Notes: a model not told the origin generated them from the letters alone. 64,000 nt of DNA from Chitinophagaceae bacterium PMP191F (GCA_001302245.1 LGYU01000001.1:186001-250000); one strand, 5' to 3'. Shown: positions 1-64,000, counted from the stretch's first letter. A program made the numbers and translations.

Positions 1-1418
1 CTTACAGAACAGACAGTTCTTTTGCACAGGGTACCGGGCAGTTACTGGCTTCACAGGAAGCTTACTCTCTGGGTAGCAATCCTGCCAATCCGCAGATCTG
101 GAGCAACTATATTGGCAGTAACCTGATGTCTGGTGCGTTACGTCTCAACTATTCGTACAAAGGAAAATACCTGTTAACACTGACTGGTCGTGCAGATGGA
201 TCGTCGGTGCTGGCCAAAGAAAACCGCTGGTCTTTCTTCCCGTCTGCAGCTGTTGCATGGAGGGTGAGTGATGAAGCCTTCATGATGAACCAGAATTTTG
301 TGAGCGATCTTAAACTTCGTTTAAGCTATGGCATAGCTGGCAACGCAGCAGTAAAAGCCTACCAGACCCAGAGTGCTTTGATGCTGATACCCTTTTCCTG
401 GAATGATCAGAGTGTGCTGGCTTATGGTCTGGATCCCCAGACCGGTAATCCCAATCTGAAATGGGAACTTACTGCCACAGCCAACGCCGGTATAGACCTT
501 TCACTCCTCAGGAACAGGATCACCGCCAGCGTGGATTACTATGATTCAAGAACACGTGATCTGCTGTTACTGCGCCAGTTGCCCCCGACTTCAGGTGTAT
601 CCAAAATTTTACAGAATATTGGTAAAACCCGTAACAACGGTATAGAAGTGTCGCTGCATACTGTGAATATTGAAAGCAAATCTTTCACATGGGCTTCTAC
701 GTTTACCTATGCACACAACAAAGAACGCATTGTAGAATTAGTGGGTAAACAGGATGATATTGCCAATAACTGGTTTATCGGTCACCCGGTAAAATCTTTT
801 TATGACTATGAAAAGATCGGTATCTGGCAAACACCTGATAGCGCCCAGGCAAGGATATTGTGCGATTGTAAACCCGGCGATATTCGTGTTAAAGACCAGG
901 ACGGCAGCAAAACCATTACGCAGGCCAATGACCGTATTGTATTGGGATCAACAGTTCCCCGTTACAGTATCGGGTTCAGTAACGATATTACTTTTCACAA
1001 TTTCGATTTTAATATTTACCTGTTTGCAAGGGTAGGACAGATGTTTATATCAGACTATGCTAATAAGTTTGAACCCAATGCCATTGAAAATGGTGCAAAG
1101 GTCAACTACTGGACACCTGAAAATCCAACGAACGATTATCCGCGGCCAAACGCCAATATTTCACGTACAGCAATGAAGTTTGCTACAACACTTGGTTATA
1201 AAGATGGTTCTTTTCTGAAGATCAGGAATATTACGTTGGGTTATACTGTACCGGCAAGAATTACTAAACGATTCCATGTATCCGGTTTACGCTGGTACGT
1301 AAGTGCCAAAAACTATTTCACTTTTTCCAAAGTGAAAGATTATGATCCGGAAGGTAGCGGTTCATTTGAACGGCCGTTGACCAAACTGATAGTAACGGGA
1401 TTAAACATTGATTTCTAA
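1..1418 (+). CDS. SusC/RagA-type TonB-dependent outer-membrane transporter, 5' partial
   Basis: The reading frame is open from base 3, so the N-terminus (signal peptide, carboxypeptidase-like domain, plug) lies outside the window; about 471 C-terminal codons remain. They read as the outer-membrane beta-barrel of a SusC transporter: repeated amphipathic strands such as RLNYSYKGKYLLTLTGRADG, a conserved NPNLKWE block, and a typical C-terminal strand ending in LNIDF. SusC proteins import oligosaccharides across the outer membrane using TonB energy, under a SusD lid. The SusD gene starts 31 bases after the stop. Linkage to pectinases and uronate genes suggests oligogalacturonide or rhamnogalacturonan fragments as substrate (inference). 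It is a paralogue of the SusC at the right end of the window; for example RQLPPTSG and IGKTRNNGIEV match RQLPTASG and VGKTRNKGVEV there. Confidence 0.95.
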   Translation, partial: YRTDSSFAQGTGQLLASQEAYSLGSNPANPQIWSNYIGSNLMSGALRLNYSYKGKYLLTLTGRADGSSVLAKENRWSFFPSAAVAWRVSDEAFMMNQNFVSDLKLRLSYGIAGNAAVKAYQTQSALMLIPFSWNDQSVLAYGLDPQTGNPNLKWELTATANAGIDLSLLRNRITASVDYYDSRTRDLLLLRQLPPTSGVSKILQNIGKTRNNGIEVSLHTVNIESKSFTWASTFTYAHNKERIVELVGKQDDIANNWFIGHPVKSFYDYEKIGIWQTPDSAQARILCDCKPGDIRVKDQDGSKTITQANDRIVLGSTVPRYSIGFSNDITFHNFDFNIYLFARVGQMFISDYANKFEPNAIENGAKVNYWTPENPTNDYPRPNANISRTAMKFATTLGYKDGSFLKIRNITLGYTVPARITKRFHVSGLRWYVSAKNYFTFSKVKDYDPEGSGSFERPLTKLIVTGLNIDF

Positions 1419-1449
1419 CAGTACACATTCACCAATTAATTCTTCAGAC

Positions 1450-3114
1450 ATGAAAAATCGTCTATATATAGTATTGCCGATGCTTATCTGCCTGGCGGTA
1501 TTGTTTGCTGCCTGCAGCAAAAAGCTGGATGAATACAATCCCAGCGGACTAACCGCCAGTACAGTGTATACCAAAGCCGCGGGATTTGAAACGCTGGTCA
1601 ATGCCGCATATACTTACACCCGTTTCTGGTATGGAAAAGAAGAGGGGTACAGCGTTGCAGAAATGGGTACCGACATCTGGACCAACGGAACGGGCGACGT
1701 ATATCCTCAGTTAAGTACCTATAACAACCTGCAGGGAAGCAACACATCGGCGCTGAACCTTTTATGGAACAATTTCTATGCAGCCATCAATCTCTGCAAC
1801 CAGGGTATCGCAGGTATTAATGCAGTAACAGATTATACAGCAGCACAGAAAACCACCCGCGAAGCAGAGTTGCGGTTTTTAAGAGCATTCTATTACTGGC
1901 ATATTGTAGAGACCTGGGGCGGTGTTCATTTTACCACACAACCTACCGATGGAGTGGCTACTACTGCCAACAAAACGCCGGTTGATACTTTTTATAACCA
2001 GATATTCACTGATCTGCAGTTTGCTGTAACCAATCTGCCTAAAACAGTTTCAGATTACGGCCGTGCCACACAGGCTGCGGCCAAAGCATTCCTGGCAAGA
2101 ATGTATCTTACAAGGGGCAGGAACAATGAAGCCATCGGCATGGCCAATGATGTGATCAAAAACTATGGTTTCATATTACAGCCCAAATTTGTAGATCTGT
2201 GGAACATGGGAAATTTAAAGAACAAAGAGGTGATATGGGCCATTGACTATTCCCCCAATCTTACGTACAATGACCTGGCCACAGCAGCCTACCCTAATGG
2301 ACATTCACGCGGCTCCAATAACGGCCATTTGTTATTCCTGATGGTGTACGACCAGGTGAATACCAGCATCCTGGTACGCGATATCAACAATGGTCGCCCG
2401 TTCAACCGCTATATGCCTACATTGTCATTACTGAACCTGTTTGATGATGCAAATGATTCCCGCTATGCCGGTTCATTCCAGACAGTGTGGTATGTAAACA
2501 AAGCCGCAACAGTAAATGGTGTTCCCTTTGCATTGGGAGACACAGCCTGCTATTGCGCCAAAAAGACGCTTACGGCAGCAGAAATGAACAGCAAAAAATA
2601 CACTACTTACGATGTGTCGAAAACCTATGCAACCAGCGGAGTACCAACGCAACGTAAGTTCTATGTATCACTCAGCAAGTTCAAGGATTCAACACGTGCT
2701 ACATTCAACGAAGCACAGAGTGCACGTGACGTGTTTGTAATGAGACTGGCAGAAATGTACCTGATCGCTGCAGAAGCGGAGCTGAAGATAGGAAAACTGG
2801 ATTCTGCCGCTTATTATCTCAATGTAATCCGCACCAGGGCGGCTATTCCCGGGCACGAGGCAGCCATGCAGATCACTTCGGCACAGGTAACCCTCGATTT
2901 TATACTGGATGAAAGGGCCCGTGAACTATGCGGTGAACAATTGCGCTGGTTTGATTTGAAACGTACAGGCAAACTGCTTAGCCGTATCCAGAACATGAAC
3001 CCCGATGCTGCTCCTTATGTACGCGATTATCACAATGTGCGGCCGATTCCGCAAACGCAGATAGACGCGGTTTCCAATAAAGATGTCTTTAAACAGAATG
3101 ATGGTTATCAATAG
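1450..3114 (+). CDS. SusD/RagB-family nutrient-binding outer-membrane lipoprotein
   Basis: 554 aa. The ATG at 1450 is chosen because it gives a lipoprotein signal (MKNRLYIVLPM..., hydrophobic core, then AACSKK with the lipidated Cys); the frame is open upstream to 1408 but that stretch is polar. Family features include the N-terminal TPR-like helical pairs (AELRFLRAFYYWHIVETWGG, near residue 140), the late block VMRLAEMYLIAAEAE, and a C-terminal DERARELCGEQLRWFDLKR segment. SusD sits on the cell surface as the glycan-binding lid of the SusC pore. It directly follows the SusC gene and is followed by a hairpin terminator, so the pair may form its own transcript end, with the pectinase genes partly separate. 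Confidence 0.95.
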   Translation: MKNRLYIVLPMLICLAVLFAACSKKLDEYNPSGLTASTVYTKAAGFETLVNAAYTYTRFWYGKEEGYSVAEMGTDIWTNGTGDVYPQLSTYNNLQGSNTSALNLLWNNFYAAINLCNQGIAGINAVTDYTAAQKTTREAELRFLRAFYYWHIVETWGGVHFTTQPTDGVATTANKTPVDTFYNQIFTDLQFAVTNLPKTVSDYGRATQAAAKAFLARMYLTRGRNNEAIGMANDVIKNYGFILQPKFVDLWNMGNLKNKEVIWAIDYSPNLTYNDLATAAYPNGHSRGSNNGHLLFLMVYDQVNTSILVRDINNGRPFNRYMPTLSLLNLFDDANDSRYAGSFQTVWYVNKAATVNGVPFALGDTACYCAKKTLTAAEMNSKKYTTYDVSKTYATSGVPTQRKFYVSLSKFKDSTRATFNEAQSARDVFVMRLAEMYLIAAEAELKIGKLDSAAYYLNVIRTRAAIPGHEAAMQITSAQVTLDFILDERARELCGEQLRWFDLKRTGKLLSRIQNMNPDAAPYVRDYHNVRPIPQTQIDAVSNKDVFKQNDGYQ

Positions 3115-3122
3115 CGCCCTAT

Positions 3123-3160
3123 GCCCATTGTGCCGGAAGTGGTACAGTGGGCTCTTTTTT
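3123..3160 (+). terminator. Rho-independent terminator after susD-like gene
   Basis: GCCCATTGT (3123-3131) pairs with ACAGTGGGC (3144-3152) with one G-U wobble, followed at once by TCTTTTTT. It lies 9 bases after the SusD stop and would end or attenuate SusCD transcription before the GH28 gene. Confidence 0.75.
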
Positions 3161-3498
3161 GTAACATCTTTCCGGGATAAAGCCAGGAATTACTAACTCT
3201 TTTTCTCTTTTATGCCTGTTTGGTATGCCGGTATCTGCATTGCCGGGCAGGGTCGTGCCGGTGCGGAAAATACGGTGACTACGCCACTGTAATTTTCATA
3301 AACACATTTATTAATATGTAATGTTACTGAAGTAGTGCTGGTTGATATCGTTGTCGGCAACGATTGCGTAAAAAAAAGGAGTAAATATGTTTGCCGGAAG
3401 TAAATATCTTTTTAGACTTGTTCCTTCACGAAGTCTTTCCGTGTGGCAACAACTGCTATTATGGAATGTAAAAGGCTGTCTCAATCAGTAATTGTCAT
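3161..3498 (+). other. Gene-free leader upstream of the GH28 gene
   Basis: No convincing ORF. Because a terminator precedes it and a long same-strand gene run follows, it is the likely place for a promoter of the pectinase/uronate genes. No good TAnnTTTG element with a -33 partner was found. The clearest element is the inverted repeat at 3347-3364. Confidence 0.5.
3347..3364. promoter_or_regulatory. Short inverted repeat, possible operator
   Basis: ATCGTTG (3347-3353), spacer TCGG, CAACGAT (3358-3364): a perfect 7-bp dyad 135 bases before the GH28 start and not followed by a T-run. A regulator site is possible; no regulator gene lies in this part of the window to assign it to. Confidence 0.3.
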
Positions 3499-5154
3499 AT
3501 GAAAAAGATCCTCCCTCTTATCGTAGCGGCTGCAATAGCAGCAGGGCATGTACATGGACAAACCGGCAATACAGCATGGAAGTTACCTGTTGTACAACAG
3601 CCTGTTTTCAAAAAAGATACAATCAAGATTACAGCTTTTGGCGCCAAAGCCGATGGTGTTACACTGAACACACAGAGTATTAATAATGCAATTACTGCAT
3701 GTAACAAGAAAGGTGGTGGCGTAGTAGTGATACCGGGTGGTTTGTGGCTTACCGGACCTATTGTATTAAAAAGTAATGTCAATCTTCACCTGCAGAAAAA
3801 CGCAGTATTACAGTTTACAGAAGATTTTAACGAATACCCGTTGGTGAAAGGAAACTGGGAAGGGTTACCGCAAATGCGTAACCAATCGCCTATTTCGGCC
3901 GAAAACCAGGAAAATATTGCCATCACTGGTTTTGGCGTAATAGATGGTGCCGGTGATGTATGGCGCATGGTAAAAAAAGACAAGCTCACCGAATCACAAT
4001 GGAAACGCCTGGTAGCTTCAGGTGGCATTGTAGGGGCAGACCAGCGCACCTGGTACCCCTCAGAAAAGAACTTCAAAGGCTCCCAGTTGAAAAATCCGGG
4101 TGCTATCAGTGCTGATAAAACGCCGGAATTCTACGATTCCATCAAAGATTTCCTGCGTCCCAACCTGCTGGTTCTGGCTGGTTGCAAAAAGGTATTGCTT
4201 GAAGGGGTAACTTTCCAGAACTCTCCCGCCTGGTGCTTACACCCACTGTTATGCGAAAACCTCACGGTAAGGAACATTTATGCTAAAAACCCCTGGTATG
4301 CACAGAACGGTGATGGTATTGATGTGGAAAGCTGCAAAAATGTACTGATCGAAAACAGCACTTTTGATGTGGGCGATGATGGCATCTGTATCAAAAGCGG
4401 TCGTGATGAAGAAGGCCGTAAAAGAAATGTACCGACCGAGAATGTGATTGTGCGCAATTGCGTGGTATATCATGCACACGGTGGTTTTGTAATTGGCAGT
4501 GAAATGAGTGGTGGTGTAAAGAACATGTATGTGAGCGATTGTACCTTTATTGGTACAGATATTGGTCTGCGTTTCAAAACAACACGTGGTCGTGGTGGCA
4601 TTGTAGAGAAAGTGTATATCAATAATATCAACATGAAGGATATTGTTGGCGAGGCCATCTTGTTCGACATGTATTACATGGCCAAAGATCCGGTGCCGTT
4701 AGCTGGTGAAAAAAGGGATCTGCCAAAAGTGGAGTTATTACCTGTAACAGAAGCAACGCCACAGTTCCGCGATTTTGTAGTGACCAATGTTACTTGCTCC
4801 GGTGCTGAAAAAGGCATTTTTGTACGTGGCTTACCCGAAATGCATGTAAAAAATATCCTGCTTGAAAATATGGTGCTGCAGGCTAAAAAAGGTATCCGTT
4901 GTGAAGAAGCCAGCGGTATCCAGTTCAAGAATATAAAGCTGATCACAAAAGACCAGAACCCTATGGTATCTGTACTGAACAGCGACAACCTGTTGTTTGA
5001 CAAACTGACATTTAACAATAATGCGCCGGTGATGTTGCAGGTGCAGGGCGACCGTTCAAAAGATATTAAAGTACTGAATACAGATGTGAAGAGCGCCAAA
5101 CAGGCGGTAGTTACTGAGTATGGTGCTGCGGAAACGGCGGTGACGGTGAAGTAA
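3499..5154 (+). CDS. Glycoside hydrolase family 28 polygalacturonase, secreted
   Basis: 551 aa with a Sec signal (MKKILPLIVAAAIAAGHVHG). It is a right-handed beta-helix pectinase that cleaves alpha-1,4 bonds in (rhamno)galacturonan. The four GH28 signatures appear in order: NGDGID (residues 270-275, catalytic Asp272), GDDGICIKSG (Asp293/Asp294), AHGG (His327), and RFKT (Arg358, Lys360, for the usual RIK). The N-terminal TAFGAKADG block is also typical. With the sugar-binding SusD upstream and GH105 and CE8 genes downstream on the same strand, it probably acts on pectin fragments in the periplasm or at the cell surface. Exo- or endo-action cannot be decided; the Bacteroidota homologues and the length suggest an exo-acting enzyme (inference). 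Confidence 0.93.
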   Translation: MKKILPLIVAAAIAAGHVHGQTGNTAWKLPVVQQPVFKKDTIKITAFGAKADGVTLNTQSINNAITACNKKGGGVVVIPGGLWLTGPIVLKSNVNLHLQKNAVLQFTEDFNEYPLVKGNWEGLPQMRNQSPISAENQENIAITGFGVIDGAGDVWRMVKKDKLTESQWKRLVASGGIVGADQRTWYPSEKNFKGSQLKNPGAISADKTPEFYDSIKDFLRPNLLVLAGCKKVLLEGVTFQNSPAWCLHPLLCENLTVRNIYAKNPWYAQNGDGIDVESCKNVLIENSTFDVGDDGICIKSGRDEEGRKRNVPTENVIVRNCVVYHAHGGFVIGSEMSGGVKNMYVSDCTFIGTDIGLRFKTTRGRGGIVEKVYINNINMKDIVGEAILFDMYYMAKDPVPLAGEKRDLPKVELLPVTEATPQFRDFVVTNVTCSGAEKGIFVRGLPEMHVKNILLENMVLQAKKGIRCEEASGIQFKNIKLITKDQNPMVSVLNSDNLLFDKLTFNNNAPVMLQVQGDRSKDIKVLNTDVKSAKQAVVTEYGAAETAVTVK

Positions 5155-5329
5155 GTGCATGAGAAAGGCACAGGAAAAAAGGTGCAGGGAGGGGAAATGA
5201 TGGAGTAAAGTCCGGAAGACCGACAGAATGTATAATGTAAGGAGTCAGGAATATCAAATCTCAAACGTAGACAGTGAGAAATTCGAGGCTAAACCGGTAC
5301 TCAAAAGAAGAAAACCACAACGATATACA

Positions 5330-7216
5330 ATGAAGAAAAGTATTGTAATTATAAGTTTGGTAATAGCGATGCAGGGGCAGGCGCAGCAACTGAGCGAGCG
5401 CATTGCCAATACAGTTATGACAGTCTGGAAAGATAGTCTGAATGGCAAATGGAGCTATGATCAGGGTGTTATTCTGAAGGGCATTGAAGGACTTTGGTAC
5501 AATACTGCCGATGGGAAATATTTCAAATACATGCAGAAAAGCATGGACTTTTTTGTAGGAAAAGATGGCAGCATCAAAGGCTACAAACTGGATGACTACA
5601 ATATTGATAATGTATTGTGTGGTCGTATACTGCTCACTTTATTCAAAGTAACCAACGACCAGAGATATTATAAAGCAGCTGCTCAATTACGCAGCCAGAT
5701 ACAGCAGCAGCCCCGTACCAACGAAGGTGGTTTCTGGCACAAGAAAAGATATCCTTACCAGATGTGGCTGGATGGTTTGTACATGGGACAGCCTTTCTAT
5801 GCTGAATGGGCACAATTGTTCCGTGAAGACACGGTGTTCAACGACATTACCAACCAGTTTGTGTGGATGGAACAGCATGCCCGCGATGCTAAGACCGGTT
5901 TGCTGTACCATGGCTGGGATGAAAGCAAAGAACAGCAGTGGGCTAATAAAACCACTGGTCTTTCTCCCAACTTCTGGGCAAGGGCGATGGGCTGGTATGG
6001 AATGGCACTGGTAGATGCATTACCATATTTCCCTGAAGATCATCCCGGCAGAAAAAAACTGATCGATATTCTGAATCGTTTTGCAACAGCAATAAAAAAA
6101 GTACAGGACCCCAAAACAGGTTTGTGGTGGGATATCCTGAATTTCCCTGACAGGAAAGGCAATTACCTGGAAGCTTCTGCCAGCAGCATGTTTGTATATG
6201 CTATTGCAAAAGGTGTACGACTGGGATACCTGCCTTCCACTTTTTTACCTGTAGCGGTAAAAGGTTATGATGGTATTCAGAAAAAGTTTATCAAAGTAGA
6301 TGAAGCAGGCCTGACCGTACTGGATGGAACAGTAAGTGTAAGCGGTCTTGGCGGTACTCCTTACCGCGATGGTAGCTATGAATATTATATCAGTGAAAAA
6401 GTGATCCGTAACGATGCAAAAGGTGTAGGAGCGGTATTACTGGCAGCAGATGAAATGGAGCTGTTACCTGATCTGAACAAAGGAAAAGGTAAAACAGTGG
6501 TACTGGACAACTTCTTTAATAATGAGTTTACCAAAGATGTAACCGGTGCTACCGTTCCCTACCACTACATCTGGAACGAAATGGACAACAATGGATACCA
6601 GTTGCTGGGACATGTTTTCAATCGTTATGGTGTAAAAACAAAAACACTGAAACAGGCGCCTACAGCACAAACATTGAAAGGTGCCGATTTCTATCTCATT
6701 GTTGATCCGGATACGCAGAAAGAGACCAAAGAGCCCAACTATATCCAGAAAGAGCATATTGATGCTATTGAGAACTGGGTAAAAGCAGGTGGTGTATTAC
6801 TGTTATTCGGAAATGATACCGGCAACGTAGAGTTTCCGCATTTCAATGAACTGGCTAAACGTTTCGGTTTTCAGTTTAAATACGAAAGCCTGAACAGGGT
6901 ACAGGGTAATAAATATGAGCAGGGAACATTTGAAGTACCGGCTGACCATCCCATTTTCAAAACAGCAAAGAAGATCTACATCAAAGAATATGCTTCACAA
7001 ACAGTGAACGGACCTGCCAAAGCAGCGTTTACACAGGGAGAAACTGTGGTAATGTCTGTAGCCAAAGTGGGAAAAGGTACTGTGTTTGCAGTGGGTGATC
7101 CCTGGTTTTACAATGAATACCTGGATGGCCGTAAACTGCCTCTGGAACTGGAAAACTACAAAGCTGCCTGCGACCTGGTACAATGGGCAATAAAACAGAT
7201 ACCGGTAAAAAAGTAG
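5330..7216 (+). CDS. GH105/GH88 unsaturated rhamnogalacturonyl hydrolase with C-terminal extension
   Basis: 628 aa. The ATG at 5330 opens a signal peptide (MKKSIVIISLVIAMQGQAQQ); the frame upstream is open but unremarkable. Residues about 20-385 are an (alpha/alpha)6 barrel of the YteR type, with the motif MWLDGLYMGQPFYAEW that carries the general acid (Asp148) and the blocks FWARAMGWYGMAL and YLEASASSMFVYAIAKG. These enzymes hydrate and release the terminal 4,5-unsaturated uronic acid left by pectate or rhamnogalacturonan lyases. Residues from about 420 form a second alpha/beta domain (KTVVLDNFFNNEF..., AGGVLLLFGNDTGNVEF) like the DUF4350/glutamine-amidotransferase-like extension found on many Bacteroidota GH105 proteins; its role is unknown. 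No lyase or kduI/kduD gene to supply or use its substrate and product is present in the window. Confidence 0.9.
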   Translation: MKKSIVIISLVIAMQGQAQQLSERIANTVMTVWKDSLNGKWSYDQGVILKGIEGLWYNTADGKYFKYMQKSMDFFVGKDGSIKGYKLDDYNIDNVLCGRILLTLFKVTNDQRYYKAAAQLRSQIQQQPRTNEGGFWHKKRYPYQMWLDGLYMGQPFYAEWAQLFREDTVFNDITNQFVWMEQHARDAKTGLLYHGWDESKEQQWANKTTGLSPNFWARAMGWYGMALVDALPYFPEDHPGRKKLIDILNRFATAIKKVQDPKTGLWWDILNFPDRKGNYLEASASSMFVYAIAKGVRLGYLPSTFLPVAVKGYDGIQKKFIKVDEAGLTVLDGTVSVSGLGGTPYRDGSYEYYISEKVIRNDAKGVGAVLLAADEMELLPDLNKGKGKTVVLDNFFNNEFTKDVTGATVPYHYIWNEMDNNGYQLLGHVFNRYGVKTKTLKQAPTAQTLKGADFYLIVDPDTQKETKEPNYIQKEHIDAIENWVKAGGVLLLFGNDTGNVEFPHFNELAKRFGFQFKYESLNRVQGNKYEQGTFEVPADHPIFKTAKKIYIKEYASQTVNGPAKAAFTQGETVVMSVAKVGKGTVFAVGDPWFYNEYLDGRKLPLELENYKAACDLVQWAIKQIPVKK

Positions 7217-7265
7217 TGAGTACAAAGTGAAAGAACGAAGTACAGAAGGTTGATGAAATGTGAGA

Positions 7266-8288
7266 ATGCGTAATAAAGCAATTATACTGTGCGGGATCCT
7301 GGGAATGCTGTTTGCAACCATCAAAGCGCAAACAAACCGGATCATTGTGGATGCAACCGGTAAAGGAACATTCAGAACCATACAGGGCGCTATTAACAGT
7401 TTGCCGGATTCGTCAGCTACACCACGGGTAATATTTATCCGGAAAGGCATTTACAAAGAGAAACTGTACATACAGAAACAAAATATTGTACTGGAAGGGG
7501 AAGATAAAAGCGGGGTAGTAATCACGCAGGCCATAGCAAGAGATGAATGGCGTTGTTTACACAACGATGACTGGGGAGTGGCCACTATTAATATTGAAGC
7601 AAATGATATTACCCTGAAGAACCTGACCATTATTAACAGTTATGGATTTGACTGGGCAAATGATATTACCATTAACTGTTTAAAAGATTCTGTAAACCCA
7701 CAGAAAAAACTGCGAAAGGACGGTCATCAGATGGCATTACGCACGTTTCAGTGCAGACGTCTTAAAGTGATCAATTGCATACTGAAAGCGTTTGGAGGCG
7801 ATACGGTAAGTCCGTGGAATGTACAGGAAGGCATGTGGTACTTTAAAGATTGTGTAATGGAAGGCGGTGTCGATTTTTATTGTCCGCGTGGATGGGCTTA
7901 TGCCGAAAACTGCGTGTTTGTGGCACATACCGGTCCGGCCAGCATCTGGCACGATGGTTCAGCGAACCGCGATTCCAAAACGGTGCTTAAAAATTGCTCT
8001 TTCAAAGGATACGACGGCTTTAAGCTGGGCCGCTATCACCGTGATGCACAATTTTACCTCGTTAACTGTTCGTTTGCAGAAAATATGGCCGATGCAGATA
8101 TATATTTGGTGCCTACCAGCAATACATTGTTATGGGGGCGCAGGATCTATTATTTCAACTGTCACAGGCCGGGGAAAGACTTTAGCTGGTATGCCGACAA
8201 CTTATCATCGGCGCCAGGTGCACCGGAATCTTCAGCCATCAATGCTGCATGGGTATTTGCAGGAAAATGGAACCCGGAACGATATTAA
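7266..8288 (+). CDS. Pectinesterase-family (CE8) protein, divergent, secreted
   Basis: 340 aa. ATG at 7266 gives a signal peptide (MRNKAIILCGILGMLFATIKAQ); a GTG two codons earlier is possible. The start GTFRTIQGAINSLP and the stacked short strands identify a pectin methylesterase beta-helix. Gln155 (GHQMALRT) fits the QAVAL position, GGDTVSP may hold the first catalytic Asp (usual GYQDTL), and Asp203 (GGVDFY) fits the second Asp of GTVDFIFG. The usual LGRPW segment is replaced by WGRRIYYFNC, so the Arg may be kept. These changes from the plant/Erwinia consensus suggest an unusual subfamily, perhaps acting on oligomers. It would remove methyl esters before GH28 action. Confidence 0.85.
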   Translation: MRNKAIILCGILGMLFATIKAQTNRIIVDATGKGTFRTIQGAINSLPDSSATPRVIFIRKGIYKEKLYIQKQNIVLEGEDKSGVVITQAIARDEWRCLHNDDWGVATINIEANDITLKNLTIINSYGFDWANDITINCLKDSVNPQKKLRKDGHQMALRTFQCRRLKVINCILKAFGGDTVSPWNVQEGMWYFKDCVMEGGVDFYCPRGWAYAENCVFVAHTGPASIWHDGSANRDSKTVLKNCSFKGYDGFKLGRYHRDAQFYLVNCSFAENMADADIYLVPTSNTLLWGRRIYYFNCHRPGKDFSWYADNLSSAPGAPESSAINAAWVFAGKWNPERY

Positions 8289-8398
8289 AAGTACCGGGTA
8301 TCAGTACTGGTGAGTGCAGGACAGCCATGAGCATGCATGTTGTGATATTCGCAGACAGGGCCAACTTACTTTAACTACTATTTCATAAAATGTGAGTT

Positions 8399-9916
8399 AT
8401 GATTCTTTCGAGGTTCAACTTAAAAAATATACAGTCACAGGACATTACTATACCTGGTGAACCGGTGTTTGAACTGCCTGAAAAAGTATTGCAGTTCGGA
8501 ACCGGTGTATTGCTGCGTGGATTGCCTGACTATTTTATTGACAAGGCAAACCGTGCCGGTATTTTCAACGGGCGCATTGTGGTTGTGAAATCCACAGCCA
8601 GTGGCGATTCTGCGGCCTTTGACAAGCAGGACGGCTTGTATACCTTGTGTATACGCGGACTGGAAGATGGCAGAACAATTGAAGAGAATATCATCAATAC
8701 TTCCATCAGCCGTGTACTTTCAGCCAACAATGAATGGAGCGAGGTACTGAAATGTGCGCATGACCCTAACATGCAGGTCATTATTTCCAATACTACAGAA
8801 GTAGGTATTCAACTGGTAAACGATGATATACGTCGTCATCCGCCGGTTTCCTATCCTGGTAAACTGCTGGCCTTCCTGCTGGAGCGTTACAAAGCCTTTG
8901 CCGGCAGCCACCAGAGCGGAATGGTGATTGTGCCTACAGAACTGATTCCCGACAATGGGAAGAAACTGGAGTCCATTGTACTTGAACTGGCACACCTGAA
9001 CGGTCTTGAAGACAACTTTATACAATGGCTGGAGAACAGCAACTATTTCTGTAATTCACTTGTTGACCGAATTGTACCCGGTAAACCGGATGCAGCTACC
9101 AAACAACAACTGGAAAACAGTTTTGGCTATACTGATGATCTGTTGTGCATGTCAGAAGTATATCGTCTCTGGGCTATAGAAGGGAATGAGCGAGTGAAGG
9201 CGGTGTTGTCATTTGCGCAGGCCGATGCAGGCATGGTAATAGCGCCGGATATCAACCTGTTTCGTGAACTGAAGTTGCGTATGCTCAATGGTACGCATAC
9301 CTTATCGTGCGGACTGGCTTACCTGGCTGGTTTCTCTACGGTAAAACTGGCAATGGATGATGCGGATATGAGCAACTTCATTGCGCAACTGATGTTGCAG
9401 GAAATAGCGCTGGGTATTCCCTACCCGGTAAAGAGTGATGACACTGCAACTTTCGGTGCTAAAGTGCTGGACCGATTCCGCAATCCCAATATTGAACATC
9501 ACTGGATCAGCATCACCATGCAATACACGTCAAAAATGAAAATGCGTGCGTTGCCGGTGATCATGAAATATGTAGAAAGACTGGGCGCTGTTCCTGAACA
9601 TATCAGCCTGGGTTTTGCAGCATACCTGCTGTTCACCCGCCCGCTATCCAGGAAACAAGATAAATATTATGGTGAATGGAGAGGACAGGAATATCCTATC
9701 CAGGACGATTTTGCCGGGTATTTTTTCAGCAAATGGGATAAACTGTCGCCATCTGAACTGGTGCATGAAGTACTGTCAGACACCACTTTGTGGGGCGAGG
9801 ATCTTTCTTTATTGCCTGGTTTTGAACAGGCCGTAAAAGAAAAACTGGCTGTTTTACTGGAGCAGGGACCTTCCGTAGCCCTGCAAAATGGTAAAATAGC
9901 GAAAGCAATGGCATAA
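8399..9916 (+). CDS. uxaB: Tagaturonate reductase (altronate oxidoreductase)
   Basis: 505 aa, a cytoplasmic mannitol-dehydrogenase-family enzyme that reduces D-tagaturonate to D-altronate with NADH. The N-terminal VLQFGTGVLLRGLPDYF is the Rossmann entry, IISNTTEVGI a conserved block after it, and LRMLNGTHTLSCGLAYLAG the family's C-terminal catalytic-domain segment. Size matches UxaB of Bacillus and Bacteroidota. It is the first of five consecutive genes for galacturonate breakdown and is followed 70 bases later by uxaA. No signal peptide. Confidence 0.95.
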   Translation: MILSRFNLKNIQSQDITIPGEPVFELPEKVLQFGTGVLLRGLPDYFIDKANRAGIFNGRIVVVKSTASGDSAAFDKQDGLYTLCIRGLEDGRTIEENIINTSISRVLSANNEWSEVLKCAHDPNMQVIISNTTEVGIQLVNDDIRRHPPVSYPGKLLAFLLERYKAFAGSHQSGMVIVPTELIPDNGKKLESIVLELAHLNGLEDNFIQWLENSNYFCNSLVDRIVPGKPDAATKQQLENSFGYTDDLLCMSEVYRLWAIEGNERVKAVLSFAQADAGMVIAPDINLFRELKLRMLNGTHTLSCGLAYLAGFSTVKLAMDDADMSNFIAQLMLQEIALGIPYPVKSDDTATFGAKVLDRFRNPNIEHHWISITMQYTSKMKMRALPVIMKYVERLGAVPEHISLGFAAYLLFTRPLSRKQDKYYGEWRGQEYPIQDDFAGYFFSKWDKLSPSELVHEVLSDTTLWGEDLSLLPGFEQAVKEKLAVLLEQGPSVALQNGKIAKAMA

Positions 9917-9986
9917 TCTGCGCAATCGAAAACAACAACTAAATCCGAAATTTGAAGTCCGGCCCTGCCGGAAAGGAGTTTTTACA

Positions 9987-11630
9987 ATGAAACAACAGGT
10001 ATTAAAGGTACATCCGGACGATAATGTACTGGTAGCGCTTACCAACCTGAAAAAAGGTGAAAAAGTACAATACAATGGCAGTGAATATGAATTGCAGGAT
10101 GATATACCAGCCAAACATAAATTCCTGACAGAAGACCTGGCTGCGGGTGAACCGATACACATGTATGGTGTACTGGTGGGTAAGGCACAGTTGCCTATAA
10201 AAAAAGGCGGACTGATTGCCACAACCAACGTAAAACACGCTGCCAATGACTTTACCATTGGTGAACGCAATATCGGCTGGAAAAAACCTGATGTATCAGC
10301 ATTTGTCAACAGAACATTCAATGGATTCCACCGTCCTGATGGAAGTGTAGGTACAGGCAATTACTGGCTGGTAATTCCCCTGGTATTTTGTGAGAACCGC
10401 AATCTGGAAGTAATGAAAGAAGCCCTGCTGGAAGAGCTGGGCTATACACGTACAAAAAAATACAATCACTTTGCCAAGCAGTTGGCAGATGCATACAGAA
10501 CAAATGGTTCCATACAGGAAGAAGTATTTGTACCGGTAGCAGATAAAGGTGCTGCTGGTCGTTTGTTTCCCAATGTAGATGGTATCAAGTTCCTGTCACA
10601 CGAAGGTGGCTGCGGTGGTATCCGCCAGGATTCAGATGCCTTGTGCGGATTGCTGGCAGGTTATATAACACACCCCAACGTAGCGGGGGCTACTGTATTG
10701 AGCCTGGGTTGCCAGAATGCCCAGGTACCCATTTTACAGGAGGAGATCAGGAAACGTGATGCCAGCTTCAGCAAGCCCTTATTTATACTGGAACAGCAAA
10801 AGATAGGCATGGAAACTGACCTGGTATCACAGGCCATCAAACAAACCTTTGAAGGCATGATGCTGGCCAACCAGTGCAAAAGAGAACCGGCTCCGTTAAG
10901 CAAGCTGGTCATAGGTCTTGAATGTGGTGGTTCAGATGGTTTCTCTGGTATTTCAGCCAATCCTGCAATTGGCTATACATCCGATCTGCTGGTAGCATTG
11001 GGCGGTTCAGTAATACTGTCAGAATTTCCGGAACTGTGTGGTGTAGAACAGGGATTGAGCGATCGTTGCGTAAATGTGGATGATGCCAAACGATTCGGTA
11101 CACTGATGCGCACCTACAATGAAAGAGCCAAAGCTGCAGGCAGCGGTTTCGATATGAATCCTTCACCTGGTAACATTAAAGATGGTCTCATTACAGATGC
11201 GATCAAATCTGCCGGGGCAGCTAAAAAAGGCGGTACATCACCTGTAACTGCTATATTGGATTATCCGGAAAAAGTTACCCGTCCGGGACTGAACCTGTTG
11301 TGTACACCGGGTAATGACGTAGAATCAACTACGGCAGAAGTAGGCAGTGGTGCTACCATTGTATTGTTCACTACAGGATTGGGAACACCTACCGGTAACC
11401 CGGTTACTCCTGTAATAAAGCTGTCCAGCAATACTGCCTTGTATAAAAAAATGAATGATATCATTGATATCAACACCGGAACAATCATAGAAGGTGAAGA
11501 GACCATTGAGCAGGCTGGTACACGCATTCTGGACTATGTGATCAAAGTAGCCAGTGGCGAAATAGAAGTTTGTTCGGTACGAAATAACCAGGATGATTTT
11601 ATTCCATGGAAAAGAGGCGTAAGTTTGTAA
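9987..11630 (+). CDS. uxaA: Altronate dehydratase
   Basis: 547 aa. Dehydrates D-altronate to 2-keto-3-deoxygluconate. Residues 1-95 are the small SAF-type N-terminal domain (LKVHPDDNVLVALTNLKKGE...); the rest is the iron-dependent dehydratase domain with FHRPDGSVGTGNYW, HEGGCGGIRQDS, LGCQNAQ and GLECGGSDGFSG, where conserved Cys and Asp residues bind the metal. Unlike most genes here, it has a good Shine-Dalgarno sequence (AAGGAG at 9972-9977, 9 bases before the ATG), unusual for Bacteroidota. Sits between uxaB and uxaC. Confidence 0.96.
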   Translation: MKQQVLKVHPDDNVLVALTNLKKGEKVQYNGSEYELQDDIPAKHKFLTEDLAAGEPIHMYGVLVGKAQLPIKKGGLIATTNVKHAANDFTIGERNIGWKKPDVSAFVNRTFNGFHRPDGSVGTGNYWLVIPLVFCENRNLEVMKEALLEELGYTRTKKYNHFAKQLADAYRTNGSIQEEVFVPVADKGAAGRLFPNVDGIKFLSHEGGCGGIRQDSDALCGLLAGYITHPNVAGATVLSLGCQNAQVPILQEEIRKRDASFSKPLFILEQQKIGMETDLVSQAIKQTFEGMMLANQCKREPAPLSKLVIGLECGGSDGFSGISANPAIGYTSDLLVALGGSVILSEFPELCGVEQGLSDRCVNVDDAKRFGTLMRTYNERAKAAGSGFDMNPSPGNIKDGLITDAIKSAGAAKKGGTSPVTAILDYPEKVTRPGLNLLCTPGNDVESTTAEVGSGATIVLFTTGLGTPTGNPVTPVIKLSSNTALYKKMNDIIDINTGTIIEGEETIEQAGTRILDYVIKVASGEIEVCSVRNNQDDFIPWKRGVSL

Positions 11631-11639
11631 GCGGGTTGT

Positions 11640-11736
11640 AAGTTATAAGTTGTAGGTTAGGGCTAAATGCAAATGCCTTATTTTCACTGATAATTTACCA
11701 CTCACTATTCACAACCAGAATCACTATTGACGAAAT
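11640..11736. repeat. Copy of dispersed low-complexity intergenic repeat
   Basis: Short near-repeated words (AAGTTATAAGTTGTAGGTTA, then CACTCACTATTCACAACC and TCACTATTGACG) reaching to the uxaC ATG. The same vocabulary occurs upstream of lysA (26.3 kb) and near 44.1 kb. It belongs to the family described in the findings. Confidence 0.5.
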
Positions 11737-13137
11737 ATGAAAAAATTCCTGGACGAGAATTTCTTATTGGGTAATACAACAGCAGAGAAGCTCTATCATG
11801 ATTTTGCGAAATCAATGCCAATTATAGACTATCACTGCCATTTACCACCCGACCAGATTGCGGCAGACCTGAATTTTCAGAACCTGACCCAGGCCTGGTT
11901 GTATGGTGATCACTACAAATGGCGTGCAATGCGTACCAATGGTATTGATGAAAGCTATTGCACCGGTAATAAAACTGATTACGAGAAGTTTGAAAAATGG
12001 GCAGGAACTGTTCCCTATACATTGCGTAACCCGCTGTACCACTGGACACATCTCGAATTGCAGCGTTACTTTGGCGTGTATGATGTGCTGAATACTGATT
12101 CAGCCCGTAAAATTTATGATGAGTGTACAGCCAAATTGCAGACCAAAGAATATTCTATTCGCGGATTACTGCGTAAAATGAATGTGAAAGTAGTGTGTAC
12201 TACAGATGATCCTGTTGATTCACTCGAATTTCACCAGCAGATCAAAAATGATGGATTTGAAATAAAGATCTTACCTGCTTATCGTCCTGATAAAGCAATG
12301 AATGTGGATGATGCCAATGCTTTCAATGCGTATGTTGCGAAAGTAGAAACAGCAGCCAATGTTTCTGTAAGCAATTACCAGGACTATCTGGCTGCATTAA
12401 AAAAGCGTCACGACTTTTTTGCAACCATGGGTTGCAGTGTGTCAGATCACGGCCTGGAACAGATCTATGCTGATGATTATACAGAACAGCAGGTTAGTGC
12501 AATCTTTGATAAGATCCGCAGTGGAAAACAATTATCACCCGAAGAAAATACAGCATTCAAATCAGCTATGCTGGTACAGTTTGCAGTATGGGATTGGGAG
12601 AAAGGCTGGACACAGCAATACCACCTGGGTGCATTACGCAACAACAATAGTCGAATGATGCGTCAGTTAGGACCTGATACCGGCTGGGACTCCATTGGTG
12701 ATTTTCCGCAGGCGCGTTCATTGGCTAAGTTCCTGGCAAAACTGGATAACGACAATCAACTGGCAAAAACCATCCTTTATAATCTTAATCCTGCAGATAA
12801 CGAACTGTTCGCTACTATGATCGGTAATTTCAACGACGGTAGCGTGGCCGGTAAAATACAGTTCGGTTCAGGCTGGTGGTTCCTTGATCAGAAAGATGGA
12901 ATGACCAAACAGATTAATGCTTTATCTAATATGGGTTTGCTGAGCCGTTTTGTAGGAATGCTCACAGACTCAAGAAGTTTTTTATCCTATCCGCGTCATG
13001 AGTATTTTCGCAGAATACTGTGCAATATCTTTGGACAGGAGATAGAGAATGGTGAATTGCCCAACGATCTTGCATGGGTGGGTAAAGTGGTTCAGGATAT
13101 CTGCTATACAAATGCAAAGAACTATTTTGGCTGGTAA
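11737..13137 (+). CDS. uxaC: Uronate isomerase
   Basis: 466 aa, amidohydrolase-superfamily enzyme converting D-galacturonate to D-tagaturonate (and glucuronate to fructuronate), the entry step of the pathway. The family start is clear: MKKFLDENFLLGNTTAEKLY, then IIDYHCHLPP with the metal-binding HxH. VVCTTDDPVDSLEFH and SVSDHGLE are further conserved blocks, and the C-terminal segment has FVGMLTDSRSFLSYPRHEYF. Length is usual. The 106-base gap before it contains low-complexity text of a dispersed repeat ending right at the start codon. Confidence 0.97.
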   Translation: MKKFLDENFLLGNTTAEKLYHDFAKSMPIIDYHCHLPPDQIAADLNFQNLTQAWLYGDHYKWRAMRTNGIDESYCTGNKTDYEKFEKWAGTVPYTLRNPLYHWTHLELQRYFGVYDVLNTDSARKIYDECTAKLQTKEYSIRGLLRKMNVKVVCTTDDPVDSLEFHQQIKNDGFEIKILPAYRPDKAMNVDDANAFNAYVAKVETAANVSVSNYQDYLAALKKRHDFFATMGCSVSDHGLEQIYADDYTEQQVSAIFDKIRSGKQLSPEENTAFKSAMLVQFAVWDWEKGWTQQYHLGALRNNNSRMMRQLGPDTGWDSIGDFPQARSLAKFLAKLDNDNQLAKTILYNLNPADNELFATMIGNFNDGSVAGKIQFGSGWWFLDQKDGMTKQINALSNMGLLSRFVGMLTDSRSFLSYPRHEYFRRILCNIFGQEIENGELPNDLAWVGKVVQDICYTNAKNYFGW

Positions 13138-13219
13138 TCCTTTCTGCAGACAGAACCGGTAAATATATCACCCAATAACAGGTGCTGTATCCGGCCGAAT
13201 AGTTGTAAAAAAAACACTG

Positions 13220-14251
13220 ATGGGTAAAGTACTATGTTTTGGTGAGTTATTGCTGCGTTTGTCGCCCGATACAGAAAGCAACTGGTTACAGCAGAATGCG
13301 ATGCCTGTTTTTGTTGGAGGGGCCGAACTGAATGTTGCGCAGGCATTGTCCTTGTGGGATGTTCCGGTAGGTTACTGCACTGCATTGCCGGATAATTATC
13401 TCTCACAACAGGTATTAAAATTTGTACAACAGAAAAATATTGATACTTCATCGGTAAACCTGAGTGGCAGTCGCATTGGGTTGTATTACCTGGCACAGGG
13501 GCTTGATATGAAAAATGCCGGTGTAATTTACGATCGTGCCCATTCTTCTTACGCTTCTCTGCAAAAAGGTATGATTGACTGGGATGTTGTGCTGAAAGAT
13601 ATCACCTGGTTTCACTTCAGTGCCATTTGTCCGGCATTAAGCCAGAGCGCTGCCGATGTGTGTGAAGAAGCATTACAGGCATGCCGCGCAAAAGGCATTA
13701 CCACTTCACTTGATCTGAATTACCGCGCCAAACTCTGGCAATACGGTAAACAACCGGGTGAAATTATGCCGCAACTGGCGCAGTATTGCGATCTGATCAT
13801 GGGCAATGTATGGGCCGCAGATAAAATGCTGAACATACCCATTGATGACGCACTGGTACGGACGGATACCAAAAAAGATTACCTGCAGCAGGCTGTGAAT
13901 ACTTCACAGGCTATTATGAAGCAATTCCCGCAATGCAAAACGGTAGCCAATACCTATCGTTTTGACCACAATGGCATTTTATATTACACTACTTTTTACG
14001 ATAAGAACGGATTATTTGTTTCTCCTGAATACACCACCGAAACTGTGATTGACAAGGTAGGCAGTGGAGATTGCTATATGGCAGGCCTTATTTACGGGCT
14101 GTACAACGACCATACGGCACAACAGGTGGTTGATTTTGCTACAACGGCTGCTTACCGCAAACTGTTTATCAAAGGCGACGCCACCAATCTTACTGCAGGA
14201 GAAATTAAAACATTTATAAAGCAACATGAACAATCAGCAGGCTATTATTGA
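13220..14251 (+). CDS. kdgK: 2-keto-3-deoxygluconate kinase (PfkB family)
   Basis: 343 aa. Phosphorylates KDG to KDPG with ATP. The ribokinase fold is shown by the N-terminal VLCFGELLLRLSPD, the sugar-binding VGGAELNVAQAL, and the C-terminal anion-hole/catalytic signature VGSGDCYMAGLIYG with its catalytic Asp. PfkB substrate choice cannot be read from sequence alone; assignment as KDG kinase rests on its place between uxaC and the KDPG aldolase gene, which it overlaps by 26 bases, suggesting coupled translation. Confidence 0.93.
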   Translation: MGKVLCFGELLLRLSPDTESNWLQQNAMPVFVGGAELNVAQALSLWDVPVGYCTALPDNYLSQQVLKFVQQKNIDTSSVNLSGSRIGLYYLAQGLDMKNAGVIYDRAHSSYASLQKGMIDWDVVLKDITWFHFSAICPALSQSAADVCEEALQACRAKGITTSLDLNYRAKLWQYGKQPGEIMPQLAQYCDLIMGNVWAADKMLNIPIDDALVRTDTKKDYLQQAVNTSQAIMKQFPQCKTVANTYRFDHNGILYYTTFYDKNGLFVSPEYTTETVIDKVGSGDCYMAGLIYGLYNDHTAQQVVDFATTAAYRKLFIKGDATNLTAGEIKTFIKQHEQSAGYY

Positions 14252-14885
14252 TACTATACGGGAGCAGAAAATGCTGCCGCTGTATTACCATTCCGATAAA
14301 GAAGTAAGCATTGGCGTATTGAAAGCATTATATGCTGCCGGTATTAAAACGGTGGAATATACCAATCGTGGCGAAGCAGCGGTAGAGAATTTTATCGCGC
14401 TGCGCAAACTGGTGAATGCTGAAATGCCGGGCATGTTACTGGGCATTGGCACTGTTAAAACAGTAAGTGATGCTGAAAACTATATTGCGGCAGGTGCTGA
14501 TTATATTATTTGCCCGGTAGTGAATCCTGAAGTGGCAGCAGTTGTTCAGAAAGCAGGGTTGTTGTGGATTCCCGGATGTTTAACACCCACAGAAATATTT
14601 ACGGCCGAAACCAATGGTGCACGGCTGGTGAAGATATTTCCCGGAAGCGTGGTAGGTCCTTCCTACATATCAGCCATTAAAGAGCTGTTCCCGAAATTAT
14701 TATTCATGCCTACAGGGGGGGTAGATACTACTGCTGCAAATATTAAAGAGTGGTTCGACAGTGGTGTGATTGCAGTAGGGATGGGCAGTAAGCTGCTTAC
14801 CAAAGCATTGTTGGAAAGCAAGGATTATACTACTATCACTTCCAAGACCAAAGAAGTGATGAAGACCATTGCAGCTATTAAATAA
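14226..14885 (+). CDS. kdgA: KDPG aldolase (2-keto-3-deoxy-6-phosphogluconate aldolase)
   Basis: 219 aa class I aldolase that splits KDPG into pyruvate and glyceraldehyde-3-phosphate, the last step of the pathway. EYTNRGEAAV holds the conserved Glu and Arg, GIGTVKTVSDAENYIAAGAD is the middle block, and ARLVKIFPGS contains the Schiff-base Lys followed by the family's FP dipeptide; PTGGV is the phosphate site. Members often also cleave 4-hydroxy-2-oxoglutarate (Eda). Start codon lies inside the end of kdgK. Confidence 0.95.
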   Translation: MNNQQAIIDTIREQKMLPLYYHSDKEVSIGVLKALYAAGIKTVEYTNRGEAAVENFIALRKLVNAEMPGMLLGIGTVKTVSDAENYIAAGADYIICPVVNPEVAAVVQKAGLLWIPGCLTPTEIFTAETNGARLVKIFPGSVVGPSYISAIKELFPKLLFMPTGGVDTTAANIKEWFDSGVIAVGMGSKLLTKALLESKDYTTITSKTKEVMKTIAAIK

Positions 14886-14928
14886 ATGCAATACTAACGA
14901 CCAACGCTCATTAACTAAACAAACCCTC

Positions 14929-16503
14929 ATGCAGCAAGCCATAGGAAAGTACAGGTGGACAATATGTGCCTTACTGTTTTTTGCAACTACAGTTAACTAT
15001 CTTGACAGACAGGTATTAAGTCTTCTGCAACCTACATTGGAAAAACTGTATAACTGGTCCAGCAGCGACTATGCGAACATTACTGCGGTGTTTCAGTTTA
15101 CTTATGCTATTTTCATGTTATTTGCAGGCCGTATTATTGACAAGCTGGGTACAAAAAAAGGCTATGCATGGGCCATTGCCATATGGTCATTGGGTGCCAT
15201 AATTCATGCTCTGGCAATTCCGCTTGGCGAATCTATTGCTGCTGTATTGGGATGGATAGGTATTGTTTCTGTTCCTGTTTTTGTGGTAGGTTTTATGTTG
15301 TGTCGTGCGGTACTGGCGCTGGGCGAAGCGGGTAACTTCCCTGCTGCTATTAAGGCCACTGCAGAATACTTTCCTAAAAAAGAACGTTCATTAGCTACCG
15401 GAATTTTTAACTCTGGTGCTAATGTGGGAGCTATTCTGGCTCCGCTTACAGTTCCTTATATTGCCGGACATTGGGGTTGGACAACTGCTTTTGTAATTAT
15501 TGGAGCCGTTGGTTTTGTGTGGTTGGCATTCTGGTTATTCCTGTATGAAAAACCGCATGAGCAAAAAAGACTCTCACCTGAAGAGCTGGCTTATATTACC
15601 AGCGATGAGGAAGCAACGGTTGCTACAGATGCTAAAGTTGAAAAAATCTCCTGGTTTAAATTATTAGGATACAGGCAAACATGGGCATTTACGATTGGTA
15701 AGTTCATGACCGATGGTATATGGTGGTTCTTCCTGTTCTGGTTACCGGCTTATTTAAAAGCCCAGTATGGAATGGTAGGGATGGATATTACACTTCCGCT
15801 TGCTGTACTGTATACTATGGCGATGTTTGGTAGTATAAGTGGCGGTTGGTTCCCTATGTTTTTTATCAAAAAAGGATACCAGGTGTACGACGGTCGTATG
15901 CGCGCTATGTTACTGATAGCAATATTCCCGCTGGCAGTATTGGCTGCTCAGCCGCTGGGAAGCATCAGTTATTGGATCCCGGTATTTTTTATAGGTATTG
16001 GTACTGCTGCCCACCAGGCTTGGAGTGCTAACATCTTTACCACGGTATCAGATATGTTTCCCAAAAAAGCGGTAGGTTCTGTAGTAGGGATCGGAGGCAT
16101 GGCCGGCGGTTTTGGTGGTGTATTAGTTACTAAAACAGGCGGATGGATATTTGATGCTTATAAAGCCACGGGCATTGCAAAATCTTGGGTAGAAGCAAAA
16201 GCTGCGGGATTAGGTGATTTTGTTGCTAAAATTCAGGCAATGGATATTGTAAACAAACATGGCGATAAGATTGATCTGAATCATACTGAATTGGGTAATC
16301 TTACAAAAGAAGTTACCGAACAGGTGCGCACTGTAGATCCTGCAGTATTTGACCAGTTACTGAAATTGCAAAAAGGGCTGGTGCAAACAGAAATGACAAC
16401 GGCTTATACTATTATGTTTGGCATTTGTGCGGTTGCTTACCTGATTGCATGGGTTATTATGAAAGCACTGGTACCAAAATATAAACCGATTACTGATCTA
16501 TAG
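14929..16503 (+). CDS. MFS hexuronate transporter (ExuT-like)
   Basis: 524 aa, about 12 membrane segments. ATG at 14929 is preferred; the frame runs back to a TTG at 14869, inside kdgA, which would add a polar leader. The start RWTICALLFFATTVNYLDRQ, with the NYLDRQ motif, and the loop GRIIDKLGTKKGYAWAIAIW are characteristic of the anion:cation symporter branch (ExuT/GudP/DgoT). A stretch near residues 405-465 before the last membrane span is longer than in E. coli ExuT. Probably moves galacturonate from periplasm to cytoplasm for UxaC. A strong terminator follows. Confidence 0.92.
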   Translation: MQQAIGKYRWTICALLFFATTVNYLDRQVLSLLQPTLEKLYNWSSSDYANITAVFQFTYAIFMLFAGRIIDKLGTKKGYAWAIAIWSLGAIIHALAIPLGESIAAVLGWIGIVSVPVFVVGFMLCRAVLALGEAGNFPAAIKATAEYFPKKERSLATGIFNSGANVGAILAPLTVPYIAGHWGWTTAFVIIGAVGFVWLAFWLFLYEKPHEQKRLSPEELAYITSDEEATVATDAKVEKISWFKLLGYRQTWAFTIGKFMTDGIWWFFLFWLPAYLKAQYGMVGMDITLPLAVLYTMAMFGSISGGWFPMFFIKKGYQVYDGRMRAMLLIAIFPLAVLAAQPLGSISYWIPVFFIGIGTAAHQAWSANIFTTVSDMFPKKAVGSVVGIGGMAGGFGGVLVTKTGGWIFDAYKATGIAKSWVEAKAAGLGDFVAKIQAMDIVNKHGDKIDLNHTELGNLTKEVTEQVRTVDPAVFDQLLKLQKGLVQTEMTTAYTIMFGICAVAYLIAWVIMKALVPKYKPITDL

Positions 16504-16542
16504 GTATAAATCTTTTAGGATTTCCTACGTTTTTGTTCTGTA

Positions 16543-16573
16543 GCCGGCAACCACAACGTTGCCGGTTTTTTTA
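16543..16573 (+). terminator. Rho-independent terminator ending the uronate operon
   Basis: GCCGGCAAC (16543-16551), loop CACAAC, then GTTGCCGG and a run of seven T. Closes the pectin/galacturonate operon 40 bases after the permease stop. Confidence 0.9.
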
Positions 16574-16638
16574 TGGGAGGATGTGATGCATGCAGTATTT
16601 CAATATTATTTTACTCGGTTACAGACAGTTATTGGTGC

Positions 16639-16673
16639 TTTTTGCAAATTCATTAAAAGAATACTTACCTTTT
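16639..16673 (+). promoter_or_regulatory. Candidate Bacteroidota promoter for the SGNH esterase gene
   Basis: TTTTTG (16639-16644) then 21 bases then TACCTTTT (16666-16673), one mismatch to the TAnnTTTG -7 consensus; the ATG follows 23 bases later. It lies after the operon terminator, so the esterase gene probably has its own promoter. Confidence 0.45.
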
Positions 16674-16696
16674 ACCAGTCAAAAAAATGATAGCCG

Positions 16697-17782
16697 ATGA
16701 AACTGGTTCCTGTATTACTACTGGTGTTTTGCCGTATCGTCTGTTCATACACTGCTGTAGCTGCTTCATTGTATAACGAAACAATGGTATTCTATGCCGG
16801 AGATCATCCATATCTGCAATACACAGGACGTATTGATTTTACAGAGCCGGAAAAGCCACGCGCATGGGCGCCCGGAGTATACATGCAGGCTAAATTCCGC
16901 GGTACTTCCTGCCAGGTGATTATTGAAGATGAAATATTGTATGGTAATACACACAACTATCTTGAGATCATTGTTGATAACTGGAATCCCATACGTATAC
17001 AAACAAAAGGGAAAACGGATACCATACAGGTAGCGCAAGGATTGCCAGATCGTGAACACATTATCACCATTTGTAAAAACACAGAATCCGGCATTGGCTA
17101 TATCGCATTTGCAGGCATTATCTGTAAACAGTTATTACCTCTGCCTCCTAAACTATTCCGCAAAATGGAGTTTATCGGTAACTCTATAACCTGTGGTTCA
17201 GGAATGGATCTGTCTGTAATACCCTGTGACAAAGGACAGTGGTATGATCAGCACAACGCATGGCTTTCTTATGGACCAATCACTGCGCGTACATTAGGCG
17301 CACAATGGCATCTGAGTGCAGTGTCTGGAATCGGTTTAATACGCAGTTGTTGCAATATGAACATTACCATGCCACAGGTGTATGACAAAATAAACATGCG
17401 TGCAGATTCGGTTGCATGGAACAGCAATGATTATCATCCGGATGTGATTACGGTTTGTTTAGGCCAAAACGATGGTGTGGTGGATTCTGTTGCTTTTTGC
17501 AGTGCGTATGTACAGTTTCTTGAAAAAATACGCGCCTATCATCCCAAAGCAACGATTATCTGTTTAGCCAGTCCTATGGCCAACACTACTCTGAACCCGG
17601 TTTTACAGAATTATCTTACAGGTATTGTAAGTTATATGAACAATAAGGGCGACAAAAAGATATCTTCTTATTTCTTCAAAAAAAGGTATGCAAACGGTTG
17701 TGGCGAACATCCAGATCTGAAAGAGCATCAGCAGATTGCACAGGAGTTGATTGCGTATGTGAGAAAGGTGATGAAGTGGTAA
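16697..17782 (+). CDS. SGNH/GDSL carbohydrate esterase, CE2-like, secreted
   Basis: 361 aa with a signal peptide (MKLVPVLLLVFCRIVCSYTAVAA). An N-terminal jelly-roll domain (about 25-150) precedes an SGNH hydrolase domain, the arrangement of CE2 acetyl-esterases. Block I is EFIGNSITCGSG with the nucleophile Ser, block III is CLGQND with the oxyanion Asn, and block V is EHPDLKEH with the catalytic His. These enzymes remove acetyl groups from plant polysaccharides. Its place straight after the pectin operon suggests removal of O-acetyl groups from pectin (inference); it is separated from that operon by a terminator. Confidence 0.85.
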   Translation: MKLVPVLLLVFCRIVCSYTAVAASLYNETMVFYAGDHPYLQYTGRIDFTEPEKPRAWAPGVYMQAKFRGTSCQVIIEDEILYGNTHNYLEIIVDNWNPIRIQTKGKTDTIQVAQGLPDREHIITICKNTESGIGYIAFAGIICKQLLPLPPKLFRKMEFIGNSITCGSGMDLSVIPCDKGQWYDQHNAWLSYGPITARTLGAQWHLSAVSGIGLIRSCCNMNITMPQVYDKINMRADSVAWNSNDYHPDVITVCLGQNDGVVDSVAFCSAYVQFLEKIRAYHPKATIICLASPMANTTLNPVLQNYLTGIVSYMNNKGDKKISSYFFKKRYANGCGEHPDLKEHQQIAQELIAYVRKVMKW

Positions 17783-17898
17783 GGGGGTTGTTGTTGCCGG
17801 TTTAGCAGCGTACTGATAGCCATTTGCAGTTCCGTTATCTTGGCTTGCACTCTTAAGCCTTATACATTCTGCCTTTCCAACTTCCGGTCTTACTGCCT

Positions 17899-17906
17899 TA
17901 TCTTTG
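17899..17906 (+). promoter_or_regulatory. Candidate -7 promoter element upstream of the CLC gene
   Basis: TATCTTTG followed by C matches the Bacteroidota TAnnTTTG consensus exactly, 83 bases before the CLC start. No clear TTTG -33 element is visible at the usual distance, so this is tentative. Confidence 0.4.
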
Positions 17907-17988
17907 CACCTTCTCAACCCTAGAACCCAACTACTTTTATTTCAGGCGACTGTACGTCTGGTATTCTATCATAAAAATACCACGAACT

Positions 17989-19416
17989 ATGATGAAATTG
18001 TTGAGAAGCGCCCGGAGCTGGCTGAAAGGCATATTTGATAATATCCGAAACGAAAAGCTGAAGCAGAATTTTTTACAGGCATTACCATTCTGGATCGCTT
18101 CTGTAATTACCGGGTTACTGGCTGTATTGTATGCAAAGTTGTTTGCTTTGGCAGAAAGTGGTACTGCATATATTGTACATCATCACAGTTGGTGGCTGTT
18201 TATCATCATGCCTGTTTGTTTTGTATTTGCATGGTGGGTTGTTATGAAGTATGCAATCTATGCACGGGGTAGCGGTATACCACAGGTAATGGCCGCTATA
18301 GAGATAGCTAAACCTGCGCATGTAGGTAAAGTGAAAAAATTATTGAGTCTGCGCATCATTGTTGTAAAGATGATCTCCAGTCTTGTAATGATTTTCGGAG
18401 GTGGCGTAATAGGACGTGAAGGTCCTACGATACAGATTGCAGGATCTGTATTTCATAAGGTTAATCAATGGCTGCCAGCCTGGTGGCCAAAAATTTCCAA
18501 ACGCAATATGATCATGACAGGGGCTGCAGCTGGTTTGGCGGCAGCCTTCAATACACCACTGGGCGGAATTGTATTTGCAGTGGAAGAACTTACCAAACTG
18601 CATATCAGTTATTTTAAAACAGCATTGTTCACCGCGGTGATCATTGCCGGGTTAACTGCGCAGGGGCTACTGGGACCGTACCTGTACCTGGGCTATCCTG
18701 ATGTAAATGCTGTTTCCGGTTTCATTTTTGGAGGCGTGATCTGCGTAGCTATAGTAGCAGGCCTGATGGGAAGTTACATGTCAAAATTAATGCTGGCAGT
18801 AATGGCATGGAAAGCAAAATTCACATCAGCTGGCAAACAGGTATTATACATAGTAGGCTGTGCATTGGTAATTGCAGCACTGGCTGTATTTCTTGATGAA
18901 CGAGTGTTGGGCTCAGGAAAAGAACTGATGGCGCACAGCCTTTTTACCCAGGACAAATCAATGGCCTGGTATGTTCCTTTTATGCGTGCAGGAGGTTCAA
19001 TTTTGTCATTTACCACTGGTGCAGCGGGCGGCGTATTTGCGCCATCGTTGAGTGCCGGTGCCAGTGTGGGTGCAGTAATGGCTGGCTGGTTTCATGTAAC
19101 ATCTGCAGAAGCCAATCTGCTTATTTTGTCTGGCATGGTAGCATTCCTTACAGGGGTAACACGTACACCTTTTACCTCAGCCATCCTTGTACTGGAAATG
19201 ACAGATCGTCATAACGTGATCTTTCACCTGATGCTGGCCGGAATGGTTGCCAGCCTGATCTCCATACTGGTTGATAAACACTCTTTTTATGATCGATTAA
19301 AACACCAGTATATTCATGAACTGAACGGTCCGGAAGAAGAACCGGATGTACCTGCCGGGAATGGAGCCGAAAAGACCAGGAACGGCGATGCTGCTCTTAC
19401 TAATGAGAAAGATTAA
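17989..19416 (+). CDS. CLC-family chloride channel or Cl-/H+ antiporter
   Basis: 475 aa, polytopic membrane protein. The selectivity-filter motifs are present: GSGIPQ (94-99), GREGP (142-146, gating Glu144) and GAAGGVFAPSL (near 345). In the segment after the gate, AVEELTKLHISYF keeps the paired Glu that provides the internal proton Glu in E. coli ClcA, which favours an antiporter over a channel (inference). No CBS domains; the C-terminal 25 residues are hydrophilic. ATG ATG at the start leaves one codon of doubt. Confidence 0.94.
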   Translation: MMKLLRSARSWLKGIFDNIRNEKLKQNFLQALPFWIASVITGLLAVLYAKLFALAESGTAYIVHHHSWWLFIIMPVCFVFAWWVVMKYAIYARGSGIPQVMAAIEIAKPAHVGKVKKLLSLRIIVVKMISSLVMIFGGGVIGREGPTIQIAGSVFHKVNQWLPAWWPKISKRNMIMTGAAAGLAAAFNTPLGGIVFAVEELTKLHISYFKTALFTAVIIAGLTAQGLLGPYLYLGYPDVNAVSGFIFGGVICVAIVAGLMGSYMSKLMLAVMAWKAKFTSAGKQVLYIVGCALVIAALAVFLDERVLGSGKELMAHSLFTQDKSMAWYVPFMRAGGSILSFTTGAAGGVFAPSLSAGASVGAVMAGWFHVTSAEANLLILSGMVAFLTGVTRTPFTSAILVLEMTDRHNVIFHLMLAGMVASLISILVDKHSFYDRLKHQYIHELNGPEEEPDVPAGNGAEKTRNGDAALTNEKD

Positions 19417-19455
19417 TGCATATACTACATAATTGTTGTAAATAAAACTGTACTT

Positions 19456-20802
19456 ATGCGCTTTTCCTTTTCACGTATTCTTGTATGGTTGCGAAGATTA
19501 TTTAACCTGGAAGAAGATAAAGCCGCCGAAGAAGAAACTATCCAATCTATCCGTAAAGGAATTGATTTCAAAGGCACCAATCTCTGGATATTAATCTTTG
19601 CAATTTTTATAGCATCTATTGGGTTAAATGTAAACTCTCCGGCAGTAATAATTGGTGCTATGTTGATTTCTCCGTTGATGGGGCCCATTACCGGGGTAGG
19701 GCTGGGAGTTGGGATTAATGATACCGATTTGTTGCGACGTTCGTTTATCAACCTTGGCATTTCGGTAGCTATCAGTATCATGGCTTCCACTGTGTATTTT
19801 CTGGTTACTCCTTTAAGCGAAGCCCGGTCAGAGCTACTGGCCCGTACATCTCCCACTGTATGGGATGTACTGATTGCTTTTTTTGGTGGAATGGCTGGCG
19901 TTATTGCTGCTACCCGCAAGGAAAAAAGCAATGTGATTCCCGGAGTGGCAATTGCTACAGCATTAATGCCTCCTTTGTGTACTGCAGGGTTTGGGTTGGC
20001 TACCGGTAACTGGACCTACCTATTTGGCGCATTATACTTATTCTTTATCAATAGCGTTTTTATCTGCCTTTCCACTTTTCTTATCATACGTTTTTTAGAA
20101 TTCAAAAAAGTTGAGTATGTAGATAAACAGCGTGAACATCGTATCCGCCGGTTATTCTGGTATGTGACATTACTTACCATATTGCCCAGTATTTACCTTG
20201 CATATCGTTTAGTAAAACAAACCATTTTTGAAACGAGTGCCAATAACTTCATCAGGAAAGAACTTACTTTTCCAAATGCGTTCCCTTTACGGCAAACGGT
20301 AAATACCCAGGGCAGAAGTATTGAAGTGGTATTGGGTGGTGAAAAGATCTCTGATGATCAATTGGAGCAGGCAAGAAAAAAACTTCCGGACTATCAGTTG
20401 AGTTCAGCAAAACTGGTGGTTTTACAAAGCGGCAGCAGCCAGGTAAACATGAGTCAACTACGCAATACTGTGTTGCAGGACCTGTATGAACGCAACGACC
20501 AGGTGATGAAGGATAAAGATGCACGCATACGATTACTGGAAAATGAAGTTACCAGGTTGAAAAGCGAAACGCTGCCGGAAGTGGCCATTAATCGTGAAGC
20601 CAGGGCATTGGTGCCGTCTCTCGATCTGATTGTGATGAATAAATCCATATACACACTTTCATCAGGTAAAACAGATACGATCTTGCTTTCCTATGTACAT
20701 TTTGTAAAAAAGTACAATCCGAAAGAACTGGAATTATTACGTAAATGGCTGATTGCGCGTACCGGTACACAAAATGTGAAAATGATAGCCGAAGGCAAAT
20801 AG
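19456..20802 (+). CDS. DUF389 (TIGR00341-like) integral membrane protein
   Basis: 448 aa. The N-terminal half has 6-7 membrane spans with the DUF389 hallmark blocks: NLWILIFAIFIASIGLNVNS, GAMLISPLMGPITGVGLG, and VAIATALMPPLCTAGFGLATG. The C-terminal half (from about 255) is soluble, with a short predicted coiled coil (MKDKDARIRLLENEV). The family is widespread and its function is not established. It follows the CLC gene by 39 bases on the same strand and may be co-transcribed. Confidence 0.85.
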   Translation: MRFSFSRILVWLRRLFNLEEDKAAEEETIQSIRKGIDFKGTNLWILIFAIFIASIGLNVNSPAVIIGAMLISPLMGPITGVGLGVGINDTDLLRRSFINLGISVAISIMASTVYFLVTPLSEARSELLARTSPTVWDVLIAFFGGMAGVIAATRKEKSNVIPGVAIATALMPPLCTAGFGLATGNWTYLFGALYLFFINSVFICLSTFLIIRFLEFKKVEYVDKQREHRIRRLFWYVTLLTILPSIYLAYRLVKQTIFETSANNFIRKELTFPNAFPLRQTVNTQGRSIEVVLGGEKISDDQLEQARKKLPDYQLSSAKLVVLQSGSSQVNMSQLRNTVLQDLYERNDQVMKDKDARIRLLENEVTRLKSETLPEVAINREARALVPSLDLIVMNKSIYTLSSGKTDTILLSYVHFVKKYNPKELELLRKWLIARTGTQNVKMIAEGK

Positions 20803-20829
20803 CAGGATTATAAGTTGTAATTTTACAAT

Positions 20830-21003
20830 ATGGGAGTCTGGAGACAATTAGCCGAATACCTGTATATTAAAAAACGTGATCCGAATGCGCCACGCACTAA
20901 GTGGATGCGTTATATGCATGGCATTAACCGGCTTTCCCTGATCATGTTCCTGATTGCACTGATCATTATTATCGTGAAGCTGTTTATTATCAAAAAACAT
21001 TAA
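20830..21003 (+). CDS. DUF6728-like small membrane protein
   Basis: 57 aa, read directly: MGVWRQLAEYLYIKKRDPN, then APRTKWMRYMHGINR, one membrane span (LSLIMFLIALIIIIVKLFII) and a basic end KKH. The layout (short cytoplasmic helix, conserved Trp/Tyr-Lys-rich segment, single C-terminal span) fits the small DUF6728 proteins of Bacteroidota, function unknown. It starts 27 bases after the DUF389 gene. Its TAA stop overlaps the stop of the convergent lpxB gene (21000-21003). Confidence 0.75.
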   Translation: MGVWRQLAEYLYIKKRDPNAPRTKWMRYMHGINRLSLIMFLIALIIIIVKLFIIKKH

Positions 21004-22106
21004 CCGCGCACAAAATCCACAATACTTGTAGCTGCCTTGGCAGAAGCCCGGCCTCCCAGGCTCAGCAACTGTTTCAACGCGGTATAATCAGCACGTAGTT
21101 GTTGCTGGCGGGCAGGGTCAGTCAGTAATGCGGTGAGTTCTGTCCGAAGATTTTCTACAGTTAGTTCCTGTTGTATCAGTTCTTTCACCACCGGTTTATC
21201 CATAATAAGATTGACCAGCGAAATATATTTTACCTTGATAAGTCGCTTAGCGATCTGGTATGAAATATTACTGCCTTTATAACACACCACTTCCGGTACA
21301 CCAAACAAAGCAGTTTCCAGCGTAGCTGTTCCTGAGGTTACAAGTGCCGCTTTGGCCTGGGTAAGCAATGCATAGGTTTGATTGCGCACTGAAGACACGT
21401 TGGGATAAACACTCAGTTGCTCATGATAAAAACTATCTTCCTGCCCCGGAGCTTTGGCCACAATAAACTGGTAATCGGGAAAATATTTGCTGACCTCCAG
21501 CATAATGGGCAGTTTTTTCAGGATCTCCTGTTTACGACTGCCTGGCAATAATGCAATGACCGGTTTGTCAGACAGGGAAGAACTGCCTGCTGTCTGTTGC
21601 CGTTCTACCACTTCCACCAGCGGGTGACCCACATATTCAACATCCCAGTTCCATTTATTGAGATAATAATCTTTTTCAAACGGCAGGATCACCAGCATTT
21701 TATCAATGCACTGTTTCATCTTCTTTACACGGTTCTCTTTCCAGGCCCATACCTGTGGGGAGATGTAAAAAACAACCTTAATGCCCTGCTGATGCGCCCA
21801 CTCTGCAATGCGCAGGTTAAACCCCGGGTAATCGATCAGCACCAGTGTATCGGGTTTGAACTGCACGATATCTTCTTTACAGAAACGAAGATTTTTTAAA
21901 ATGGTGCTCAGATTGCTTACCACTTCAATAAAACCCATGAAGGCCAGGTTGCGGTAATGCTTTACCAGCGTACCTCCGGCTTGTTCCATCAGGTCGCCGC
22001 CCCAGCAACGGATATTGGCTTCGCCATCCAGTTGTTTCAGCTCTTTAATCAGATTGCTGCCATGCAGATCGCCCGATGCTTCACCGGCTATGATGTAGTA
22101 GCGCAT
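21000..22106 (-). CDS. lpxB: Lipid-A-disaccharide synthase
   Basis: 368 aa GT19 glycosyltransferase that joins UDP-diacylglucosamine and lipid X in lipid A synthesis, at the inner membrane. MRYYIIAGEASGDLHGSNLI is the family N-terminus; INYPGF-type IDYPGFNLRIA, FYISPQVWAWKENRVKKM and LLPGSRKQEI are all present, and VTSGTATLE is the UDP-binding block. Length is usual. A candidate promoter lies just upstream, so it need not depend on surE transcription. Confidence 0.97.
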   Translation of the reverse strand: MRYYIIAGEASGDLHGSNLIKELKQLDGEANIRCWGGDLMEQAGGTLVKHYRNLAFMGFIEVVSNLSTILKNLRFCKEDIVQFKPDTLVLIDYPGFNLRIAEWAHQQGIKVVFYISPQVWAWKENRVKKMKQCIDKMLVILPFEKDYYLNKWNWDVEYVGHPLVEVVERQQTAGSSSLSDKPVIALLPGSRKQEILKKLPIMLEVSKYFPDYQFIVAKAPGQEDSFYHEQLSVYPNVSSVRNQTYALLTQAKAALVTSGTATLETALFGVPEVVCYKGSNISYQIAKRLIKVKYISLVNLIMDKPVVKELIQQELTVENLRTELTALLTDPARQQQLRADYTALKQLLSLGGRASAKAATSIVDFVRG

Positions 22107-22131
22107 TACAGATAAAAATTATTGTACTGCG

Positions 22132-22162
22132 CAAAGATAGGAGAAGCCGTAGGAATGAGAAA
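22132..22162 (-). promoter_or_regulatory. Candidate lpxB promoter
   Basis: On the minus strand TTTC (22162-22159), 19 bases, then TATCTTTG (22139-22132), a full TAnnTTTG match at the right spacing from a near -33 element. The lpxB ATG begins 26 bases further on. Confidence 0.5.
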
Positions 22163-22222
22163 TGTTGAATGTTAAATGTAGGGGGTAAGGTTAAGGGGCA
22201 AGGTACAAGGGTGCAAGTAGAA
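22160..22222. repeat. Fragment of dispersed low-complexity repeat
   Basis: Words AAATGTTGAATGTTAAATG and AAGGGGCAAGGTACAAGG resemble the text near 44.03 kb and the reverse complement of the text near 36.7 and 60.1 kb. Lies between the small membrane-protein gene and lpxB. Confidence 0.45.
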
Positions 22223-22293
22223 GTAGCAGCACTGCAAATTGACTGCTGCCAACTATACACTACTGCAACTGTAAACCAACAACCCGCAGCTAC

Positions 22294-22590
22294 TTACACC
22301 ACAAACTTCACCACCAGCGCAAAGATGGCGTATATCAGGGTAGTGGCGAAGATGCCTTTGGCAGTCTTATCGCGATGAGTATTGATGTAATAAGTAAACA
22401 GAGCAATGTTCAGAATAAGGCAGGGCACTGAAATGGCAGTAACCTGGTTCTTGTTCCTGGCAATAAAGGTGAGAAAGTCACCTACGCTGTACAACGACGA
22501 AAACTTAACAAAGTAATAGATCACAACACTTAACAGGGGAGCAATAAAACCCAGCAGAAGGCCGAAACGGAGGTTGTCTTTTTTGAACAT
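22294..22590 (-). CDS. Small three-span membrane protein, unknown function
   Basis: 98 aa: MFKKDNLRFGLLLGFIAPLL, then spans near 9-28, 45-66 and 78-97. It starts 5 bases after the surE stop on the same strand, so it is probably translated from the surE transcript. Bacteroidota often have a short membrane protein between surE and lpxB. No catalytic motif is visible. Confidence 0.75.
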   Translation of the reverse strand: MFKKDNLRFGLLLGFIAPLLSVVIYYFVKFSSLYSVGDFLTFIARNKNQVTAISVPCLILNIALFTYYINTHRDKTAKGIFATTLIYAIFALVVKFVV

Positions 22591-22595
22591 TGCAG

Positions 22596-23390
22596 TTACA
22601 GTTTCCAGGTTTTTTCAAGTTTCTCTTTAAGAACGTAATTCGTTAAATCAAATTGTACCGGCACTACACTTACATAATTATTCTGCAGGGCCCACACATC
22701 GGTGTCTTTTCCTTTGTCAAAGTTTACAAATTCACCGGTAAGCCAGTAATATTTTTTGTTGTTGGGATCGTTGCGTTCAATAAAATCTTCCTCATACTTC
22801 GCATACGCCTGCCGGCAAACACGAATGCCTTTGATCAGTTCCGTGGCAACAGAAGGGAAATTGACATTTAATACCATGTGTTTGTCAAGCGGATTTTTTA
22901 GCAGCTTTTCCACCAAGATGCGGGCGTAATGACGGGCAGCGTCAAAATTTGCCTCAATGCTGTGATCGAGCAGTGAAAAACCGATGGACGGAATGCTTTC
23001 AATGGCAGCTTCCATAGCGGCCGACATGGTACCGGAGTAAATAACATTGATAGAGTGATTGGCACCGTGGTTGATACCGCTGAGACAGATATCCGGTTTG
23101 CGGTGCAACACTTTATCTACCGCCAGTTTTACACAGTCAACCGGGGTGCCGGAACACTGATAAGCCTCAATATCGTCAAAAAAAGGAACTGCATGCAGGC
23201 GCAATGGTTGCCCGATGGTAATAGCGTGTCCCATGCCGGATTGTGGTTTATCCGGTGCAACTACTACTACCTTGCCAAGATCTTTTACTGCTTCTGCCAG
23301 GTTGCGTATACCGGGCGCTGTAATGCCATCGTCGTTGGTGACCAGTATTACCGGTGGCTCTTTTTTCTTAGTTGATTTTGCCATAGCCAT
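22596..23390 (-). CDS. surE: 5'/3'-nucleotidase SurE
   Basis: About 264 aa. ATG at 23390 is preferred; GTG at 23396 and ATG at 23384 are also possible and change only the basic N-terminus. Metal-dependent nucleotidase acting on nucleoside monophosphates. VTNDDGITAPGIRNL carries the Asp pair that binds metal, APDKPQSGMGHAIT the conserved Ser, CSGTPVDCVKLA and GINHGANHSINVIYSGT complete the active site. Followed closely by the small membrane protein gene. Confidence 0.96.
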   Translation of the reverse strand: MAMAKSTKKKEPPVILVTNDDGITAPGIRNLAEAVKDLGKVVVVAPDKPQSGMGHAITIGQPLRLHAVPFFDDIEAYQCSGTPVDCVKLAVDKVLHRKPDICLSGINHGANHSINVIYSGTMSAAMEAAIESIPSIGFSLLDHSIEANFDAARHYARILVEKLLKNPLDKHMVLNVNFPSVATELIKGIRVCRQAYAKYEEDFIERNDPNNKKYYWLTGEFVNFDKGKDTDVWALQNNYVSVVPVQFDLTNYVLKEKLEKTWKL

Positions 23391-23529
23391 TATCACTAAA
23401 CCAGGATAGGTTTATACCAGTAAAAGTATTCATTCCCGGTCAAACAACAACATATAACTATAAAACAACTGGTATAACAGGATGAAATGTATCCATCCGG
23501 GAAAGAGGCTAAACTATTTTCAATGCTGT

Positions 23530-24015
23530 TTACAGATCGATACCGTATTCATTGCGCAGCAGTTTGCTCATAGCTGCTGTAAGTTCTTTCGGAAGCGGAC
23601 CTGCAGGCAGTGGTGGCAGGGATGGTTCCGGAGCAGGACGACTCATCTGGAGATAAAAATTTTCCAGTCCTGCAGGCTCAATAAAAACCAGCGCACTGGC
23701 CGATGGGGTTTTAATCCGGATGCTGTGGCGTACATAGCGGGGCAGGTATACAAAATCGCCTTTACAGGCGGTGAACTGTTTGGTACCTACTTCAAAATCT
23801 ATTTCACCATCAAGAATATAACAGGATTCACTTTCGCGGGAATGTGTATGCGGAGGGGGCTCATAGCCACGGGGAATGGTCAGTTCAAGCATGGCATATT
23901 TGCCTTCGGTCTGTTCGGCTGTAGCCAAAAAGGTCACCAATTGCGATTCCAGGTGCCAATACGAGTGGTTGGTACTGATTAAATGCTTAAAAGGCCGGGC
24001 AGCTACTAGCTCCAT
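23530..24015 (-). CDS. Cupin-domain protein
   Basis: 161 aa from the ATG at 24015 (an in-frame TTG at 24051 adds 12 residues). Cupin motif 1 is PPPHTHSRESESCYILDGEI, with His-x-His and Glu as likely metal ligands; motif 2 is GDFVYLPRYVRHSIR. A Pro-rich linker and a helical C-terminus follow. Family members range from dioxygenases to sugar isomerases and binding proteins; substrate unknown. Stands alone, divergent from atpG. Confidence 0.85.
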   Translation of the reverse strand: MELVAARPFKHLISTNHSYWHLESQLVTFLATAEQTEGKYAMLELTIPRGYEPPPHTHSRESESCYILDGEIDFEVGTKQFTACKGDFVYLPRYVRHSIRIKTPSASALVFIEPAGLENFYLQMSRPAPEPSLPPLPAGPLPKELTAAMSKLLRNEYGIDL

Positions 24016-24318
24016 TTTTGAATTTGATAGGGTGATCGAAAGAACAGACAATACGCTATAGTATCTATACGAGAGTTTTCACATCTTGGATTTTTTTGGG
24101 TAAAACCGGAATTTTTCATGGCTTTTCGGAATTTTGACCGCTTTCTGCTACCTTTGCAGCCGGTTTACCGATATGGAATTCAATAGGTTTGTATGTAATT
24201 GATTGTGAGGAAATTGTAGAGAAAGTGAGTGCGTAAAGGGTTCTTTTTAAGTGCAGGTTTTGAATTTCATACACACTGGTATAGAATAATATATCAACTT
24301 ATCAACCATCATTAATAT
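24016..24318. promoter_or_regulatory. Divergent intergenic region between the cupin gene and atpG
   Basis: 303 bases without a gene. On the + strand TACCTTTG (24149-24156, followed by C) is an exact TAnnTTTG -7 element, with a partial -33 candidate TTTTCG (24123-24128) 20 bases before it. That places a start near 24163 and a leader of about 155 bases before atpG. No other genes or stable hairpins seen. Confidence 0.45.
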
Positions 24319-25200
24319 ATGGCAGGTCAATTAAAAGAGGTTCGCAACAGGATTAAATCGGTACAGAATACCCAGCAGATTACCAAAGCTATGAAAATGG
24401 TAAGTGCTGCCAAGTTGCGTAAAGCGCAGGATGGTATTGTTCAGATGCGCCCGTACGCCCGCAAGTTGCAGGAAGTGCTGAGCAATATTGTAAGTAACAC
24501 TGAGGGTGAAGTGGGAATGAGCCTGGCAACCGAAAGACCTGTTGAAAAAGTATTATTGATCGTTATTACCAGCGACCGTGGTTTGTGCGGTGCTTACAAT
24601 GCCAACATCATTAAAATGGCTAAAGCAGTTATCCGCGAAAAATATGCTGCCCAGCAGGCCAAAGGCCAGGTAACTATCTGGAGCATTGGTAAAAAAGGAT
24701 ATGAGCATTTTGCCAAAAACAAATACAACGTAGATCCCACTTTCAAAGATATCTTCCTGCACCTGAGCTTTGATTCAGTACAGGCTTGCGCCAAGGCTGC
24801 AGTAAAAGCTTTTGAAGAAAAAACATTTGATGCAGTAGAGATCGTGTACAGCGAGTTTAAAAATGCTGCTACCCAGCGTTTTGTTGCAGAGCAATTCCTG
24901 CCCATTCCAAAAATTGCAACAAAAGAAGGTGCTAAAAAGAATGACTTCATTTTTGAGCCGGACAGAGATCGCCTGATCGCTGAGCTGATGCCCAAGATAC
25001 TTAATACACAATTGTTCAAAGCGGTACTGGACGCACATGCTTCAGAGCACGGTGCCCGTATGACAGCTATGGACAAAGCCACAGAAAATGCCAACGAAAT
25101 GCTGCGGAACCTGAAAATCTCTTACAACCGCGCCCGTCAGGCAGCTATCACTACCGAGCTTACCGAGATCGTAAGTGGTGCTGCGGCATTACAGGGGTAG
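24319..25200 (+). CDS. atpG: F1Fo ATP synthase gamma subunit
   Basis: 293 aa, the rotor shaft of F1. The N-terminal helix MAGQLKEVRNRIKSVQNTQQ with ITKAMKMVSAAKLRKAQ, the middle ITSDRGLCGAYNANI, and the C-terminal ASEHGARMTAMDKATENA with LKISYNRARQAAITTELTEI are all typical. Unusually, no other ATP synthase gene adjoins it: upstream is a divergent cupin gene, downstream scpB. The remaining subunits must lie elsewhere. Confidence 0.98.
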   Translation: MAGQLKEVRNRIKSVQNTQQITKAMKMVSAAKLRKAQDGIVQMRPYARKLQEVLSNIVSNTEGEVGMSLATERPVEKVLLIVITSDRGLCGAYNANIIKMAKAVIREKYAAQQAKGQVTIWSIGKKGYEHFAKNKYNVDPTFKDIFLHLSFDSVQACAKAAVKAFEEKTFDAVEIVYSEFKNAATQRFVAEQFLPIPKIATKEGAKKNDFIFEPDRDRLIAELMPKILNTQLFKAVLDAHASEHGARMTAMDKATENANEMLRNLKISYNRARQAAITTELTEIVSGAAALQG

Positions 25201-25302
25201 AAGAAAATGTGTAAATTTTCTTATGTGTAAATGGGCAGATTGTGTTAAGTTCACCGGCTAATCCGCATCCCGCTTCTGCGGGACTAATCTGCAAAACAAG
25301 AC

Positions 25303-26271
25303 ATGGAAATTTCGAACCTCATACCGCATATTGAAGCGCTGATCTTTGCCAGCGATAAACCATTGACAGCAATGGAGATTACCGAACTCATCAACAATGC
25401 GTTTGGTTTCATGGAAGATAAGATCACGCTTGACCAGGTGGAATCGTCCTTGCAGGGAACAGTGGAAAAATACCGGTCTGAGTTCTACCCCTTCGAAGTA
25501 AGAGAAAGCGGCGGTGGCTGGCAGTTCCTTACCAAAAAAGAATTTCACAAAACAGTTGGCCAGTTAAATGGCGATAAATTCCTCAAACGCCTGTCAACAG
25601 CAGCGTTGGAGGCCTTGTCCATCATTGCCTACAAACAACCTGTTACCAAAGCTGAGATAGAAGCTATCCGCGGTGTAAGCAGTGATTATGCTATACAGAA
25701 ACTGCTGGAAAAAGAGCTGATCATGATTACCGGGCGTAATGAAAAATTACCCGGTCACCCTCTGGTATATGCTACTTCCAAAAGCTTCATGGATTATTTC
25801 GGACTGAACTCTCCCGAAGATCTGCCGAAATTAAAAGAGGTGTTTGACGAATCCGCACTGAATCCTACCATTATTACAGATGGAACTACTGTACAGTCTG
25901 CTGATGGAGAAGCCAGCGGAGAGGATGTAACCGGTATGGTGGTGAGCGAAAACGGTTCATTGGTAGAAGGACTGACCGTTGATCCGGAAACCGGGGAAGT
26001 GATTGCTGAAGCGAATGATAATAGTGAAGAAACAGCTACTGCAGAAGAAGATGAAGCTATCACCAAAGATGTAACAGAAACAGAAAGCGGGGAAGAAGAA
26101 CAAGAGCCTGTGGCAGCTGAAACAGCAGAGATACGCGAAGAATTTACAGCAGAAACCCCTGAAGAATATGAAGAAGAAAGCGGAGAAGAGGAATTGACTG
26201 CAGATGAAGAAGAAGCCGAAGAAAACGACAGCGAAGAAGATAATAATAAACAGGATGAAGAGGAAAAATAG
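25303..26271 (+). CDS. scpB: Segregation and condensation protein B with long acidic tail
   Basis: 322 aa. Residues 1-175 are ScpB, two winged-helix domains that pair with ScpA and SMC in chromosome condensation (IEALIFASDKPLT; LSTAALEALSIIAYKQPVTK; IEAIRGVSSDYAIQKLLEK). Residues from about 195 to 322 are a Glu/Asp-rich, low-complexity and probably disordered tail with many EE pairs, longer than in most ScpB proteins. Start ATG at 25303 follows 102 bases after atpG. Confidence 0.94.
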   Translation: MEISNLIPHIEALIFASDKPLTAMEITELINNAFGFMEDKITLDQVESSLQGTVEKYRSEFYPFEVRESGGGWQFLTKKEFHKTVGQLNGDKFLKRLSTAALEALSIIAYKQPVTKAEIEAIRGVSSDYAIQKLLEKELIMITGRNEKLPGHPLVYATSKSFMDYFGLNSPEDLPKLKEVFDESALNPTIITDGTTVQSADGEASGEDVTGMVVSENGSLVEGLTVDPETGEVIAEANDNSEETATAEEDEAITKDVTETESGEEEQEPVAAETAEIREEFTAETPEEYEEESGEEELTADEEEAEENDSEEDNNKQDEEEK

Positions 26272-26284
26272 GGATTGGGAATCG

Positions 26285-26379
26285 GGGAGTAGGTGTTAGC
26301 CTTTAGCTATTAGCCGGAAGTATTGACCATTCACTATTCACCACTGACAACTCACCGCTCACGATACTGCACTCACAAT
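26285..26379. repeat. Copy of dispersed low-complexity repeat before lysA
   Basis: TTAGCCTTTAGCTATTAGCC then CCATTCACTATTCACCACTG and CAACTCACCGCTCACG, ending directly at the lysA ATG. The first word nearly matches TTAGGCTTTAGCTGTTAGCC at 36.65 kb and the second the text before uxaC. Confidence 0.55.
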
Positions 26380-27594
26380 ATGTCACAGCAACTTTCAAAG
26401 GAATATCTGGTTCAGTTAGCAAATGAATTTGGAACCCCTCTGTACGTATATCATGCAGAAAAGATACAAGAACAGTTCAACAGGTTGCAGAATGCATTTA
26501 CAGCCTTACAGCCTCGTTTTTTCTATGCCTGTAAAGCACTTACCAATATCAATATATTACGGTATATAAAAAGCATTGGCGGGTCGGTAGACTGTAGTTC
26601 CGTAAATGAAGCGTTGCTGGCTGTAAAAGCCGGCTTTCCCTCCTCCGATATATTGTACACCTCCAACAACATTGCGTTTGAAGAAATTGAAACAGCTGTA
26701 CAACTGGGCGTGCATATTAATATTGATAGTCTCAGCAACCTGGAAAAGTTTGCAAAAAAATATGGCCATAGCTATCCTGTAGGCATCCGTTTGCGTCCGA
26801 ATATCATGGCAGGTGGTAACCTGAAGATTTCTACCGGTCATGAAAGCAGCAAGTTTGGTATTCCGCTGGAGCAGATGGATCGTGTATTGGCATTGATGCA
26901 GGAGCACAATCTGCATATCCGCTGTTTGCAGATCCATACCGGCAGTGAGATCAGTGACCCCGAAGTGTTTGTAAAAGGCATTGAAGTATTATTCGGACTG
27001 GTGAACAAGTTTCCCGAACTGGAAGTGCTGGACCTGGGTGGTGGTTTTCATGTGGCGTATAAAGAAGATGATACAGATGCCAATGTAGACTTGCTGGCGC
27101 AAAAGATCGCTGAGGCCATTGCAGCCTATGAAAAGAACGGTGGTAAAAAAGTACAACTGTGGTTTGAACCCGGAAAATTCCTGGCCAGCGCTGCAGGTTA
27201 CTTTATTACAAAAGTGAATGTGATAAAAGATACGCCTACAATTACTTTTGCCGGAATAGATACAGGACTGAATCACCTGATCCGGCCTATGTTCTATGGT
27301 TCCTACCATCGTATTGAAAATATTTCTAATCCGGATGCAGAGCAGCATGTATACAGCGTAGTAGGCAACATCTGTGAAACAGACACTTTTGCTACTGCCA
27401 GAAAACTCAGTGAAATACGTGAAGGCGATTACCTGGTATTCTACAATGCAGGCGCCTATGGTTTTGAAATGGCATCCAACTACAACTCGCGTTTTAAACC
27501 TGCCGAAGTGCTGGTAAAAGACGGGCAGGCACATCTGATCCGCAGACGTGATACACTGGATGATCTGTTGCGCAACCAGTTAGAAGTTATCTAA
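26380..27594 (+). CDS. lysA: Diaminopimelate decarboxylase
   Basis: 404 aa; ATG at 26380 chosen because upstream in-frame codons come from repeat text. PLP fold III enzyme, last step of lysine synthesis. FYACKALTN holds the PLP Lys52; IHTGSEI, LDLGGGFHV and WFEPGKFLAS bind the cofactor phosphate and substrate; CETDTF and NAGAYGFEMASNYN supply the second-subunit active-site residues. Length is at the short end, usual for Bacteroidota. Confidence 0.95.
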   Translation: MSQQLSKEYLVQLANEFGTPLYVYHAEKIQEQFNRLQNAFTALQPRFFYACKALTNINILRYIKSIGGSVDCSSVNEALLAVKAGFPSSDILYTSNNIAFEEIETAVQLGVHINIDSLSNLEKFAKKYGHSYPVGIRLRPNIMAGGNLKISTGHESSKFGIPLEQMDRVLALMQEHNLHIRCLQIHTGSEISDPEVFVKGIEVLFGLVNKFPELEVLDLGGGFHVAYKEDDTDANVDLLAQKIAEAIAAYEKNGGKKVQLWFEPGKFLASAAGYFITKVNVIKDTPTITFAGIDTGLNHLIRPMFYGSYHRIENISNPDAEQHVYSVVGNICETDTFATARKLSEIREGDYLVFYNAGAYGFEMASNYNSRFKPAEVLVKDGQAHLIRRRDTLDDLLRNQLEVI

Positions 27595-27665
27595 AATATT
27601 CAGTAGCTGTTCATCTGAAATTTAATTGCAGTATTTTGGAAGGGTAATCAAACCCGTCATCTGCC

Positions 27666-29153
27666 ATGAAATTCATTTATCAGTTTGTTCTGATGTTGTT
27701 ATGTGCTTTCGTAATAAAAGCACAATCTCCCGCAGCCAGCATTACCTGCCATTATAAAGGAGTGACATCAGGAAATGTAAATGTTGTTATCCCTGTAAAC
27801 AATACCATTTTCCGGAGCTCTGAAAAAGATATTCCCGTTTCAAAAGAAGGTGTCTGCACTATTCCGTTATCTAAAACGCAGACGGGTTATGTAATGATCC
27901 GTGGGTTTAAAAAAACGGTAATGCTTTTTGTACAGCCTGGTGATAAACTGGTTGCAGATATTGATTCTGCCGTGGAAAAGAATGGTATCCGGGTCACCGG
28001 TAATAATGCTGCGGGACAGGATCTGCTGAACAATGGCACCATGCCCGAAAGTTATTATACAATCATTTCCAGATACAGCAGAGATTCTACTGTAGCGTTG
28101 ATAAAAGCGCATGCAGCGCAGGATAAAGAAAAAGCATTATCAGCTTTCATTCCTTTATTACAACAAAAAAAGATCAGTAAGGCTTTCTTTGATTTTGTAA
28201 AGCTTACACTGGATTATGCTTATGCTGCTGCCGAAGGCGAGGCATTTGCAGCACAATTCTATCTTACAAAACTTTCACCTGCTCATCCCCGCTATAAAGC
28301 AGTTTTTCCCGAAGATTATGCAAAAGCATGGGATGAATTGTATCAGCAATACCCGCTTACCAATCCTGAGCTGCCTCGTCTGCCGTCTTTCGATATGTTT
28401 TCAGAACGTTACCTGAATTCCTATCACTGGTTCAAGTTGGTTCAACGGGGCGATAGCATCAGCGTGAAAGATGAGAATGATGCTGTGAGGATGCGGATGC
28501 AATGGATCACTGCTGCATTTCCTGCAAACCTGGTGGAATACATGCAGGCTTCCATATTGTATGGTATTTACCTGCAGCAGGAGTTTGAAAGTGTATTGCC
28601 GGAAGTGTTTAAAGAGTTTCAGCAGAAATATCCCAAAAGTGTTTATACGCCATTTCTTGCGCCAATGAATGATAAAGTGATAGCATATCATAAAGCTGCC
28701 AATGGCAGTTTTGCAGGTGAAGAGCGGGTGATAGAGGATTACAGCAATATCAATTCCTTCGCAGGCCTTACAGAGAAATTCAAAGGGAAAATGTTCTATA
28801 TAGACATGTGGGCAACCTGGTGCGGTCCCTGCAAAGCAGAGTTTGCGTTTAAAGATGACCTGCACAATTACCTGAAAGGAAAAGGCATTCCTATGCTGTA
28901 TATCTCTATGGACGAGGACAGGAGAGACGAGCAATGGAAAACCATGATCAAATATTACGGGCTCAGTGGTTATCATGTGCGTACCAATGATGCACTGCGT
29001 AAAGACCTCATGAATATTTTCTGGGATGGAAAAGGATACGCCATTCCTCGTTATGTGCTGGTAGATGCGCAGGGAAAGATTGTAGAAAAGAAAGCATTAC
29101 AGCCTTCGGATAAAGAAAAGTTATACCAGCAGATCAGTAAACATCTTGAATAA
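27666..29153 (+). CDS. Thioredoxin-like (TlpA/ResA-type) periplasmic protein
   Basis: 495 aa with a signal peptide (MKFIYQFVLMLLCAFVIKA). Residues 20-340 form a large domain without a recognised motif, of the kind (DUF4369-like start, helical middle) seen on many Bacteroidota TlpA proteins. The C-terminal thioredoxin fold has the redox motif WCGPC (385-389) and a cis-Pro region AIPRYVLVD. Likely thiol-disulfide exchange in the periplasm. Stands alone; a bidirectional terminator follows. Confidence 0.88.
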   Translation: MKFIYQFVLMLLCAFVIKAQSPAASITCHYKGVTSGNVNVVIPVNNTIFRSSEKDIPVSKEGVCTIPLSKTQTGYVMIRGFKKTVMLFVQPGDKLVADIDSAVEKNGIRVTGNNAAGQDLLNNGTMPESYYTIISRYSRDSTVALIKAHAAQDKEKALSAFIPLLQQKKISKAFFDFVKLTLDYAYAAAEGEAFAAQFYLTKLSPAHPRYKAVFPEDYAKAWDELYQQYPLTNPELPRLPSFDMFSERYLNSYHWFKLVQRGDSISVKDENDAVRMRMQWITAAFPANLVEYMQASILYGIYLQQEFESVLPEVFKEFQQKYPKSVYTPFLAPMNDKVIAYHKAANGSFAGEERVIEDYSNINSFAGLTEKFKGKMFYIDMWATWCGPCKAEFAFKDDLHNYLKGKGIPMLYISMDEDRRDEQWKTMIKYYGLSGYHVRTNDALRKDLMNIFWDGKGYAIPRYVLVDAQGKIVEKKALQPSDKEKLYQQISKHLE

Positions 29154-29172
29154 TAACATCCGCAATATTATC

Positions 29173-29207
29173 AATAAAGAACCCGAACTTGGTGCGGGTT
29201 CTTTATT
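29173..29207. terminator. Bidirectional terminator between convergent genes
   Basis: AATAAAGAACCCG (29173-29185) and CGGGTTCTTTATT (29195-29207) form a perfect 13-bp stem with a 9-base loop. A-rich left and T-rich right arms let it work on both strands, for the thioredoxin-like gene (+) and the H1-like gene (-). Confidence 0.9.
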
Positions 29208-29212
29208 ATGGT

Positions 29213-29830
29213 TTACAGTGAATATTCAATCCTCACGCCGCGAAAACTTCTTTGCTCGTTTTCAGTCAGTACGGTGTTCCATACTTCAATAAAGTAAAAG
29301 TATTCATCCAGGATCTGCCCGCTATTGCTGAAGTGATTCACCACTTTCTCTGCATAGTTATCAGGAGGAACTGTAGTCGGTGGTAAGGAATCAAGGGCTA
29401 CTTCTATTTCTCCGCTGCCGCAACGGTGATTAATATGTTTTTTCAGAATATCAACAGGCATGTCTTCTGTAGATACATTCTTATAATAAAAGGTTACAGT
29501 TTGCAGAACGGCTCCAGCTGGTAAGGGCAATGCTGCCATAAGTGAAGTTCCGGGCATGTTGGAGATGCGCCCTGCCTGTGATATCTCCTGGTAACCATTG
29601 CTGCTTTGCGCAGGAAAAAAGAAGGCTGAATCTATGTACAATACCTGTGTTTGGGGTACTGATGTCATCCTGGCTGATGATGCCTTTGCTGCTTTTTTTG
29701 CAGGTGTGCTTTTAGCCTGTTTTGTAGCAGCGGCCTTTTTAGTAACAGTCTTTGTAGCTTGTTTTTTTGCTGCGGCTTTCTTTGTTGCCTGCCGGCTTGT
29801 TTTCAGGGTTTGTTTCTTTTTGGTAGCCAT
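29213..29830 (-). CDS. Protein with histone-H1-like Lys/Ala-rich N-terminus
   Basis: 205 aa from ATG 29830 (ATG 29836 equally possible). Residues 1-58 are almost only Lys, Ala, Thr and Gln (ATKKAAAKKQATKTVTKKAA), like bacterial H1 homologues and DNA-binding tails. Residues 60-205 form a different, mostly beta domain with hydrophobic strands (AVLQTVTFYYKN, FYFIEVWNTVL, RGVRIEYSL) that I do not recognise. No signal peptide. The tail could bind nucleic acid or polyphosphate (inference). Confidence 0.75.
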   Translation of the reverse strand: MATKKKQTLKTSRQATKKAAAKKQATKTVTKKAAATKQAKSTPAKKAAKASSARMTSVPQTQVLYIDSAFFFPAQSSNGYQEISQAGRISNMPGTSLMAALPLPAGAVLQTVTFYYKNVSTEDMPVDILKKHINHRCGSGEIEVALDSLPPTTVPPDNYAEKVVNHFSNSGQILDEYFYFIEVWNTVLTENEQRSFRGVRIEYSL

Positions 29831-30007
29831 AATCATAGTTTTAAGGTGAAATAGTTCATTCGGCTGCAAGGTAGATAGTTTGATCGCTATGAAGAATACC
29901 ACAAACTGGTAAATTGGATGAGTGCGTTAATGGGATACAAATAGCGAAATTGCTACAGCAACCAATCATAAATTCACCTACCTTTCCTTACCATTCATTG
30001 AGCAAAT

Positions 30008-30490
30008 ATGTCTTCAACCGAAAAATTCATACAATTGCTCAGGCATCCTTTTAAGTTCAGGATGTTCCTGTTGATGAAAATTCCCAGTGCTTTTTTTGCG
30101 GGAGTACGTATCCGTACAATTACGGAAGAAAGATGCGTGGTAACCGTTCCTTATAAATGGTTTTCACAAAATCCTTTTCGTTCTACCTATTTCGCCTGTT
30201 TATCTATGGCGGCAGAAATGAGTACAGGTGCTCTTGCCATGATATACATTCAGGGCAAACAACCACCGGTTTCCATGCTGGTAGTAAAAACTGAAAGTGC
30301 TTATTTTAAAAAAGCAACAGGCATCACCACTTTTACGTGTGAAGATGGCATTGCATTGCAACAGGCCGTTGAAAAAGCTGTTGCCACAGGCGAAGCGCAA
30401 TCGTTTACAGCCCGCTCTTCCGGCATCAATGCCAAAGGTGAGGTGGTGGCAGAGTTTTTAATCACCTGGTCGTTTAAAGTAAAAAGCTGA
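30008..30490 (+). CDS. DUF4442 hot-dog-fold thioesterase-like protein
   Basis: 160 aa. The pattern RTITEERCVVTVPYKWFSQN, FACLSMAAEMSTGALAM and the late KATGITTFTCEDG fits DUF4442, a hot-dog family related to acyl-CoA thioesterases (PaaI/YiiD-like). The substrate is unknown. No neighbours on either side suggest an operon. Confidence 0.82.
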   Translation: MSSTEKFIQLLRHPFKFRMFLLMKIPSAFFAGVRIRTITEERCVVTVPYKWFSQNPFRSTYFACLSMAAEMSTGALAMIYIQGKQPPVSMLVVKTESAYFKKATGITTFTCEDGIALQQAVEKAVATGEAQSFTARSSGINAKGEVVAEFLITWSFKVKS

Positions 30491-30565
30491 TATGAAGCTT
30501 AGCTCATGTACCAATGTAAAAAACTGGTAATGCGGATATGATAAATGTAATAATGAATGTCAATA

Positions 30566-30624
30566 TCGTTGAATCGAGTGGCTGGTGTCTCACCAGCCGG
30601 AATCAAGAACACCTGATTCAACGA
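30566..30624. repeat. Nested palindromic intergenic repeat
   Basis: An inner perfect hairpin GGCTGGTG (30580-30587), loop TCT, CACCAGCC (30591-30598) lies within outer arms TCGTTGAATC (30566-30575) and GATTCAACGA (30615-30624). No T-run follows. It has the look of a REP-type mobile palindrome rather than a terminator. Confidence 0.6.
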
Positions 30625-30698
30625 CAGTGAATGAACATGTATCGCGCTTCTGCATCATCATCTCAGATTTCAAATCTTAAAATCAGAAACATAGATAT

Positions 30699-32102
30699 AT
30701 GAAGATTGCTTTTCATGGTGCTGCACGCACGGTAACCGGCAGCAAGCACCTGCTGACACTGACGAATGGAAAAAAGTATTTACTGGATTGTGGCATGTTT
30801 CAGGGAATGGGAGCAGACACGGATACACTGAACAAGACCTGGGGCTTTGAACCGTCGCAGGTAAGTTTCCTGATCCTGTCGCATGCACATATCGACCACT
30901 CTGGCCTCATCCCCAAACTGGTAAAGGACGGCTTCAGGGGAACTGTTTTTTGTACACCCGCTACCCGTGAACTGACAGGCCTGCTGCTGGATGATTCTGC
31001 ACGCATACAGGAAGACGATGCCAAATATGCCAATAAAAAGAATGCAATAGAAGGTCGCCCGTATGTACGGCCACTGTATACCAGTGAAGATGCCGATGCT
31101 GCAATGGCACTTTTCAAAACCGTTGAATACGGTACCTGGCAAACGGTAGATGAGAATGTGGAAGTACTGTTTACCGATGCCGGTCATATTATTGGCAGTG
31201 CTGCGGTACACCTGCGTGTAAAGGAGAGCGGCAAAACCACCCAGATTTCGTTCAGTGGTGATGTGGGCCGTTACAGGGATGCTATTCTAAAATCGCCACA
31301 GGTTTTTCCGCAGGCAGACATTATACTGCTGGAATCAACCTATGGCAACAGCCTGCACGATCTGAATATTACCACACCCGATCAGTTGCTGGAGTGGATC
31401 AATAAAGCCTGTGTTCAGAAAAAAGGAAAACTGATAATGCCTGCATTCAGCGTAGGCCGTACACAGGAGATCCTGTATTCTCTGAACCAACTAGAACTGG
31501 AAGGTCGCCTGCCTGACCTTGATTATTTTGTAGACAGTCCGCTGAGCATTGATGCCACCGAACTGCTGAAACGTTATCCGCAGTATTTTAATAAAGGCAT
31601 ACAACATACGTTGGAAACAGACGACGATCCATTTTCCTTCAAAGGACTGAAATATATTAAAACAGTGGATGAATCAAAGCTGCTCAATTTCCGCAACGGT
31701 CCGTTTGTGGTGATCTCTGCCAGTGGCATGGCAGATGCCGGTAGGGTGAAGCACCACATTAGCAATACCATCGAGAACAGCCGTAATACCATCCTGTTCA
31801 CCGGTTATTGCGAACCCAGTTCATTGGGTGGCCGCTTGCTGGCGGGGAAAAGAGAAGTGAGCATATACGGTGTGTCACATGAAGTACATGCAGAGATCGG
31901 TTCTATCCGCAGTATGAGTGCGCATGGCGATTATGAAGACCTGAGCCAGTTCCTTGCCTGCCAGGATCCGAAAGCTGTGCGAAAACTATTCCTGGTGCAT
32001 GGTGAATACGATGTGCAATACCAGTTCAGAATGCGGTTACTGAAAAAAGGTTTTCTTGATATCGAGATCCCGCAGTTGCATGAAGAAGTAGGATTGGGAT
32101 AA
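30699..32102 (+). CDS. MBL-fold/beta-CASP hydrolase, RNA-processing type
   Basis: 467 aa. Metallo-beta-lactamase core with SHAHIDHSG (H62, H64, D66, H67), followed by the beta-CASP insert and the C-terminal RNA-specificity (RMMBL) segment with SMSAHGDYEDL and LVHGEY. This is the CPSF-73/YsH1-like prokaryotic family with probable ribonuclease activity; the in vivo target is unknown. The ATG at 30699 gives the canonical N-terminus (IAFHGAARTVTGSKHLL). Terminator follows. Confidence 0.92.
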   Translation: MKIAFHGAARTVTGSKHLLTLTNGKKYLLDCGMFQGMGADTDTLNKTWGFEPSQVSFLILSHAHIDHSGLIPKLVKDGFRGTVFCTPATRELTGLLLDDSARIQEDDAKYANKKNAIEGRPYVRPLYTSEDADAAMALFKTVEYGTWQTVDENVEVLFTDAGHIIGSAAVHLRVKESGKTTQISFSGDVGRYRDAILKSPQVFPQADIILLESTYGNSLHDLNITTPDQLLEWINKACVQKKGKLIMPAFSVGRTQEILYSLNQLELEGRLPDLDYFVDSPLSIDATELLKRYPQYFNKGIQHTLETDDDPFSFKGLKYIKTVDESKLLNFRNGPFVVISASGMADAGRVKHHISNTIENSRNTILFTGYCEPSSLGGRLLAGKREVSIYGVSHEVHAEIGSIRSMSAHGDYEDLSQFLACQDPKAVRKLFLVHGEYDVQYQFRMRLLKKGFLDIEIPQLHEEVGLG

Positions 32103-32139
32103 ACGTAGCGAAGAATAAAAACGACGATATACAGAAATA

Positions 32140-32169
32140 AAAAAGCTGCTTCACGGAGCAGCTTTTTTT
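32140..32169 (+). terminator. Rho-independent terminator after the MBL hydrolase gene
   Basis: AAAAAGCTGC (32140-32149), 8-base loop, GCAGCTTTTTTT (32158-32169). Confidence 0.9.
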
Positions 32170-32862
32170 GTAATACTTTAATCGGGTAATCAAAGTTTTT
32201 GTCAATAGGAAATAAGAATCTCTCCGGTTTTTCATTACTAATACTGGATGCATATTGCTTTCACAGGATGGGAAAGTTTTTCTCAAGGAGATTATTCATT
32301 GGTTCATCAACCGGATACAGATTCACGGGTTTGGTTTTAACAGGGATACAATTTGGCACCGTGATGCACTGGATTAAAAACGGGTTCTGAATACATATTC
32401 AGTTTACCAGTAATGTTTTTCAACGGATGAATGGATTATACCCCAAAGATGCCGATTCTTTACATGCACCAATGAGATTTTCGATTAACAGGCCCGTTTT
32501 ATCGTTTTTTGGATATAACTGTGCTGTTAACAGAGATATAATAATTGCTATAAATAAAAAAACTAACCGAACCTGTCCAGGGTTCGGTTACAAAATTTCG
32601 TGAAATCCTATTGTATAGATGAGTAGATGAAAGCTTGTTCACTCATTATGTTATTAGGTACGGATTTCAGAGGGTTTTTGAGTTTTCCGTGTTAGACCGT
32701 CGCAATCAATATTTTATAGTATAATAATTTTAATTATCTGTTTGGCTTTTGCCGTTTGTTTTCTGACAGCACAAAGATGATGAACTATCATGGGCCTGTA
32801 AAGTTTTTTAGTTTTTCGGACGCTAAATGCCGGTGAATAACTGGAAAACTTCGATAAACAAC
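32170..32862. other. AT-rich gene-free stretch
   Basis: About 690 bases between two converging transcription units. The longest ORF (63 codons, 32199-32390) has no codon pattern or start signal that looks real. The only clear element is a minus-strand terminator at 32550-32590. Nothing else recognised. Confidence 0.6.
32550..32590 (-). terminator. Terminator for the LytTR/HPt operon
   Basis: TAACCGAACC (32564-32573), loop of 7, GGTTCGGTTA (32581-32590): perfect 10-bp stem. On the minus strand it is followed by AGTTTTTTTATTT. It lies 270 bases downstream of the regulator gene stop. Confidence 0.8.
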
Positions 32863-33561
32863 TCAGATAATATTCAGGCGTTTTAATATATCTGCCCGGT
32901 GAGCCTTGCTGATGGGGATCTCAGTACCCTTTATAAAGAGGTCATTTTCACGTATATCATCAATCTTTGTGATGTTAATGATGTATGAACGGTGCACTTT
33001 TACAAAATGCTGTTTGTTCACTTTCTCTTCCAGGTTCTTAATGGTATTGTGGGTAATGTACTTTTTATCGGCTGTTACAAATTTTACATAATCGCCCATA
33101 CTTTCAATGTACAGGATATCATCATTGTTCAGGCGCACCAGTCGTCCATCGCTTTTAATAAAGATGTGATCGGCATCGTGGTGGGTAGTACCGCCAACTG
33201 TTTCAGCGGGTGCTGCCAGTATTTTTTGTAATGCTTCCTGGAAACGCTGGTAGGTAAAAGGCTTTTTTAAAAAGTCGGTTACATTGTATTCAAAAGCATC
33301 GTATGCATATTCCGATTTGGAGGTAGTCAATATCACTTTGGGGAAATAAGCCAGCTGGTCCAGTAATTCAAAACCCGTAGCGCCGGGCATTTCCACATCC
33401 AGGAACAACAGGTCTACCGCATTTTTATTCAGGTATTCCAGTGCTTCCTGTACATTGGTATAATGGCCTTTGACTTCAACCTGGCCGCTTTTTTCACAAC
33501 ACTTCGCCAGGTAGTCAGCAGCTACCTGCAGGTCTTCTACAATTAAGCAAGTCAAACTCAT
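32863..33561 (-). CDS. LytTR-family response regulator
   Basis: 232 aa. N-terminal receiver domain with acidic pair E9-D10, phospho-acceptor Asp55 (LLFLDVEMPG), Thr near 79 (ILTTSKSEYAYDAF) and Lys in LKKPF. The C-terminal third is a LytTR DNA-binding domain (IFIKSDGRLVRLNNDDILYI; VKVHRSYIINITKI). Overlaps the HPt gene stop by 4 bases (ATGA), so the two are translationally coupled. Probably the output of the phosphorelay with the divergent hybrid kinase. Confidence 0.94.
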   Translation of the reverse strand: MSLTCLIVEDLQVAADYLAKCCEKSGQVEVKGHYTNVQEALEYLNKNAVDLLFLDVEMPGATGFELLDQLAYFPKVILTTSKSEYAYDAFEYNVTDFLKKPFTYQRFQEALQKILAAPAETVGGTTHHDADHIFIKSDGRLVRLNNDDILYIESMGDYVKFVTADKKYITHNTIKNLEEKVNKQHFVKVHRSYIINITKIDDIRENDLFIKGTEIPISKAHRADILKRLNII

Positions 33562-33962
33562 ATTGGATTTGCATTAAAATCTTTCAATCTCCGGTATTCC
33601 TTCTCAATCAGGTCTTTACCTTCCGCTAATGTAATTACAATTTGTTTATAATCTTGCTTAAGTTCAGGAGTGTGCAGTGCTTGCTGGCATTTGATCTCAA
33701 AGTTGCGGCACAGGTCCTGTATTCCCAGCAGGCCTACAAAACCAAAAGTAGGCTTCAGTTTATGAAAAGCACTTTTGAGGTCGTTGAGGTTATCATTCTG
33801 GTAAGCAATAGCCGCTTTTTCAACATCCTCATCAAAATGGGTAAGCGTAGTGGCAAAGATCTCCTCCACATAGGTATATTCACCCGCATACAGGCTGAAA
33901 AGATAGTCGCTATCAAAATTTTTGTTGAAAATGAAGACGTTAGAAAATGTATTTTGGGTCAT
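33558..33962 (-). CDS. Histidine phosphotransfer (HPt) domain protein
   Basis: 134 aa; ATG at 33962 chosen over an upstream TTG at 33980. A single helical HPt domain with the phospho-accepting His67 in AFHKLKPTFGFVGL (a Pro replaces the Gly of the usual HxLKG, a known Bacteroidota variant). No kinase domain. It would move phosphate from the receiver domain of the hybrid kinase to Asp55 of the LytTR regulator (inference from gene order). Confidence 0.9.
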   Translation of the reverse strand: MTQNTFSNVFIFNKNFDSDYLFSLYAGEYTYVEEIFATTLTHFDEDVEKAAIAYQNDNLNDLKSAFHKLKPTFGFVGLLGIQDLCRNFEIKCQQALHTPELKQDYKQIVITLAEGKDLIEKEYRRLKDFNANPI

Positions 33963-33977
33963 AGGAAAATAGATTTT

Positions 33978-33985
33978 CAAATTTA
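33978..33985 (-). promoter_or_regulatory. Candidate -7 element for the HPt-LytTR operon
   Basis: Minus strand TAAATTTG, exact TAnnTTTG match, only 16 bases before the HPt ATG, which would give a very short leader. No convincing -33 partner. The 79-base gap must hold promoters for both directions. Confidence 0.3.
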
Positions 33986-34041
33986 GCGTTGTGTGTTTAC
34001 GGCAGCCCTTTTTACGTCCGTGCCTTTAATCCAATAACTCT

Positions 34042-36177
34042 ATGAAGGAGAAATTATTATATCTGGGCTGGTCTATTTACAGGGATATCGTGTATTCGGG
34101 TCTCAATGAAACCCTGTCTAAAGACCACCGGAAAAAGATCATCCGGTTTAACCAGTTTATCCTGCTTGCCCTGCTGGTGAACTTTTTTTCCGTTATTTCC
34201 TACTTCTATCACAAGCTGTATATCAGCGCGTTAATCAATATTACATCAGCCTATTTTTTATTATTCGCTTTTTTCCTGGGCTCTAAAAGAAAGCTGGAAG
34301 CCGGGAGGATCCTCGCCGTTGTCAATGTGAACCTATACCTGATCGTTATCAGCTACATAGAAGGTCTGAAGGCCGGTGAATACCTGTTATTCTTCCCCTA
34401 CTTCCTGGTGCTGACCTTTGTGGTAAGTATACGCCGCAACTTTCGTGAACTGCTAGCAGTGTACGTTATAACGGTTATTGCCTCGCTGGTGTGTTTGAAA
34501 TTGTGTCCCTATACCAACGATGTACAGGTGATCAACAACAGCATGTATGAACGGTTATACAGCAGTAACCTGATCATTTCATTAAGTATGACCATCATTT
34601 TCTCGTATTCTATCCTGCGTATTAACAAGGATAACGAGGAAGCCATACTGCAGGAAAAAAAATTCGGCGATACTATTTTCAATACCTCACTGGATGGTGT
34701 GTTCATCATTTTCAGCAAAACCAATACCATTGCCAGTTGTAACCAGCGGGCACTGGAATTATTTGAAGTAAAGGAACATCGTGAAATTGAAGGCACTCAA
34801 ATAGAGAACTGGTTTGATGAAGACCATATCAAACAATTCAGCTCCATTGAAGAAAGTGTATCCGGAGATGTTGGTAACTGGCAGGGTGAATTGGCCTTTA
34901 CTACCAAAACCGGCAGAACATTTCACGGCTATGTAAGCGTAGTTCCGTTTGGATATAAGGATACCCGGTATACCAAGATCAGTATCCTTGATGTGTCTAA
35001 CGTAAAAATGGCGGAATTTGAACTGATGGTAGCCAAGGAAAAGGCCGAAGTGGCAGCCAAGGCCAAATCACGTTTCTTGTCCAATATGAGCCATGAACTG
35101 CGTACACCGCTGAATGGTATTATCGGCGCCTCCAATCTTTTATTGCAGGAAGAATACCTGGCAGCACAAAAACCACATCTTGATATCCTGAAGTTTTCAT
35201 CAGAACACATGATGATGCTGATAAATGATATCCTGGATTATAATAAAATAGAGGCCGGTAAGCTGGAATTGTCAGAAACATCGGTAGGTATGAAGGAATT
35301 TATTCAGCAGATCGCTTCACAGTTTGCCACGGAAGCCCGTGCCAAAGGGCTTGAATTTACCATTGACTTTGATGACCGGCTGGATCTTGATCTGATCACC
35401 GACGAAACAAGACTGAACCAGGTGCTGAGCAACCTGCTGTCCAATGCTGTGAAGTTTACACCTTCTGGCCGCATTACACTGGCTGTACGCAAACTGTTCT
35501 CGTCCAGTTCAAAGGCTACCATCCAGTTCATCGTGGTAGATACGGGCATTGGTATTCCTAAGAATAAGCATAAAGAAGTTTTTGAAAGTTTTACCCAGGC
35601 CGATATCAATACCACGCGCAAATATGGTGGTACAGGATTGGGACTGGCCATTACCAAGAAGATAGTGAATATGTTCAACAGCGATCTGTTGCTGGAAAGC
35701 GAAGAAGGTAAGGGTACGGCCTTTCACTTTACGGTAGAACTAAAAGTGAATGAAAACAAGCGCCAGTACATACATGAAGCGAATGAACAGGAAGCCGTAG
35801 ATCTGCAGGGTGTTAAGGTGCTGATAGCCGAAGACAACCCGGTGAACCTGTCCGTGGCGCGTCGCTTTCTGACCAAGTGGGGGGTAACGGTATGCGAGGC
35901 CACCAATGGCAAAGAGGCTGTAGAGCGTTTTGCAAACGACCGTTATGATCTGTTGCTGATTGACCTGGAAATGCCTGAAATGGACGGCGCTACTGCATTG
36001 CGTGAGATCAGGAAGGTCAATAAACAAATCCCCGTACTGGCATTTACAGCAGCCGTATACGATGATATGCAGGCCGACCTGTTGCAGAAGGGGTTTACTG
36101 ATTTTGTACACAAACCTTTCCGCCCGGGTGAGTTGCACGCAAAAATAGCCGGTCTGGTGGCAGCTTTACGTGCTTAA
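34042..36177 (+). CDS. Hybrid histidine kinase with PAS and receiver domains
   Basis: 711 aa. Residues 35-195 contain 5-6 membrane spans; a PAS-like domain follows (about 210-325), then a HisKA helix with SHELRTPLNGIIGASN (His351), an HATPase domain (N box NLLSNAVKF, DTGIGIP, GGTGLGLAI), and a receiver domain with Asp641 (LLIDLEMPEMDG). The sensor part lacks a large periplasmic domain, so the signal is probably within the membrane or cytosolic (inference). Divergent from the HPt and LytTR genes, which supply the missing steps of a His-Asp-His-Asp relay. Confidence 0.95.
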   Translation: MKEKLLYLGWSIYRDIVYSGLNETLSKDHRKKIIRFNQFILLALLVNFFSVISYFYHKLYISALINITSAYFLLFAFFLGSKRKLEAGRILAVVNVNLYLIVISYIEGLKAGEYLLFFPYFLVLTFVVSIRRNFRELLAVYVITVIASLVCLKLCPYTNDVQVINNSMYERLYSSNLIISLSMTIIFSYSILRINKDNEEAILQEKKFGDTIFNTSLDGVFIIFSKTNTIASCNQRALELFEVKEHREIEGTQIENWFDEDHIKQFSSIEESVSGDVGNWQGELAFTTKTGRTFHGYVSVVPFGYKDTRYTKISILDVSNVKMAEFELMVAKEKAEVAAKAKSRFLSNMSHELRTPLNGIIGASNLLLQEEYLAAQKPHLDILKFSSEHMMMLINDILDYNKIEAGKLELSETSVGMKEFIQQIASQFATEARAKGLEFTIDFDDRLDLDLITDETRLNQVLSNLLSNAVKFTPSGRITLAVRKLFSSSSKATIQFIVVDTGIGIPKNKHKEVFESFTQADINTTRKYGGTGLGLAITKKIVNMFNSDLLLESEEGKGTAFHFTVELKVNENKRQYIHEANEQEAVDLQGVKVLIAEDNPVNLSVARRFLTKWGVTVCEATNGKEAVERFANDRYDLLLIDLEMPEMDGATALREIRKVNKQIPVLAFTAAVYDDMQADLLQKGFTDFVHKPFRPGELHAKIAGLVAALRA

Positions 36178-36333
36178 AATTTGTTAATATACTAAATTTA
36201 TAGAGTATTGTGTAGTATTATTGTAGAACAGTCAAAATGACTCTAACGCATAATCAAAAATAATCCGGGGCAGAGCGCGCAGCAAGCATTCCCGGTATCA
36301 ACGAAAGCTGCTGCAAATTTTCTCATGTGACAA

Positions 36334-36364
36334 GCAACCCCGATTCTTCGGGGTGCTTTTTTTT
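36334..36364 (+). terminator. Rho-independent terminator after the hybrid kinase gene
   Basis: GCAACCCCGA (36334-36343), loop TTCT, TCGGGGTGC (36348-36356) and eight T. Confidence 0.88.
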
Positions 36365-36408
36365 ATGGAGTAGTGAATGATGAAAAGTCAATCCATATAA
36401 TCGAATCA

Positions 36409-36510
36409 AGCTCCGGAGGAGCTACCCGCCCATCGTAAAGCAAATTTGATCAGTAGCATTCAGCTCCGTCAGGAGCTCCCTGAAAAATACAGGAGGCTCG
36501 TGACGGAGCC
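36409..36510. repeat. Cluster of three short palindromes (REP-like)
   Basis: AGCTCC-GGA-GGAGCT (36409-36423), AGCTCC-GTCA-GGAGCT (36462-36477) and GGCTC-GTGACG-GAGCC (36495-36510) share the core CTCC/GGAG and are spaced about 40 and 20 bases apart. A 70-codon minus-strand ORF crosses the cluster (36422-36634), but it is composed of the repeats and is not called. The pattern suggests a dispersed REP-type or miniature element. Confidence 0.6.
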
Positions 36511-36639
36511 GGAAAACACCAATATGCATACATCTATCAACAGGCAGCCACCATTTGGCCTGGCTTAATTCAGCGACATTGAATAGCCAATAGATCTTTC
36601 TTCCGGACTTCTTTAGAACCACACAAAGGGACACGAGGA

Positions 36640-36735
36640 GAGGAATTAGGCTTTAGCTGTTAGCCATAAGCAGCGAGTCTTGATCAACTTCTCAACATTT
36701 CAACAAATTACCCCTTGCGCCTTGCCCCCTATATT
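36640..36735. repeat. Copy of dispersed modular low-complexity repeat
   Basis: Contains TTAGGCTTTAGCTGTTAGCC, then TTGATCAACTTCTCAACATT, then CCCCTTGCGCCTTGCCCCC. The reverse complement matches 44.03-44.10 kb over roughly 60 bases with few differences. Confidence 0.65.
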
Positions 36736-36926
36736 TTCTTTCTTCCACACAGAATTTCTCATTTTTCAATGTCACTGATTACAACTCTTTGTAACAGATT
36801 TAATAAACAGACTATCAATTAAATCGGTTGTTGGTTATAGTTGTACTAGACATCGTTTTTTAGAAGATATAAAAGTTCAGAATGCAACTAACTTGCGTTT
36901 TTACGAAAATGTTTTTTAAGTTTGTT

Positions 36927-37544
36927 ATGAAACCAAAACGATTGCAACAGACTGCTGACGATATCCTGATAACCCATTGGGATGATTTTTTAAAGGGGGA
37001 CGCATCTGCATTTTCACAGATAGTGCAGTCATGCTATCCTGATCTGTTTCGGTATGGAAGCAGGTTCAGTGCCGATGACGGATTGGTAAAGGACTGCATC
37101 CAGAATGTATTCCTCACTTTGTGGAAAAACCGTTCCACTGTCAGTCATACCGGGTTTGTTCGTTTTTATTTACTGAAATCATTACGCCGCGAGATTCACC
37201 GTCAACTGAAGCAGGACAAAAGGATGGGAGACATTGAAGAACTGTCCAACACCCTGTTCGATATCAGCGTAAACCCTGAGTTGCGCATGATAGATCATGA
37301 AATAGCCGGAGAATTAACGCAGAAGATCAGGCGAGTGCTGGAAGGTCTTTCCATGCGCCAGCAGGAGATTATTTACCTGCGTTTCTATGCCAATGCCGAT
37401 GCTGACGAAATAGCACGTATTATGTCTATCAGTCGTCAGTCGGTATACAACTTGCTGCACGAAGCATTGAAAAAACTAAAAAGCTACGCTGAAAATTTCC
37501 TTATTTCTGTACTACTGTTTTTCCCCTTGTTAAGATTTTTTTAA
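36927..37544 (+). CDS. ECF RNA polymerase sigma factor (FecI-like)
   Basis: 205 aa from ATG 36927 (MKPKRLQQTADD); ATGs at 36882 and 36909 are in frame and possible. Region 2 is near residues 35-95 (LVKDCIQNVFLTLWKN), region 4 near 135-190 (LSMRQQEIIYLRFYANADAD, then EIARIMSISRQSVYNLLHEA). The C-terminal tail (LISVLLFFPLLRFF) is unusually hydrophobic. It heads a sigma/FecR/SusC/SusD set and should drive transcription of that locus once freed from FecR. Confidence 0.93.
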   Translation: MKPKRLQQTADDILITHWDDFLKGDASAFSQIVQSCYPDLFRYGSRFSADDGLVKDCIQNVFLTLWKNRSTVSHTGFVRFYLLKSLRREIHRQLKQDKRMGDIEELSNTLFDISVNPELRMIDHEIAGELTQKIRRVLEGLSMRQQEIIYLRFYANADADEIARIMSISRQSVYNLLHEALKKLKSYAENFLISVLLFFPLLRFF

Positions 37545-37617
37545 AAAAGTTTCTCAACGGCCAGTAGATTATTGCAGGTTGCCCCTGTTTACCTGTATAC
37601 AATGCTAAAACTTCCGG

Positions 37618-38745
37618 ATGGAGTATAGTGAATTTAATAATATCGAAGATTTCATTACCGATGCATCTTTCAGGAACTGGGTATTGCACAATGATGCAAT
37701 GGCCAGGCAGTTCTGGAAGGAATGGGCGCAGGCAAATCCAGACAGGCAGTACACCATGAACAATGCAGTGGCATTGCTGAAAATGTTGCAGGAGGGGGGG
37801 AGGGCGTTGTCGGCAGATGTGGTGAACCACGAAGTGAATGCCATCCTGGAAAAAATAGCGTCGGACAATGTTGTAGAAACAGCAACGGAGGCAGAAGTGA
37901 TCGAAATGCCACCATCACGTATCCGAAGGGTATTCAGGTACTGGATAGCTGCTGCTGTGATGGTGCTTGTTAGTGCGGGAGCATGGTATTACATCCGTTG
38001 TTATGTTGTTGCTGCCAATGTGTATGAATCGTACGAAGCGTTTGCAGAAGAAGTAAAGAATAATTCGTTTGAGTATATCAACAATGCTGATACTTCGCAA
38101 CAGGTGCGACTGGCAGATGGCAGCGAAGTACTGTTATCAGGAAAAAGCAAGATCACCTATTCAAAAACAAGTACGGCAATACGTGAAATATACCTGGAAG
38201 GCGAGGCATTTTTCAGGGTTACCAAAAATCCTGCACAGCCTTTCATTGTATACACAAAAGATATTGTAACCAAAGTATTGGGAACCAGCTTCTGGGTAAC
38301 GGCGTTTGCAACTGATAAAAGAGCCACTGTAATAGTAAAGACCGGTAAAGTATCTGTATTCAAAAGAGTAAATTTTACCGAAAAGAACATGAAGGCTTTT
38401 GAGCTGGGCGGATTGGTGGTTACCCCGAATCAACAGGTGGTGTTTAATTACCTGGACAAAAATCTGCACAGGGCACTGATTGAAAAACCTGTAGTACTTG
38501 ACACTACCGCGCGTCATCATTTCAACTTTGATGCAACTCCTATCAAGGAGGTGTTCAGTGTAATGCAGAAAGCGTATGGTATCAATGTTGTTTTTGATGA
38601 AGAATTACTTAGTTCATGCTCCCTGTCTGCAAATATGGGAACGGAATCTTTCTACGAAAAATTGGATTTGATTTGCAAGACCCTCAATGCCCGATACGAA
38701 ATAATAGACGGAAATGTAGTGATTACGTCTAGTGGATGTCGTTAG
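37618..38745 (+). CDS. FecR-family anti-sigma regulator
   Basis: 375 aa. An N-terminal cytoplasmic segment (1-105) is followed by one membrane span (YWIAAAVMVLVSAGAWYYI), a FecR domain (RLADGSEVLLSGKSKITYSK; EGEAFFRVTKNPAQPFIVYT; VLGTSFWVTAF), and a C-terminal DUF4974 domain (FDATPIKEVFSVMQKAYGIN). It holds the adjacent sigma factor at the membrane and relays the state of the STN-carrying SusC downstream. Confidence 0.95.
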   Translation: MEYSEFNNIEDFITDASFRNWVLHNDAMARQFWKEWAQANPDRQYTMNNAVALLKMLQEGGRALSADVVNHEVNAILEKIASDNVVETATEAEVIEMPPSRIRRVFRYWIAAAVMVLVSAGAWYYIRCYVVAANVYESYEAFAEEVKNNSFEYINNADTSQQVRLADGSEVLLSGKSKITYSKTSTAIREIYLEGEAFFRVTKNPAQPFIVYTKDIVTKVLGTSFWVTAFATDKRATVIVKTGKVSVFKRVNFTEKNMKAFELGGLVVTPNQQVVFNYLDKNLHRALIEKPVVLDTTARHHFNFDATPIKEVFSVMQKAYGINVVFDEELLSSCSLSANMGTESFYEKLDLICKTLNARYEIIDGNVVITSSGCR

Positions 38746-38783
38746 TTTTTAAAAAAGTATAGCAATTCTTTTTACAGCATTAA

Positions 38784-38818
38784 AAAAGCCGGCAATGTTT
38801 GCGCCATTACCAGCTTTT
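38784..38818 (+). terminator. Imperfect terminator-like hairpin between fecR and susC
   Basis: AAAAGC (38784-38789), GG and AATG pair with CATT, CC and GCTTTT (38813-38818) across two C-A mismatches; the loop is TTTGCGC. The T-tract is part of the stem. It may weaken read-through so that SusC is made mainly from a sigma-controlled promoter. Confidence 0.45.
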
Positions 38819-38898
38819 CGATAATCCCTGTAAAGGTCTGAATGTGGACTTTACCGGGCTGTTTGTCTATTTGTTAACAGTTCAAACAATTGCAATTT

Positions 38899-41800
38899 AT
38901 GAAAAAATTGACTCAATCAATCGCTTTAGCTATTATGAAAATCTCCCTTGTTCAACTGATTATATTGCTGGGCGCATTCTGTTCATTTGCAAAACCAACG
39001 GAGGGACAAAGCGCATTGGATCAACAGGTTACACTACATCTGAAGAATATCCGTATCAAAAACGTGCTGAGTGAAATAGAGAAGATGTCTGACGTAAAGT
39101 TTATTTACAGCCCCGAACTGATACGTTCTTCGCGCAAGGTAGATGTGGTGGCCAACCGTAAAAAACTGGAACTGGTATTGCAGGAACTGCTGACCCCTTT
39201 GGATGTACGCTTTGAATTACAGAAACTCCGGTACAGCTATATTGTATTAACACGGGCAGATGTTATGGAAAAGGCTGCGGAGCAGGGCATGTATAACAAT
39301 GTGCTATATGCTGATACTTTTCGGTTAGCTGGTACAGTGAAAGATAAAACGAATACACCGCTGGAAGGTGTTACGGTGGCGCTGAAAGGGAGTTCAGTGG
39401 CTACGATGACCAACCAGCAGGGAGGGTTTGTATTGAAGCTGACTGAAAAAAGTGCGATACTGGTATTTTCTTATACCGGTATGGAGTCGCAGGAAATGAC
39501 TGTAACCAGCGGTACTCCTGTAACTGTATCATTGGTACCACGTGTAAACACCTATGATGAAATTATAGTAGTGGGTTACGGACAACAAAAGAAAAGCCTG
39601 GTAACAGGTGCCATCTCTTCTGTTAAAGCCGATGAACTGGCTACCGTTTCTTCCACACGTATTGAACAGGCCCTGCAGGGTAGAACTGCCGGTGTAACTG
39701 TATTACCTGCATCGGGCTCGCCCGGGAGCGGCATGCGCGTGCGCATCAGGGGTACAGGATCAAACGGAAGTTCTGAACCGTTATATATTGTGGATGGTGT
39801 TCGTGCAGGCGGCATTGAATATCTCGATCCTTCTGAGATCGCTTCTGTGGAAGTGTTGAAAGATGCGGCATCAGCAGCTATTTATGGTGCCGAAGGTGCC
39901 AATGGTGTTGTACTGATCACCACTAAAATGGGAAAAAGAAATTCAGCGGCAGAGATCTCGTATTCCACACAATACGGTCGTCAGTCTGTTGGCAGAAAAA
40001 TGCCCATGATGAATCCGCAGCAGTATGTTGATTATCTGAAAACATCTAATACACCCGTACCTACCGCATTGCCTGACAATAGCCAGCTTGCCGGCATAAA
40101 AGGTACCAAATGGTTTGATGAGATCTTTAAAAATGCACCGCTTCAGCGTCATACACTCAACATCAGTGGTGGCAGTGAAAAATCTTCTTACCTCATTGCA
40201 GGTACTTTATTCAAACAGCAGGGTATTGTGGGTGGTGATAAAGCCAGGTTTGATCGTTACACTTTCCGTGTAAATACTGATAACAGGCTTAAATCATGGC
40301 TTACTGTAGGTAATCGTTTCTCTTACTCGCACTTTGCCAGAAAAGGTATTACAGAAGATTCTGAATTTGGTTCTGTTATCAACAATGCGTTGATGATGGA
40401 CCCGATCACCCCGGTGATCTATACAGGAGCACTTCCGGCACATGCCCAGGCAGCCCTTGCCGCAGGCAATCCATTGGTGAAAAATGCTGATGGATATTAC
40501 TACGGCATATCGCCTTATATATTTGGTGAAGTAGGCAATCCATTGGCGCAGATGGCTATTACACATACTGAAACCGTGCAGAATAAAGTAGTGGGCAATG
40601 TGTATGCCGATCTGGAACCGCTGAAAGGTTTAAAGATCACTACCCGTTTTGGTATTGATGCGGCTTTCCAACGCACACATGGCTGGAACCCTACTTTCTG
40701 GTGGTCATCTGAACGTTTGAATACTACTGCCAATACATTCGATCGTAATGATAACTGGTTCAACTGGCAATGGGAAAACTTTGCTACTTACCAGAAAACG
40801 ATCGACAATCACAGCTTTACCATACTGGCCGGTACCTCTGCTTTGAAACGTAACTGGAATTATCTGAACGGTACTGCTTCCGGCATGTTCAAGGAAGAAG
40901 ACCGACTGGCATACGCCGATTTTGAACCCGATGCACAGGACAGGGTTGGTAGTAATGCCACTATTAATACACTGGTATCTTACTATGGTCGTTTGTCATA
41001 CGACTATAAAGGAAAATACCTGTTGAATGCAACAGTACGCCGGGATGGTTCTTCATTACTGGCACCCGGTCATCAATGGGGCACATTCCCATCTGTTTCC
41101 GCAGGATGGGTACTTTCCAATGAAAGCTTTTTCTCATCAAACGTAGTGAACTATGTAAAGGTGCGTGGTAGCTGGGGTAAAAATGGTAGTTTGTCCAATA
41201 TCGGCCTGGGACAATATCTTTCAGCTATTACCACACAGGGTATCCTGTATCCTGATGCCAGTGGCAACATGCTGGTAGGTGCAGCACCTGCCAATCTTTC
41301 CAATCCTGATCTGAAATGGGAAACCAGTGAGCAGATTGATATCGGTGCAGATCTTAGCTTTTTAAAAGGACGTTTAAACTTTACTGTAGATTATTACAAG
41401 AAAACGACCAAAGATCTGCTGACGCCCGGTACTCCTCCGTTGTTTGTAGGTAATACATTGCCCTTTGTAAATGGTGGTGATGTGCAGAACAGGGGGTGGG
41501 AATTTGAAATATCATACAACAATAAAAACAGGAGTAACGGCAACTTCAGGTATGAGGTAGCTGCCAACCTGACCACCATTCACAATGAAGTAACCTATCT
41601 CAATCCGAATGTGAACCAGATACTGGGAACCAAAGTGGGTACCGGTTGGTCTGCCACTGTTTTCCAGCAGGGATATCCTATCTGGTATTTCAGTGGTTAT
41701 AAAACCAATGGCATTTTCCAGACACAGGCCCAGATCACTGACTACCTGGCTAAAACCGGTATTACAGGTTATAACCCCAAACCCGGCGATCCGATCATTG

Positions 41801-42345
41801 TGGATGTGAATGGTGATAAAGTGATCTCTTCTTCAGATTACACCAATATCGGCAGCCCGCATCCGAAATTTGTATATGGTGGTCGTATCAATGTGGAGTA
41901 TAAAGGTTTTGACCTGTTGTTCTTCATCCAGGGACAGGCCGGTAATAAAGTGTTGATGGGCTTTAACCGCGGCGACCGTGCTACTGCCAATAAACCTGCC
42001 TTTTTCTACGACAGGCGCTGGACGGGTGCCAACAGTACCAACTCATGGTTTGCTCCCAATACATCCAGCGACTATGTGTACAACAGCGACCTGATGATCT
42101 TCAACGGTTCTTATGCACGCATACGCCAGTTGCAGGTAGGTTATACGTTACCCGAAAAACTGACCAGCCATATAAAGATCAGGAATGCAAGGTTGTATGT
42201 TTCACTGGACGATTTCTTCACATTCACCAATTACCCGGGGCTTGATCCTGAAGCAGGCAGTAACAATAATAACAGTCTGGGTATTGACAGGGGTGTATAC
42301 CCGGTGCCCCGTAAAGTACTGGCAGGATTATCATTTAGTTTTTAA
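38899..42345 (+). CDS. SusC/RagA TonB-dependent transporter with STN signalling domain
   Basis: 1148 aa from ATG 38899. After a signal region (ending near CSFAKPTEGQ) come an STN domain (about 45-115, LKNIRIKNVLSEIEKMSDVK), a carboxypeptidase-like domain (LAGTVKDKTNTPLEGVTVAL), the TonB box and plug (YDEIIVVGYGQQKKSLVTGA; PLYIVDGVRAGGIEYLDPSE; VEVLKDAASAAIYG), and the barrel ending in VLAGLSFSF. The STN domain is the contact to FecR, so this is a transducer-type importer. Substrate unknown: no glycan-degrading gene is next to it. Confidence 0.97.
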   Translation: MKKLTQSIALAIMKISLVQLIILLGAFCSFAKPTEGQSALDQQVTLHLKNIRIKNVLSEIEKMSDVKFIYSPELIRSSRKVDVVANRKKLELVLQELLTPLDVRFELQKLRYSYIVLTRADVMEKAAEQGMYNNVLYADTFRLAGTVKDKTNTPLEGVTVALKGSSVATMTNQQGGFVLKLTEKSAILVFSYTGMESQEMTVTSGTPVTVSLVPRVNTYDEIIVVGYGQQKKSLVTGAISSVKADELATVSSTRIEQALQGRTAGVTVLPASGSPGSGMRVRIRGTGSNGSSEPLYIVDGVRAGGIEYLDPSEIASVEVLKDAASAAIYGAEGANGVVLITTKMGKRNSAAEISYSTQYGRQSVGRKMPMMNPQQYVDYLKTSNTPVPTALPDNSQLAGIKGTKWFDEIFKNAPLQRHTLNISGGSEKSSYLIAGTLFKQQGIVGGDKARFDRYTFRVNTDNRLKSWLTVGNRFSYSHFARKGITEDSEFGSVINNALMMDPITPVIYTGALPAHAQAALAAGNPLVKNADGYYYGISPYIFGEVGNPLAQMAITHTETVQNKVVGNVYADLEPLKGLKITTRFGIDAAFQRTHGWNPTFWWSSERLNTTANTFDRNDNWFNWQWENFATYQKTIDNHSFTILAGTSALKRNWNYLNGTASGMFKEEDRLAYADFEPDAQDRVGSNATINTLVSYYGRLSYDYKGKYLLNATVRRDGSSLLAPGHQWGTFPSVSAGWVLSNESFFSSNVVNYVKVRGSWGKNGSLSNIGLGQYLSAITTQGILYPDASGNMLVGAAPANLSNPDLKWETSEQIDIGADLSFLKGRLNFTVDYYKKTTKDLLTPGTPPLFVGNTLPFVNGGDVQNRGWEFEISYNNKNRSNGNFRYEVAANLTTIHNEVTYLNPNVNQILGTKVGTGWSATVFQQGYPIWYFSGYKTNGIFQTQAQITDYLAKTGITGYNPKPGDPIIVDVNGDKVISSSDYTNIGSPHPKFVYGGRINVEYKGFDLLFFIQGQAGNKVLMGFNRGDRATANKPAFFYDRRWTGANSTNSWFAPNTSSDYVYNSDLMIFNGSYARIRQLQVGYTLPEKLTSHIKIRNARLYVSLDDFFTFTNYPGLDPEAGSNNNNSLGIDRGVYPVPRKVLAGLSFSF

Positions 42346-42362
42346 TCTTAAAGCTTGCAACG

Positions 42363-43889
42363 ATGAAAAAAATACGCATACAATATTTAGCCCTTCTCAT
42401 ATTTACACTGACAGTTATTCAATCTTGTTCAAAAAAATTTCTTGAACAGGATGTACCCGGCAGATACCCGGTGCAGGACTTTTATAAAACAGATGGTGAT
42501 GCCCTGCAGGCGATGACAGCCGTATATGATGTACTGCAATCTGATTATAATACTGCATGGACCAGTATGTACCTGCTGAAAACCCTGCCTTCGGATGAAA
42601 GCAATGCAGCAGGAAGCGGCCCTGGTGATCAGCCAAGCTACCAGGCATTGGATAAATTTACTTTTGATGCCGACAATACAGCAGTGGCAGGCGGCTGGCG
42701 TCTTTGTTACTATGCTATTTACCGGGCCAACAAAGTGATCCGCTATGTAGATCCCGGTTCTGATCTCCGTAAAAGAGTAATTGCCGAAGCAAAAGCTGTG
42801 CGTGCATACTGTTATCTTGACCTGGTAACATTGTGGGGGGATGTACCATTGGTACTGGACGATATTCCTGCCGGTGATTACACCAAGATCGGTCGTGCCA
42901 AAAAAGAAGACGTATATGCACAGATCGCAAAAGATCTTACAGAAGCCATTCCGGTATTGCCTTTAAAAAGCGATTACAGTGCTGCTGATAAATTCCGCCT
43001 GACCAAGGGTGCTGCACAATCCATACTGGGCAAAGCATACCTGTATCAGCAAAAATGGACAGACGCTGCAACCCAGTTTGATGCAGTGATTACTTCTCAT
43101 CAATATGATCTTGCAGCTACGGTAGGCGATGTATTTTCAAGAGCCGGTGAATTTGGCATTGAATCTATTTTTGAGATCAGTTTTACTGACAAACAAGGCT
43201 ATGACTGGGGCAACTTTCCATGGGGTGGTCAACCGGAAAGCAATATCCATATTCAGTTGATGGGGCCACGCAGTGATTATTATACCAAGGCTCCTGCTGA
43301 TTCACTGATCGGCGGATGGGGCTTCAACCTGCCCAAAGCCAAATTGTACCAGGCCTATGTGGATGCTGGTGATGTGAACAGGAGGAAATATACCGTAATG
43401 TCTGAAACGGAACTGAAAGCTGCCGGTGGAAACTGGAGTGCTCCCAATGCATGGGATTATGAAGGTTATTTTCAGCGCAAGTATGGAACATTCAGCACAC
43501 AAACCACTTCAGCCAATGGCTCTATTCCCGAACTGAACTATGGTACCAATATACGCCTGATCCGCTATGCAGATGTACTGCTGATGGCGGCCGAAGCTTA
43601 TAATAAAGCGAATAACGACGACCGCTCACGCACTGAATTGAAAAAAGTGCGTTTGCGTGCGGGTTTGGCGGAAGTAACGGCCTCTGGTACAGCATTGTTT
43701 GATGCCATTGTAAAAGAGCGTCAGTTAGAACTGGCTTTTGAAGGTGTGCGGTATATTGATCTGATCCGTTGGGGTAAGGCTGCACAGGAACTGGGGCCGC
43801 TAGGTTTCAAAGCCAATAAACACGAGTTATTGCCAATTCCGGCTCAGGATGTTAAAACTGCCGGGGTGAAACAAAATATTGGTTACTGA
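42363..43889 (+). CDS. SusD/RagB-family outer-membrane lipoprotein
   Basis: 508 aa with a lipoprotein signal (MKKIRIQYLALLIFTLTVIQ then SCSKKF). SusD blocks: YRANKVIRYVDPGSDLRKR, AEAKAVRAYCYLDLVTLWGD, and the C-terminal LAFEGVRYIDLIRWG with HELLPIPAQDV. Lid for the SusC encoded 17 bases upstream. A strong terminator follows. Confidence 0.96.
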   Translation: MKKIRIQYLALLIFTLTVIQSCSKKFLEQDVPGRYPVQDFYKTDGDALQAMTAVYDVLQSDYNTAWTSMYLLKTLPSDESNAAGSGPGDQPSYQALDKFTFDADNTAVAGGWRLCYYAIYRANKVIRYVDPGSDLRKRVIAEAKAVRAYCYLDLVTLWGDVPLVLDDIPAGDYTKIGRAKKEDVYAQIAKDLTEAIPVLPLKSDYSAADKFRLTKGAAQSILGKAYLYQQKWTDAATQFDAVITSHQYDLAATVGDVFSRAGEFGIESIFEISFTDKQGYDWGNFPWGGQPESNIHIQLMGPRSDYYTKAPADSLIGGWGFNLPKAKLYQAYVDAGDVNRRKYTVMSETELKAAGGNWSAPNAWDYEGYFQRKYGTFSTQTTSANGSIPELNYGTNIRLIRYADVLLMAAEAYNKANNDDRSRTELKKVRLRAGLAEVTASGTALFDAIVKERQLELAFEGVRYIDLIRWGKAAQELGPLGFKANKHELLPIPAQDVKTAGVKQNIGY

Positions 43890-43923
43890 GCTATACACAA
43901 GCAAGCGTTCACTTGTTCATCAA

Positions 43924-43957
43924 GAGACTGTCCCGGTTTGCCGGGATGGTCTTTTTT
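43924..43957 (+). terminator. Rho-independent terminator after the second SusD gene
   Basis: AGACTGTCCCGG, loop TTTG, CCGGGATGGTCT and six T, with a small internal TG/TG bulge. Confidence 0.85.
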
Positions 43958-43969
43958 ATAGTCCGAAAG

Positions 43970-44220
43970 ACCGGAAGTCGCGAAGTCCGGAAGCATGAAG
44001 TCGGAGAAAGGAACGAGGTTTAAGGGACAAGGCTCAAGGGGTAAATTGTGAAATGTTGAGAAGTTGATCAGGATTCGCCGCTAAGTAAGAAGTCTGAAAT
44101 CGGAGATCTGAAACCTGAAAAGGCTTTAAGTTACAAGCAGTGAGCAAGCACAGCAGTGACTACTCACGATTCACGGTTCACGATTGACGATTCAGAACCC
44201 AAAAACAGAAACCGTAACTG
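43970..44220. repeat. Long copy of dispersed modular low-complexity repeat
   Basis: About 250 bases filling the gap before the FkbM gene. In order: GAAGTCCGGAAG-type words; AAGGGACAAGGCTCAAGGGG; GTGAAATGTTGAGAAGTTGA; AAGCAGTGAGCAAGCACAGC; CAGTGACTACTCACGATTCA; GATTGACGATTCAGAACCC. The same modules occur in the same order, on the other strand, at 59.88-60.15 kb, and partly at 36.64-36.73 kb. Confidence 0.65.
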
Positions 44221-44314
44221 GCAATCCTAAACCGGTTCGCTAAAAGATTTTTTATACTGCCCGATTTGTGCTTATTTGCGCGGGGCTTTTCTTGTCCAGG
44301 GCCTCTTTTACTGA

Positions 44315-45064
44315 ATGATAGTAGATTATTACATAAAAGTAGCAGCCAAAAAACTGCTGTACAGGATACACAAATGGTCAGAAGTTGTTTTCAGACTGGG
44401 TGGAGACAGGTATGATTTCCAGACAATAGACCTGCTGAAAGCAAAACTGAAAAAGGATTCCAACTGTATTGACATTGGTGCCAATGCAGGACATATTTTA
44501 CAGGAAATACTGAAATATGCTCCCCGTGGCAAACACTATGCTTTTGAACCCTTGCCGCATCTCAATAAATTCCTTAAAAACAAGTTTGGCAAAAAAGTAC
44601 AGGTATTTGACTATGCCCTGTCCGATAACAGCCATTCCAGTGTTGAGTTTTCCTATTATGAAAACAGGCCGGCGGTGAGTGGTTTTAAAGAACGGGCAAG
44701 TTTACCCGGATATACCGTTAAAAAACTAACGGTACAAACCATGAAGCTGGATGATGTAATACCTGCTGATGTAGAGATCGACCTGATCAAAATTGATGTG
44801 GAAGGAGCCGAATACCTGGTATTCCAGGGGGCAAAGGAAACCCTTATCCGCAATAAACCTATTGTATTGTTTGAATGCGGTCCCGGTGGTGCAGATGAAT
44901 ACAACAGTACACCGGAACAGATCTTTGATCTGCTGAGCGGTTGCGGTTTACAGGTGTCTGTGATTGAATATTATCTTAAAGGAAATACTGCATTTACCCG
45001 CGATGAGTTTGTAGGACAGTTTTACAAGGGATACAATTACTTTTTTGTTGCCTATCCTGCTTAA
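44315..45064 (+). CDS. FkbM-family SAM-dependent methyltransferase
   Basis: 249 aa Rossmann-type methyltransferase. CIDIGANAGHILQEIL is SAM motif I; HYAFEPLPH is motif II, DLIKIDVEGAEYLVFQGA is the FkbM hallmark. Such enzymes O-methylate sugars, polysaccharides or natural products. No glycosyltransferases nearby, so the substrate cannot be guessed. Isolated by a repeat-filled gap upstream. Confidence 0.9.
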   Translation: MIVDYYIKVAAKKLLYRIHKWSEVVFRLGGDRYDFQTIDLLKAKLKKDSNCIDIGANAGHILQEILKYAPRGKHYAFEPLPHLNKFLKNKFGKKVQVFDYALSDNSHSSVEFSYYENRPAVSGFKERASLPGYTVKKLTVQTMKLDDVIPADVEIDLIKIDVEGAEYLVFQGAKETLIRNKPIVLFECGPGGADEYNSTPEQIFDLLSGCGLQVSVIEYYLKGNTAFTRDEFVGQFYKGYNYFFVAYPA

Positions 45065-45157
45065 ATTGCGGATATGTTCATGGCCGGTACCATGGCATAT
45101 GTTTTGAAGCACGTTGTATACGGACATGCTTTTTAACCTGCTGTTGTCCGGCACAAT

Positions 45158-46480
45158 ATGCAACAGTATTTTTCTTTCTCACGGACAAAGACATTATACC
45201 GCACCGCTGCAACTGCTGCATTGTTCTTTACGCTGGCAACAGCCTGTGCACAACGTGCAGGTACAAAAAACGCAGATACCCTCCCTCCGCCGCATGCTAC
45301 AAAATCAGCCACCAATTTCAGTAATGTAATAGGCTGGAAGAATGGCGAAATGCCCAAAGCTCCCGAAGGATTTACTGTTACCAGATATGCTGAAGACTTT
45401 GAAAATCCGCGCTGGTTGTATGTAACACCCAATGGTGATGTGCTGGTGGCAGAAAGCAATTCTAATTTCGGTTTCTTTATAAGAATGGGAGCACGCATTA
45501 TCGGTGCCGCCAGGTCAAAAAATGTACGGCATAGTGCAGATCGCATTACGCTGCTGCGCGATACTGATAGGGATGGCAAACCGGATGTGCGTGAAGCATT
45601 GCTGACAAAACTTAACCAGCCGCTGGGAATGCTGGTGCTGGGCAAATGGCTGTATGTTGCCAATACGGATGCGTTGGTAAGATTTCCTTATCAACCGGGG
45701 CAGATCACCATTACAGATAAACCTGAAAAGATACTTGATCTGCCTGCCGGTAAACACAACCGTCACTGGACAAGAAATATCATTGCCAATGCCGACGGCT
45801 CTAAAATATACGTCGCAATCGGATCAGGAACCAATATTGCAGAAAAAGGTATTGCCAATGAATTGCTGCGTGCATGTATACTGGAGGTAAACCCGGATGG
45901 TTCGGCCATGCGGGTATATGCCAGTGGCTTGCGTAACCCTGTGGGTATAGACTGGGCGCCGGGTACACATACGTTGTGGGCAGCAGTTAACGAGCGTGAT
46001 GAACTGGGTGATAACCTGGTACCGGATTATCTGACCGGTGTACGGGAAAATGGTTTTTACGGCTGGCCCTATGCCTACTTCGGACAGCATATAGATGAAC
46101 GTGTAAAAGAGACCAATCTGGAACTGGTAAATAAATCAATAGTGCCCGATGTAGATCTGGGTTCGCACACCGCATCACTGGGACTTGCTTTTTACCGCGG
46201 AAAAACATTTCCGGCTAAATACAGGGAAGGCGCTTTTATTGCACAACATGGTTCATGGAACCGTTCTGTATTATCAGGATATAAGGTAGTGTTTGTGCCT
46301 TTCAGCAAAGGAAAACCGGTGGGCCCTCCCGAAGATTTCCTGACAGGTTTTGTAGCAGACCTGGATAAAGAAAGGGTGCATGGTCGTCCGGTGGGTATTA
46401 CCATGATGCCGGATGGGTCATTACTGGTGGCAGATGATAAAAGTAATATTATCTGGCGCATACAGTACACAGGAAAATAG
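45158..46480 (+). CDS. PQQ-dependent sugar/sorbosone dehydrogenase-like lipoprotein
   Basis: 440 aa; N-terminal signal with a probable lipobox (FFTLATAC, then AQRAG). The rest is a six-bladed beta-propeller of the soluble glucose dehydrogenase/sorbosone dehydrogenase family: FENPRWLYVTPNGDVLVAES, LNQPLGMLVLGKWLYVANTD, HWTRNIIANADGSKIYVAIG, YASGLRNPVGIDWAPGTHTL, and IAQHGSWNRS. Would oxidise sugars with PQQ in the periplasm; PQQ synthesis genes are not in the window. Confidence 0.85.
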   Translation: MQQYFSFSRTKTLYRTAATAALFFTLATACAQRAGTKNADTLPPPHATKSATNFSNVIGWKNGEMPKAPEGFTVTRYAEDFENPRWLYVTPNGDVLVAESNSNFGFFIRMGARIIGAARSKNVRHSADRITLLRDTDRDGKPDVREALLTKLNQPLGMLVLGKWLYVANTDALVRFPYQPGQITITDKPEKILDLPAGKHNRHWTRNIIANADGSKIYVAIGSGTNIAEKGIANELLRACILEVNPDGSAMRVYASGLRNPVGIDWAPGTHTLWAAVNERDELGDNLVPDYLTGVRENGFYGWPYAYFGQHIDERVKETNLELVNKSIVPDVDLGSHTASLGLAFYRGKTFPAKYREGAFIAQHGSWNRSVLSGYKVVFVPFSKGKPVGPPEDFLTGFVADLDKERVHGRPVGITMMPDGSLLVADDKSNIIWRIQYTGK

Positions 46481-46692
46481 CATTGCAGTATTCAATCTCC
46501 GGGCTGTAACAACAGTTTTTTCTTTATAGTTACTTTATTCTTTTTTTGCAGCTGGTTTCATGATTTTGTGGCGGTAATGATAACATTTATATTTCTGCAG
46601 ATGTTATTATTAAAGGAAGGATCATCATGTCAGCATCCTGCTGAGTATCTCCGGGCAGTTTTTTAGAAGAATATAGGTAACTTAAAGTACGA

Positions 46693-48918
46693 ATGGATTA
46701 TATAAGGGCATACAGGAGTTTTGTAACCAGTCATTATCTGAGCGAGGGCGTTCGTATGACAGTGGGTATCCTGATGCCTGCATTTATTTTCGCGTGGTTT
46801 GATCATCTTACCATAGGAATTATTGTTTCTATCGGCGCATTGAGTGTTAGCCCGGTAGACAATGCGGGGCCTATTCTGCACCGCCGTAATGGCATGCTTA
46901 TTTGCAACCTTGCTATTTTTATTGTAGCCGTAACAGTAGGCATTGCTGCGCACAACGCTTTCTGGTTGGGCGTGGTGATCACGGTATGTTGTTTTTTCTT
47001 TTCCATGCTGGGTGTATATGGTGCCAGGGCCAGTTCCATTGGTATTGCAGCATTACTGGTAATGGTGCTGAACCTGGAACACCGGCAGGATGGGTGGGAT
47101 ATTTTATGGAATGCATTGTACATCACCGCCGGTGGTATATGGTATATGTTATTCAGCATTCTACTGTACAGTTTCAGACCCTATAAGCTGATCCAGCAGG
47201 CATTGGGTGATTGTATACAAACCACTGCCGACTATCTCCGTACAAGAGCTGCTTTTTACAATAAGGATGTGGATTATGACACTACCTATCGCAACCTGCT
47301 GCAGCAACAGGTAACAGTACAGGAAAAACAGAATCTTGTCAGCGAACTGTTGTTCAAAACACGTAGTGTGGTAAAGGAATCTACCAATACCAGCCGTGTA
47401 CTGGTAATGATCTACCTGGATATTACAGACCTGTTTGAAAGGGTTATGACCTCTTACCAGGATTATACAGTATTACATTCATATTTTAACGATTCCGGTA
47501 TACTGGAACAATACCGTGCGCTGATCCTTGAACTGGCTGATGAACTGGATGAGATCGGTATTGCTGTAAAAGTGGGCAAGGCATCGCGTGAGCGCATTGC
47601 TTTTAGCAAACACCTCAAAGCATTGCAGGACGATTTTGTTGCCTTCCGAAAAGCACACATAAATGCTGAAAATATTGACGGCTTTATTACACTGCGGCAT
47701 ATTCTTACCAATATAGAAGACCTGGCAGACAGTATCCGCACGCTGCACAATTATACCACTTATGACAGGAAGCTGAAAAAGAAAAAGGTGTCTGAAGTAG
47801 CTTATGAAAAACTGATCACTCACCAGGATATCAGTGCGGTGGTATTTAAAGATAATTTAAGTCTGCATTCCAATATTTTCAGGCACTCGTTAAGGGTTTG
47901 TATCGCAGTAATGTTCGGGTACCTGATATCGCTGTTCTTTCATTTCGGACACGGTTACTGGATTCTGCTCACTATTATTGTGATCCTGAAACCGGCATAC
48001 AGTCTTACCAGGAAAAGAAACCGCGACAGGCTTATTGGTACATTCTGCGGCATTGCTATAGGTATTATTATCCTGTATTTTATACGGAATGAAACAGTGT
48101 TGTTGGTGCTGATGGTGCTGCTGATGGCAGGTGCGTACAGCTTTATGCGCTTAAAGTATTTTGTAAGTGTGCTGCTGATGACACCTTACCTGCTGCTGTT
48201 CTTCCATTTGCTGTATCCGCATACATTTGAGTCTATACTGGTTGACAGGCTGATTGATACTGCTATCGGGTCTGTGATCGCTTTTGTTGCCAGTATATTC
48301 CTTGTGCCAACCTGGGAGCATGAAAAGATAAAAACGATGATGATGGATGCCCTGCGTGAGAACAGGGATTATTTTACACTGGTAGCAGGCAATTTTGCAG
48401 TAGAGCCGGTGCGGGGGGGCAACCATATCAGCATTGCACGCAAAAGCGCATTGGTGGCACTTGCCAATCTTTCAGATGCTTTCAACCGTATGTTGTCTGA
48501 ACCGCGCAGCAAACAGAAAGATATCCAGATGCTGCACAAATTTGTAGTATTGAATCACATGCTGGCATCACATATTGCCACGCTGGCAACCTATATTGCT
48601 ACCAAGTCTGCTGCACACCATACACAGAATATAGATGCGATCATTAAAGATATTTATGCCAGCCTTACCAACAGTATCACTATGCTGGAACAGGAAGGAA
48701 CGCCACAGGTAACGCTGCAAAAAGATGCATTACGTTTGCTGAATGCAAAGGCTTCGGGATTACTGGAAAAACGTCAGCAGGAACTGCAGGAAGGCGTACA
48801 TGATTCAGATACACGCAAAGAGCTGGTAGAAGTAAAACCTGTTATTGACCAGTTTAACTTCATCTACAATATTGCTATAGATATCAATAAGATCAGCAGT
48901 TCAATAGAAGTGGAATAA
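46693..48918 (+). CDS. FUSC/YccS-like integral membrane protein
   Basis: 741 aa with two membrane blocks, about residues 15-160 and 395-520, each followed by a long helical soluble segment, as in YccS/YhfK and aromatic-acid efflux proteins. FRHSLRVCIAVMFGYLISLF and YWILLTIIVILKPAYSLTRK with RNRDRLIGTFCGI are family signatures in the second block. Exact cargo unknown. Stands alone. Confidence 0.9.
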   Translation: MDYIRAYRSFVTSHYLSEGVRMTVGILMPAFIFAWFDHLTIGIIVSIGALSVSPVDNAGPILHRRNGMLICNLAIFIVAVTVGIAAHNAFWLGVVITVCCFFFSMLGVYGARASSIGIAALLVMVLNLEHRQDGWDILWNALYITAGGIWYMLFSILLYSFRPYKLIQQALGDCIQTTADYLRTRAAFYNKDVDYDTTYRNLLQQQVTVQEKQNLVSELLFKTRSVVKESTNTSRVLVMIYLDITDLFERVMTSYQDYTVLHSYFNDSGILEQYRALILELADELDEIGIAVKVGKASRERIAFSKHLKALQDDFVAFRKAHINAENIDGFITLRHILTNIEDLADSIRTLHNYTTYDRKLKKKKVSEVAYEKLITHQDISAVVFKDNLSLHSNIFRHSLRVCIAVMFGYLISLFFHFGHGYWILLTIIVILKPAYSLTRKRNRDRLIGTFCGIAIGIIILYFIRNETVLLVLMVLLMAGAYSFMRLKYFVSVLLMTPYLLLFFHLLYPHTFESILVDRLIDTAIGSVIAFVASIFLVPTWEHEKIKTMMMDALRENRDYFTLVAGNFAVEPVRGGNHISIARKSALVALANLSDAFNRMLSEPRSKQKDIQMLHKFVVLNHMLASHIATLATYIATKSAAHHTQNIDAIIKDIYASLTNSITMLEQEGTPQVTLQKDALRLLNAKASGLLEKRQQELQEGVHDSDTRKELVEVKPVIDQFNFIYNIAIDINKISSSIEVE

Positions 48919-49226
48919 TGCCGGCGTCATCATCTTAACAGAAACCATATTACTTATATATTATCCTTTACGGTTTTGTAAAATCAGTTATCCGCCTTAC
49001 CAACTTCCTGAAGTGTATTGTAACACATTGTACTTAGCATAACAGTTGGCTATAAATACGTAGACTGCTGCAATCCGGATGTATATAAAGTCATTTTATT
49101 GTCAGGATTTATTTTCAGTTTAATATAACAACAAATAAAATCCAACATGAAATCATTCTCCGTATGTACACTTACCAACCGCATGTAACAACAATATTGA
49201 AATTTTTTAAAATTAAACATTGCAGT
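48919..49226. other. Gene-free stretch before the fasciclin gene
   Basis: 308 bases, AT-rich. No TAnnTTTG element with a partner was found. A 13-codon ORF at 49147-49188 ends before the fasciclin start and is not called. Presumably contains the fasciclin promoter. Confidence 0.5.
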
Positions 49227-49781
49227 ATGAAGACAATTAAGTCATGTGTGTGTATTATTATGGCAACATTATTGATGGGTGTAACCTATGCCCAGGAGAA
49301 AACAGTGGAAGTTGGTGGTGCGGCTATGTATCCTTCCAAAAACATCGTGCAGAATGCGGTAAATTCAAAGGACCATACTGTACTGGTAGAAGCAGTAAAA
49401 GCAGCAGGGCTGGTATCAACACTGGAATCGGCTGGTCCTTTCACCGTGTTTGCGCCTACTAACACAGCATTCAACATGCTGCCACAGGGTACTGTGAATA
49501 ATCTGCTGAAACCAGAAAACAAAGCAACATTAACCGGCATTCTTACTTACCACGTTGTGGCTGGTAAACTGGATTCTAAGGAACTGGATCGTTTGATCAA
49601 AGCAGGAAAAGGAACGGCTGAACTGACAACAGTGCAAGGCGGAAAATTGTGGGTAATGATGAAAGGAAAGAAAATTGTACTGAAAGATGAAAAGGGTGGC
49701 ATGGCAACAGTTACTATTAAAGATGTGTACCAGAGTAATGGCGTAATACATGTAATTGACCATGTAGTGATGCACAAGTAA
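49227..49781 (+). CDS. Secreted fasciclin (FAS1) domain protein
   Basis: 184 aa; ATG at 49227 gives a signal peptide (MKTIKSCVCIIMATLLMGVT, then YAQ). One FAS1 domain with H1 motif FTVFAPTNTAFNMLP, the YH motif TYHVVAGK and H2 motif NGVIHVIDHVVM at the C-terminus. FAS1 proteins act in adhesion or matrix contacts. Single-gene unit with a strong terminator. Confidence 0.93.
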   Translation: MKTIKSCVCIIMATLLMGVTYAQEKTVEVGGAAMYPSKNIVQNAVNSKDHTVLVEAVKAAGLVSTLESAGPFTVFAPTNTAFNMLPQGTVNNLLKPENKATLTGILTYHVVAGKLDSKELDRLIKAGKGTAELTTVQGGKLWVMMKGKKIVLKDEKGGMATVTIKDVYQSNGVIHVIDHVVMHK

Positions 49782-49895
49782 GGATGCGAATGCAGGTAAA
49801 ATACAGTTTATTTGTGTACGTGTTCCGGCCGTAACAGTAGTGAGGGATTTCATTCATAGATGAAGTAATGCAGTGAAGTCTGGTAACTACTTTCG

Positions 49896-49928
49896 CAATC
49901 CCGGTCGAAAGACCGGGATTGTCTTTTT
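49896..49928 (+). terminator. Strong rho-independent terminator after the fasciclin gene
   Basis: CAATCCCGGTC (49896-49906), tetraloop GAAA, GACCGGGATTG (49911-49921), then TCTTTTT: a perfect 11-bp stem. Confidence 0.93.
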
Positions 49929-49990
49929 ATAAAAACGGATACATTGTTTCAGAAGAAGAGTGCGAAAGAGAAACAATGAACGCCTGCTGT

Positions 49991-51517
49991 TTATTTTCCA
50001 AACACTTTCATTTCCCACAAGCCTGCTGTACCTTGTGTAACAGACAAACGCAGAAAACGCGCCTTGCCGATCTTAGAGGCAATATGTGGTGAACGTACAG
50101 TTATTTCCTGTTGTGTTGCGCAGGTCTGCCAGTTTACACCATCGTCAGATCTCTGCAATTGCCATGCATGCCCCAGTGAAGGGAAAACAAAATACATTTC
50201 ACAACTACTGATACTTCTTGTTTTACCAAGATCAATCATAAGCCATGGTTGATGATCGTCTGTTTTTGCCAGCCACCTGGTACCATTGGAACCGTCAACG
50301 GCCAGTTGTGGCATATAGGAAAAAGTGCGGCTTACTGTTTCTACTGTAGGGCCTTTAAAGTTATTGCCGATATTGATCAGTGCATTTGGGTTGGTTTCGA
50401 TAGACTGTGAAACTGTTTTGGGTTCACGATAACTGGAAGCCGTAACTACGGCTCCTGTAGCAATATTATTCGCCTTTGTTGCCGGCTTGGCCAGGTAGCC
50501 TATACCCTTGTTGTCTACTATTACAGGTTCAATAGTACCGTCGGCGTTAAAGTGCATGCGGTTAGCAAATACCTGCCTGGTAGTACTGCCTTCACCATAT
50601 TCCAGGTATACAAAAATAAAATCGTCTGTACCAGGTACCTGGAATACATTGCCATGACCGGGGCCCCATACTTTGTTTTCGAGAGAAGATTGTATAAAAA
50701 TATCCTTACCGGCAGGTACTTCAAAAGGTCCCAGCGGACCGGTGCGGCTCATCATATAGCCATTTACATAATTGCCATGTCCGGACAGGGTGTATACATA
50801 GTAGTAAATGCCTTTGCGTTTGAAAAGCAATGGCCCTTCGGAGTAGCCGGAATGTTTGGTGGCTATTTCAACCGGCTTGCCATCCAGCAACAACCAATCA
50901 GAAGAAAGTTTGGCTGCCATACGTCTGCGCCAGTATATATAACAACTGCCATCACTGTCAACAAAAGGTTCGCCGTCAATATCCGGAACCAGAGCAGTGG
51001 CTTCTTTTCTGCCATTGAGCGGTTCGTTAAAAAATATCCCATCACCGGTAGCAAAATGAAAAGGTCCATCAGGGGTGGGTGCTGTCATTACATAAGTACC
51101 GGTACTGCCATCTGGTTTAACAATAGTTGGGAAAAGATAATAAATGCCATCTCTCATCAATGGTTTGCCAGGAGCCCAGTAACGGAAGTAACCCGTTTTT
51201 TTAGCGCCTTTATCATCTGTGTATTCATATTGTTTGTTCCAGTCAATGCTGTTGATAATGGTACCGGAAAAACTCCAGTTTACAAAGTCTTTCGATTTCC
51301 ATACCACCGGCGGACCTGCCATGGATAAACCGCGGTCAATATCAGTAGTGGCATACAGGTAAAATGTATCATTGAACTTTACCACGGAGGGATCGGCAAT
51401 ATTATCCGGAACTACGGGGTTAAAATTGACTGGTGTGGATGATTGTGCCTGTGCTGTTGTACCTGACAGCAGATAATTGAACAACGATATTACTAAAGTG
51501 AAAACCTGTACACGCAT
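49991..51517 (-). CDS. GH43-type glycosidase with C-terminal F5/8C (CBM32-like) domain
   Basis: 508 aa; ATG at 51517 gives a signal peptide (MRVQVFTLVISLFNYLLSGT, then TAQAQ). Five-bladed propeller with the GH43 triad: Asp42 (NIADPSVVKF, base), Asp181 (PDIDGEPFVDSDG, pKa modulator) and Glu227 (YSEGPLLF, acid). Residues about 355-508 are a discoidin-like carbohydrate-binding domain (GSNGTRWLAKTDDHQPWLMI, then DLGKTRSISSCEMYF). Likely removes arabinose or xylose from plant glycans. 115 bases after the CHAT gene; likely an independent unit. Confidence 0.88.
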   Translation of the reverse strand: MRVQVFTLVISLFNYLLSGTTAQAQSSTPVNFNPVVPDNIADPSVVKFNDTFYLYATTDIDRGLSMAGPPVVWKSKDFVNWSFSGTIINSIDWNKQYEYTDDKGAKKTGYFRYWAPGKPLMRDGIYYLFPTIVKPDGSTGTYVMTAPTPDGPFHFATGDGIFFNEPLNGRKEATALVPDIDGEPFVDSDGSCYIYWRRRMAAKLSSDWLLLDGKPVEIATKHSGYSEGPLLFKRKGIYYYVYTLSGHGNYVNGYMMSRTGPLGPFEVPAGKDIFIQSSLENKVWGPGHGNVFQVPGTDDFIFVYLEYGEGSTTRQVFANRMHFNADGTIEPVIVDNKGIGYLAKPATKANNIATGAVVTASSYREPKTVSQSIETNPNALINIGNNFKGPTVETVSRTFSYMPQLAVDGSNGTRWLAKTDDHQPWLMIDLGKTRSISSCEMYFVFPSLGHAWQLQRSDDGVNWQTCATQQEITVRSPHIASKIGKARFLRLSVTQGTAGLWEMKVFGK

Positions 51518-51632
51518 TGTTTCTCTTTTCAATAGGTACAAGATAGCATAATGACTGTATATACGATCCGTATTGGTAATAAATGACAAGTGAAAGAGAA
51601 TATCCGCGTAAAAGAAGTGAATACAGGTAAAG

Positions 51633-54410
51633 TTATCGGCGGGAAACAGTACCAGCTTTATTTTTCTTCCAGTATTTTCTGCCTGCAATAAATGCACCCA
51701 GTGTACCAGCCATCAGTAAAAGATATTGTAACCAGGAATATGTTTCATTGATTATTACTGCATCTGACTTACCTGTTAATACTGTAGCTGCCCAATAATA
51801 GGGAAGTGTTGCTTCGCGTGATGGGTTCTGTAAAAACTCCAGTTTTGCTTTCTGTAGTGCAATGTCTGCAGGCAAACCTTTGGTCAGTTGTTTGTAAAAC
51901 AATTCTGTCAGCCTGTAGGTAGGGCCATTATCAACAGCCCATAAATTTATAACTGCTGCCGGAATACCGGTAGCAGCAAATGCACGGTTAAAACTGAATA
52001 CACCTTCACCATGATAAAAGTTACCATTACCTGTTTCACAGGCCGATAATACAATAAGACGGGTTATCGGTTTATTTTCCGGGATCAGCTCTGACAGGTA
52101 TAATACGGAATCAGAAAAATAAATAACAGGTTCACCATGTTCGCTGCTATCTGCAGCGTGCGTATACAACTGGATGATATTGTATTGCGGAAAATTGGCC
52201 AGGAAGTTTTTACGCGATGCGTTGCTGAAAAGAAAATGATGCGGTTGATTAAAATAACGATTGATCCTGACCAGTGATTCATCACTGCCGGGAAGATCGG
52301 ACAGGTCTGTATAATGCGTATACCGCACTGGTGCCATGCCCATCAGGGAATTGCCGGATATGTTGGGTGATGATTCACCCAACAGGTAGCGTGCGGAATA
52401 CGTATAGCTTACCGCATGGTTGCGGATAAAGTAATTATCCTGTGCGGTATTATCTGTGATCAGTGATTCAAATGGGAAATAACTGCCATCCGGTGAAATG
52501 ATGACACGTTGCTGCGGTATTTGTTTTTCACCAAAAAGTAACAGGTACAGGTTATACGCTGTTTGAATATAACCCCGGTGATCTTTATTTAGCAGTACAG
52601 CATCAGAAAGATAAGTGTTGTAGCGGGCAACAGTATTTTCATAATCTCTTTTATCAAGTCTTCGCAGTGTGGTATTGTTGTGCATTGCCAGTAATACATA
52701 TACCGCACTGTCTCCATTAAATATTTCTACCAGCACACGATCCTTGTCCAGTAATTGTTGTTGTGCCTGTTGCAGTGTAATAAAAGAAGTATCAATATAG
52801 CGTTGGTAGTAAGCAGGGTTTTTTGTTTTGATCTGTTGCTGTAACCTGTCCAGCTTACGGGTATTGTTGAACAGTGATTCTGCTGTTCCCTGTTGCAGGT
52901 TGCCTTCATGCTGTTCTTTTTTCAGGTGTATAATGGTGCGTTGCAATTGTGCCTGTTCCAAAATGTTTTCCTGGTTCAGGAAATGTTGCTGCAATAACTG
53001 ATCATCCAGTATTACTGCCCTGTTCTTTTCAAAAAAATAAAATGCAGTAGTGACATCACCGGTCAGGTATGCCGCTTCAATAGCCTGCTCGTACAGGCGG
53101 CGTGAATCATTGCGCCAGAAAAGGCGCGAAGCCAGTTCTGATTGTTCCAGGCGTATTCTTGCCAGTACGCGATCTGCTGTTTTGTATACCTGCATGGCGG
53201 CTGCAATAGCATGGGCTGAATGTGTTTGTTTATACATTTTCAGCCAGGCATTGCCCTTGTCAATCATCAGTGCCGTGATGTACCAAACCCTGTCGTACTG
53301 TGTAATAAAACCCTGCGGCAGGTTGGCAAATTTTATTTCATTCATGCCTGGTTCTACCTGGTCAAATGCTTTCTGGAAAAAGTAAAAGGCAGAATCATAC
53401 TGGCCGGCTTCCGTATAGGCGCCGGCAATATTGCTCAACAGGTTCAGCGCTTCCTGTGCTTCTTCCATGGTTTGACGTGCCGGAGCTTTTACAAATTGCA
53501 ATGCCCTGAAATAATAGGAGAGTGCTTTGCGCGGATCTTTATGATGCTTGTAATACAGGTAGTAGCCTGTGTTTTCAAGCACCTGCAAACAGCGGATGCT
53601 ATCGTGTTTGTTTACATTTTTAAGGGCCGTGGAATAATATTGAAGGGCCTGGGCAAAATTTCCACGTCCCAGTTCCACACGGCCAGACTGTTCATAAATG
53701 TTTGATGCCAGTTCAGGAATAGTACGCCGGTATAGCGCTGCCTTACCGGAAAGCAGTTTTTCAGCCGCTGTAAAATTGTTTAATTCCAGTTCTGCATTGA
53801 TCTCGAAATTGAGAAAGATGCTATAATAATGTTGTGTATCGTTGACCAGTGTAACCGCGTCCTTTTCACCAATACGTGCATATTCAATACAGCGGATATA
53901 ATCACCAATATCAAACAGGTATTTAACCCGCGTCCACAATGCGTACAGATAAAAGGGGTTTACTATGGACTGTTTTGTTGCAATGTCAATACAATTTTCC
54001 AGGGCCCTTACTTTTTCTGCCGGCTGGTTCAGTGCGTCATAATATCCTGCCAGTTTATAATAACATTTTACCAGGTTGCCGGTGTGTACCGGCGGATGGC
54101 CTTTTTGAGCGTTGACCAGTGTGATGGCTTCTTTGGTAAAACGTATAGCATGCAGAAAGTTTTCTTTATCAGCATACAGGTCAGCCATTTTCTGTAGCAT
54201 CAGCAAGTGAACAGAATCATGCAGATGATCATATTGTGCAATGTGCTGGTAACAGGAGCTCAATGCTTTTAATTGTTCATCAGCAGATATGCCGGTAGTA
54301 TTCTGTACCAGTGCGGAGACCTGTTTCCAGAAAGCATCCTGCCCGGGATCGGCCCGGGCAGGGAGAGTTGCCAGTACTAAACAATAAAATGTTATAAGAG
54401 TTTTATTCAC
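51633..54410 (-). CDS. Exported TPR-CHAT caspase-like protease with C-terminal membrane anchor
   Basis: 925 aa, GTG start at 54410 (no usable ATG nearby; the next Met would lose the signal). Signal peptide NKTLITFYCLVLATLPARA. Residues about 40-500 are helical tetratricopeptide repeats (for example AQALQYYSTALKNVNKHDS), then a coiled-coil linker to 570, then a CHAT domain (about 590-890) with the catalytic pair His751 (IIQLYTHAADSS) and Cys791 (LIVLSACETGNG). A last membrane span (YLLLMAGTLGAFIAG) precedes a basic tail KYWKKNKAG. Signal peptide plus basic C-terminus predict TPR and CHAT domains in the periplasm, held to the inner membrane. It ends a four-gene unit with a sigma factor; its target is unknown. 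Confidence 0.9.
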   Translation of the reverse strand: MNKTLITFYCLVLATLPARADPGQDAFWKQVSALVQNTTGISADEQLKALSSCYQHIAQYDHLHDSVHLLMLQKMADLYADKENFLHAIRFTKEAITLVNAQKGHPPVHTGNLVKCYYKLAGYYDALNQPAEKVRALENCIDIATKQSIVNPFYLYALWTRVKYLFDIGDYIRCIEYARIGEKDAVTLVNDTQHYYSIFLNFEINAELELNNFTAAEKLLSGKAALYRRTIPELASNIYEQSGRVELGRGNFAQALQYYSTALKNVNKHDSIRCLQVLENTGYYLYYKHHKDPRKALSYYFRALQFVKAPARQTMEEAQEALNLLSNIAGAYTEAGQYDSAFYFFQKAFDQVEPGMNEIKFANLPQGFITQYDRVWYITALMIDKGNAWLKMYKQTHSAHAIAAAMQVYKTADRVLARIRLEQSELASRLFWRNDSRRLYEQAIEAAYLTGDVTTAFYFFEKNRAVILDDQLLQQHFLNQENILEQAQLQRTIIHLKKEQHEGNLQQGTAESLFNNTRKLDRLQQQIKTKNPAYYQRYIDTSFITLQQAQQQLLDKDRVLVEIFNGDSAVYVLLAMHNNTTLRRLDKRDYENTVARYNTYLSDAVLLNKDHRGYIQTAYNLYLLLFGEKQIPQQRVIISPDGSYFPFESLITDNTAQDNYFIRNHAVSYTYSARYLLGESSPNISGNSLMGMAPVRYTHYTDLSDLPGSDESLVRINRYFNQPHHFLFSNASRKNFLANFPQYNIIQLYTHAADSSEHGEPVIYFSDSVLYLSELIPENKPITRLIVLSACETGNGNFYHGEGVFSFNRAFAATGIPAAVINLWAVDNGPTYRLTELFYKQLTKGLPADIALQKAKLEFLQNPSREATLPYYWAATVLTGKSDAVIINETYSWLQYLLLMAGTLGAFIAGRKYWKKNKAGTVSRR

Positions 54411-54477
54411 TGGCTTGCTGTTGCTATGTTGACCAAAAAGTGCTTTACAGGTTGTGTAAAAGGGTGCGTTGCATCAC

Positions 54478-54927
54478 TTATTGTGGTTTGGCCGGCGTAG
54501 GACCGGAAGGCGGAGCGCCAATGAGGTTATAGGTCAGTACATTGGGATCGCTTTCGCCGTCGTTGCTATCGGTAAGAGGCATGGAATTGCTCATAACGCT
54601 CAGGGCATTCATGGTTTGCAGGGCTGCAACTGTTTTTTTCAGGGTTCTGCCTGTTTTCTGCGTATTGATGTATACTTCTACGGTAGGAGCATTTCTGTTC
54701 TCTTTATCTTTTACGATATTCCATTTTAAAAGCTGGGTGCCTTTGGGAATATATTTATTCTGGCTGTAATACTGTTGCAGCAGTTTGTCAATGATCTTGA
54801 TCTGGTAACCAATGGCTTTCTGCAGTGAGTTATAATTTCTTTTGTCGATCAGCAGTTGCGCTTTATCTTCTTTTAATGACCTGCTTACCCCGTTTGATGG
54901 CAGTACTGTGCCATTTTTTGTACTCAT
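54478..54927 (-). CDS. Unknown 149-aa soluble protein in the sigma/CHAT operon
   Basis: No signal peptide or membrane span. The N-terminal third is helical (LLIDKRNYNSLQKAIGYQIK, then IIDKLLQQYY); a beta segment TVEVYINTQKTGRTLKKTVA follows; the last 35 residues are acidic then Pro-rich (GESDPN; GAPPSGPTPAKPQ). I do not recognise the family. It lies 74 bases after the membrane TPR gene and 67 bases before the CHAT gene on the same strand. It could be a substrate, adaptor or inhibitor for the system. Confidence 0.75.
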   Translation of the reverse strand: MSTKNGTVLPSNGVSRSLKEDKAQLLIDKRNYNSLQKAIGYQIKIIDKLLQQYYSQNKYIPKGTQLLKWNIVKDKENRNAPTVEVYINTQKTGRTLKKTVAALQTMNALSVMSNSMPLTDSNDGESDPNVLTYNLIGAPPSGPTPAKPQ

Positions 54928-55001
54928 AACAAGTGTTTTTTACATTATAAATGATGATTACGAAAACACAATAACAAGTGACCCCGGAAAGCAGCGAAGT
55001 A

Positions 55002-55733
55002 CTAGAATTGCTTTAACCACTTTTCAGCAATCTCTTTTGCTTCAAGATTCTTTGCTACCACTTCCTGCAGCAGTGAATGAGCTTCCTGCCGGTCGTGCGG
55101 GCCGTTGCGTTTCAAAAGGGTAAGGGCGTGCAGAAATTTTCCCCGGTTGGCGTAATCGCCGGTATTGTTTTCTGCCTGTTTGAAATACGCAATAGCTGAG
55201 TCGTATTGTTGCAGGCGCAGGGAAACAATCCCGGCATAAATTTGTATGTTGGTAGCGCTGGAATCGGCCTGCGCCAGTTTTTTAAACTGTTCAAGTGATG
55301 CAGGCAGTTTACCTTCATTGTACAGGTTGCGACCGATATCAATACTGTCTTTATGGGCAGCCATTTTCACATTCATACTTTTCAACTCAGTGTTAATATA
55401 ATCATCTGCCATTTGTTCCAGGGAGGGTCTGTTGCTGAACAGGCTGATGCCAATGAACAGGGCGGCAATGACCGCTGCAGCAGCCAAATAGGGCCATAGT
55501 TTCCTGATAACCGTCTTTTTACCGGCGACGGTCTTGTGCTGTTCGTATAATTCACGGAAACGGTTTTTGCGCTCCTCTTCCAATTGCTGACGCATTACCT
55601 GCAATGTGCTGGCATAAAAGGCAACTTCTTCGGCAAAGTCGTTGTCCGTCTCAACACGTTGTTCAAACGCTTTCAGCGCTTCGGGCGACAATGTTCCGCG
55701 AAAATAATCATCTATGTATTCAAGGTTTTGCAT
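55002..55733 (-). CDS. Anti-sigma-like membrane protein with periplasmic TPRs
   Basis: 243 aa. Residues 1-80 are cytoplasmic, helical and charged (LEYIDDYFRGTLSPEALKAF; QRVETDNDFAEEVAFY), resembling the short N-terminal sigma-binding segments of Bacteroidota anti-sigma proteins without a zinc motif. A single membrane span (81-100, PYLAAAAVIAALFIGISLF) is followed by three or so TPRs (SLEQFKKLAQADSSATNIQI; YDSAIAYFKQAEN). The start lies 3 bases after the sigma stop, implying coupled translation and a matched pair. Confidence 0.85.
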   Translation of the reverse strand: MQNLEYIDDYFRGTLSPEALKAFEQRVETDNDFAEEVAFYASTLQVMRQQLEEERKNRFRELYEQHKTVAGKKTVIRKLWPYLAAAAVIAALFIGISLFSNRPSLEQMADDYINTELKSMNVKMAAHKDSIDIGRNLYNEGKLPASLEQFKKLAQADSSATNIQIYAGIVSLRLQQYDSAIAYFKQAENNTGDYANRGKFLHALTLLKRNGPHDRQEAHSLLQEVVAKNLEAKEIAEKWLKQF

Positions 55734-55736
55734 TGG

Positions 55737-56324
55737 TTACGCAGATTTGTACTGGCGACGTAATTTTTCCAGGCATCTTAACCGGCTTGTTTTCACTACA
55801 TCGGCTGTTTTATATTCCATCATATTGGCTATCTGTTTATCCGAATTACCTTCTGCTGATAACATCAGTAACTGGCGGCAGGCATCTCCCAGGCCTTCCA
55901 GTTTCTGGCGCAGTATGGCAAGATCTGTTTGCTCCACCAGTTTCTGAATAACAGACTGGGCATTGTCTGCCAGGTGAAACAGCCCACTGATAGCGATTGT
56001 CTGGTGTACGCTATTCTTGTTAGTCGTTTTTTTCCTGAAAAGGTCAACACATTTGTTATGAAAAATCTGGTAAAGCCATGTTTTTAGTGAGGAAAGCCCT
56101 TCAAATGAACCACTTGCAATTTTTTCAATAGCCGATAAAATGGTATCGGAGTAGGCATCGAATGATTCCTGTTCTGTTAAAGAATGCTTTAGCATGCCCT
56201 GCTGTATAAAATAGATGTAGGTCGAGAATAATTCTTCTTCTCCCTTGCGTTTCTGAGCCCCGTATTGCTGAAGATTATCAATTATTTGCCGGTCTCTGTG
56301 AGAAGATGACCTGGTATCGTTCAT
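55737..56324 (-). CDS. RNA polymerase sigma-70-family (ECF) factor
   Basis: 195 aa. Region 2 contains SLKTWLYQIFHNKCVDLFRK, and region 4 has the helix-turn-helix MLSAEGNSDKQIANMMEYKT followed by SRLRCLEKLRRQY. The sequence is distant from FecI factors in the window, and the partner gene is a TPR membrane protein, not FecR. First gene of the four-gene CHAT unit; it probably controls its own operon (inference). Confidence 0.92.
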   Translation of the reverse strand: MNDTRSSSHRDRQIIDNLQQYGAQKRKGEEELFSTYIYFIQQGMLKHSLTEQESFDAYSDTILSAIEKIASGSFEGLSSLKTWLYQIFHNKCVDLFRKKTTNKNSVHQTIAISGLFHLADNAQSVIQKLVEQTDLAILRQKLEGLGDACRQLLMLSAEGNSDKQIANMMEYKTADVVKTSRLRCLEKLRRQYKSA

Positions 56325-56657
56325 AAGCAGTTTTTCATTAGTTGTAAGATACTAAAAAACGTACCAAAAAAATTTCTCCTGTTTTGTTTCCCTGCCCTGT
56401 TACTGTTACGACTTATATATACAACCACCCGGTACAGTTGTCGCATTATCTGTGTTACCGGTAATGCGTTTTTTCATAACTGCGTGAGTAAGAGTTTGTA
56501 TGGAAGTGCGGACCGGCAGATAGAAACCAGTGTCAGTACGGCCAGTGCTGAAAGAATTTGACAAACAGCAACCCCGGTTGTCAGGCATCATTCAACGCAG
56601 GCCAATACATAACACTTCAGAATACCTGGATAATTAATATTCCCGTAAACATCTGTT
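56325..56657. other. Regulatory gap upstream of the sigma/CHAT operon
   Basis: About 330 bases. On the minus strand the leader of the sigma gene has a T-run and TATCTTA, but no clear TAnnTTTG pair. A 61-codon minus-strand ORF (56406-56591) has no support. The words TGCGGACCGGCAG at about 56507 and about 56687 mark an imperfect local duplication. Confidence 0.45.
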
Positions 56658-56984
56658 ATGAAAAAAACAGGCAGTATTTCATGGAGAATGCGGACCGGCA
56701 GGAAGAATTCTAAAAAAGCTGCTGAAATAAACAGGGTGAATCACGGTTGTGCGAACCTGCTAAAACGTTACGAACTGTATGTAGACACTGTAATGACAGG
56801 CACCGGTATTACTGCCGATGGAGCTGAAACAGGCAGCTCCGGCCGGAAGCGTGTTACCCAAAAAGATATTACGCATAGCGATGAACTGAAAATGGTATGG
56901 GGAAGCATCATTACTGTTGCCCTGTACGAATGCCGGCGTCTGGTGATCTGGGGCCATAATGTTGCATCGGGCAAACGGCATTAA
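56658..56984 (+). CDS. Hypothetical 108-aa basic protein, doubtful
   Basis: MKKTGSISWRMRTGRKNSKK start, overall basic, no signal peptide, one weakly hydrophobic stretch (VWGSIITVALY). It lies alone between the sigma operon and a small coiled-coil gene, overlaps the partly duplicated sequence and has low-grade codon usage. It could equally be non-coding. Confidence 0.3.
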   Translation: MKKTGSISWRMRTGRKNSKKAAEINRVNHGCANLLKRYELYVDTVMTGTGITADGAETGSSGRKRVTQKDITHSDELKMVWGSIITVALYECRRLVIWGHNVASGKRH

Positions 56985-57057
56985 AAGAGCATCTGTATGC
57001 TGTTCTTATAGTATAACCTTTTGTGTCAATTCCAAAACAAACTAAACATCTGAAGCT

Positions 57058-57264
57058 ATGAAATATGAAAATATTCCACTGGAAGTGGTGTTGTGCGCCG
57101 ACTCATGGGAAGTACAACGCCAGTATTATCTCGACAGGATATCTATGCTGGAAGAAGAGATCAGCAAACTGAACCTGCAGGAACATTGCCGTGAAATTAC
57201 ATTATTCTGCAGCCAGATCACCGAGATCAAAAAACTAATGAAACGTCGTTTTAGAAACCTCTGA
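57058..57264 (+). CDS. Small coiled-coil protein, unknown function
   Basis: 68 aa: MKYENIPLEVVLCADSWEVQ then a long charged helix (YLDRISMLEEEISKLNLQEH) and a basic end MKRRFRNL. Followed 27 bases later by a perfect hairpin terminator, which supports a real transcript. Confidence 0.6.
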   Translation: MKYENIPLEVVLCADSWEVQRQYYLDRISMLEEEISKLNLQEHCREITLFCSQITEIKKLMKRRFRNL

Positions 57265-57291
57265 ATCTTTGCAGTGAGCGGATCATGTGAA

Positions 57292-57330
57292 ACAGCCATG
57301 CAAAGCCCTTATTGCATGGCTGTATATTTT
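57292..57330 (+). terminator. Rho-independent terminator after the small coiled-coil gene
   Basis: ACAGCCATGCAA (57292-57303), 8-base loop, TTGCATGGCTGT (57312-57323), then ATATTTTTT. Perfect 12-bp stem next to the convergent rmuC stop. Confidence 0.9.
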
Positions 57331-58956
57331 TTATAACGGCTGTATATCTTCCGGCAATGCGATCGTATCGGATGGGTCATTCCGGTTATCATCTGTATCA
57401 TCTTCCATCAGTGACAGCTCTGCAATGAATTTTGGCGGAATGCTTTTATTGGTTTTGGCCTCCAGTTTTTTGATGGTCTCAAATTTCCCGATAATGGTAT
57501 CACCTTTCCGCGCACCCTCTTTCAACCGGTCCATTGCTTCTTTATAGGATCGCTGAGCGCTCTGCAAACCATTTCCGATCTTATCCATCTCTTCCAGGAA
57601 CAATACAAACTTATCGTACAGTAGTCCGCATTGTTTAAAGATCTCCTGCACATTGCGCACCTGGTTTTCTTTCTGCCAGATGATCTTAACCACCTTTAAG
57701 GTAGCTACCAGCGTAGTGGGGGTGATCAGCACAATCTTTTTATTCAGGGCACGGTTAAAGATATCAGGGTTTTCATTCAGCGCCAGTGTAACAGCCGTTT
57801 CAATGGGCATAAACATAAATACATAATCGGGCGAGTTAATACCGGCCAGCAGGTGATAATTCTTGTCTGCCAGCAGATCAATATGATCGGTAATACTTTT
57901 AAGATGTTGTTTCAGGTACAGGCTTTTTTCTTCGGTTGTATTTGCATTGCAATAGTTTACATAGGCAGTAAGCGAAACCTTGCTGTCAATAATGATATGC
58001 CTGCCATTGGGCAGGTTCAGAATAAAGTCAGGTTTACGCTGCCGCTCCTGTTCTTCATCGTAATACGCTTCCTGGTCCTTATAATCAATATATTTCTGCA
58101 GTCCTTCATTTTCCAGGATCAGTTTCAGCCGGTCTTCCCCCCAACTACCCTGAACACGGGTATCTGCTTTCAGGGCATGGGCAAGATTACGGGCATCGTC
58201 GCTTAACTGTACATTCAGTTTTTGCAGCGAATCAATTTCATTTTTCAGAGAGGTCAGGTCGCGGATATCTTCTTTACGCGTTTCCTCCACTGCCTTTTTA
58301 AAATTATCCAGGTCTGTTTTCAGCGGAAAGATGATATTGCCCAGTTCTGTTTTATTGGTTTCAACAAACAGTTTCTTTTTTTCTTCCAGTATATCCGTTG
58401 CCAGGTTCTTAAACTGCTCCCGGGACAATTTGTGCAGTGCTTCTATTTCAGTTTTAAAAGTGTCCAGTTTTTCCTGTAATACCTCTTCTTCTTTTTTAAG
58501 TGCTGTCAGTTCGGTATTTAGTTGCAATACCGTGTTGGTCTTTTCCGTAAGATTTCGCTCCGCTATTACCAATTGATTACGTACAATATCAAATGTTTCA
58601 CGCGGTACATACAACCGGTCAACGGTTTCCTTATCCAGCTTTTTTTCTGATTCGGCGGTCAGTTGTAATATCGTCTGCTGCTGTTTGCTGAGTTGTTGCT
58701 GCTGCAGCTGCATCTCCTGTCGCGTGTTATCCTGTTGCTGTAATGCAGTATTATACATTTCACGACTGATATACTGGGCCAGCAATTCTTCGCGCGATAT
58801 ACGTGCAGAAGCAGTTACCTGTAATGCAGTATGTTGTGCCAGTAACTGATCGTACACCGGTTTGGCGATGTAGTTTTTCAGTAAAAAGACCCTACAGATA
58901 AAATACCCGGAAACACCTCCCAGAACAATCCCGGTAATGAGATACACTAATGTCAT
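57331..58956 (-). CDS. rmuC: DNA recombination protein RmuC
   Basis: 541 aa from ATG 58956 (an upstream TTG at 58986 is in frame but poor). An N-terminal membrane span (LVYLITGIVLGGVSGYFICR) is followed by a long coiled coil (30-190) and the RmuC nuclease-like domain (about 230-480: VQGSWGEDRLKLILENEGL; KPDFILNLPNGRHIIIDSKV; FMFMPIETAVTLALNENPDI; ITPTTLVATLKVVKIIWQ). Thought to limit inverted-repeat recombination. The C-terminal 60 residues are acidic and variable. Confidence 0.95.
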   Translation of the reverse strand: MTLVYLITGIVLGGVSGYFICRVFLLKNYIAKPVYDQLLAQHTALQVTASARISREELLAQYISREMYNTALQQQDNTRQEMQLQQQQLSKQQQTILQLTAESEKKLDKETVDRLYVPRETFDIVRNQLVIAERNLTEKTNTVLQLNTELTALKKEEEVLQEKLDTFKTEIEALHKLSREQFKNLATDILEEKKKLFVETNKTELGNIIFPLKTDLDNFKKAVEETRKEDIRDLTSLKNEIDSLQKLNVQLSDDARNLAHALKADTRVQGSWGEDRLKLILENEGLQKYIDYKDQEAYYDEEQERQRKPDFILNLPNGRHIIIDSKVSLTAYVNYCNANTTEEKSLYLKQHLKSITDHIDLLADKNYHLLAGINSPDYVFMFMPIETAVTLALNENPDIFNRALNKKIVLITPTTLVATLKVVKIIWQKENQVRNVQEIFKQCGLLYDKFVLFLEEMDKIGNGLQSAQRSYKEAMDRLKEGARKGDTIIGKFETIKKLEAKTNKSIPPKFIAELSLMEDDTDDNRNDPSDTIALPEDIQPL

Positions 58957-59231
58957 AGATATATAATTGTGATCATGATCCGGCAACCTGCATTATTGCG
59001 GAGTGCCTGTATGAATATATTACAAAGAATAAAAAAATGTAATACTGCCTGTGTGCCATTTACTGCAACAACAGGTAGTGGCCGGTCCGGTGCTGTCTGG
59101 TTGCTATGAGCGGGGAGTTGTTTTACAACCCTGCACAGAAGGGGCGCGGAACAGGTAAAGATAATTATTCTTTTTCTGAAAGCGGAATAGCTGTTTACAA
59201 TTACATAATGTACCGGATAGCGGAGGGCTTT

Positions 59232-59239
59232 TAATTTTG
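59232..59239 (+). promoter_or_regulatory. Candidate -7 element for the ECF sigma gene
   Basis: TAATTTTG followed by C, an exact TAnnTTTG match, 33 bases before the chosen ATG at 59273. No clear -33 TTTG partner. Its position supports starting translation at 59273 rather than at the in-frame TTG at 59237. Confidence 0.45.
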
Positions 59240-59272
59240 CCCCGCTTTGATGCAACAAGTAAAACACCAGTG

Positions 59273-59875
59273 ATGGGAGACGTGCAATCCGGCAATCTAC
59301 TGCTTCACCAGAAAGAATCTGTCGATCTTGAACTTTTTGACGGACTATACCGTCGCTATCACCAGGCTGTATATGCAAACATCTGTAAAATGGTGCACCA
59401 GTCGCAGGCTGCAGAAGATATTCTGCAGGAAGTGTTCCTGGCGCTCTGGGAAAACAGGCATAAGCTGGAACCTGTACAGGTATCAGGCTGGTTGTTTGTA
59501 GTGAGTTATAACAAAGCTGCTACCTATCTGAAAAAGAAATTAAAAGAACCTGATGTGGTGGTACAGAGCGGTATATTGCCCGAAGCCATTGCCACTGCCG
59601 ATCAGGGTGAAGAAGAACTGCATTATATCAGGCTTTCTATTGTGGAAGAAGCCATCAATCATCTGCCTGCACGCAAGAAAGAAGTGTTCCGGCTTTGCCG
59701 TTTTGAAGGGAAGTCGTACGATGAGGTAGCCAGCTTATTAGGCATCTCTGTTATTTCTGTACGCGACTATTTAAAACAATCTACACAGTTCATAAAAAAA
59801 TACGTCAGCATTCATTACCCGCATTTTGAAGCCACGGCCATGTCGTTGTGGATTGTTTATCTGGGAAGCAGGTAG
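59273..59875 (+). CDS. ECF RNA polymerase sigma factor (FecI-like)
   Basis: 200 aa from ATG 59273 (MGDVQSGNLLLHQKES). Region 2: LFDGLYRRYHQAVYANICKM and AAEDILQEVFLALWENRHKL; region 4: LPARKKEVFRLCRFEGKSYD then EVASLLGISVISVRDYLKQS. Pairs with the FecR gene 350 bases downstream, separated by repeat text. Confidence 0.94.
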   Translation: MGDVQSGNLLLHQKESVDLELFDGLYRRYHQAVYANICKMVHQSQAAEDILQEVFLALWENRHKLEPVQVSGWLFVVSYNKAATYLKKKLKEPDVVVQSGILPEAIATADQGEEELHYIRLSIVEEAINHLPARKKEVFRLCRFEGKSYDEVASLLGISVISVRDYLKQSTQFIKKYVSIHYPHFEATAMSLWIVYLGSR

Positions 59876-59879
59876 TAAT

Positions 59880-60150
59880 GGGTTTCGGGTTCCGAATCGT
59901 CAATCTTGATTAGTCACTGCTGCTCCTGCTCGCTGTATTAATTCATAGCGTATTTCACGCAAAGGCAGCTAAGGATAGCAAAGATGCAATACAATGAAGC
60001 TGTACTTCTCACTTCGTAATTCGTTCTTTCTTCAACATTGCTCATTCTTCGGTCTTTCTGCTGTCATTAATTAGCTATAAGCAACAAGCCCTTATCAGCA
60101 TTTCAACCATTGCCCCTATACCTTGTACCTTAAACCTGCTACTTTGTTAA
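59880..60150. repeat. Long inverted copy of the dispersed modular repeat
   Basis: Fills most of the gap between the sigma and FecR genes. Its reverse complement contains, in order, AAGGTACAAGG, GGTTGAAATGCTGATAAG, GCTTATAGCTAA, GAACGAATTACGAAGTGAGA, AGCTGCCTTTGCGTGAAATA, AGCAGCAGTGACTAATC and GATTGACGATTCGGAACCC, matching the module order at 43.97-44.22 kb. Confidence 0.65.
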
Positions 60151-60226
60151 TAATTCCGTAACACAAAAAGACATCCCTTTTTTACAACATCAGAGTATTT
60201 ATGGTTGAACGCAGTGATGTGTAAAC

Positions 60227-61297
60227 ATGAACAGGTACCAACAACAAATAGAATGTGTCTGGAAAGATGCAATGACCAGCCAGGAGAAAAAAGCATTCCT
60301 GGAAGAATTTCTGTTGCATGAAAATGCGTGGAAAATTGAACTGGCTGATGAATACAGCCAACATCTGGAAGAAGATACTACGTATCTGCCTGCCGAACGT
60401 GCAGAACTGATATTGGAACGTTTGCACACAAAGATCACCGGGGCACCGGTACAGGAATTACCGGCAGCGATACGTGTAATACGACTGGCACCTGTGCTTA
60501 AATGGGCTGCTGCAGTGGTGGCAATAACACTGGTTACCATTCTATACCTGAACAACCGGCAGCGCCCGGTAACGGAAGTAGCGCAGGTACGTGCACCGCA
60601 GGGAAAATTAACCTTACAAACCAATTATACGGCCACAAGCAGGCAGTTTGTGCTGGAAGATAGTTCTGTAATAACATTGGCACCGGGCAGTGCTGTACGC
60701 TACTATGTACCTTTTGTCAACAACAAACGCGATATCAGTTTACAGGGACAGGCATGGTTTAAAGTAGCAAAAGATGCCGGCCGGCCTTTTACTGTGTATG
60801 CTGATAATATTACTACTACCGCATTGGGTACTGCATTTATGGTGAATACCCGTGTAAAGGACAAAGTAGAGATCAGGCTGTTTGAAGGAAAGGTGGTGAT
60901 CAGGTCTGTTGACACAGCATTTACAATGAAAGAGGTATACCTGGCACCTGGTGAAATGTTCAATATCGACAGGTTGAGGGGACAGTATGCAGTGAAGCGC
61001 TTTGAAAACGATATACCTGTTGACAATATCGTGAAAGAGCTGATTCCTGTGGAGAATGCTGCGCCCGTAGTAGCACTGGATTTTACACAACAACCATTAA
61101 AGGATGTATTGACCGCCATAGGCAAACGATATAAAGTACGTTTTGTATACGATGCAACACTGATTGCTAATGAACAGGTAACGGGAACGTTTCTGCCATC
61201 TGATTCCCTGAATACCGTTCTGTCTATACTGGGTACCGTAAATGATCTTTCGTTTACCGTACACAAAAATGTAATACATGTCAGCAAAATAAAATAA
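60227..61297 (+). CDS. FecR-family anti-sigma regulator
   Basis: 356 aa: cytoplasmic N-terminus, membrane span (VLKWAAAVVAITLVTILYL, about residues 87-105), FecR domain (LEDSSVITLAPGSAVRYYVP; QGQAWFKVAKDAGRPFTVYA; ALGTAFMVNTR), and C-terminal DUF4974 (LDFTQQPLKDVLTAIGKRYK). Expected to control the sigma factor upstream; the SusC 78 bases downstream lacks the STN domain it would normally contact. Confidence 0.94.
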   Translation: MNRYQQQIECVWKDAMTSQEKKAFLEEFLLHENAWKIELADEYSQHLEEDTTYLPAERAELILERLHTKITGAPVQELPAAIRVIRLAPVLKWAAAVVAITLVTILYLNNRQRPVTEVAQVRAPQGKLTLQTNYTATSRQFVLEDSSVITLAPGSAVRYYVPFVNNKRDISLQGQAWFKVAKDAGRPFTVYADNITTTALGTAFMVNTRVKDKVEIRLFEGKVVIRSVDTAFTMKEVYLAPGEMFNIDRLRGQYAVKRFENDIPVDNIVKELIPVENAAPVVALDFTQQPLKDVLTAIGKRYKVRFVYDATLIANEQVTGTFLPSDSLNTVLSILGTVNDLSFTVHKNVIHVSKIK

Positions 61298-61375
61298 CAA
61301 AGGCAGCAATGCACATTGTTGCAACATGTCCCCCTGGGGATGTGCAGGTATTGTATTGTTCAAAAAACAGCATAT

Positions 61376-64000
61376 ATGATAGCACTCCGCAATTCAATCA
61401 TCAAATGGTATATGCTCAGCCTGTTGGCGATGCTATGTACCATGTCTGTGCAGGCGCAGGAAAAAGCGCAGCTCAGCGGTATTGTTACTACCGAACGTGG
61501 AGAAGCCCTGAACGGGGTTTCCATTACTGTAACATCGGCCGACGCCAAAGAAAAACAAACGCTTACCTCCAACGACAAAGGTGTGTTTACTGTAAGCAAC
61601 CTGGTACCTAAAAACAGGTACAGCTTTTCTTTTTCGCATGTTGGCTACGAACCTTACCAGGTAAAATCCTTTGAAATTAAAGCCGGCGTTAATAATTCAC
61701 TGATCGTACGCCTGAAAGAAACAGCATCCGGACTGAATGAAATTGTAGTGATCGGTTATGGATCTGTAAAAAAGAGAGATGTGACCGGTGCTATCAGTTC
61801 ACTGAAGTCGGATAAGATCACAGAAGTGGCAGCATCTGATGCTACGCAGGTATTACAGGGCCGTGTATCCGGCGTAATGGTACAGGCGCAAAACTGGAAG
61901 CCTGGCAGCCCCATGCAGGTACGTATCCGTGGTAACAGGTCTATCACCGCAGACAATGATCCGTTGTATGTGGTAGATGGTATTCCCTTTGTGGACGCCA
62001 TCAACCAGATCAGTCCGAATGATATTGAATCGATCGAAATATTAAAAGACGCCTCTGCTACTGCCATTTATGGTAACCGTGGTGCCAATGGTGTGATCCT
62101 GATCACTACTAAAAAAGGAAAACAGGGTAAAACAATAGTAGAGTACAACGGTTATTATGGTCCGCAGAAAAACAGGGCCATGCCCCGCCTGATGAATGCC
62201 GAAGAGTTTGTAGAGTATTCACGTGAATCACAACGCAATTCACTGGGTGGCACCTATGATCCCAAACCCAGCAAAGACCGTGATTTTGCCAATGAGCAAC
62301 TGGTAGCAACCAGCTATATGTACCAGAATATGCAACGTGCCTGGGAAAGCGGTACGTACGATCCGTCAAAGCTGATCAGCACCGACTGGATCAGTTATGG
62401 TTTGCATAACGGGCTGATGCAGGATCACCAGGTGAGTGTGAGAGGCGGCAGTGAACCGACTAAATTCTTATTGTCTGCCGATTACTTTAACAACAAAGGT
62501 GTAGTGCGCGACCAGGATTTTACACGTTATTCAGTGCGCATCAATGCTGAGCATAAAGTGTCGCCCGCCATTACTTTGGGAACACAAACCGTGTATTCAC
62601 GTTCTATGCAGAATGCAGGCTGGAGTGATGTGTTTGACGGTTATGGCCTGAAAAGTTTTAACCCGCTTGCTTCTCCTTACGAGGAAGATGGCAAAACACT
62701 TGTACTGTATCCTACCAATAATACAAGAACCCCTAACCCCATTACCAATTTTGGTGTAACCAAAAGGGTAAGGAATATGGACAGGTTCCTGGGTAATTAT
62801 TATGCAGAAGTGAATTTTCTGAAACACTTCAATTTCCGTTCAAACCTGGGGCTGGATTACCGCGCACGCCAGGCTTTTGATTTCAATGGAAAAAATACAG
62901 CCAGTGCCGGTGGTGAAGCTCCTTCGTCTGCAGCCAATGGAAGCAGCCGCAATTTCATGTACACCCTGGAAAATATCCTGAGCTATAACCAGACCTTTAA
63001 AGGCAATCATTCACTGTATGCTACACTGGTACAGTCAATACAGGGTGAGAAAGAAGAGACAAACAATATCTCTGTACGTGACCTGCCTTACGACGAGCAA
63101 CAGTATTACAGCGCAGGCAGTGCATTAACTATTAACGGTGTAAGCAGTAGTTTGTCACGCTGGTCGCTGGCATCTTTTATGGGCCGTTTAAACTACAGCT
63201 ATAAAGGAAAATACCTGGCAACGGTTTCTGCACGTTACGACGGGTCATCACGCCTGGCAGATGGAAAAAAATGGGTATTGTTCCCGTCTGTAGCATTGGC
63301 GTGGAGACTGAAAAACGAAGACTTCCTGAAAAACTCAGGTGTAGTGAGCGATCTTAAACTACGTCTGGGATGGGGCAGAACCGGCAACTCTGGTGTTGAT
63401 CCTTATAAAACATGGGGCCGCCTGTCTACCGTACGTTATGTATTTGGAAATACATCAACGCTTGGTTACACACCTATTGAAATGCTGAATCCCTTATTGA
63501 CCTGGGAAACCACCGGACAATTCAATGCCGGTATTGACTTCGGTTTGTTCAACAACCGCATTTCCGGTAGCGTGGAAGTATACCAGCAGAATACGTATGA
63601 CCTGCTGCTGAACCGCCAGTTACCCACTGCATCAGGTTTCTCTTATATTTTATCGAACGTAGGTAAAACACGCAACAAAGGCGTGGAAGTTACTTTGAAT
63701 ACTGTAAACCTGCGTACACGTGATTTTGAATGGCGTTCAGACTGGATATTCTCACTGAACAAAGAAGAGATCGTAGAGCTGTACAATGGTAAAAAAGATG
63801 ATGTTGGCGCGGGCTGGTTTATTGGTAAACCGGTGAAAGTATCGTACGACCTTGGTTTTAACGGTATCTGGCAGAGTACCGATGCTGATAAAGCTGAAAT
63901 GGCAAAATACAATGCCAACGGTTCTACTTTCAAAGCTGGTGATGTTCGTCCGCTGGATCGTAACAATGATTACAAGATCGACGCAAGCGACCGTTACATC
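61376..64000 (+). CDS. SusC/RagA TonB-dependent transporter without STN domain, 3' partial
   Basis: ATG at 61376, 875 codons to the window edge without a stop. Signal peptide (SIIKWYMLSLLAMLCTMSVQ, then AQ), then straight into a carboxypeptidase-like domain (LSGIVTTERGEALNGVSITV), TonB box and plug (LNEIVVIGYGSVKKRDVTGA; PLYVVDGIPFVDAINQISPN; IEILKDASATAIYG), and barrel. There is no STN domain, so direct signalling to FecR is doubtful. It resembles the C-terminal part of the SusC at the window start over the shared region (LLLNRQLPTASG; GWFIGKPVK), suggesting a related substrate. Confidence 0.95.
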   Translation, partial: MIALRNSIIKWYMLSLLAMLCTMSVQAQEKAQLSGIVTTERGEALNGVSITVTSADAKEKQTLTSNDKGVFTVSNLVPKNRYSFSFSHVGYEPYQVKSFEIKAGVNNSLIVRLKETASGLNEIVVIGYGSVKKRDVTGAISSLKSDKITEVAASDATQVLQGRVSGVMVQAQNWKPGSPMQVRIRGNRSITADNDPLYVVDGIPFVDAINQISPNDIESIEILKDASATAIYGNRGANGVILITTKKGKQGKTIVEYNGYYGPQKNRAMPRLMNAEEFVEYSRESQRNSLGGTYDPKPSKDRDFANEQLVATSYMYQNMQRAWESGTYDPSKLISTDWISYGLHNGLMQDHQVSVRGGSEPTKFLLSADYFNNKGVVRDQDFTRYSVRINAEHKVSPAITLGTQTVYSRSMQNAGWSDVFDGYGLKSFNPLASPYEEDGKTLVLYPTNNTRTPNPITNFGVTKRVRNMDRFLGNYYAEVNFLKHFNFRSNLGLDYRARQAFDFNGKNTASAGGEAPSSAANGSSRNFMYTLENILSYNQTFKGNHSLYATLVQSIQGEKEETNNISVRDLPYDEQQYYSAGSALTINGVSSSLSRWSLASFMGRLNYSYKGKYLATVSARYDGSSRLADGKKWVLFPSVALAWRLKNEDFLKNSGVVSDLKLRLGWGRTGNSGVDPYKTWGRLSTVRYVFGNTSTLGYTPIEMLNPLLTWETTGQFNAGIDFGLFNNRISGSVEVYQQNTYDLLLNRQLPTASGFSYILSNVGKTRNKGVEVTLNTVNLRTRDFEWRSDWIFSLNKEEIVELYNGKKDDVGAGWFIGKPVKVSYDLGFNGIWQSTDADKAEMAKYNANGSTFKAGDVRPLDRNNDYKIDASDRYI

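Follow-up and report, generated by a model that had tools for sequence, protein, structure and literature searches.

Does the TPR-CHAT protease encoded beside an ECF sigma factor in Chitinophagaceae bacterium PMP191F control this sigma factor, or is the protease controlled by it? The question is raised by a four-gene locus in a stretch of 64,000 nucleotides (GCA_001302245.1, LGYU01000001.1:186001-250000; hereafter the window, meaning the whole stretch that was analysed). The ORFs were found at the coordinates given in Table 1, and the first-pass annotation, which had placed all four genes on the minus strand with gaps of 3, 74 and 67 bases, was reproduced. A precedent exists in type III-E CRISPR systems, where the CHAT protease Csx29 relieves the inhibition of a sigma factor, with Csx30 and CASP-sigma as partners (PMC10028731).

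Table 1. Features of the sigma factor/CHAT protease locus, in window coordinates
Feature	Position	Strand	Basis or remark
ECF sigma factor, 195 aa	55737..56324	-	TIGR02937 (2.9e-15); orthologs 41-66% identical
TPR anti-sigma-like protein, 243 aa: cytoplasmic helical N-domain, one span, periplasmic TPRs (predicted)	55002..55733	-	Anti-sigma models (weak), structure model
149-aa soluble protein, Pro-rich tail	54478..54927	-	Tentatively placed in a family of small proteins that evolves fast; slot usually holds a subtilase
TPR-CHAT protease, 925 aa: signal peptide, His751/Cys791, C-terminal membrane anchor (predicted)	51633..54410	-	Pfam and relatives
Promoter-like motif TGTTTCC-N17-CGAC within anti-sigma coding region	55200..55227	-	Towards 149-aa and CHAT genes; motif end 273 bp before 149-aa start
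Same promoter-like motif upstream of sigma, divergent (reads away from sigma)	56385..56412	+	In relatives ahead of secreted protein of about 180 aa

The sigma gene is of the ECF type, as TIGR02937 was matched over residues 40-191 with 56.3 bits (cut-off 42.9), Sigma70_r2 was found above the Pfam gathering score, and the protein has sigma2 and sigma4 regions and neither sigma1 nor sigma3. In the NCBIfam scan, the CASP-sigma model scored this protein lower than the generic ECF models did. TPR domains were matched in the second and fourth genes (Pfam/NCBIfam). The N-terminal domain encoded by the second gene showed a weak match to the anti-sigma model NF052375 (6.9e-7, below the cut-off of the model), which was also matched by 11 of 18 orthologs (best 5.6e-9, all below curated cut-offs). 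The structure model of this protein (mean pLDDT 88) has helices at residues 2-12, 17-29 and 31-67, followed by a span at about 80-100 and C-terminal TPRs, in agreement with the layout of a cytoplasmic helical N-domain, one span and C-terminal TPRs proposed earlier. Moreover, a strongly conserved juxtamembrane stretch was found, in which Y112, M124 and D129 are invariant in the orthologs. A PDB profile search with the protein gave no match, and a fold search with its model returned TPR-like helical proteins only, none below E 0.001, so that the fold search is no test of the anti-sigma domain.

The fourth gene encodes a CHAT protease (clan CD) with a His/Cys dyad, identified by the domain PF12770 (133 bits, 1.4e-38, Pfam). 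The dyad named in the first-pass annotation, His751 and Cys791, is invariant in all 91 full-length CHAT relatives, and hydrophobic stretches matching the signal peptide and the C-terminal anchor that had been read from the window protein were each found in 85 of these 91. Predictions across the relatives are consistent with the earlier topology, in which the CHAT protein and the TPRs of the anti-sigma-like protein both face the periplasm. As a separate observation, two tandem CHAT genes were seen at a locus without the slot gene (L030:6621-12492, the same locus as L090, Parafilimonas terrae), and a similar double CHAT was seen at L173. A C39-like peptidase gene lies just 3' of the CHAT gene at L025:6437-7684.

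The slot between the anti-sigma and CHAT genes is the variable part of the locus. In most relatives it holds a protein of 420-630 aa, and Peptidase_S8 (PF00082) was found in 45 of the 46 long slot proteins tested. Some of these subtilases carry N-terminal lipoprotein or hydrophobic signals, while about half carry neither by a simple test. In the clade of the window, this position is taken by a small soluble protein whose tail is Pro-rich, and in some genomes (L023, L027, L060, L175) the subtilase and the small protein are both present. The slot of the window itself holds a small protein and not a subtilase, and an S8 gene preceded by the motif described below is found elsewhere in the same genome. 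The 149-aa protein gave no match in Pfam, NCBIfam and PADLOC scans, its AlphaFold model was unusable (mean pLDDT 44) and its identity to the small slot family is 16-23%; since it is joined to this family mainly by the layout of the locus, it is only tentatively grouped as a divergent member. By eye, the small slot proteins resemble the lipoprotein subtilases in the N-terminal part of the latter, but homology found no support in an hhalign comparison (probability 17%).

Sigma orthologs were found in 15 of 150 family genomes, that of the window included, and both the anti-sigma and CHAT genes adjoin the sigma gene in all 13 Chitinophagaceae genomes (12 and the window) with a contig long enough around sigma to be evaluated. 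A contig scan with the CHAT protein of the window alone gave no loci; a sigma profile was used instead and identified 80 named loci in Chitinophagaceae, Pedobacter, Spirosoma, Larkinella, Dyadobacter and others, several of them from genomes also in the family sample. CHAT lies within the sigma locus in 67 of the 73 evaluable named loci (of the 80, six truncated at contig ends and one without a score were set aside), and in five of the other six a CHAT of the same family is found elsewhere in the genome, frequently accompanied by an S8 or small protein of its own. A sigma-bearing MAG, G700, has no CHAT of this family, and its genome may be incomplete. The same TPR, (S8) and CHAT partners accompany a diverged sigma lineage (L164, L166, L167, L173), and further S8-CHAT or small-CHAT modules exist with no sigma gene alongside. 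These counts dispose of the concern, raised with the first-pass annotation, that sigma and CHAT might rarely occur together; its description of the module as CRISPR-free also holds, as the orthologous loci contain sigma, TPR, slot and CHAT genes only. As judged from sequence, an ECF sigma factor, a one-span TPR anti-sigma-like protein, a variable slot and a predicted exported, membrane-anchored TPR-CHAT protease form a module that is conserved in Bacteroidota.

Evidence on the direction of control comes from a promoter-like motif. TGTTTCC-N16/17-CGA(C) was found upstream of sigma in 38 of 88 regions (0.58 expected in shuffles), with the spacing of the two boxes almost always 16 or 17, and 1.63 Mb of sequence contained 103 matches where about 6 would be expected, many of these loci being related. 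Boxes and spacing resemble those of ECF promoters such as that of B. subtilis SigX. Moreover, the motif tracks the sigma factor: it was found in 10 of 15 sigma-bearing and 16 of 135 sigma-lacking family genomes (p=8e-6) and, in a chosen set, in 10 of 12 genomes with sigma and 0 of 10 without. Where the locus is split, the motif stands ahead of the slot or CHAT genes that have moved (L022, L042-L044, L172, L174, L175). Judged by the orientation of the motif before the slot and CHAT genes, the copy upstream of sigma reads away from sigma, and its interpretation as a promoter for sigma autoregulation was therefore rejected.

A further copy sits within the anti-sigma coding region, often in the 3' half, and reads towards the slot and CHAT genes. 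The embedded copy of the window has a weight-matrix score of 23.1 and ends CGACTCA, its last bases being weaker than in most. Could this copy be a by-product of protein conservation (VSLRLxxYDKA), with sigma regulated by the TPR protein and the proteases co-transcribed in an ordinary operon from a promoter of sigma? The short intergenic gaps, a housekeeping-type promoter seen in the sequence ahead of sigma and the conservation of the TPR protein itself would fit such an operon, but the codons at the exact motif positions are far from the usage of the genes and co-vary between the boxes. With kinship among the genes ignored throughout, the Val-Ser codons are GTT TCC in 24 of 29 genes (about 4% expected from the genes' own usage), TAC GAC accompanies GTT TCC in 21 of 24 cases against 19 of 54 (p=2e-5), and the motif codons rank 2, 3, 4, 8 and 14 of 290 residue columns in an unbiased whole-gene scan; the column at the top, Ser130, probably reflects an artefact of AGY/TCN codons. 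Tandem anti-sigma pairs occur in five Larkinella-type loci, and there the motif is found only in the copy adjoining the subtilase (5/5). The strict motif was seen in none of the 17 anti-sigma genes that lack visible protease genes immediately downstream (a few of these 17 are cut off by contig ends), whereas 21 of the 77 genes followed by protease genes have it (p=0.01, kinship again ignored). In its strict form the motif is absent from the remaining 56 of the 77 linked loci, which suggests a different signal, or a different position of it, in the more distant members; by weight matrix, about 31 genes carry the motif. Taking into consideration that the motif also precedes protease genes that have split off, the ordinary operon appears improbable.

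The genome of the window contains six strict motif sites, two of them in the locus. Two others lie inside the coding regions of housekeeping genes and are taken as chance. The remaining two precede a gene for a 1201-aa S8 subtilase (L189:234-3839) and, at 64-67 bp, a gene whose 304-aa product belongs to no known family (L191:2911-3825; L189 and L191 are contigs C5 and C27), which are predicted to be the only clear remote targets in this genome. In one Spirosoma, the motif also stands ahead of another S8 gene. The divergent gene upstream of sigma encodes, in relatives, a secreted, weakly PepSY-like protein of about 180 aa, and a gene of this kind with the motif was also found away from sigma (L240). 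A search of the window's genome for a relative of this protein gave distant ones only (24%), and the divergent motif of the window is followed by no convincing gene, only by a weak 108-aa ORF at 56658-56984.

Other motif sites were seen in single genomes or groups of relatives. In one case, a Niastella-like genome (G086), the motif (L249:677-707) is found 85 bp ahead of the leading gene in an operon for a contractile injection system, which looks complete and has Pvc16_N, tail sheath and baseplate hub genes (L249:792-8354 and L250); strict chance sites in a genome of this size are roughly estimated at about 0.5. At L098:3417-4133, the motif stands ahead of a gene for a peptidoglycan-binding and C70 papain-like protein, which, together with the C39-like peptidase mentioned above, may represent further proteases around the regulon. 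In Pedobacter (L073, L074, L105, L113 and L116, near 13500), the motif is found about 60 bp before a gene for a small protein of 130-142 aa, several kb downstream of sigma.

The conserved promoter evidence places the protease genes downstream of sigma, as its probable targets, and would thereby reverse the main arrow of the first-pass annotation, which had run from the protease to sigma. With a probability of roughly three in four, the locus would represent an ECF sigma/anti-sigma switch with an envelope protease module as its main conserved output. In the resting state, sigma would be held by the N-domain of the TPR membrane protein, while the periplasmic TPRs would sense an envelope signal. 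Released sigma, with RNA polymerase, would read TGTTTCC-N16/17-CGAC, a recognition suggested by conserved association, and would drive expression of the slot gene (for a subtilase, a small Pro-tailed protein or both) and of TPR-CHAT, often from the embedded promoter, as well as of the divergent secreted protein in many relatives and of a few genes elsewhere, in the window's genome presumably the separate subtilase. CHAT could then act on the periplasmic side of the inner membrane, to which its predicted topology would tether it.

Anti-sigma factors are subject to regulated proteolysis in the DegS-RseP and PrsW systems, and a protease that faces the periplasm next to an anti-sigma factor in the membrane could likewise serve here as a site-1 protease; CHAT differs in being a cysteine protease, and a site-2 protease is absent from the locus. 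If CHAT were to cut the periplasmic part of the TPR anti-sigma factor and free sigma, this would be positive feedback, because sigma would also make CHAT, and would be compatible with the output switch proposed above. The two proteins are predicted in the same compartment, the invariant juxtamembrane residues could mark a recognition or cut site, and Csx29/Csx30/CASP-sigma provides the precedent of a CHAT protease relieving sigma inhibition (PMC10028731). CHAT genes are, however, at times found apart from sigma and anti-sigma, preceded by the motif like target genes, S8-CHAT and small-CHAT modules occur away from sigma, and the possibly incomplete G700 bears sigma without this CHAT; such cleavage thus seems conceivable but rather unlikely. 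A little more doubtful is a self-amplifying envelope switch in which CHAT, made from the promoter in the anti-sigma gene, would cut the anti-sigma factor in the periplasm and lock sigma on. Such a switch would be a CRISPR-free likeness of Csx29/Csx30/CASP-sigma, modulated by the subtilase or by the small protein of the slot. The service of CHAT proteases in type III-E CRISPR (PMC10028731) and the patchy distribution of the module (15/150 family genomes) could also point to defence or cell suicide in the manner of type III-E CASP, with CHAT as an executioner upon infection. PADLOC gave no match among the window proteins, though, and the genes conserved alongside encode subtilases and secreted proteins, with CHAT itself predicted to be exported, which makes a role in defence very improbable.

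The comparison with type III-E CASP extends to a TPR-CHAT protein encoded with an ECF-like sigma factor and an inhibitor-like protein, and to own-locus genes among the sigma targets, which are predicted here (PMC10028731). By contrast, the present locus has no Cas7-11 or other CRISPR part, its CHAT is, by prediction, exported and held at the membrane, whereas Csx29 belongs to an RNA-guided complex in the cytoplasm, its anti-sigma-like protein spans the membrane and carries TPRs, and a subtilase is usually present. The CHAT region gave no match to PDB sequences even at E 10, and hence no sequence link to Csx29, and no Csx30-like protein was found among the window proteins with Pfam, NCBIfam and PADLOC; by its Cas7-11, CRISPR array and Csx29/Csx30/Csx31, a type III-E CASP system is a different entity. 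The locus resembles those of class I anti-sigma factors of the RpoE/RseA type (PMC7406223) in that the sigma gene is directly followed by a gene for a one-span, anti-sigma-like protein with a predicted N-terminal helical domain, but differs in its periplasmic TPR sensor, in the adjoining CHAT/S8 proteases, apparently targets, and in the embedded promoter. Based on these sequence comparisons, the system is probably an ECF/anti-sigma pair of a known kind with a putative new type of sensor, a predicted new output and an unusual embedded promoter. A literature search, with most subscription journals and all preprints outside its scope, did not find the module described, in line with the earlier statement that no system of this make-up was known.

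To our knowledge, no role has been established for most CHAT proteases that do not belong to CRISPR systems. The present locus would place one in a defined regulon, with a sigma factor, a putative membrane anti-sigma factor, a predicted promoter and a short list of candidate targets, and its role can therefore be tested by reporter and deletion. The predicted regulon is repeated in Chitinophagaceae, Sphingobacteriaceae and Cytophagales. A promoter within the anti-sigma coding region, apparently held by codon choice, would be an unusual wiring of a sigma switch to its output. Moreover, class I anti-sigma domains adjoin only 6% of Bacteroidetes ECFs, and the predicted TPR-type protein would add to the few anti-sigma factors that have been recognised for ECFs of this phylum (PMC7406223).
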